A DNA stretch of 26,151 bases from a virus. Within the stretch, counting starts at the first letter, position 1. Each line of letters begins with the position of its first letter. The position numbers and the translations under genes are program-made. The stretch lies in IMG/VR virus record IMGVR_UViG_3300027917_000159, positions 1-26,151 of that record; one strand, written 5' to 3'. The notes below the pieces were generated by a model. That model made no database searches. It was not told the DNA's origin and was given only the letters and a program-made list of their open reading frames with translations. This document shows positions 1 through 26,151 of this stretch, one piece after another.

Positions 1-1
1 C

Positions 2-1795
2 ATCCTAAAAAAAATGGGGATTACAATCCCTGTATTTAAAGATACTATGATTATGGCTTATCTATTACAATCTGAGCCGCAAGGACTTAAACCTTTAGCA
101 TTTAGACATTGTGGTATGGAGATGTCAAGTTATGCAGAATCTGTGAATATTAAAGATACATCAAAAGGATTAGAATATTTAAAATCCGTATTAGAACAAA
201 TATGGCCTGATCCAGAACCCTTTTATCAATTCAATGCCACTAATGTTTATAAAATTGTTAAGCCTCAGAATATAGCTAAGACTGTTACAAGGATCTTAAA
301 TGATAATCAAAACCCTGAAAAAAATATTAACATCAGGGATAGGTGGACACAAATTGCTGTTAATAAAGGTCGTGGTATGGTTGAAGATGTTTTAGGCACT
401 ATGCCTGAAGGTACAATCTCAGATATACCTATCAAAGACGCTATTTTTTATTCATGCCGGGACGCTGATGCAACATTCAGAGTATATCCAATATTATTAA
501 AAAAAATAAAAGCTATGGAATTAGAAAATGTGTTTGAAGTAGATTGTTCCGTTGTTCCAATGGTAGATGATATGCAAAGAGCTGGTATAAAAATTGACCC
601 GGATTATCTTCGTAGTTTAAGCACTTACTTTGAAGGAAAAAAAGCTGAGATTGCTATACAATTATATGCTATTTATGGCGAACCTTTTAATATAGGTTCT
701 CCGCTTCAAATAGCTGTTTTATTATTTGACAAGTTAGGATTAAAAGAATTAAAAAAAAGAAGCACTGGAATTAAAATTCTTAAGCAATTTAAAGATGAGC
801 ATCCGGCTGTAGACTTAATTATAAAGTGGAGAAAATATGAAAAATTAAATAATACTTACGCAAAATTATTGCCCAAATTTTGTGATAAAGACAATCGAAT
901 TCATGCTAGTATATTACTTACACGAACCGCCACGGGACGTATGTCGATGAAAAAACCAAATTTAATGGCTCAACCTAAACACGGTGAAGAAAGTAAAATG
1001 ATTAGAAAAGGGTTTATAGCTAGAAATGGTTGTCATTTAGTAAGTTCCGATTATTCACAAATTGAACTTAGAGTATTAGCGCATGAGGCAAATGAATCTT
1101 CTATGATCCAAGATTTTATAGCAGGAGAAGATATTCATTTAAACACGGCTGTCCGAATCTTTAAAGTTCCAGAAGATCAAATTACTCCTATGCAAAGGTT
1201 TAGTTCTAAAAGGGTTAATTTTGGGATACCTTACGGTGTGCAACCCCAAGGGTTAATGGAACAGCTTGCCTCTCAGGATGCCAAAGGGTGGTCTTATTCT
1301 AAATGTCAAGAGCTTATTAATAATTGGTATCAAACCTATTCTCAAGTTCACAAATATATGATCGGTGTTCAACAATTCGCTCAACGATATGGATATGTTC
1401 GGGATATGTGGGGACGAGTTCGTTTTGTCCCTTCTGTAAAGTCTTCTAATAAGTGGGCTCAATTAGAAGCTCTCAGACAAGCTGGGAATATGCCTATACA
1501 AGCTGGAGCCGCGGGTGTCATTAAAAAAGCTATGGCAAGTCTAATTCCAGTTTATAAAGGGTTTCAAAAAGCTGGATATATTTGTAATCCATTGCTTCAA
1601 ATACACGATGATTTATTATTTGAAGTCCAAGATGCTATAATTGATATATTTGTGTTATGTTTGATACATCACATGGAAAGTGTAGCTATTCTGAAAGTTC
1701 CGATTAAGGTTGATGTCGAGGTCGGTAAGACTTGGTCGGAGATGTTACCATATAAAGAATGGATAGAAATGGATAAGAAAGAGGATATAAAATGA
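2..1795 (+). CDS. Family A DNA polymerase (5' end beyond window)
   Basis: Replicative DNA polymerase of the Pol I family. The frame stays open to the left edge, so the gene is partial; the ATG at 14 is probably internal. Residue numbers count from that ATG. The first residues match the end of the 3'-5' exonuclease domain (DTMIMAYLL), and the Exo III motif YSCRDAD follows near residue 147; Exo I and Exo II must lie upstream of the window. The polymerase domain is complete: motif A DYSQIELR from D346, O-helix motif B R395-FSSK-RVNFGIPYG with F403 and Y407 at the positions of E. coli Phe762 and Tyr766, and motif C HDD at 531-533. The stretch between the exonuclease motifs is longer than in E. 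coli Pol I. The stop overlaps the next start (ATGA), so translation is probably coupled. Family call very secure. Confidence 0.96.
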   Translation: MLKKMGITIPVFKDTMIMAYLLQSEPQGLKPLAFRHCGMEMSSYAESVNIKDTSKGLEYLKSVLEQIWPDPEPFYQFNATNVYKIVKPQNIAKTVTRILNDNQNPEKNINIRDRWTQIAVNKGRGMVEDVLGTMPEGTISDIPIKDAIFYSCRDADATFRVYPILLKKIKAMELENVFEVDCSVVPMVDDMQRAGIKIDPDYLRSLSTYFEGKKAEIAIQLYAIYGEPFNIGSPLQIAVLLFDKLGLKELKKRSTGIKILKQFKDEHPAVDLIIKWRKYEKLNNTYAKLLPKFCDKDNRIHASILLTRTATGRMSMKKPNLMAQPKHGEESKMIRKGFIARNGCHLVSSDYSQIELRVLAHEANESSMIQDFIAGEDIHLNTAVRIFKVPEDQITPMQRFSSKRVNFGIPYGVQPQGLMEQLASQDAKGWSYSKCQELINNWYQTYSQVHKYMIGVQQFAQRYGYVRDMWGRVRFVPSVKSSNKWAQLEALRQAGNMPIQAGAAGVIKKAMASLIPVYKGFQKAGYICNPLLQIHDDLLFEVQDAIIDIFVLCLIHHMESVAILKVPIKVDVEVGKTWSEMLPYKEWIEMDKKEDIK

Positions 1796-2013
1796 AGCGC
1801 TATATTTTAGGTTGGATTATATTAGCTATTTTATCTTGTCAATTATTTTCGCCATTTAAATATGAAAAACCTGAAACTATAATAGAAATTTGTGTAGACA
1901 AATGTTTTATTTATGTTTTAGCAAATGACATAGGATATAAAAATTGTTTAATAAACTGTTATGAAAAGGAGAAGAAAAGAGATGAAAAAATTTATAAAAA
2001 ATCCACTGTGTGA
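1792..2013 (+). CDS. Small exported protein with twin CX3C motifs
   Basis: Unrecognised 73-residue protein. It starts in an ATGA overlap with the polymerase and has AGAGGA six bases upstream. Residues 4-20 are hydrophobic with a short basic start (MKRY), like a signal peptide or anchor; Cys16 in AILSC is a weak lipobox candidate. The rest carries CVDKC, then 13 residues, then CLINC, a CX3C-X13-CX3C pattern suited to a disulfide-locked helical hairpin, which would make sense if the protein is exported. The tail is rich in Lys and Glu. It could be a small lipoprotein or spanin-like protein, but nothing proves that. Its end overlaps the next gene by 32 bases. Confidence 0.7.
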   Translation: MKRYILGWIILAILSCQLFSPFKYEKPETIIEICVDKCFIYVLANDIGYKNCLINCYEKEKKRDEKIYKKSTV

Positions 2014-2230
2014 AAAATGTGCTAATAGTAGTATTACATTTAAATATATTCAAAATAGAAAACGTGGAGTTGAATCTGAAGAAATACAACACCATTGTTT
2101 AACGTGTGGCTATACTTGGTGCACACTTCCAAACCAAGTTAATTTAAGAAATGAAAATTCTGGAACATTATATTCTACTTGGGATAAACAAATAAAAAAA
2201 ATGAAAAAAGAAATAGAAAGAAAAAGATGA
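1982..2230 (+). CDS. Small zinc-ribbon-like protein
   Basis: Unrecognised 82-residue basic protein. An in-frame ATG exists at 1961, but GGAG at 1968-1971 sits inside that extension at good spacing from the ATG at 1982, so the shorter start is chosen. CEKC near residue 10 and CLTC about 32 residues later are spaced as in a zinc ribbon, and the second pair is followed by GYTW as in many ribbon proteins. The C-terminus is strongly basic, ending in KKEIERKR, which suits nucleic acid binding. The stop overlaps the next ATG (ATGA). Confidence 0.65.
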   Translation: MKKFIKNPLCEKCANSSITFKYIQNRKRGVESEEIQHHCLTCGYTWCTLPNQVNLRNENSGTLYSTWDKQIKKMKKEIERKR

Positions 2231-2385
2231 TTAAAACTCTTGCTGAAACTATTATATGGGTGGCTGAAGAGAAGTTAAAAAAAGAGGGGGGTCAGGGTAT
2301 CAACTCAGCGATACATGCCGTTGTGCTTGAGATTAGCCAGCTTCTGATGATACATATGAAGGAGGTTCAAGATGCTTCCAAATGA
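2227..2385 (+). CDS. Small hypothetical protein (52 aa)
   Basis: A 52-codon frame that starts in an ATGA overlap with the preceding stop and ends 14 bases inside the next gene. It begins MIKTLAETII and is helical and amphipathic in character (IHAVVLEISQLLMIHM). There is no strong Shine-Dalgarno sequence of its own, so translation would rely on coupling. The strong AAGGAGG that serves the next gene lies inside its 3' end. No family recognised; tight packing and lack of any other gene in this stretch are the support. Confidence 0.55.
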   Translation: MIKTLAETIIWVAEEKLKKEGGQGINSAIHAVVLEISQLLMIHMKEVQDASK

Positions 2386-2704
2386 TTATGATTGGCATCA
2401 TTTAGACATTGAGATAAAATATTCAAAAAATAAAACAAAAAGAATATGCGTAACTTGTGGAAGACCGATCTATAAAACATTTCAAAAAGAATATGTAAAA
2501 TCTACTGGCTATCTTATTTCTAAACTTTGTACCTGGGATCAATATTACACTTGTTGTGAACAGTGCAAAAACGAATGGCTAGAAAACGCAGATGAAAGGT
2601 GGCTGGGAATAATGGGCTCTAGGGAATGGTATAGAGACTGTAAGAAAGCTTCTGACCCTTATTTAAGAAAAGCTGGTGTAGAATGGGGAAGGAGAAAACC
2701 ATGA
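2372..2704 (+). CDS. Hypothetical protein with two cysteine pairs
   Basis: A 110-residue protein preceded by AAGGAGG six bases upstream of the ATG. CVTC near residue 26 and CCEQC near residue 62 could bind one zinc ion in a treble-clef or ribbon-like fold, as in HNH-associated or FCS-type small domains. The second half is rich in Trp, Arg and Glu (NEWLENADERWLGIM). No catalytic motif is visible. It is the last rightward gene before the two-way terminator. Confidence 0.65.
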   Translation: MLPNDYDWHHLDIEIKYSKNKTKRICVTCGRPIYKTFQKEYVKSTGYLISKLCTWDQYYTCCEQCKNEWLENADERWLGIMGSREWYRDCKKASDPYLRKAGVEWGRRKP

Positions 2705-2764
2705 AAAACAATGCAGTTGTTACATAGAAAAATAAGATACATTAAATAAAACAATTGTTTAGTT

Positions 2765-2799
2765 AAAAAAAAAGCCAAGTTACGATGACTTGGCTTTTT
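2765..2799. terminator. Bidirectional intrinsic terminator
   Basis: GCCAAGT (2774-2780) pairs with ACTTGGC (2788-2794) around a 7-nt loop. Nine A residues precede the stem and five T residues follow it, so it can end transcription on both strands. It lies exactly between the rightward genes ending at 2704 and the leftward gene ending at 2833. Confidence 0.85.
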
Positions 2800-2832
2800 C
2801 ATTATTTAAAGGTCCGGATAGAAACTAATAAA

Positions 2833-3582
2833 TTACTTAGTCACATATAAAGCTTGAACTTTAATCCATGGACGGTCTTGAAATTTAGATTCACCAGACG
2901 AATATCCTGTGCCGCCTGTAGCAACACCAGCCAGGGTATCATTATTTCCCATTTTGGCTATTGTACTATTACCTCCAATTCCCCAACCTTTTGCAAGCAA
3001 TGTTCTGGTAAATCCATCTCTACCATAGATTGAATTGGCTCCAAGTTTCCATGCTTCGTGCATGGCAATCGCTAGCAATTCCTCAGATGTAATATCTTTC
3101 TTTGTTGCCCTTACCATAATCCAACCGCGAATTTCAACTGTAAAATTTAGAACTTTCTTAGGGTTTCTTAGGTAAAGTAAAATGTTCTTTGATCTATGAC
3201 TTATATTTACAAATTCGCCGCTAGGAGTAACAACTTCTGTTTGAACATTTTTAGCATTGACTCTCATATTATCAATCTCTTTGACAGTAAAACGATGCTG
3301 AAATTCTACCAAATCTGATAATGCTTCATACTGAGGACCGACTTTTCTATCACCTTGTGTACCATTATAAGGCATAGGTGGGAATACTTGCCCTTCGTTT
3401 GCCGGAAAGCCTCTATTACCTTGTATTTTAGTCTCCCCATTCCCTTCATTAATTATTATAGCTTGTGCTGCTGAATCTGCTCTATTATCAGATGCTCTTG
3501 CCGTTGTTATAGTAAGAAGTAACATACAGACTATAAAAACTATTAAAAAAGAGGCAACAATTAAAAAAGTGTTTTTTCTCAT
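2833..3582 (-). CDS. Exported hypothetical protein
   Basis: A 249-residue protein with a clear Sec-type signal peptide: basic start MRKN, hydrophobic residues 6-27, and an ARA-S cleavage site after residue 30. The mature N-terminal part is low in complexity (Gly, Asn, Pro). Around residues 165-185 there is AMHEAWKLGANSI, which recalls the A..A..LGAN signature of the small YbjQ-type fold; this is a weak resemblance. A Gly/Thr/Ser-rich stretch follows, then a short beta-like end. Shine-Dalgarno AAGGAG is seven bases from the ATG. It follows another exported protein and shares its unit. Exported soluble proteins are unusual in phages outside lysis and superinfection exclusion, so this looks like cargo acting on the host surface. 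Confidence 0.75.
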   Translation of the reverse strand: MRKNTFLIVASFLIVFIVCMLLLTITTARASDNRADSAAQAIIINEGNGETKIQGNRGFPANEGQVFPPMPYNGTQGDRKVGPQYEALSDLVEFQHRFTVKEIDNMRVNAKNVQTEVVTPSGEFVNISHRSKNILLYLRNPKKVLNFTVEIRGWIMVRATKKDITSEELLAIAMHEAWKLGANSIYGRDGFTRTLLAKGWGIGGNSTIAKMGNNDTLAGVATGGTGYSSGESKFQDRPWIKVQALYVTK

Positions 3583-3615
3583 ATCTTCTCCTTTTCTTTA
3601 GATACTTAATATGAT

Positions 3616-3639
3616 CGTGGAAGTTTAAATACCTCCACG
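3616..3639 (-). other. Intergenic hairpin between two exported-protein genes
   Basis: CGTGGA (3616-3621) pairs with TCCACG (3634-3639). There is no following T run on the minus strand, so it is more likely an mRNA-processing or stability stem than a terminator. It may let the upstream gene be expressed at a higher level than the downstream one. Confidence 0.45.
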
Positions 3640-3650
3640 ACCAAGGGTAA

Positions 3651-4469
3651 TTAATTAATGTTTCTGTTACTAATCTGAAGGCCTCCGGAAGTTGTCGCAC
3701 CTGAACCTGTACTCGAAAAAGACATACTAGCTGCATTAGCTTCAACACCGTACCTTGTGATACTTACACTAGATGTACCTGTTGTTATCGCCATACCAGA
3801 ACCCTGTACATCTTTCCTACCTTCGACATCGTAAGAATAAGAAGCTGTCCCGGTTGTACCAGCAAAACCACCATCATTTTCTACCCAAGTAGCTTGACCA
3901 ACTTCACCTTCACCCCATGCATAGGGGTCAACCATTTTATCAATAGATGCACAACCTTTACTATTGACCTCTGCAAATGAAATAGCTGTATCAGTACCAC
4001 GAAAACTAATTTCGATAGCACTTGTAAATGTACCGCCTTCTGTATATGCTTTTCCTTCTAGTCCCGCTTGATTTGGGTGTGTCATTGTAACATCATAACC
4101 AGCTCCTGATTGTTCTTGACCATAAGCCCAAGTATTACCATGATCTACATAAGCGCCTGAATTTTGATACACATCTGCATTAATAGTCACCTCTTCCTTC
4201 TCACCGCGTTTGCCAGACGCAAAAGCTTCAGAACTAGCTTTCTGACTTGAAAAGGCTCCTGCAATATTACGCATACTGTAATCAAATCCAACAGGGTTTT
4301 TAACTTGGGCATTAGCCCAACCCGATGCTACGTCCGGGCTATCTGCAAAATAACTGCTGCCAGCAAACCCTTCCGCTTCTTGCCAAGCATCTGAATCGGC
4401 TATAGCGAATCCAGCCAGAAAAAAAATTGATGCTAAACTTACTGTCAAACACAACAACATTTTCTTCAT
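3651..4469 (-). CDS. Exported Gly/Ser/Ala-rich hypothetical protein
   Basis: A 272-residue protein with a textbook signal peptide: MKK, hydrophobic core to about residue 22, and AIA-D cleavage after residue 24. The mature chain is rich in Gly, Ser, Thr and Ala, nearly free of Lys and Arg over long stretches, and alternates polar and small residues as in beta-rich surface or fibre proteins. Only one cysteine is seen in the mature part (SKGCASIDK), so disulfides are unlikely to stabilise it. AGGAG lies a few bases before the ATG, and a promoter candidate sits 28-55 bp upstream. It heads the two-gene exported unit. Function unknown; a surface-modifying or adhesin-like role is inference. Confidence 0.75.
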   Translation of the reverse strand: MKKMLLCLTVSLASIFFLAGFAIADSDAWQEAEGFAGSSYFADSPDVASGWANAQVKNPVGFDYSMRNIAGAFSSQKASSEAFASGKRGEKEEVTINADVYQNSGAYVDHGNTWAYGQEQSGAGYDVTMTHPNQAGLEGKAYTEGGTFTSAIEISFRGTDTAISFAEVNSKGCASIDKMVDPYAWGEGEVGQATWVENDGGFAGTTGTASYSYDVEGRKDVQGSGMAITTGTSSVSITRYGVEANAASMSFSSTGSGATTSGGLQISNRNIN

Positions 4470-4496
4470 AAACTTCTCCTTTTTTTGTTAGAGGTT

Positions 4497-4524
4497 ATTA
4501 TTTAAATGTTCCGTCCCTTGTCAC
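4497..4524 (-). promoter_or_regulatory. Sigma-70 promoter candidate for the exported-protein unit
   Basis: On the minus strand GTGACA (4519-4524) and AATAAT (4497-4502) are each one mismatch from consensus and lie 16 bp apart. The start would fall about 20 bases before the ATG-proximal ribosome site of the gene ending at 4469. An independent promoter fits a cargo unit expressed apart from the upstream DNA genes. Confidence 0.5.
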
Positions 4525-4561
4525 TTTTTTTTATTTTTACTAAATAAATAATTTAATATCT

Positions 4562-4861
4562 TTATTTTATTCCCCAAACTATTAAAACAAATTCCTTTAA
4601 CAAAGCTTCCCAGTTATCAGCTTCCATTAACGCTTCTTCAATTTCTATGTATTTTTGATCTGATGGAAGAATATTTTTAGTTTCTCTAACCGTCGTAACA
4701 GTTAATCTAACTCGACGTATTTTTTCTAATAATAGTCTATACATTTTTTCGTCTAACTGATAATCACTAAGTAACAATATATCGTCTGCCAAAAACCGTT
4801 TGATACTATCATAAGCTTCTTTTGTTATAGTAACGTCATTTATTGTTTTTGTAGTTGTCAT
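4562..4861 (-). CDS. Hypothetical protein (99 aa)
   Basis: Predicted mostly helical and acidic, with no family recognised. The start overlaps the stop of the ERCC4-type nuclease gene (ATGA), so it is translated by coupling and may act with it. The middle holds a basic patch (LEKIRRVRLTVTTVRETK). A stretch of roughly 90 AT-rich bases without a clear terminator separates it from the exported unit downstream. Confidence 0.7.
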   Translation of the reverse strand: MTTTKTINDVTITKEAYDSIKRFLADDILLLSDYQLDEKMYRLLLEKIRRVRLTVTTVRETKNILPSDQKYIEIEEALMEADNWEALLKEFVLIVWGIK

Positions 4862-5586
4862 GTATGTAACTCCTTTCTAATTGCAGCAGCAGTTTTCTTT
4901 CCAATTCCTTCTACTTTTAATAATTCTTTTTCTGTAGCATTAACTAAATTTTCCATTGTTTTAAAGTAAGAAGCGACTGTAGCCGATCTTTTCCATCCTA
5001 TACCTTCTAACTCTGCGCAGGCTCTGCGAAGAAAGGAAGGCTTAATAAGTGTATCAACTGGTCTTTGAACTTTATGAAATTGATGTAAAGAGGTATGTTT
5101 ATCATATGGTATTTGCCACCAATTATACAGATAAGTTAAATACTGAGCCGACTCTTTTAAAGTGCCAGTCATCCAAACTTTAACGCCCATTGTCACCATC
5201 AAGGTATTAATATATTTTGTAACAGACCTAAAAGTCCAATTAGAATTCCCATGCTGTTGAATAGAACACCATTTTCTTTTACCGTTATGATAAGTCTGTA
5301 TCTCACCCTCAGAACCCATTCTCCAAATTCCTTCTATCAATAAATAAACTTCATGATAAGAATTCATCAGACCTATTAATTGGTGTCCGGCTAATCGACC
5401 AGAATCTATACTAGATATTAAATCCCCAACTCTCTTTCTCTCAACCCCTATCCAACTAGGAATTCCTCCAGGACCACATCCTATAAAACAAGCGTCTGCA
5501 AATTCAAGACGCTGCATTATTACCGGAGCATCTAAATAACGATAGAGTTCTTTTGCTCCTATTCTATCATCAATTAAAATCGTCAT
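4858..5586 (-). CDS. ERCC4-type structure-specific nuclease with helix-hairpin-helix
   Basis: Likely endonuclease of the XPF/Mus81/Hef class, which cuts branched DNA such as forks and flaps. The ERCC4 active-site pattern is seen: Asp31 in FADACF, then V-ERK-RVGD with E49, R50, K51 and D55, followed by LISSIDSGRL as in family members. The C-terminal 50 residues form two helix-hairpin-helix repeats (AELEGIGWKRSA and VEGIGKKTAAAIRKEL), the usual DNA-binding half of these enzymes. No helicase domain is fused. At 242 residues it has the compact nuclease-HhH build. It sits with the RNA ligase and Sak4-like genes, which suits replication-fork or recombination-intermediate processing. Confidence 0.88.
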   Translation of the reverse strand: MTILIDDRIGAKELYRYLDAPVIMQRLEFADACFIGCGPGGIPSWIGVERKRVGDLISSIDSGRLAGHQLIGLMNSYHEVYLLIEGIWRMGSEGEIQTYHNGKRKWCSIQQHGNSNWTFRSVTKYINTLMVTMGVKVWMTGTLKESAQYLTYLYNWWQIPYDKHTSLHQFHKVQRPVDTLIKPSFLRRACAELEGIGWKRSATVASYFKTMENLVNATEKELLKVEGIGKKTAAAIRKELHT

Positions 5587-5613
5587 AAAAATCTATCTCC
5601 CAACCATTTAGAA

Positions 5614-6552
5614 CTAATTTGTAATAACATTAAAATTTTCCAAAAGTTTTTCTTTATACCATTCTGGAAAACCTTTTATAACTTCTCTTTTAATTTGATC
5701 AATAAACATTTTATATAATTCCAACATTATTTCCTCTTTACATTCTTCCATAATATCTCTTTGAATTTCTTTTATTAAGGGTCCAATATCTTTTGGCTCA
5801 TCTAATAAAAGATTTTGCTCTTTTAAATGTTGTATTGCTTTTTCCCATCTTGCAGATGTTTTATATTGGTTTATAAAAGTCTCCCATTTACTAGCTTTTG
5901 ATTTTTTTACAGACCAATCTTTTTTGTGCTTTTCTTTAAATTTTTCACTTACATACTTGGCACTGGTTAAAGGAATATATAATCCACTGGTATCATCACT
6001 TCCAATAAAATAATCTTTCTCATAGTTTTTGATTACAACACCTTCAATAGTTGGGCCACCAAGAAAACTTTCCTTTTTTAACATATGATCTAAAAGCTCT
6101 TTTACATCATCCGCGGAGGCTATATCTATTTTTCCTTCATGTATAAGTGGCACAACATCAATACCTAATCCATCCGCTATCAAAGCTATTCTAACATAAT
6201 CCATTGGTTCACCATTTATAAACACTCCAAAAAGAGCAAGATTATTTTTAGGAACCCTATCATAAGATAATACATTATGCTTTGGCTTTTCGAGGTATTC
6301 GCAATAATAAATAGTATTATCCATTAATTTATCGCCTATTGATTGTACATATTCAATAGCTTTTTTAAACAGTTTATTTGGAGCTTCCAACACTAAGCGA
6401 GCTCTTTTACTTTGACATATTAATTCTCCATTGAAAAAACTAAATGAAAACTGACTACCGTCAATTTTTTCAGTAATCTCTACAGAGTCATTAAACATAC
6501 CTATAGTATATCTATGACCTAAAGTCCAAATTTTAGGGAATGCTCCAAACAT
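5614..6552 (-). CDS. RNA ligase, Rnl2-like nucleotidyltransferase
   Basis: ATP-dependent RNA ligase of the covalent nucleotidyltransferase superfamily. Motif I is EKIDGS with the adenylated lysine at K29. Motif III is YYCEYLEKPKHN (82-93), with IIIa-like LALFGVF (105-111); motif IV is EGVVIK (170-175); and a motif V-like SAKYVSEKFKEKHKK starts near residue 197. The C-terminal third (about 215-312) is helical and charged and may be the second domain. It would seal nicks in RNA, classically to repair tRNA cut by host defence nucleases, but no polynucleotide kinase-phosphatase partner is seen in the window. The fold is shared with DNA ligases and mRNA capping enzymes; the motif spacing favours an Rnl2-type RNA ligase. 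Confidence 0.87.
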   Translation of the reverse strand: MFGAFPKIWTLGHRYTIGMFNDSVEITEKIDGSQFSFSFFNGELICQSKRARLVLEAPNKLFKKAIEYVQSIGDKLMDNTIYYCEYLEKPKHNVLSYDRVPKNNLALFGVFINGEPMDYVRIALIADGLGIDVVPLIHEGKIDIASADDVKELLDHMLKKESFLGGPTIEGVVIKNYEKDYFIGSDDTSGLYIPLTSAKYVSEKFKEKHKKDWSVKKSKASKWETFINQYKTSARWEKAIQHLKEQNLLLDEPKDIGPLIKEIQRDIMEECKEEIMLELYKMFIDQIKREVIKGFPEWYKEKLLENFNVITN

Positions 6553-6559
6553 AATTTAT

Positions 6560-6763
6560 TTACTCCTTTTTTAATTTTCTTTGAATACCGTTGCATGTAA
6601 GACAAAGTATATCATCTGCTTTATTTTGAAAATTAAACGTGCGATTTAAAGATTCAAATGTAAGCATATTCGCCTCAATACAATGAATTATTTCTTTTTT
6701 GGTTAATTTATGGAGCCATTTAAATTTATTATCTATTTCTATTGGTTGTTGGTGGTTAGTCAT
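6560..6763 (-). CDS. Small hypothetical protein with CLTC motif
   Basis: A 67-residue protein with AAGGAG before the ATG. One cysteine pair (CLTC) lies near the C-terminus, followed by a basic end, and a single Cys sits in the middle; a lone pair could bind metal only as a dimer. The middle (WLHKLTKKEIIHCIEAN) is helical. It sits between the Sak4-like and RNA ligase genes in the same unit. Not recognised. Confidence 0.65.
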   Translation of the reverse strand: MTNHQQPIEIDNKFKWLHKLTKKEIIHCIEANMLTFESLNRTFNFQNKADDILCLTCNGIQRKLKKE

Positions 6764-6776
6764 TATAAACTCCTTT

Positions 6777-7571
6777 TTATTTCCATTCTTTAGGGGGTGT
6801 CCCAGTAATCATTGAAGATACCATTGGAAAAGTTGCCATCATCCCAACAAATTCTGTTTCTAATAAATCAGGATTAGTTCTGGAATTTTCTACTATAATA
6901 ACAAAAGGTGGATTAGGTTGACCTGGAAGAGGATATTTTGTTTTTTCTTTCATCCGTGTAGCGATAAGATTAGTTTGTACCATATGACCTATTTCTTTAA
7001 AACCTTCCCTTATATATTTTCCAGTAGGGGCATTTTCAATATATTCCTCTTTCATTTGGTGCAGTAAAATAAGATTTTTGTTAGTAGCATAAATTTTATT
7101 AATCTCTCTTTTAAATTTTGCATTAAGGTAATTATAGAGATGGGGTGGGACTTGAGTAGACTTACCAAATTCAGCTAATCTATAGAGAGCCCATAACTCT
7201 GATGCCGTGTCTATAACTATAGTTTTAACTTGTGCATTTAGCAAAGCTGTTTTCCAGCCTTTTAAAAATTTTTCTACTTCCATCATAGCCAAATTTTTCA
7301 TATCTATAGCTGCCGCTCTTTTTGCATCTTTATCAGACTCTGCACTACCCAATTCTTTTGGCAGCTCAAGTCTAAATTCCCAAATCTCTTTTTCAAATTT
7401 TTGTACTACACCTTCAAGACCTGTATTAAGATTGAAAAAAGCGATAGGAGCTGGAGCTGTTAAAGAATAATGAGTTTTACCTTTTTTATCTCTACCAACA
7501 ACCGAACAGATCATCCTATTAAGCACTTTTTTATTGGGCTCAGTAAACCCTTCTGGCATATTTTTAATCAT
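6777..7571 (-). CDS. Sak4-like RecA-family ATPase
   Basis: P-loop ATPase that in phages acts as a single-strand annealing or RecA-like recombinase. Walker A is GRDKKGKT (residues 26-33), preceded by the strand ICSVV. Walker B is TIVIDT ending at D121, followed by ASELW. The length of 264 residues and the single AAA_24-like domain fit Sak4. Later motifs include LILLHQMKEEY (sensor-like strand) and FVIIVENSRTNPDL near the end. It overlaps the upstream gene by 8 bases. Sak4 proteins usually need a single-stranded-DNA-binding protein, and none is recognised here. Confidence 0.85.
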   Translation of the reverse strand: MIKNMPEGFTEPNKKVLNRMICSVVGRDKKGKTHYSLTAPAPIAFFNLNTGLEGVVQKFEKEIWEFRLELPKELGSAESDKDAKRAAAIDMKNLAMMEVEKFLKGWKTALLNAQVKTIVIDTASELWALYRLAEFGKSTQVPPHLYNYLNAKFKREINKIYATNKNLILLHQMKEEYIENAPTGKYIREGFKEIGHMVQTNLIATRMKEKTKYPLPGQPNPPFVIIVENSRTNPDLLETEFVGMMATFPMVSSMITGTPPKEWK

Positions 7572-7863
7572 CTTTGGCCTCCTTTATAATTTCTTTTAAA
7601 CTTAGTTTTATAGACTCCATAACCCTTTGTTCAATAAGATCAACAGGTAAAGGCATTGGATTATCCGGACAATCTCCGCATACAATAAATCTGTCAAGAT
7701 CAATATTAGAAATATCACTTATTTTAATTCCATTTTCAGGATAAGCCACAAGTTTTAAAAATACTTCCTGTGCTTTTCTTTGACTCCGTTCACAAAAGCC
7801 AGGGGTAACTCTAGCTGTATATCTACTGCATGTTTTCATTTCTGGATAAGTTATAGTTTCCAT
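7564..7863 (-). CDS. Hypothetical cysteine-containing protein
   Basis: A 99-residue protein. The frame opens at 7890, but AGAGG lies close before the ATG at 7863, so that start is used. TCSRYTARVTPGFC near the start and CGDC in the middle give four cysteines that could bind zinc or an Fe-S cluster. The C-terminal helix is charged (RVMESIKLSLKEIIKEA). It ends inside the start of the Sak4-like gene (8-base overlap), so the two are co-translated. Function unknown. Confidence 0.65.
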   Translation of the reverse strand: METITYPEMKTCSRYTARVTPGFCERSQRKAQEVFLKLVAYPENGIKISDISNIDLDRFIVCGDCPDNPMPLPVDLIEQRVMESIKLSLKEIIKEAKDD

Positions 7864-7874
7864 TATATACCTCT

Positions 7875-8282
7875 TTAGGCCCAATCCCAAATATTATTAA
7901 TATGATCTATTGCTTTGCCATAATAAACATCTTCTAAAGTTATTTCAACTTGTATTTTACGTTTATCACAAGAATATTTCACCTCATCTTTTAGACCAAT
8001 GCTTTCTTTATGCCCTGGTAATTTCAACATTACTAACATGTCAGCCCATGTGTCAATCATACTTCTATCTAAATTTTTCCAGACGTCATATTTAATAGCG
8101 GCTCCTTCTGTTTTCATATATTTAAGCAAAGGATGAGATGAAGTAATAGGTGAATATACTAAGAATCCAGCGTCATGAAGTTGCGCTGTTAAATAAGTTA
8201 CAATTTGAAATCTAAGGTCCATCCAAAATTTTTCTGAATGAGTATATGGTACGGCTAAATAAATTCTTGGCTTTTTATGCAT
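7875..8282 (-). CDS. DUF1937 protein, deoxyribosyltransferase-like
   Basis: A 135-residue protein with features of the DUF1937 family, which has the nucleoside 2-deoxyribosyltransferase fold. IYLAVPYTHS near the start forms the first strand and loop, and SPITSSHPL matches the second conserved block. DMLVMLKLPGHKESIGLKDEV matches the block that in active transferases carries the acidic substrate residues. Enzymes of this fold swap or hydrolyse the base of deoxynucleosides, so salvage or base modification is possible; activity is not proven. GAGAGGAG is ten bases before the ATG. It is the first gene of the leftward DNA/RNA cluster. Confidence 0.8.
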   Translation of the reverse strand: MHKKPRIYLAVPYTHSEKFWMDLRFQIVTYLTAQLHDAGFLVYSPITSSHPLLKYMKTEGAAIKYDVWKNLDRSMIDTWADMLVMLKLPGHKESIGLKDEVKYSCDKRKIQVEITLEDVYYGKAIDHINNIWDWA

Positions 8283-8297
8283 AATTTAAACTCCTCT

Positions 8298-8346
8298 CGC
8301 AATTAAATTGCTTTGCAATTAAATTAACGCAATTAAATTGCTTTGC
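8298..8346. repeat. Tandem inverted-repeat sites upstream of the DNA/RNA cluster
   Basis: A 19-bp direct repeat occurs at 8298-8316 and 8328-8346, each holding the near-palindrome GCAATT-A-AATTGC. A partial third copy lies between them (from 8315). All sit within 65 bp of the DUF1937 start. Placement and symmetry suggest operator sites for a regulator, or less likely iterons. Confidence 0.55.
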
Positions 8347-8382
8347 GACTTTCCGGAATGAAAAAATCAAAAAGAAAAAAGC

Positions 8383-8418
8383 AAAAAAAAAAGGACTTAG
8401 GGAATAAACCCCAAGTCC
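8383..8418 (-). terminator. Strong leftward intrinsic terminator
   Basis: GGACTT-a-GGG (8393-8402) pairs with CCC-c-AAGTCC (8409-8418) around AATAAA. On the minus strand the stem is followed by ten T residues (8392-8383). It ends the leftward accessory operon and also lies directly downstream of the promoter at 8428-8456. Confidence 0.85.
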
Positions 8419-8421
8419 CAT
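8383..8421 (-). ncRNA. Candidate ~39-nt promoter-terminator RNA
   Basis: Start predicted about seven bases after the -10 element at 8428-8433, end in the T run at 8383. The RNA would be little more than the terminator hairpin. It may be a small RNA, an attenuated leader that needs anti-termination to reach the DUF1937 operon, or a chance overlap of two operon-boundary signals. See the parallel unit at 15044-15134. Confidence 0.35.
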
Positions 8422-8427
8422 ATACTA

Positions 8428-8456
8428 AATATAACCACTGTTTAGCTATTTGTCAA
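8428..8456 (-). promoter_or_regulatory. Sigma-70 promoter, leftward
   Basis: On the minus strand TTGACA (8451-8456), a 17-bp spacer and TATATT (8428-8433). The -35 is perfect and the -10 has one mismatch. The -35 flank reads CCCTTGACAAA, the same as at 15129-15134. It lies between the stop at 8476 and the terminator at 8383-8418. Confidence 0.65.
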
Positions 8457-8475
8457 GGGCTAAATTGAACCCAAA

Positions 8476-8700
8476 TTACCCTTCCTCTTGTAAATTATAT
8501 TTTGTAAAATTAAAATAAAATCTCGGCATATCTGAAAATTGTAGACAACCTCTTACATTATCTCTTTTTCTGGTAACCGTAATAAAAGGTGCCCAAAAGC
8601 TGTGAACTTCAAATGCCAAAGTTAATTCCTCTCTATTAAATACATCATCTTCACCATAGAGATCCACTAATTCTTGTCTAAATTTAATTTCATCATCCAT
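8476..8700 (-). CDS. Small hypothetical protein, paralogue of the next gene
   Basis: A 74-residue acidic protein. RQELVDLYGEDDVF, the block AFEVH-F-APFI-VTRK-DN and MPRFYF recur almost unchanged in the gene at 8720-8932, so the two arose by tandem duplication. Shine-Dalgarno AAGGGGAA precedes the ATG. The C-terminal tail differs (TKYNLQEEG). It is the last gene before the terminator. The conserved core suggests one small alpha/beta domain; function unknown. Confidence 0.75.
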   Translation of the reverse strand: MDDEIKFRQELVDLYGEDDVFNREELTLAFEVHSFWAPFITVTRKRDNVRGCLQFSDMPRFYFNFTKYNLQEEG

Positions 8701-8719
8701 TTTCTTATTCCCCTTTCTT

Positions 8720-8932
8720 TTATTTTCGTTCTGGTAAAAATCTAAAATAAAATCTCGGCATATGCAAAAATTCCAGAGTACCTCCTACATTATCACTTTT
8801 TCTGGTAACCACAATAAAAGGTGCCATGAAACCATGAACTTCAAATGCTGAAGTTAATTCACTGGTATCAAATACGTCATCTTCACCATAGAGATCCACT
8901 AATTCTTGTCTAACTTTAGTTTTATCATTCAT
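8720..8932 (-). CDS. Small hypothetical protein, paralogue of the previous gene
   Basis: A 70-residue protein homologous along its length to the gene at 8476-8700; most differences lie in the middle (DTSELTS) and at the C-terminus (LPERK). AAAAGGAG sits before the ATG, and its 20-base leader is almost the same as that of the gene at 8987-9211. No known domain recognised. Confidence 0.75.
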   Translation of the reverse strand: MNDKTKVRQELVDLYGEDDVFDTSELTSAFEVHGFMAPFIVVTRKSDNVGGTLEFLHMPRFYFRFLPERK

Positions 8933-8986
8933 TTTATTTTCTCCTTTTCGAATATGTTCAAAACCAATGTTTGAATCTAATAATTC

Positions 8987-9211
8987 CTACCGCGTACAAT
9001 TAATAACTACCACGTTTCGTAATTCTTTATATCTAATATTTACTGAATTGATATTTGAATCATTTTTAGCGTCTTCAATGTTTATGTATTTACCATCTGA
9101 AGAGCTGAATAAATTAGAAACTATAAAATCTTTTCCGGCTGCCCAATCAGCTCTAACCTCTTTGCCGTTTTTGTAATCACGCCCATATGCAGGTGTTAAT
9201 GTTAAGTTCAT
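8987..9211 (-). CDS. Small hypothetical protein (PAYxRDYK family)
   Basis: A 74-residue protein beginning MNLTLTPAYGRDYK. The motifs PAY-RDYK, DW, the DFIV strand, the DAK box and the final VNIRYKELRNVVVI strand match the C-terminal 70 residues of the protein at 11983-12303, so the window holds two paralogues. Similar short proteins are, from memory, common in phages and phage-like islands, with no assigned function. Good AAGGAG site before the ATG. Confidence 0.72.
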   Translation of the reverse strand: MNLTLTPAYGRDYKNGKEVRADWAAGKDFIVSNLFSSSDGKYINIEDAKNDSNINSVNIRYKELRNVVVINCTR

Positions 9212-9238
9212 TTTATTTTCTCCTTTTCTTAATTTAAT

Positions 9239-9565
9239 TTATAGTTTTGTTAAAACAAGACAATCTTGACAAATAGGATCATACATAGAATCGTTTTCAT
9301 CTAAAATAGACCCTTCAATTATTTTAAATTTTAAACAAATTGAGCATACTTGCAACTTCTTTTTTTTTATGGTATCAAGACACTTTTGATTAAACTTTTC
9401 AATATGAATGCCAGCGTTTTTTATAGCATTGACATTCGTTTTTATCATTGTGTCAAGACACGTTGAACAAATAAAATCATTCTCATTTAAACTAGAGCCC
9501 ATTATCTTAAATTTTGAACGGGCCGAACACATTTGACACTTTCTATACTTTCCTATACTTGTCAT
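9239..9565 (-). CDS. Double zinc-finger protein
   Basis: A 108-residue protein made of two related cysteine modules: CQMC...CSTC in the first half and CSIC...CQDC in the second, each with about 20 residues between pairs and a shared core (KFKI...L-END). This points to internal duplication of a treble-clef or zinc-ribbon unit. The linker is helical and basic. Likely nucleic acid or protein binding. The ribosome site AAGGAT is moderate, and the gene follows a long intergenic stem-loop. Confidence 0.72.
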   Translation of the reverse strand: MTSIGKYRKCQMCSARSKFKIMGSSLNENDFICSTCLDTMIKTNVNAIKNAGIHIEKFNQKCLDTIKKKKLQVCSICLKFKIIEGSILDENDSMYDPICQDCLVLTKL

Positions 9566-9612
9566 TTTTATTATCCTTTTTTTATAACCTCGCTGGTCTA
9601 TACCTAGGGTTG

Positions 9613-9677
9613 CAAGAAGGTCGTTTATTTTGATCCCTAAAAATAATTTTAAGTCCTATATAAACGTTGCCTTCTTG
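9613..9677 (-). other. Long intergenic stem-loop
   Basis: CAAGAAGG (9613-9620) pairs with CCTTCTTG (9670-9677), and the inner CGTTTA (9622-9627) pairs with TAAACG (9661-9666), enclosing about 33 nt. It lies between the genes at 9239-9565 and 9691-9873, where no coding frame is needed. It lacks a T tract and is not tRNA-like. Confidence 0.5.
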
Positions 9678-9690
9678 TCTTACCTTTTCC

Positions 9691-9873
9691 CTAGATATTT
9701 TCTTTATCTAAAAAAAATATTACACCATTTTCTATTGCCAGGTCGTATAAGTATTTATAATTTCGTACTCCCTCTTTTCTTTCATAATAATTATTAGGTC
9801 GGGAACCTTCAGCAAGTTCCAAATAATCATCAATCTCATTTTTATATCTTTTCACAAATTGTTTTAAATACAT
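9691..9873 (-). CDS. Small hypothetical protein (60 aa)
   Basis: A 60-residue charged, Tyr-rich protein (YYERKEGVRNYKYLYD) with AAAAGGAG before the ATG. No motif or family recognised. Both flanks carry strong intergenic stem-loops, so its mRNA may be processed from the rest of the operon. Confidence 0.65.
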   Translation of the reverse strand: MYLKQFVKRYKNEIDDYLELAEGSRPNNYYERKEGVRNYKYLYDLAIENGVIFFLDKENI

Positions 9874-9908
9874 AGCCGCTCCTTTTTAATAAATAGGGTA
9901 TATAGTTA

Positions 9909-9951
9909 CCCCTGCTTTTTAGAGATCGAGCAACCTGGAGGCTCTCAGGGG
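9909..9951 (-). other. Intergenic stem-loop, shared family (copy 1)
   Basis: CCCCTG (9909-9914) pairs with CAGGGG (9946-9951), and AGAG (9921-9924) pairs with CTCT (9942-9945). On the minus strand the loop reads AGGTTG-CT-CGATCT. The element at 11665-11723 has the same loop frame, AGGTTG-AA-CGATCT, and the same flank (ACAG, then GGCCCCT). GGGTA/TACCC (9896-9911) offers an alternative stem. Confidence 0.5.
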
Positions 9952-9961
9952 CCCTGTTATC

Positions 9962-10195
9962 TTAAAATTTTGCCTTTCGAGCTCGCTGTACTCGTTTTCC
10001 AGCCTTTGCACTATTTTTTTCTTCCACTTTAGTTTGTTCTGGTAATCCTCTTGTTTCATCAGGTTGAACAATAATTTTTTTAATCAATTTAGAATTAGGA
10101 TATAAAACTTCTATCTTATTTTTGTTTTTGCCTTTAGCAATAAATTTATATGATAAGATCGGTTTCCATTGTCCCTTCACCCATACCATTGTCAC
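9962..10195 (-). CDS. Small basic hypothetical protein (GTG start)
   Basis: A 77-residue protein. The GTG at 10195 overlaps the upstream stop (GTGA) and has AAAGGAG about eight bases before it, so it is preferred over the ATG six bases later. The N-terminal half looks beta-rich (VWVKGQWKPILSYKFIAKG); the C-terminal 20 residues are strongly basic (AGKRVQRARKAKF), suggesting nucleic acid contact. Function unknown. Confidence 0.65.
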   Translation of the reverse strand: MTMVWVKGQWKPILSYKFIAKGKNKNKIEVLYPNSKLIKKIIVQPDETRGLPEQTKVEEKNSAKAGKRVQRARKAKF

Positions 10196-10401
10196 GGCTT
10201 ATCTCCTTTCATAAATATAGCTGCCCCAAAATAATTGTCACCGCAAAAATTATCTTCACAAATAGTCACTTCTTTATCTTCACAAAATGTCTTAGCATGT
10301 TCAAAAGCGCAATTAGTAGCATACTCATGTTCAATAAAACAGCCTATCTTTTTAATTTTAATACCTTTTATAAAATCGACTTCCCATACTTCATAAAACA
10401 T
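10192..10401 (-). CDS. Small cysteine-containing hypothetical protein
   Basis: A 69-residue acidic protein with AAAAGGAGGG before the ATG. It has five cysteines (GCFIEH, TNCAFEH, TFCED, TICED, NFCGD), not in a standard finger spacing. Its stop overlaps the GTG of the next gene. Not recognised. Confidence 0.65.
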   Translation of the reverse strand: MFYEVWEVDFIKGIKIKKIGCFIEHEYATNCAFEHAKTFCEDKEVTICEDNFCGDNYFGAAIFMKGDKP

Positions 10402-10442
10402 AATTTACCCTCCTTTTTTTATTTGATGTTAAATTTCTAATC

Positions 10443-10472
10443 GGCCTTACAAAAAACTTGTCTTGTAAAGCC
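10443..10472 (-). other. Intergenic hairpin
   Basis: GGCCTTACAA (10443-10452) pairs with TTGTAAAGCC (10463-10472) with a single wobble pair on the minus strand. There is no T run. It sits just downstream of the membrane-protein gene at 10483-10689. Confidence 0.5.
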
Positions 10473-10482
10473 TGTTAAAAAT

Positions 10483-10689
10483 TTAAAAACCGTTGCCATA
10501 ATACATTACAAAAGCACTAAAGATCATAAAACCAATTAATATTAAGAATGATTCAATACATCTTTTATTTTTAATCGACATTTTAAAAGTTCTTATTCTT
10601 TCCTCTTTTTTAATAACAAACATCGTTATCAAAAACATAATTGGGATAACCATTACCACGGATAAAAATACATTTATAAGTATATCCAT
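10483..10689 (-). CDS. Small two-helix membrane protein
   Basis: A 68-residue protein with two hydrophobic segments, about residues 3-27 and 49-66, joined by a basic loop (KKEERIRTFKMSIKNKR). The frame opens with a TTG at 10707, but GGAGG eight bases upstream and a TAATG overlap with the previous stop select the ATG at 10689. The basic loop would face the cytoplasm with both ends outside. Holin-like topology is possible, but it lies far from any recognised lysis gene. Confidence 0.7.
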   Translation of the reverse strand: MDILINVFLSVVMVIPIMFLITMFVIKKEERIRTFKMSIKNKRCIESFLILIGFMIFSAFVMYYGNGF

Positions 10690-10898
10690 TATTGTTTCCT
10701 CCACCAACCAGCGACAATATATTGATAACCATCGCCTGGGTATCTTACAACTTTTGAATCAGGAGGCATAACCATGTCAATAATAATTTGTTCTCTTGTA
10801 GTTTTTTTTGTGCATCTAACGTGCTTCCATGATAAAGCAAAAGCTTCTCCGGTTTCATCATCGTAATATTTTCTCGTTTTTGCATTTAGTAAAAACAT
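10689..10898 (-). CDS. Small hypothetical protein (69 aa)
   Basis: A 69-residue protein with AAAAGGAG before the ATG; this site lies inside the end of the preceding small gene. It contains YYDDETGEAF and WKHVRC near the start, MPPDSKVVRYPGDGY in the middle, and ends AGWWRKQ. Beta-rich by eye; no family recognised. Its stop shares one base with the next ATG. Confidence 0.65.
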   Translation of the reverse strand: MFLLNAKTRKYYDDETGEAFALSWKHVRCTKKTTREQIIIDMVMPPDSKVVRYPGDGYQYIVAGWWRKQ

Positions 10899-10899
10899 T

Positions 10900-11067
10900 T
10901 TAACTTCTCCTTTTATTTTTTTTGTCTTCCATACTTAAAAAGATATATACAACAGCTCCTGTAGTTATACCCCATAAAACCCCTAGATTAAATTCTACTA
11001 ACGTCTGTAAGAAACAAATTAAAACGCTCACCATTACAAAAATAAAAATACAAACAAAACCTGTCAT
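10900..11067 (-). CDS. Very small two-helix membrane protein
   Basis: A 55-codon frame with GGAGAG close before the ATG. Nearly all of it is hydrophobic: residues 2-24 (MTGFVCIFIFVMVSVLI) and 28-46 form two helices joined by a short acidic turn (LVEFN), with a basic tail (EDKKNKRRS). The Shine-Dalgarno of the next gene is part of its last codons. With the genes at 10483 and 11864 it forms a set of tiny membrane proteins in this operon. Confidence 0.65.
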   Translation of the reverse strand: MTGFVCIFIFVMVSVLICFLQTLVEFNLGVLWGITTGAVVYIFLSMEDKKNKRRS

Positions 11068-11076
11068 TTTTCTCTC

Positions 11077-11250
11077 CTATCTCTTTTTTTGTTTTTGCTG
11101 GCCAGTTCTTATTTTGCCAAATTTTATTTCTACTGTTTTAGGAACATCTCCAAGTGGGCAATATTTAAGTCTAGTTCTTAAAATTATTCCAGCTTCATTA
11201 TATGCTTTACAAGGTCGTAAAGGACAATCGAATTCATCACATATCTTCAT
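11077..11250 (-). CDS. Small cysteine-motif protein
   Basis: A 57-residue protein. The frame is open further upstream, but GAGGAAAATT directly before the ATG at 11250 supports this start. The first 33 residues hold CDEFDCPLRPC and later YCPLGD, four cysteines that could bind zinc. The rest is basic (KIRTGQQKQKKR). It overlaps the upstream gene by 14 bases. Its initiation region is an exact copy of that of the upstream gene. Confidence 0.6.
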   Translation of the reverse strand: MKICDEFDCPLRPCKAYNEAGIILRTRLKYCPLGDVPKTVEIKFGKIRTGQQKQKKR

Positions 11251-11446
11251 AATTTTCCTCACTTTCCTCTTGGTCCCAGTATTCATTAAGCCATTTGTCC
11301 CAATGTAAAATTTCAATGATTTCCCAGGGGGTTATCGAAATGTCCTTGTTTTCCTTTGCACCGGTAACCAATTTTTGCACCAAATTGTCCATCTTGGTTT
11401 TAAAGTCTTTCTCTAATTCCTCTTCTGTTCTCATTTTGTTATCCAT
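11237..11446 (-). CDS. Small acidic coiled-coil-like protein
   Basis: A 69-residue protein; the ATG at 11446 is preceded by GTGAGGAAAATT, so the earlier GTG is not used. The N-terminal half is a charged helix (MRTEEELEKDFKTKMDNLVQKL); the C-terminal half is Trp- and Glu-rich (WDKWLNEYWDQEESEENYE). No family recognised; an inhibitor or adaptor of a host protein is one possibility for such an acidic protein, purely as inference. Confidence 0.62.
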   Translation of the reverse strand: MDNKMRTEEELEKDFKTKMDNLVQKLVTGAKENKDISITPWEIIEILHWDKWLNEYWDQEESEENYEDM

Positions 11447-11582
11447 AATTTTCCTCACTTTCTACTTCTTTCACCCAGCACAGAAAACATTGCCCATCCG
11501 ATAAAGCACTATCAAAAAATAACTTTCCGCAATCTCTGCACCTTCCTATTAAAAAGTCACCTTCAACAATCTTTTTAATCAT
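11439..11582 (-). CDS. 47-residue zinc-ribbon microprotein
   Basis: A 47-codon frame with AAAGGGGATT before the ATG. CRDC at residues 15-18 and CFLC at 32-35 have classic ribbon spacing, and the pattern GRCRDCGKLFF...GQCFLCW strongly resembles a real zinc knuckle. It ends 8 bases inside the next gene. Likely a nucleic acid- or protein-binding microprotein. Confidence 0.68.
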   Translation of the reverse strand: MIKKIVEGDFLIGRCRDCGKLFFDSALSDGQCFLCWVKEVESEENYG

Positions 11583-11619
11583 TTTTTAATCCCCTTTCTT
11601 AATTTTTAAGTCTCGTCAG

Positions 11620-11652
11620 TTAAGGTTTATACCTTAAGACCGCCGCGGCGGT
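11620..11652. other. Hairpin plus GC-rich 14-bp palindrome
   Basis: TTAAGGT (11620-11626) pairs with ACCTTAA (11631-11637) around TTAT. Directly beside it is the perfect palindrome ACCGCCGCGGCGGT (11639-11652), very GC-rich for this AT-rich genome. Together with the stem-loop at 11665-11723 it fills a 130-base non-coding gap. The palindrome suits a dimeric DNA-binding protein or an RNA kissing stem. Confidence 0.6.
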
Positions 11653-11664
11653 TTCGACTTTTAT

Positions 11665-11723
11665 GAGGACCCCTAGACCCTTTATTTAAAAAGATCGTTC
11701 AACCTCAAGGGTCTAGGGGCCTC
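11665..11723 (-). other. Intergenic stem-loop, shared family (copy 2)
   Basis: CCCCTAGACCCTT (11670-11682) is perfectly complementary to 11707-11719, and GAGG/CCTC extend the stem with one bulged base. The 24-nt loop carries AGGTTGAACGATCT on the minus strand, matching the element at 9909-9951. No T run follows, so it is not a standard terminator. A 17-bp stem of this kind is strong enough to be an RNase III site. Confidence 0.65.
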
Positions 11724-11730
11724 TGTTTTG

Positions 11731-11871
11731 TCATTTAGTTTCTATTATTTGTAAAGGTTTAAAATTCGAACAATACATAACGGGTACTTTACAGTCATCC
11801 GATAATTTACAAGACGCGGGACAATCCCTGATACATTGTCCACAAAGACATATTATACAACGGTTATCCAT
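11731..11871 (-). CDS. Cysteine-rich microprotein (8 Cys in 46 aa)
   Basis: A 46-codon frame with AGAGG before the ATG. Cysteines lie at residues 5, 8, 10, 13, 17, 21, 27 and 34; the run C-x2-C-x3-C-P (10-17) matches the end of a ferredoxin-type 4Fe-4S motif, and C5-x2-C8 precedes it. It may bind an Fe-S cluster or zinc. It overlaps the upstream membrane-protein gene by 8 bases. Not recognised. Confidence 0.62.
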   Translation of the reverse strand: MDNRCIICLCGQCIRDCPASCKLSDDCKVPVMYCSNFKPLQIIETK

Positions 11872-11971
11872 TTTTTTCCTCTTTCTTAAAAAAAGGTAAA
11901 AATATTTTTTTAAAAAACATAATTAGAACAGTCAAAAAAGCAAGTATAACTAATATCTGTAGAGCCAGCAT
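11864..11971 (-). CDS. 35-residue single-helix membrane protein
   Basis: A 36-codon frame with AAAGGAGAG seven bases before the ATG, among the best ribosome sites in the region. Residues 2-19 are a hydrophobic helix, then KK, then a second short hydrophobic patch (IFLPFF) and a charged tail. Very small, but the strong start and the 8-base overlap with the next gene support translation. Confidence 0.6.
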   Translation of the reverse strand: MLALQILVILAFLTVLIMFFKKIFLPFFKKEEKNG

Positions 11972-11982
11972 AATACTCTCCT

Positions 11983-12303
11983 TTAAACTTCAATACGAAT
12001 TGTTTTTCTTGTCAGGTCGTATTTAATTAATACACTATGAATATGTTTATCACGTTTAGCATCTAGTTTATTAATTGGATTTCTATGGTACGGGTGGTAA
12101 CGGTCGTAAACAATAAAATCTCTGTTTGTATTCCAATCCTCTATTACCTCTAGACGAGTTTTGTAATCTCTATGATAGGCAGGTATTATTGTAATCATAT
12201 GACGTCTTTTTGTTGAAATTAAAAATTCGTAATAATTAGCCGTTTCCTCAAATTGACTGCTTATTCTATCTACTACTATATTATTTATTTTTTCACTTCT
12301 CAT
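11983..12303 (-). CDS. Hypothetical protein (PAYxRDYK family, long form)
   Basis: A 106-residue protein. Residues 1-34 are a distinct charged N-terminal part; residues 36-106 match the 74-residue protein at 8987-9211 (PAYHRDYK, DW, RDFIV, LDAKRD, SVLIKYDL). The ATG overlaps the upstream stop (ATGA). The N-terminal extension may be a later fusion. Function unknown. Confidence 0.72.
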   Translation of the reverse strand: MRSEKINNIVVDRISSQFEETANYYEFLISTKRRHMITIIPAYHRDYKTRLEVIEDWNTNRDFIVYDRYHPYHRNPINKLDAKRDKHIHSVLIKYDLTRKTIRIEV

Positions 12304-12857
12304 TTTTTCATCCTCTCTCTCTCTATATTATTGTCAATACTTTCTTTGGCATAAATTAATTCATTAACTATATTGTCATGGCCATAAAACCCATAACAAC
12401 AATCAAAAAATTTTCCTTTAGAGTCCGTAATTTCGTAACCAAATACATCTCCACGGATATATGAATCGTAAAGTTCAACCTCGCTTAAAAGTATGGATCT
12501 TGCTAAAGCCCGTGTTTTTTTAGTTATTCTCTTTACGTTATATATTTCTCTTAATTTTTCATAGGTAACAAAAATATAACCAACCTGCCCTGAATCCCAG
12601 GGGCATGAAAATGGTTGAATGGCCATTGTAAGACCAGAATGATCATAAAGATAAAGAGGCAAAGCTATAACATCCGCTCTATTTATTAAATTTTCCAATT
12701 CAGCAGGGTTTTTAATCTCATGATTTTCATCTCCTAAACCATACCGCCTGTGAAAACAGACCATCGTTCCCAAATTATCATACTCCTTCCGTGGGTCATT
12801 TGAAAATTCATCTCTTTTTATTTCAATTTTCCATCCTCTGTAATCAATTATTTCCAT
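12300..12857 (-). CDS. Conserved phage hypothetical protein (185 aa)
   Basis: The frame is open back to 12932, but AAGGAGAATAGA directly before the ATG at 12857 fixes the start. The blocks LPLYLYDHSGLTM, PFSCPWDSGQVGYIFV, SEVELYDSYIRGDVFGYEI and CCYGFYG belong to a phage and plasmid protein family that I recall as widespread but of unknown role. The many Trp, Tyr, Asp and Cys residues in these blocks are family-conserved and could form an active site. Neighbours are small accessory genes. Confidence 0.75.
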   Translation of the reverse strand: MEIIDYRGWKIEIKRDEFSNDPRKEYDNLGTMVCFHRRYGLGDENHEIKNPAELENLINRADVIALPLYLYDHSGLTMAIQPFSCPWDSGQVGYIFVTYEKLREIYNVKRITKKTRALARSILLSEVELYDSYIRGDVFGYEITDSKGKFFDCCYGFYGHDNIVNELIYAKESIDNNIERERMKK

Positions 12858-12888
12858 TCTATTCTCCTTATTTAATAAATAATCCCGA

Positions 12889-13158
12889 TCATGATCTATC
12901 CTCTTTCTTTTGTCTTTCAAAATCTGCATCAAAATCCTCTTTTATATGCCACAAAAGGTTGTGTATCTCATTTGTTAAACTTACAAATTTTTCCGCAAAA
13001 TTAGGGTTATCAATTGATAATCGGTCCCTTAAACATTGTAATTTTTTTATCATAACCTTAATTGTAATATCCTTTTGCAAAAGCCCTCTGTATTTTGCAT
13101 CTAATAAAATACTTTCTAACGCTGTCATTAATTCTCCATTAGTAATAATTTGATCCAC
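12889..13158 (-). CDS. Hypothetical helical protein (GTG start)
   Basis: An 89-residue, largely helical protein (LMTALESILLDAKYRGLL...). The start is GTG at 13158 with AAAGGAG six bases upstream. It ends with a charged tail (FDADFERQKKEDRS). It is the first gene of the leftward accessory operon, just downstream of the structured leader. TTCCCA-17-TATAAT (13173-13201, minus) could also act as a promoter, but its start would clip the ribosome site. Confidence 0.68.
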   Translation of the reverse strand: MDQIITNGELMTALESILLDAKYRGLLQKDITIKVMIKKLQCLRDRLSIDNPNFAEKFVSLTNEIHNLLWHIKEDFDADFERQKKEDRS

Positions 13159-13189
13159 TGCTATCTCCTTTCATTATAATTAATGTTTC

Positions 13190-13586
13190 ATTCCCTGGGA
13201 AGCACAAATAGTTGATCTAGGATCGGGCGGTATCGTGTCCGCAAGGATGATGAGTCCTTTCAGGCATTCATAACAGCTTATGACTAAGCGTCCTCAGCTT
13301 TCACTGTCAAGAATCCTGCCTATCCTCTATTTATACTCCCCAGGCAATAAAACACATTGCCCTAAAAATTGTTTAGAAGGTCAAATTCTCCCCCGGCATC
13401 CCGGTCTGATCAAATTTGGTCTATCAGCAAAACCCTGGCTCTTACAGCGCCCAGTCTCTTTCAATCCTTAAGGTTTTGAGACCTGTCTCAGTCTCCGGCG
13501 GTCCTTCCGCTTCCCTAATTTGTGTATCCCTTTGTTGGTGACAGGGACTTTGATTTTTGGATTTATCTCCTTTCTATTCAATTGTT
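13190..13586 (-). ncRNA. Candidate structured RNA or long leader (~400 nt)
   Basis: No convincing reading frame is seen, but the segment is visibly richer in G and C than its flanks and packed with local stems: GCGG/CCGC (13227-13242), AAGGA/TCCTT (13243-13259), GCTTA/TAAGC (13276-13289), GGCAAT/ATTGCC (13343-13361), CTGAT/ATCAG (13406-13427), GAGAC/GTCTC (13478-13495), GCGG/CCGC (13498-13510) and TCCC-TGT/ACA-GGGA (13527-13547). A consensus promoter at 13593-13621 reads into it. The 3' end is a guess; no terminator is seen, so it may be the 5' leader of the operon starting at 13158. It does not show landmarks I know from RNase P RNA, tmRNA, SRP RNA or group I/II introns. Confidence 0.4.
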
Positions 13587-13592
13587 ATACAC

Positions 13593-13621
13593 ATTATAAT
13601 TACTATTTCTAGCGGTGTCAA
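13593..13621 (-). promoter_or_regulatory. Consensus sigma-70 promoter, leftward
   Basis: Minus strand: TTGACA (13616-13621), a 17-bp spacer, TATAAT (13593-13598). Both boxes and the spacer are exact consensus. The start should lie near 13586. It is the strongest promoter visible in the window and must work with the host enzyme alone, so early expression is likely. Confidence 0.8.
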
Positions 13622-13818
13622 GAAAAAAAAGTAAATAAAATAAAATAAATTTACATATCCTGTAATATTAATACCTTACTATCTACCTTTATTATTTTGG
13701 CATACCTCTTGCAGCAACCTCAAATTCACAAAAATTTACATACCGACACTTGACAAGAAAAATGTTCACCTATTGACATTACCAATATAATGATTAACTT
13801 CTTAGGAAAAGAAAGAAA
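13622..13818. other. AT-rich divergent gap with repeats and a rightward promoter candidate
   Basis: About 200 bases without a gene. An 11-mer AAATTTACATA recurs at 13647-13657 and 13732-13742. TTGACA occurs at 13750-13755 and 13773-13778, and a perfect TATAAT at 13786-13791, but these are not at a proper spacing from each other; TGTTCA (13763-13768) is the best -35 at 17 bp. A binding region for a regulator, or an origin, could lie here. Confidence 0.4.
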
Positions 13819-13917
13819 ATGTATGGCAGTCTTTCAATACTTCAAGAGCGTTTTCGAAGTTTACAAAAAAATGGTGTTCGGTGCGATCGAACAGTAAGTG
13901 AAAGAATGAAATTATAA
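13819..13917 (+). CDS. Possible 32-residue peptide
   Basis: A short frame starting MYGSLSILQERFRSLQKNG, with AGGA about 11 bases upstream and the TATAAT of 13786-13791 just before it. It looks like an amphipathic basic peptide, but at this length it may be chance. It is the only plausible frame in the left part of the divergent region. Confidence 0.25.
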   Translation: MYGSLSILQERFRSLQKNGVRCDRTVSERMKL

Positions 13918-14634
13918 GGAAGTATTGTGGTGTGTGGGGGTTTAAGGGTGAGATTTCCCTTCACTCACACAGATTTATTCACCCATTCTATACTGATCTA
14001 ACCTAATTAAACGAAACCTGACATACTTAAGTTAAGCTCGTGCACCCAGGCGAAACTTGTCAAGTGCTAACTGTAAACTATCACAACGTGGTACTGCATC
14101 AAAAAAGATACACATTGTAACCTGTATGAAAAAAGACACGGTGGTCAAATATGACCACACCACATTGTGGTACAAAGAGAACACCCATGATATTTCAAGG
14201 GCAAGCAATCTTTTTTTACGTCTCCCAGGGAACATTTAGGGGGCTGGTCCCCGATCCCGGTGACGGCTAATAGGGAGTCATACTTTCATCTATACTTTTT
14301 GGTAAAAACACCAAATCTATACCATTCCAATAGGAATACGACCATATTCAGGGACCCAAATACACATATATTATTTTTGAAATTTCATCAGAAAGAATAG
14401 GATAAACTATGCCAGATATAGTGACAGTGAACTTTTTCATCATTTGTGCCGAATATAAGAGTGTACGGTCTCTTTTCTTCTCTTTTCCTAGGGGGAGTCT
14501 GAAATCTCATTCAGCTCCCCTAAACTTTTCAAGAGAAAAGGGGGGTTTGGGGGGTTATAGTTACTTATCCTATCCGTTCGGTTTGAGTGTTCGCTTCGCT
14601 CCACCCAAACCTCACAAAAAAAAGGATTATAATA
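13918..14634. other. Structured non-coding region before the packaging genes
   Basis: Over 700 bases with no supported gene. Stems include GTGTG...CACAC with inner AAGGG/CCCTT (13932-13970), GTGGTCA/TGACCAC (14141-14158), ACCACA-T-TGTGGT (14159-14171), GGGG/CCCC (14239-14252), TCCC/GGGA (14255-14276), TTTGGT/ACCAAA (14298-14315), ATTCC/GGAAT (14324-14337), a 12-bp stem with two bulges (14489-14522) and CTTTTC/GAAAAG (14525-14540). It may be a second structured RNA, a long leader for the late genes, or a regulatory/origin region. Confidence 0.45.
14580..14620 (+). promoter_or_regulatory. Late-leader hairpin motif, copy 1
   Basis: GGTTTG-a-GTG (14580-14589) pairs with CAC-c-CAAACC (14602-14611), then CTCACAAAAAA. 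The small terminase start follows after a short gap. The same order, TTCGG(G)TTT, hairpin, AAACC(C)TCACAAAAAA, recurs at 15366-15396 before another gene. A translational control element is likely. Confidence 0.45.
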
Positions 14635-15045
14635 ATGACCAAAGAAGATAAGCAAAAGTTATTTTTAATAGCGTTACAAGCTTGTAATGGCAACATTACA
14701 AAAACTTGTGAGGCTTGTGCTATGTCTAGACAAAGTTATTACAAATGGATGAATGCAGAAGACCAAACATTTGCAGAGAAAATTCTAGAAATTCAAACAG
14801 ATGCTATTGAACGAAGGATTGATTTGGCTGAGTCCAAGATTGATAAACTGGTAGAAATGGGAAGTGGCCCGGATATTCGATTCATTCTTAAAACTTTGGG
14901 CGCTAATCGTGGATATGGGAATAGGCAAGAGGTCACAGTACGACCTGGAGAAGGCTTTGCGAATATGTTATGGCCGGAAGAAACTCCTTCTCTGGAAGAT
15001 TGGGAAACGAAACGGGATCTTGAATTAATAGATGATGAAGATTAA
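14635..15045 (+). CDS. Terminase small subunit
   Basis: A 136-residue DNA-recognition subunit of the packaging motor. An N-terminal helix-turn-helix spans about residues 9-40 (LQACNGNITKTCEACAMSRQSYYKWM), followed by a helical stretch with AIERRIDLAESKIDKLVE and the family-like ending FILKTLGANRGYG near residue 100. The frame opens at 14587, but the first ATG with a ribosome site (AAAGGATT) is at 14635. The large subunit lies 1 kb downstream, with three small genes between. HTH-type phage small terminases of this length are common. Confidence 0.85.
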   Translation: MTKEDKQKLFLIALQACNGNITKTCEACAMSRQSYYKWMNAEDQTFAEKILEIQTDAIERRIDLAESKIDKLVEMGSGPDIRFILKTLGANRGYGNRQEVTVRPGEGFANMLWPEETPSLEDWETKRDLELIDDED

Positions 15046-15070
15046 AAAAAAACTGGATTGAGATAATCCA
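15044..15070 (-). terminator. Leftward intrinsic terminator at the terS end
   Basis: TGGATT (15054-15059) pairs with AATCCA (15065-15070) around GAGAT. On the minus strand the stem is followed by one G and nine T residues (15052-15044). On the plus strand no T run follows, so it serves leftward transcription only. Confidence 0.65.
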
Positions 15071-15099
15071 CAAAAATATCCCATCCACTTTCTTTTTTT
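15044..15099 (-). ncRNA. Candidate ~55-nt small RNA, antisense side of late region
   Basis: Bounded by the promoter at 15106-15134 and the terminator at 15044-15070. There is no leftward gene nearby, so a promoter and terminator this close together are best explained by a small RNA. Its 3' end overlaps the terS stop codon in antisense. It contains AAGTGGATGG before the terminator stem but no start codon with a useful frame. Confidence 0.45.
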
Positions 15100-15105
15100 A
15101 CTCTT

Positions 15106-15134
15106 AATATAATCATCTTTTTATATTTTGTCAA
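15106..15134 (-). promoter_or_regulatory. Sigma-70 promoter, leftward, in the late region
   Basis: Minus strand: TTGACA (15129-15134), 17-bp spacer, TATATT (15106-15111). The sequence around the -35 (CCCTTGACAAAA) and the -10 (TTATATT) repeats that of 8428-8456. It points against the surrounding genes. Confidence 0.6.
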
Positions 15135-15147
15135 GGGGGAGAAAAAA

Positions 15148-15321
15148 TTGGAGACTAATCGCATTGTGTTTAGTCCTGGCGAGTCTAGTGGTTATCAAAT
15201 TGAAATCGCACCAGAACAAGGTAGCATTGTTTTGGAAGTCAGTTCACCTGGGAAAAAAGAGATGAATAATTTTTTGAGATCTTTGCAATTTCATTGTGAA
15301 AAACTATTGAATAAACCTTAG
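15148..15321 (+). CDS. Small hypothetical protein (TTG start)
   Basis: A 57-codon frame starting at TTG with AAGGGGGAG six bases upstream, which makes the unusual start credible. The N-terminal half looks beta-rich (RIVFSPGESSGYQIEIAPE, SIVLEVSSPG), the C-terminal half is a helix with one Cys. Its G-rich ribosome site partly overlaps the -35 region of the leftward promoter, so the two may interfere. No family recognised. Confidence 0.6.
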   Translation: METNRIVFSPGESSGYQIEIAPEQGSIVLEVSSPGKKEMNNFLRSLQFHCEKLLNKP

Positions 15322-15367
15322 CACTTGGAAGAGAAGATTTTTTATGTTTTTGTTTGCGATTTGGTTC

Positions 15368-15396
15368 GGGTTTCTTTCATCAAACCCTCACAAAAA
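15368..15396 (+). promoter_or_regulatory. Late-leader hairpin motif, copy 2
   Basis: GGGTTT (15368-15373) pairs with AAACCC (15382-15387), then TCACAAAAAA. It precedes the AAAGG site of the gene at 15414 and matches the leader at 14580-14620 in order and sequence. The 92-base gap it lies in contains no gene. Confidence 0.45.
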
Positions 15397-15413
15397 ATTG
15401 AAAGGAAAAGAAG

Positions 15414-15719
15414 ATGCCAAGAGTAAACCTAAGACCAGAAAGTCCAATTCAACCATTGATGGGTTTAACTTCCATTATGGAATATAATAAACTTATTAGT
15501 AATTTATTGGCTGAACGCGTATTAAAAACTGTAGGTAAAAAAGATAGCACAAATACAGTTTATAACAAAGATCTAAATGTTATAGGAAAAGCTTTATACG
15601 CCCTTCTTATTAAAAATATTGGTTTTTTAAACATAACAGAAGAGGAAATAAATCTTCTGGATAAATTAAAAAGCTTAGGGTGTACAAAATCTTCTTGTAT
15701 TTGCGAGTGCAATAAATGA
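15414..15719 (+). CDS. Hypothetical protein (101 aa)
   Basis: A helical protein with a conspicuous cysteine cluster at its end (CTKSSCICEC), which may bind metal. The ribosome site AAAGG lies about nine bases before the ATG. The stop overlaps the next ATG (ATGA). It lies between the small and large terminase genes, a place where phages often carry small DNA-related genes. Not recognised. Confidence 0.68.
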   Translation: MPRVNLRPESPIQPLMGLTSIMEYNKLISNLLAERVLKTVGKKDSTNTVYNKDLNVIGKALYALLIKNIGFLNITEEEINLLDKLKSLGCTKSSCICECNK

Positions 15720-16036
15720 ATATAAATTATTCTTTTGCATTGGGATTTAGGTCCGGAATGGATAATAGCGGTTGTAATATAACTGTATTTACTGAAGATG
15801 ATGTAACAGTTGTTCAAGCCACGGCAGAAAAAATGACTGATTTTATGTTATTTTTAGACACAATTATTGGGCAAATGCAAGTAATTAAAGATCGCACACA
15901 ACCAATGCCAGAATGTCCGAATTGTACGACAGTATTAAAATCGGAAGGTAGATGGTTAATTTGTAACAAATGCGATTGGAAAAATCTTATACAACCTGGT
16001 AATGAGCAGAGAGAATGTTTTCAAAAAAAAGAGTAA
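15716..16036 (+). CDS. Hypothetical protein with C-terminal zinc ribbon
   Basis: A 106-residue protein. The N-terminal part is beta-rich then helical (VVQATAEKMTDFMLFLDTII). The C-terminal part has CPNC near residue 67 and CNKC about 16 residues later, with WLICNKCDW as in zinc ribbons. It overlaps the large terminase start by 22 bases, suggesting coupled expression. Function unknown, perhaps DNA binding. Confidence 0.7.
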   Translation: MNINYSFALGFRSGMDNSGCNITVFTEDDVTVVQATAEKMTDFMLFLDTIIGQMQVIKDRTQPMPECPNCTTVLKSEGRWLICNKCDWKNLIQPGNEQRECFQKKE

Positions 16037-17631
16037 AAACCGTTCCAGTTTACTGGCAACCCCAAAAAGGTCCGCAAACAGCCGCTGCATTATGTCCGGC
16101 AGACGAAGTTTTCTTCGGAGGGACCAGGGGTGGCGGTAAATCTGACTGTGCAATAGGTCGACAAATTCATGGTGCAGCCAAATACGGTAGAGATTGGAAT
16201 GGCATTATGATTCGTCGAAAATATAAAGATCTTTCCGAACTAAGGCGTAGATTTGCTCAGATTATTACCCAAGGTATGCCAGCAAAGTTAAGTGGTGGAG
16301 AGAATCAAACGGGTTATGTACGTTTTGATAATGGCGCAAAAATTACTTTGGCCGCTGTGCAGCATCTAGATCAAGCAGATGATTGGATAGGACATCAGTT
16401 TACGGAAATTACGGTTGATGAGGCTCCTAATATCCCTTTTATTTCGCTTCTATTGGACAAATTGAAGGGGTCTTTACGATCTCCTGCGGGAGTGCCGTGT
16501 CACGTTTTTATGACAGGCAACCCTGGAGGTCCTGGAGCATCATCAGTTAAACAAATGTTTATAGATCCGGACCCTAATGGAACTGGAAAAATTATATATG
16601 ACGAAGACGAAGATTCAACTAGGGTATTTATTAGATCTACTTTAGATGATAACAAAATTTTATGTGAAAACGACCCTAAATATGTAAAACGATTACGTTC
16701 TATTAGAGACGAAAATTTAAGATCAGCTTGGTTAGAGGGTAGATGGGATGTATATATTGGACAAGCATTTGATTTTGATCCACTTTACCATGCTATTAAA
16801 CCTATATGGCCAATACCTGAGTACGCTCCAATTTACATGACCTTTGATTGGGGGTTCGGGGCTCCATTTTCTATAGGCTGGTGGTGGGTTGATGGAGATA
16901 ATAGGATTTATAGGTTTGCAGAATGGTACGGTTGTAAGAAAAATCTTCCAAATGTAGGTATTCGTTATACAGATTCTCAAATTGCAGCAGGGATTTATGA
17001 ACGTGAATGTAAAATGAAGATCCAAGATAGAGAGATTCTTCGTCTGTCAGGTAAAGATTGTTTCAATAAAAAGCCAGATTATATGGGAGGGGGTCAGGGC
17101 CCCTCGACAGCAGATGAATTTGAAGATTGGGCTAAAAAAGCTGATGTAGAAAAAGGCTACAAATTGATTTTGTATCCGGGAGATGTAAAGAGAGAATTAA
17201 AAATAAGACAGTTTAGAAATCGACTTTCTATTCCTATAGGTCCTGATAAAGTTCCTACTGGTAATATGCCAATGATGGTCGCATATAATACTTGTACAAA
17301 TTTTATTAGAACAATTCCTTCTTTATGTTTGGATGATTTAATAGGCGAAGATTTAGAAGATGGTCAGGAAGATCATATCTATGATGAAGCTTGTCATATT
17401 TGTATGGCAAGACCTCTTGGAACTGATATTCTGGAATACGAACAACGTATCAGGAAAATTGAGGTTCAGAAAAAACTTAAAACAATGGACCCTGATGCCA
17501 GAATAGCAGCACAAGAATATTCTATGGTATTGCACAGGTTGGCAGAAGAGCAAGAAGTGGAATATGATGATGATTTCTTAGTAGATCCGGATTTGACAGA
17601 AGATCATGCCGACGATACTTTTCTTTTTTAG
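16015..17631 (+). CDS. Terminase large subunit
   Basis: Packaging ATPase and nuclease of 538 residues. Walker A FGGTRGGGKS lies at residues 34-43, Walker B ITVDE ends at D135-E136, and a coupling-type motif (FMTGNPGGPG) follows. The nuclease domain starts with MTFDWGFG, whose D278 is the first catalytic acid of the RNase H-like fold; EDHIYDEACH near the end supplies D453 and D457. The length is normal. The gene begins inside the preceding zinc-ribbon gene, and the GAGAGAATGTTT context gives GAGAG just before the ATG. Packaging type (cos or pac) cannot be told from the sequence alone. Confidence 0.96.
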   Translation: MFSKKRVKTVPVYWQPQKGPQTAAALCPADEVFFGGTRGGGKSDCAIGRQIHGAAKYGRDWNGIMIRRKYKDLSELRRRFAQIITQGMPAKLSGGENQTGYVRFDNGAKITLAAVQHLDQADDWIGHQFTEITVDEAPNIPFISLLLDKLKGSLRSPAGVPCHVFMTGNPGGPGASSVKQMFIDPDPNGTGKIIYDEDEDSTRVFIRSTLDDNKILCENDPKYVKRLRSIRDENLRSAWLEGRWDVYIGQAFDFDPLYHAIKPIWPIPEYAPIYMTFDWGFGAPFSIGWWWVDGDNRIYRFAEWYGCKKNLPNVGIRYTDSQIAAGIYERECKMKIQDREILRLSGKDCFNKKPDYMGGGQGPSTADEFEDWAKKADVEKGYKLILYPGDVKRELKIRQFRNRLSIPIGPDKVPTGNMPMMVAYNTCTNFIRTIPSLCLDDLIGEDLEDGQEDHIYDEACHICMARPLGTDILEYEQRIRKIEVQKKLKTMDPDARIAAQEYSMVLHRLAEEQEVEYDDDFLVDPDLTEDHADDTFLF

Positions 17632-17640
17632 GAGATGAAT

Positions 17641-17874
17641 ATGCCGCACCCCTATGATAAACCAAGTAATTCTGGAATAGCTGGTATTAGACCTAAAAGA
17701 TCTGATTGGAAAAAGAAAGTTGTTAGACCTTTAATTGATTATGGAAGGCGAGCTAAAAGTCCTTTTGATAGAACTGTTACTTCTTCTAATAACCATAAGA
17801 AACGCATAATTCCTGGCTTAGATAAGAAACATAAGGAATTTGTGCAAAATTGGTTAGAAAGCAGGTCCCAATGA
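17641..17874 (+). CDS. Small basic hypothetical protein
   Basis: A 77-residue, strongly basic protein (SDWKKKVVRPLIDYGRRAKS). AGGAG at 17630-17634 touches an earlier ATG at 17635, so the ATG at 17641, six bases away, is the better start. Its stop overlaps the next ATG (ATGA). It lies between the large terminase and the HExxH gene. No family recognised. Confidence 0.65.
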   Translation: MPHPYDKPSNSGIAGIRPKRSDWKKKVVRPLIDYGRRAKSPFDRTVTSSNNHKKRIIPGLDKKHKEFVQNWLESRSQ

Positions 17875-18311
17875 AATCTGTTTATTGGGTTGGGGCTCAT
17901 AAAGTTCATCTATTTCTTGAAAGATTTTTAGAGACTAATAATGCCTTGGGTTATTCTAACTGGGATAGTAAAGCAATATGGGTACGAACTACAAGCGCAA
18001 AAAATGGTAAACCTCATAAAATAGAATCGGCTTTAGTTGTATTTTTTCATGAAATGTTTCATATGTTGGATTTTATGCAAGGCCATAGATTGTTTTATGA
18101 TAGTGATAACGAAAATATGAATGAACAAAAAGAAGATGCACTTGATTCATTGTGCGAGGCGTTAGTAGTGTTTCTTCTTAGGAATAATTTGTTAGATAAA
18201 GGTTGGCTAGAAAAGTTTGAGACCACTTTAATTAATGTAGCGCCTTTAACAGAAAGTGAATTAAAAAAAGAAGAGGAGAAAGTAAATGAGAGCAATGGAA
18301 ATTCTGAGTAG
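17871..18311 (+). CDS. HExxH zinc-metallopeptidase-like protein
   Basis: A 146-residue protein with the zinc-protease motif HEMFH at residues 60-64, inside a helix after a hydrophobic strand (ESALVVFF). A later helix with E88, D92 and E96 (KEDALDSLCEALVVFL) could give the third ligand, as in gluzincins. The TTG at 17850 is not needed because an ATG in ATGA overlap exists at 17871. It may process a virion or host protein, or be a structural relic of the fold. It lies between the large terminase and the sigma-like gene and overlaps the latter by 26 bases. Confidence 0.78.
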   Translation: MKSVYWVGAHKVHLFLERFLETNNALGYSNWDSKAIWVRTTSAKNGKPHKIESALVVFFHEMFHMLDFMQGHRLFYDSDNENMNEQKEDALDSLCEALVVFLLRNNLLDKGWLEKFETTLINVAPLTESELKKEEEKVNESNGNSE

Positions 18312-18813
18312 AAAAAACGAGGATATAACAAAAGCATACAATTTAGCGTACAAACTTAGTAAAAGATTTGTTAATACTCATCAAAAATTAGCGCATTATT
18401 TAGATGTTGATGATTACGCACAAGAAGCAATTATAGCTTGGTTAGAACAAAAACATATTCCTTATAAATTAATTGATACCTACAGAAAAGCTACTCCAAT
18501 GAGTAGACGAAGTTGGGAACAAAATAAAATAATGTATAGTCAGGTAGATTTAAATAATATTGATGATAATATTGAATCTAGTAGTGATGTTGAATATGAG
18601 GCAGATATGTTGACTAAACTAGAATCAATACAAGATATAGTTAATAAGTTAATAGATCCACGATTACAAATAATTATTATTATGAAATATGTGTATGATA
18701 TGTCGTTCACGGATATAGCTAAAGGCTTAGGCGTTTCTAAAGCTTATGTTAGTAAACTACATAAACAATGTCTTGAATTTATCAAAACGGAGGTTTTACA
18801 AGATGGGAATTGA
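18286..18813 (+). CDS. Sigma-70-family-like transcription factor
   Basis: A 175-residue protein with the layout of a small sigma factor. Region 2-like LDVDDYAQEAIIAWLEQ lies at about 39-56; LIDTYRKATPMSRRSW (62-77) recalls FliA-type sigma factors; and a C-terminal region 4 helix-turn-helix spans about 113-170 (MSFTDIAKGLGVSKAYVSKLHKQ). No region 1 or 3 is obvious, and there is a Ser/Asp/Glu-rich linker. GAGGAG lies eight bases before the ATG. It sits in the head operon rather than an early operon. It could direct late or middle genes; the alternative is a regulator with only region 4 active. Confidence 0.78.
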   Translation: MRAMEILSRKNEDITKAYNLAYKLSKRFVNTHQKLAHYLDVDDYAQEAIIAWLEQKHIPYKLIDTYRKATPMSRRSWEQNKIMYSQVDLNNIDDNIESSSDVEYEADMLTKLESIQDIVNKLIDPRLQIIIIMKYVYDMSFTDIAKGLGVSKAYVSKLHKQCLEFIKTEVLQDGN

Positions 18814-19072
18814 ATCATTAGTAGCAGTGCTCATAGCTACAGGTTTTGCGGTAATGTCTTGGTATAATTTGCAGATTGAAAGAAAGAGAAGTGTGGCTAG
18901 AGAACAAGAATTACTTTCTGCTATAATGTCCAAGAATGTTCAAGAGTATTTAGAAGCAGTCGAAGGATTGAAAACTTCTCCGGCAGAAAAACTTGCTTTA
19001 ATTAGGGCTGATAATGAACTAGCTTTAAATGCCGCTAATTTTGAAAAAAGAGTTGGTATCCCTATTAGCTAA
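18803..19072 (+). CDS. Small membrane-anchored helical protein
   Basis: An 89-residue protein with one N-terminal membrane helix (residues 4-21, LVAVLIATGFAVMSWYN), then a charged, heptad-like helix (EYLEAVEGLKTSPAEKL). GGAGG lies nine bases before the ATG at 18803; the earlier frame opening is inside the sigma-like gene. The layout resembles small spanins or pore-adjacent proteins, but could equally anchor a partner; not recognised. Confidence 0.68.
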   Translation: MGIESLVAVLIATGFAVMSWYNLQIERKRSVAREQELLSAIMSKNVQEYLEAVEGLKTSPAEKLALIRADNELALNAANFEKRVGIPIS

Positions 19073-19091
19073 GTCCAAAGGAGAATAACTT

Positions 19092-21140
19092 GTGAAAACT
19101 AAACAAGAACTCATGAGTGATGACCAGATCTCCGAAGACTTTTCTCTTATATTTAAAGATCCTAGTCTTGATAAGACACGTTTTTTAATTGAATTGTCTT
19201 GGTATAGAAATATTCTTTATTATATGGGTGAGCAATGGTTGTCATGGTATGATTCTACAAATACATTTGGTAGACGTTATGAACTTGGGGCCAATGTTCC
19301 TACTCCAGTTACTAATATAATTAGAGATCATATCAAGTCTATGAAAGCTTTGGTTATCAATAAGCGATTTAATTATCGTGTATGGCCTAATTCTGAAGAA
19401 CAGATTGATAAAGATGCGGCACGTTTAGGAGAAAAACTTTTATATCATTTAGATAAACTTGACGACAATGAGATTGAAGATATAAAAGAAATGGCTGCTT
19501 TTTGGATGGTTCTAACTGGGAATGGCTTTGTTAGAACTTATGCTAATTTGGAAGAAGATAAAGTAGAATCTGATTATGTTTTGCCATTTAATATTATAGT
19601 ACCTAATTTGGGACGTTCTTTAGAAAAGAAAGCTTATATTGGGATTAAGTCTTTAAAAAGTCGTGATTGGGTGGAAGAAACTTATGGAATAGATGTAACT
19701 AATTCTGAATCTGAGTTAGGTTATATTGAATATGAACAGCAATTGTTAAAATTAGTTTCCAATGTATCGCCTTGGAAGGGTAGAGGTCTTGAATTAGATA
19801 TGATTGAAGAAAGACCTCAAGATTTAGTGCTTTTTAAAGAGGTAGAATATCAACCTTCTAAAATGTTTCCAAATGGCAGATACAATGTTATGGCCGGGGA
19901 TACAATTGTGAAGAAGCAAGAAAAACTTCCAATCCCGGTCAAAGAAAAAAAATGGAGTTATACAGTTACCCATTTTCCATATAATTTTACTCCTGGGTCA
20001 TTTTGGGCGACTTCAGGGATAGATGATCTTATTTCACCTCAAAATATTATTAATGAAGTGGACCAAGCTTTGGCTATAAACCGTCAATCTCTTGGTAGAC
20101 CCTTTATTCTTAGTGATTCTGAATTGGTGTATAAAAGACGGTCTGCAAAAGGTCAGGCACTGTTAGAGATTATTTATAATGGTCGAACAGGAGGTGGAAA
20201 ACCTCCGCAAATACATCCAGGTACTCCTTTTCCTAGTCAGGTCTTGGAAGAACGAGCAATGCAGCATGCAGGGGCTCAACAAGCCTCTGGTGACCCTAAA
20301 AACATTTTAAAGGGTCAATCTCCTACGGCTGGCGCTTCGGGCGTTATGGTGGATATTTTGACGGAGGCTGCTGAACAATCTCATGCTCCAGATATTCAAA
20401 GGTTTTATAGAAATTGGGGGAAAGTTCAAAGAAAGCGCCTTATCATTACACAAACTCTCTGGAAAAATGAGCATCTTATTAAAGTAGCCGGAGAAGGTAA
20501 TATTATTATGGTGAAAGCTTTTAGAGGGGCTGATCTTCGCCATAATACAGATGTAAGACTAGAACCTGATAATGCTTTGAGTTCGACACAGGCTGGAAGG
20601 AATGAATTATTAGTTAGATTAATTCAGGGGGCTTTTTTTGGTGATATAAATCAGCAGCCGCAATTACAAAGAGATTTGGCTGAAAAATTGGGATTAGGCA
20701 GAATTCCAGGAGAAGATAATTTACATAGAGATAGAGCTGAATATGAGAATGGAATTATAACGCATGGGGATGAGGAAGATATTTCAAAACTTGCTCTTCC
20801 TAGTAATCCTATTGAAAATGAGAATGGAGAAATTCCAGAAGCAGCTTTTACTTTGTTTCCGGAATCTTTTGATCCTGTATTCAGGTTTGATAATCATGCT
20901 ATTCACATTGAAGTCCACATGAGTTTGATTTTAAGTAGGGAATTTAGAGATCTCGATTTAGAGCGTCAACAAAATGCACGTGGTCATTTAGATATGCATA
21001 TGGAAGCAGCCGCTCAAAATGAGGTTGAAGAAGTTGGAAAAGCTATTGCCAGAACAGGTCTAGGCATGGAAGAGGGGATGAGTCCTGAACTTCCCCCAGG
21101 TGGAGAAGCTCCCCCAGGTCTAGCACCTCCAGGGGTATAA
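19092..21140 (+). CDS. Portal protein (GTG start)
   Basis: A 682-residue portal, the ring at the capsid vertex through which DNA enters. Typical features are an early Tyr/Trp-rich stretch (SWYRNILYYMGEQWLSWYD), the following NIIRDHIKSMKALVINKR, the block around ISPQNIINEVDQALAINRQS, and an acidic helical C-terminal barrel region (ELVR to LDLERQQNARG). The end is Pro- and Gly-rich (PPGGEAPPGLAPPG). GTG at 19092 has AAAGGAG about eight bases before it. The order after the terminase and before the scaffold and capsid genes confirms the call. The length is on the long side for portals. Confidence 0.9.
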   Translation: MKTKQELMSDDQISEDFSLIFKDPSLDKTRFLIELSWYRNILYYMGEQWLSWYDSTNTFGRRYELGANVPTPVTNIIRDHIKSMKALVINKRFNYRVWPNSEEQIDKDAARLGEKLLYHLDKLDDNEIEDIKEMAAFWMVLTGNGFVRTYANLEEDKVESDYVLPFNIIVPNLGRSLEKKAYIGIKSLKSRDWVEETYGIDVTNSESELGYIEYEQQLLKLVSNVSPWKGRGLELDMIEERPQDLVLFKEVEYQPSKMFPNGRYNVMAGDTIVKKQEKLPIPVKEKKWSYTVTHFPYNFTPGSFWATSGIDDLISPQNIINEVDQALAINRQSLGRPFILSDSELVYKRRSAKGQALLEIIYNGRTGGGKPPQIHPGTPFPSQVLEERAMQHAGAQQASGDPKNILKGQSPTAGASGVMVDILTEAAEQSHAPDIQRFYRNWGKVQRKRLIITQTLWKNEHLIKVAGEGNIIMVKAFRGADLRHNTDVRLEPDNALSSTQAGRNELLVRLIQGAFFGDINQQPQLQRDLAEKLGLGRIPGEDNLHRDRAEYENGIITHGDEEDISKLALPSNPIENENGEIPEAAFTLFPESFDPVFRFDNHAIHIEVHMSLILSREFRDLDLERQQNARGHLDMHMEAAAQNEVEEVGKAIARTGLGMEEGMSPELPPGGEAPPGLAPPGV

Positions 21141-21143
21141 AAA

Positions 21144-21353
21144 ATGTCAGCAAAAATAATGGAAATGTATAGAAAAGCAGGTGTTCCTGCTCCAGATGGT
21201 AAAGGTATTCATACAGAAAAATTTCATGCGATGGCAATTGGTATTAAGAAAGCTAATCCTGAATATAGCATGGAAAGAGCTTATGCTATAGCAATGAGTA
21301 AGCTTGGAAGAGATAAGGCAGTGAAGAAATCTCACTGGGCCAGTAGGAAATAG
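21144..21353 (+). CDS. Small hypothetical head-module protein
   Basis: A 69-residue protein starting three bases after the portal stop, with AGGGG as its ribosome site. A conserved-looking core runs PDGKGIHTEKFHAMAIGIKKANPEYSMERAYAI when read in parts, with GKGIHTEKFH as the key stretch, and the end is basic (AVKKSHWASRK). I recall similar small proteins next to portal genes in other phages, but cannot name the family. Possibly a connector or packaging accessory protein. Confidence 0.7.
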   Translation: MSAKIMEMYRKAGVPAPDGKGIHTEKFHAMAIGIKKANPEYSMERAYAIAMSKLGRDKAVKKSHWASRK

Positions 21354-21408
21354 TAAACAAAATTAATAAATGTACCGAATATAACTATAGATATTAAATT
21401 TTTTACGC

Positions 21409-21426
21409 TTGGCCGAAATCGGTCAA
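21409..21426 (+). other. Hairpin before the scaffold-like gene
   Basis: TTGGCCG (21409-21415) pairs with CGGTCAA (21420-21426), with one G-U pair and a 4-nt loop. No T run follows. It lies 25 bases before the scaffold-like start and may protect or separate the capsid mRNA. Confidence 0.45.
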
Positions 21427-21450
21427 ATGATAAAAACAAAGGAGAGTATT

Positions 21451-22431
21451 ATGAGTGGTTTTGATGATCTATTTGCAGGAGTAACATTTCCGGATGCTAA
21501 AATTCAGGTAAGTGGTCCTCCAGCAGGCAATGGGCAAACATCCGATTCCCAACCGGATACAGGGCAAAAGACTGATTCCCAACCAGTCCAGGCGAAGGAT
21601 ACACCTGTAAACAAACCGACTAAAGACAATCCAGACGCTTCTAAAGGTGATAGTGATAAGGGGAAAGAAGCTAAACCGCTTCCCTTTGATCAAGATCCTA
21701 AATGGAAGAAGGCTAGGCTGGCTGAAAAAACACTTCAGGAAGTTATGGATACTCATGGCTACTTGGATGTGGAAGAACTCAAAGAGGCTTTAGAATCAGG
21801 CAAAAACTTAAAGAGTCAGTTAGAAGATTCAGATTTAGAAACTCTGAAGAAAAACGCCGCTGCTTATAAAGAATATAAAAAACGGATGGAAGAATCAGAA
21901 AATTCTGACGACGATCAAGTTCCTGATGATAAAATGAAAAAAATTCTTGAGGAAAACAAACAGCTTAAGTCTACACTGGAAGAGATCAACGAAACCAGAC
22001 GTAATGAAGAGGCTACCGCTGAATCATTTAAGAATTACAAAACAGATGTAGATAGAATTCTTGAATTGATGTCAGATGAGGTTCCTTTAAATGACGTTGA
22101 GTCAATATTATTCAAGGCTGTAATGGGAATTGATAATCCTTCTACGGCAGTGGATATAAATAATAGGCAAGAGGTACGAACAATGGTTAAAAATGCTGCA
22201 AAGCAGTTTAAAACTACTCTGGAAGCAATTAAACAAAACGCTATTGATGAATTTGCCAAAGGAAAATCGGCTATGAGGGTCACTGATCCTACAAAAAGTG
22301 CGGATAGTGATTCCCCAATTTTAAATCAAAAAAATTACGATCTTGAAAAGCAGTCGACAAATGAAATTTTTGATAGCGGAAAAGAAGAGTTATATGAACT
22401 TTTACGAAAAGGGATAGAGGCTGCTCAGTAA
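21451..22431 (+). CDS. Capsid scaffolding-like protein
   Basis: A 326-residue acidic protein directly before the major capsid gene, the usual place of a scaffold. Residues about 25-95 are disordered, Pro/Gln/Asp-rich and hold a small repeat (TSDSQPDTGQ, KTDSQPVQ). From about 105 to 210 it is a charged helix with coiled-coil character (DLETLKKNAAAYKEYKKRMEE, split by short breaks), and the end is helical and acidic. AAAGGAGAG fixes the ATG at 21451 rather than the frame opening at 21409. No protease domain is seen. Call rests on position and composition. Confidence 0.8.
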   Translation: MSGFDDLFAGVTFPDAKIQVSGPPAGNGQTSDSQPDTGQKTDSQPVQAKDTPVNKPTKDNPDASKGDSDKGKEAKPLPFDQDPKWKKARLAEKTLQEVMDTHGYLDVEELKEALESGKNLKSQLEDSDLETLKKNAAAYKEYKKRMEESENSDDDQVPDDKMKKILEENKQLKSTLEEINETRRNEEATAESFKNYKTDVDRILELMSDEVPLNDVESILFKAVMGIDNPSTAVDINNRQEVRTMVKNAAKQFKTTLEAIKQNAIDEFAKGKSAMRVTDPTKSADSDSPILNQKNYDLEKQSTNEIFDSGKEELYELLRKGIEAAQ

Positions 22432-22455
22432 AGAGATTTTAAAGGAGAATTTTAA

Positions 22456-23799
22456 ATGGCTACAGTAGATACTACCGCAGTGGCGTATCAATTAAAAAGG
22501 GTTTATGGTGATAGGATTACGGATCTGTTTGCAAGACGTACTATGACCTATAATATGTTTCAAAAATCTAGTCGTAAAGCTAATGTAAAACCTGGGGGTG
22601 CAGGGTATTATTTTTCAACTCGTCAGGCTGATATTGAGTCTATCGGTGGCCGTACTCAAGGTGGGTTGCTTCCGGAGCCTTTAGTTGGTGACGGTGTCCA
22701 GGGGGTTATCTCTCCTAAACTTATCTACGGTGTGCTAAGACTTTCCGGTCTTGCTATCGAAGCAGGTAAAGGAGATGTAATGAGTTTTGTGGATGTTCAG
22801 GGAGACGCAATTGCTAATGTTTATAAGTCTCTGGTAAATGATCTCAATAGACAGTGTTGGAGTGATGGTTATGGTCATCTTGCTACACTATCGGCAGCTT
22901 CAGATACTTTGTCTACCTCTGCTACTTGGACAGTTACTATGGATAACGATACTGGCACACGGTATATTAAAAAGGGCATGATAGTTGACTTTTTTGATGG
23001 GACAGCTATTGACCAAAGTTCCGCGGCCTCTAGGATTTCCAGTATTAATCCTACATCTAAAACGTGTGAAATGGAAGCAGTTGCAGCGGCTGGTGCTGGT
23101 GGGTCTACTTATCAGGCCTATCATCCTCTTGCAGCGGCTAGAACTTATACTATTGTTGAAGAAGCCGTTCCGTCAGCGGCAGAGATGATTCGTTATGGAG
23201 CTAGGGCAGCTACCCATGCTACCACAAATGATTTTTATGAAATGATGGGACTTCGTGGTATTTATGATGACGGGACTTTGATTACCACCTTTGAAGGCAT
23301 TAATACAACTAATGATCCTGAGTGGAAAGCTAATATTCTTAGTAATTCCTCTGTTAACCGGGACGTGAGTATTGATCTTATGTTGGCGGCTGTGGATATG
23401 ACAGCGGCAAGATCTGATGCTGAAGTTAGTATGATTCGTATGGGTCTAGGTCAGCGGCGTAAGTATTTCGCTCTTCTGGCTAATGATGTTCGATATGCCC
23501 CTGGGACTTTCCTGGGCGGTTATGAGACTTTGAATTTTGCTCAGAATGCTCGAATCAAGATGGTTATTGATCCTCATACACGGCCTAATGCAATGTATTT
23601 TGAGCCGGAAGGCTGCATTAAAAAGTACGAATTGACTCCGCTTGGTTGGGGTGGTCTTGACGGACTGAAAATGCACTGGCGGCAAGATTATGATGAGGCT
23701 ACTATGTTCCTGAGACTTTATACGAATCTTGGGACTGAAGCTCGTCACGAACTTACTGTTCTCTCAGATCTTACTGAGCCCAGTAATATGCCTTTCTAA
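22456..23799 (+). CDS. Major capsid protein
   Basis: A 447-residue shell protein, probably of the HK97 fold. It begins with a helical stretch (VAYQLKRVYGDRITDLF), continues with the mixed alpha/beta region typical of these proteins (GGRTQGGLLPEPLVGD, then GVISPKLIYGVLRLSG), and ends with RQDYDEATMFLRLYTNLG near the C-terminus. AAAGGAGAAT lies before the ATG. Position after the scaffold-like gene and the more balanced, codon-rich base composition than its neighbours both fit the most highly expressed protein. No N-terminal delta domain is evident. No fold search was possible, so the fold class is inferred. Confidence 0.85.
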   Translation: MATVDTTAVAYQLKRVYGDRITDLFARRTMTYNMFQKSSRKANVKPGGAGYYFSTRQADIESIGGRTQGGLLPEPLVGDGVQGVISPKLIYGVLRLSGLAIEAGKGDVMSFVDVQGDAIANVYKSLVNDLNRQCWSDGYGHLATLSAASDTLSTSATWTVTMDNDTGTRYIKKGMIVDFFDGTAIDQSSAASRISSINPTSKTCEMEAVAAAGAGGSTYQAYHPLAAARTYTIVEEAVPSAAEMIRYGARAATHATTNDFYEMMGLRGIYDDGTLITTFEGINTTNDPEWKANILSNSSVNRDVSIDLMLAAVDMTAARSDAEVSMIRMGLGQRRKYFALLANDVRYAPGTFLGGYETLNFAQNARIKMVIDPHTRPNAMYFEPEGCIKKYELTPLGWGGLDGLKMHWRQDYDEATMFLRLYTNLGTEARHELTVLSDLTEPSNMPF

Positions 23800-23821
23800 A
23801 TAATAACGTTTAACTTAGTAT

Positions 23822-23845
23822 CCTGGGGGTAATACTGCCCCCAGG
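23822..23845 (+). other. GC-rich hairpin after the capsid gene
   Basis: CCTGGGGG (23822-23829) pairs perfectly with CCCCCAGG (23838-23845) around TAATACTG. No T run follows, so it is more likely an mRNA 3'-end stabiliser or partial attenuator between the capsid and beta-helix genes than a full terminator. Confidence 0.6.
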
Positions 23846-23872
23846 GGTAAACTATGAACAAAGGAGAGTAAA

Positions 23873-24823
23873 ATGATTAAAGATAGAAATATAGATCCTG
23901 CTGCTGGTATCCAGCTTTCGAAAATTATGGGCGGTGGTTGGGGTGCTCCGGCAGCTAAAACTTTTTATGCTATTGCTTCCGGAACAAATTATGCAGCTTG
24001 GGCATCATCCAATATTAGCGGTAATCTCCAGGGCAATGTTATTCAAGACATTATAGACGATCTATGTGTGGATGGTCAACCGGACCATATTCTTGTTGGT
24101 CCTAGAAAATGGCAAGAAAATATTCTTATTATGGACAGACCGAATATAACATTAACTGCCATGGTAGAGGGTTGGGCTACGCAAATGCGGCCTAGCGACG
24201 GTAGTACAAAGTACACTTTTACACCTGTAGGGGGATCTGCACAGCCCGGAGTAGGTATCGCAATTTGTTCAAAGGCTGTTACTGTTCAAGGATTTTTGTT
24301 TGATGGTGGCGGTGGATATACCGGAATCTATGTAGGCGATGGGTATGTTATTAGCACTGATTATAACGAAAATACTGCTTCTGCCAGAATTAGAAATAAT
24401 GTTTTTCGTGGTGGTGCAGAAGGAACTTATGGCGTTGTTATGGACGGTTGTTCTGACGATGTTATAGTTGAGGGTAATATTTTTCGGAGAAATGAATTAG
24501 CTGGAATTTATATTACTCCAGGTGGGGCAAGAACAGTTCAACGACCTGTTATTCGTAATAATGAGTTTATTGGTCAAGAGGTATATGGAATTGATATGTA
24601 TAGCTCTGCAACAACTCAGGGTGTTCTTGTTAAAAGAAACACTTTTATGGATTCGATTCAGGCCATGACTTATGGTGTTCGATTTCAGGGCGCAGGAAAA
24701 CATGCGTTAGTTGGAAATTGGTTTGCCTGTGCGAATAAATGGTCAGCCAGTTCTACAGACTTTATCTCTGGTAATTATGGTGGTAATGGTGCTGACGGTG
24801 CTGAAGTTGTCTCTGAAGCATAA
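23873..24823 (+). CDS. Right-handed beta-helix protein
   Basis: A 316-residue protein with the repeating short turns of a parallel beta-helix: QGFLFDGGGGYTGIYV, RIRNNVFRGG, VIVEGNIFRRN, VIRNNEFIGQ and VLVKRNTFMDS, each with I/V-x-x-N-x-F. This is the pectate lyase/NosD-like pattern also used by phage spikes and fibres. There is no visible signal peptide. The N-terminal 60 residues are distinct and may fix it to the particle. Its place directly after the capsid gene, not in a tail module, suggests a head decoration or head fibre. A terminator directly follows. Confidence 0.82.
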   Translation: MIKDRNIDPAAGIQLSKIMGGGWGAPAAKTFYAIASGTNYAAWASSNISGNLQGNVIQDIIDDLCVDGQPDHILVGPRKWQENILIMDRPNITLTAMVEGWATQMRPSDGSTKYTFTPVGGSAQPGVGIAICSKAVTVQGFLFDGGGGYTGIYVGDGYVISTDYNENTASARIRNNVFRGGAEGTYGVVMDGCSDDVIVEGNIFRRNELAGIYITPGGARTVQRPVIRNNEFIGQEVYGIDMYSSATTQGVLVKRNTFMDSIQAMTYGVRFQGAGKHALVGNWFACANKWSASSTDFISGNYGGNGADGAEVVSEA

Positions 24824-24841
24824 GTTAAATTGAGTTAAATG

Positions 24842-24870
24842 AAGTGGGGGAATTTTTCCCCCACTTTTTT
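24842..24870 (+). terminator. Strong intrinsic terminator
   Basis: AAGTGGGGGAA (24842-24852) pairs with TTCCCCCACTT (24856-24866) around TTT; six T residues follow the GC-rich part of the stem. It ends the capsid and beta-helix transcription unit. Confidence 0.9.
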
Positions 24871-24884
24871 AGCAGGAGAAGAAA

Positions 24885-25187
24885 ATGGTAGGAAAACCAT
24901 TAACGAAGAGTGGCTTAGATAATTATGATAATATAAGATGGGGAAAGTCTAAACTTCCAAAAGGTGTTAAAATTAAATTTGGAAAATCTGTTCCTATTAA
25001 AGGAAGTCTTCTTACAACTTTTGAAAGAAAAGCAAATGAAGTTGTATGGGATGTATTAAGAAGTGATATGAAAAAATCTTTAAAAGCTGGAGAATACACA
25101 GGAACTTCAACAAACGAAGTCTTTTCTTTGACAGGAGAGACAATCAGGGAAATCCTGGAAAACAAAAATCCTCAAGGAGGGGACTAA
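24885..25187 (+). CDS. Hypothetical protein (100 aa)
   Basis: A basic protein in its first half (KSKLPKGVKIKFGKS), helical in its second (NEVVWDVLRSDMKKSLKAG). AGGAG lies before the ATG, just after the terminator, so it needs read-through or its own promoter. From its place it may belong to the head-completion genes. Not recognised. Confidence 0.65.
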   Translation: MVGKPLTKSGLDNYDNIRWGKSKLPKGVKIKFGKSVPIKGSLLTTFERKANEVVWDVLRSDMKKSLKAGEYTGTSTNEVFSLTGETIREILENKNPQGGD

Positions 25188-25196
25188 GGAGAAGTT

Positions 25197-25529
25197 ATGA
25201 ATATTTCAGAGTTATGTCAAGTATTAGAATCACAATCTAATCAAGAAGCCAAATTAAAAGATACTACTTGTTTGAATTTTTTAAGTTTTACATTAGATTC
25301 TCCAAGAATGGCTTTTGTTATTACAAGCACTGAACTTACAGTAAAAGAAATTCTTAAAAGCGCTAAACGATATTTTGGAAAAGGTAAGGCTCCTGTGGTT
25401 TGTTTACGTAAAGTTATCAGTATTGAATCTGTAGAGCCAAAACCAAAGCTTGTTGATAAAAGTATAAAATTAGTTAGTAAAACTAAATCATCTAAAAAAG
25501 TAAAAAAAACTATTATGGCAAAAAAATAA
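25197..25529 (+). CDS. Hypothetical protein (110 aa)
   Basis: An N-terminal helical and beta part to about residue 80, followed by a Lys-rich tail (SKTKSSKKVKKTIMAKK). AAGGAG lies before the ATG and the next gene follows closely. The tail suits contact with DNA or an acidic partner. Not recognised. Confidence 0.65.
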   Translation: MNISELCQVLESQSNQEAKLKDTTCLNFLSFTLDSPRMAFVITSTELTVKEILKSAKRYFGKGKAPVVCLRKVISIESVEPKPKLVDKSIKLVSKTKSSKKVKKTIMAKK

Positions 25530-25539
25530 GGAGAGAAAA

Positions 25540-25668
25540 ATGAGTAGCCATACTACCGATTGGTTTCCGGGTAGAGTATATAAAGAATATAAAGAAAATT
25601 ATGATAAGATTTTTAGACTAACTAAGAAACCTAAGAAGGAAAAGAAAAAAGAAAATAAGGAGGATTAA
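25540..25668 (+). CDS. 42-residue basic peptide
   Basis: A short frame starting MSSHTTDWFPGRVYKEY, with AAGGAGAG just before the ATG. The second half is almost only Lys and Glu (KKPKKEKKKENKED). It follows the previous stop by ten bases and ends two bases before the next start. The tight fit between genes and the good ribosome site support it. Confidence 0.55.
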   Translation: MSSHTTDWFPGRVYKEYKENYDKIFRLTKKPKKEKKKENKED

Positions 25669-25670
25669 AG

Positions 25671-26151
25671 ATGTATCAAGGAGTTGTTCCATCATTAGAT
25701 CCTGCATTTGAGAAAGATTTAAAAGAATTTGATAAAACACTTTGGGTAGAATTTAGTAGAGAGACAGGTCGATTTATTATCTACCAAAAAAGTGCCCAAT
25801 ATTCAAAAGCTCAAGTAATGGTTATTGAAACTGAGGACGGTAATTTTAGACAACCAAATACATTAGATATAGCTTTATTATATTGGGGAGATTTGTGGAG
25901 ACATGGTGGAGAAAAAGCTAGAGCAATTTTTGGAGAAGAAAAAGCACTTAAACAAATGGAAGACGATGATAAAGAAACTGAAACCACATTTAGAGAAGCT
26001 ACCATTGATGATCGGCACTGGTTGCGAAGAAAACTTTTGGAAGCTTCAGGGCAAGTAGCTGATGCACCGCATGTACGACGTATAGAGCCTAAACCTAAAG
26101 GCGAAAGTTTTGAGGTTATTGATAAACGAAAATTTAAAACAGACCACTTAA
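25671..26151 (+). CDS. Hypothetical protein, 3' end beyond window
   Basis: An open frame from ATG at 25671, with AAGGAGG well placed before it, running past the right edge (160 codons visible). It starts MYQGVVPSLDPAFEKDLKE, has a beta-like part (WVEFSRETGRFIIYQ), an acidic loop (EDDDKETETTF) and a basic stretch. No family recognised; the position suggests a head or neck protein. Confidence 0.7.
   Translation, partial: MYQGVVPSLDPAFEKDLKEFDKTLWVEFSRETGRFIIYQKSAQYSKAQVMVIETEDGNFRQPNTLDIALLYWGDLWRHGGEKARAIFGEEKALKQMEDDDKETETTFREATIDDRHWLRRKLLEASGQVADAPHVRRIEPKPKGESFEVIDKRKFKTDHL

Follow-up and report, generated by a model that had tools for sequence, protein, structure and literature searches.

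Few large structured RNAs are known from phages, and the function of most of them, GOLLD and ROOL included, is unknown. Nearly all were found by comparative genomics, which by design misses RNAs that exist as a single example. STAB-SD and other 5' stabilisers occur in the Gram-positive mRNA leaders of cry3A, aprE and gsiB; we know of no large branched RNA that follows the stabiliser in these leaders. GOLLD and ROOL are distinct classes, often found near tRNA islands in phages and prophages (PMC12286853). The put RNAs of HK022 are about 70 nt long and consist of two stem-loops; putL lies directly behind an early promoter (PMC9378689).

Here we analyse a 26,151-bp stretch of viral DNA (the window) in which a preliminary description had pointed to a consensus promoter followed by some 400 nt of structured non-coding DNA, either a phage-encoded structured RNA or a very long leader. 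Folding models make it very probable that a structured RNA is present. We propose, at a probability of roughly one half, that it is a large structured 5' leader RNA of a leftward early operon and that it acts in cis. Of the two readings offered earlier, the very long leader fits better than a free-standing RNA because transcription would reach the first gene without meeting a terminator; folding statistics, strand asymmetry, the lack of coding signal and the adjoining promoter all favour the structured RNA common to both.

The genes of the window form two divergent blocks. The leftward block runs from 13158 down to 2833; the rightward block is structural, with the terminase (16015-17631), the portal and the major head protein. 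The gap between them (13159-14634) is the largest in the window, so that the genome was fairly called compact elsewhere. The element sits at the head of the leftward block and fills less than a third of the gap. Its G+C content is about 43.5%, against about 32% in the surroundings. The promoter is exactly as first reported on the minus strand. No other site in the window matches at 12/12, and about 0.02 such matches would be expected after dinucleotide shuffling. From its position, transcription is expected to start near 13586 on the minus strand. Leftward of it come about 425 nt without coding signal, and then the operon. Coordinates are collected in Table 1.

Table 1. Features of the proposed leader and its operon, in window coordinates
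Feature	Position	Strand	Remarks
Sigma-70 type consensus promoter, TTGACA-17-TATAAT	13593..13621	minus	12/12 match; 0.02 expected per shuffled window
GAAAGGAGATA, Shine-Dalgarno-like, candidate 5' stabiliser (STAB-SD-like)	13564..13574	minus	~12 nt from expected 5' end; putative role
5' hairpins (UCCCU/AGGGA, GCGG/CCGC, GAGACU/GGUCUC)	13478..13547	minus	predicted fold
5' domain, multi-branched, 12-bp closing helix	13360..13473	minus	predicted fold; z -2.4 alone
3' domain, 28-bp closing helix (10 + 18 bp around a 1x1 interruption), branched three-arm head	13183..13355	minus	predicted fold; z -9.0
GAAAGGAGATA repeated from 13574, Shine-Dalgarno of first gene	13162..13172	minus	unpaired in predicted fold
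First gene of leftward operon, GTG start, 89 aa	12889..13158	minus	gene annotation; no family match
11/12 promoter, TTGACA-17-TATATT	8456..8428	minus	expected start right at or just before the terminator hairpin
Strong intrinsic terminator, 11 bp then T10, -18.9 kcal/mol	8392..8419	minus (operon sense)	between genes 8476 and 8282

Does the segment encode a protein? A codon-usage score was trained on the clear genes of the window, which themselves score 0.125 to 0.44 bit per codon. Minus-strand open reading frames of at least 18 aa within the segment score between -0.46 and +0.06, in agreement with the earlier statement that it holds no credible frame. The longest of these (37 aa, from a TTG at 13581) has no Shine-Dalgarno sequence and scores -0.12; a 63-aa frame on the plus strand, at -0.21, likewise falls below the range of the window's genes.

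The folding of the leftward RNA is far stronger than its composition predicts. RNA 13586..13160 has a minimum free energy (MFE) of -140.3 kcal/mol, compared with -104.0 (sd 6.2) for its dinucleotide shuffles (z -5.9), and none of 100 shuffles was as stable. For the element, z is -5.1 on the minus strand and -1.8 on the plus strand. Among 158 windows of 425 nt taken from the whole genome on both strands, the element has the highest folding excess (-35.3 kcal/mol; mean -3.2, sd 7.2). With shorter windows (200 nt, 20 shuffles) it does not lead the genome, since its long-range helices are cut at that size; tests on the whole element and at domain size took their place.

In the MFE structure a series of 5' hairpins is followed by a 5' domain and a 3' domain. 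No shuffle out of 200 matched the 3' domain folded on its own, whose z of -9.0 is somewhat flattered because the domain ends were chosen from the fold itself; the whole-element z is less subject to that bias. The complementary plus strand of this domain reaches only -3.4. A simple inverted repeat in the DNA should give similar stability whichever strand is read, and the asymmetry is therefore an argument that selection has acted on the leftward RNA. In the model, the closing helices of both domains are retained up to 60 C, and the predicted fold is unchanged when about 80 nt of the first gene are added.

About six of the eight stems listed in the preliminary description recur in the MFE structure: both GCGG/CCGC pairs, AAGGA/TCCTT, CTGAT/ATCAG, GAGAC/GTCTC and part of TCCC-TGT/ACA-GGGA. 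GCTTA/TAAGC and GGCAAT/ATTGCC are absent because stronger helices conflict with them. The features that dominate the structure, the 12-bp helix of the 5' domain and the 28-bp helix of the 3' domain, were not on that list. The earlier observation is confirmed, and the case for it is stronger than first described. The GGCAAU/AUUGCC hairpin (13361-13343, minus) would exclude part of both of these helices, a possible co-transcriptional switch. One arm of the 3' domain (13259-13243, minus) has a 5-bp stem and a 7-nt loop, CUCAUCA, with the anticodon-arm geometry (U33, CAU) of methionine tRNA. tRNA models gave no match to this arm, and the likeness is probably a coincidence.

Two short sequences recur at the ends of the element. 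TAATTATAATG is present at both (13602 and 13182), as is GAAAGGAGATA (Table 1), which has a third copy at 10210 and so is not special to the element ends. The paired repeats could be the trace of an old duplication or insertion event. At the 3' end, about 25 nt separate the last helix from the GTG of the first gene. With no terminator between them and the second Shine-Dalgarno sequence unpaired, leader and first gene appear to form one continuous RNA. At the 5' end we looked behind GAAAGGAGATA at 13574 for an ATG, GTG or TTG at start distance and found none. Such a stretch points to a role in stabilising the mRNA, and this one could be a 5' stabiliser of the STAB-SD kind. Like STAB-SD leaders, the element has a Shine-Dalgarno-like GAAAGGAG close to its 5' end that no start codon follows.

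Is this RNA a member of a described class? A search of the whole window against Rfam at gathering scores gave no match. An Rfam/Infernal scan, the check proposed in the preliminary description, found no family beyond noise at E up to 10: positions 13100-13700 gave eight noise-level matches, none of them GOLLD, ROOL or OLE. The best intron or ribozyme match was a group II fragment at 13.5 bits (gathering score 36; E 3.4), itself at noise level, and models of the group I and group II catalytic cores run with permissive filters found nothing above noise. Neither ARAGORN nor Rfam matched the element as a tRNA or tmRNA. ARAGORN found no tRNA genes in the window; as a sign against GOLLD or ROOL this counts for little in a record of only 26 kb. 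The empty Rfam result is evidence against any recognisable GOLLD, ROOL or OLE RNA, and against an intron, tRNA or riboswitch of a recognisable kind.

The element resembles GOLLD and ROOL in being a large, elaborate phage RNA without protein-coding capacity. It differs from them in being contiguous with an operon, in matching no Rfam model and in the absence of tRNA genes from the window. Thus the precedent of GOLLD and ROOL invoked earlier is left without support, all the more as the element lies at the 5' end of an operon. With HK022 putL and putR it has in common a structured RNA directly behind a presumed early promoter, the earliness of the operon being judged from gene content. At about 400 nt and with two multi-branched domains, as against about 70 nt and two stem-loops, it is by size and fold not a put RNA.

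Relatives of the element were sought widely. GenBank phages and plasmids contained no DNA homologue (blastn, 11-base words), and the whole records of 39 viruses related through TerL gave only chance matches of 12-25 nt. Over about 4 Mb of fetched loci, nhmmer and word-7 blastn found no homologue. Single-sequence covariance models of both domains, a weak probe for distant relatives, matched only the window itself among 79 sources. A covariance model and DNA search of 391 genomes from the class of one distant relative's host gave no real match; three short DNA matches among them were rechecked for the 3' domain and proved not real. Loop patterns with free stems gave 3 to more than 100 matches each in IMG/VR, none retaining all stems, and were taken as chance. 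No IMG/VR relatives were found of the element-adjacent proteins or of the DNA polymerase. In one near relative (L004, TerL 61% identical) the divergent layout is kept, with homologues of the early genes on the left; the corresponding gap measures 443 bp and is not comparably structured (z -1.3). A comparably structured leader was not found at this place in either near relative (L003 and L004, TerL 61%), which counts against the leader reading. With no homologue found, the element is either rare or fast-evolving.

The remainder of the divergent gap has features of its own. About 1 kb of further non-coding DNA (13620-14640) lies between the blocks. It contains a turn in GC skew and, at 14080-14180, inverted repeats centred around GGTCAAATATGACC and CCACATTGTGGTAC; this is a possible origin or operator region. 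On the plus strand, the leader of the rightward block contains G-rich hairpins at 14480-14630, GGGGGAGTC...CTCCCC and GGGGGGTTTGGGGGG...CCACCCAAACC. This rightward leader (14180-14640) has a moderate folding excess (z -2.6) and is unrelated to the leftward RNA: it was tried as a paralogue of the element on the strength of the common TGACAGTGAA and TCCCAGGGAA, and the similarity was no better than chance.

A folding excess alone is no proof of function, and other accounts of the segment must be weighed against a leader acting in cis. It might instead be a trans-acting non-coding RNA with a GOLLD-, ROOL- or phage sRNA-like function, released from the primary transcript of the operon, with RNase III cleavage of the 28-bp helix as one conceivable route, and accumulating separately. 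We consider this unlikely, though the main alternative. At 28 bp, the helix has the length needed of an RNase III substrate; the size of the RNA, its two multi-branched domains and its very stable 3' domain exceed what most leaders need; and the 5' Shine-Dalgarno-like stretch could stabilise a separate RNA. However, the RNA has neither a terminator nor a 3' end of its own, its last helix running to within about 25 nt of the first gene, and it matches no family in Rfam, whether GOLLD, ROOL, OLE or another. Quite improbable, in our judgement, is a stretch with no function at all, a degenerate insertion or piece of foreign DNA whose chance inverted repeat folds without use. No collection searched holds a homologue, and TAATTATAATG and GAAAGGAGATA stand at both ends, a pattern to be expected after duplication or insertion. 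Yet such a repeat would fold about equally on both strands, whereas the 3' domain has a z of -9.0 and a strong strand asymmetry; the stability comes from several separate helices rather than one repeat, and the position is directly behind a perfect promoter.

The direct repeat GAAAGGAGATA, bracketing the structured region at 13574 and 13172, would suit a ribozyme or self-splicing intron placed behind the promoter and ahead of the first gene, whose excision between the GAAAGGAGATA copies would join promoter, Shine-Dalgarno sequence and GTG. But GAAAGGAGATA is not confined to the bracketing sites, and no intron or ribozyme family in Rfam matches above noise; an intron here is hardly to be believed. 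A translated leader encoding an attenuator peptide is very unlikely too. The stretch at 13574 is a good Shine-Dalgarno sequence near the expected 5' end, but no start codon lies at the right distance from it, and the sole open frame there, of 37 aa with its negative codon score, begins upstream of it.

How might a cis-acting leader work? The leftward genes include those for a Sak4-like annealing protein, an RNA ligase and an ERCC4-domain nuclease with HhH motifs, and for this reason the block looks early or replication-type. Starting near 13586, the polymerase would first make about 400 nt of RNA comprising, in the computed fold, the 5' hairpins, the multi-branched 5' domain and the very stable 3' domain. 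Meeting no terminator at the end of the leader, it would go on into gene 13158 and a stretch of about 10 kb in which most genes are small. The leader RNA would most likely act in cis, on its own transcript or its own polymerase. In the leading version of this scheme it would cause put-style antitermination, as in HK022, at 8419..8392; beyond this site lie the genes for the Sak4-like protein, the RNA ligase and the ERCC4-type nuclease. Supposing action in cis, the polymerase would, as with put, pass terminators of the operon. What places antitermination at the top of the cis mechanisms is the strong intrinsic terminator that stands in the path of the operon. That evidence is circumstantial, and taken on its own antitermination is a doubtful proposition. 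A second candidate is that the Shine-Dalgarno-like 5' stretch and the stable fold together protect the long mRNA.

The terminator may simply end a first operon, with the 11/12 promoter at 8456 serving the genes beyond. That promoter, however, itself lies before the terminator. Between terminator and next gene we looked for promoter-like sites of at least 9/12 and found none, so the genes past 8419..8392 seem to need read-through. The promoter-terminator pair (8456-8382, minus) precedes gene 8282, and further downstream are operator-like AATTTAATTGC repeats (8340-8295). Elsewhere in the block, two similar tandem small genes (MDDEIKFRQELVDLYGEDDVF... and MNDKTKVRQELVDLYGEDDVF..., 8476-8932, minus) look like a recent duplication. 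Between small genes at 11590-11740 (minus) there are three successive hairpins, a long AGGCCCCTAGACCC...GGGTCTAGGGGTCC, then CCGCCGCGGCGG and TTAAGGTATAAACCTTAA, with high folding z on both strands.

A 3' domain with a z of -9 behind a perfect promoter makes this a strong single-copy candidate. Tentatively, it may represent a class of large phage RNA not described before, a leader of about 400 nt with two domains that controls the transcription or the stability of a 10-kb early operon. It has been seen so far in a single phage, and neither Rfam nor GenBank phages nor the viral records searched contain a relative. Because it stands at the head of an operon, it offers, in contrast to GOLLD and ROOL, hypotheses that can be tested directly, namely antitermination and mRNA protection.
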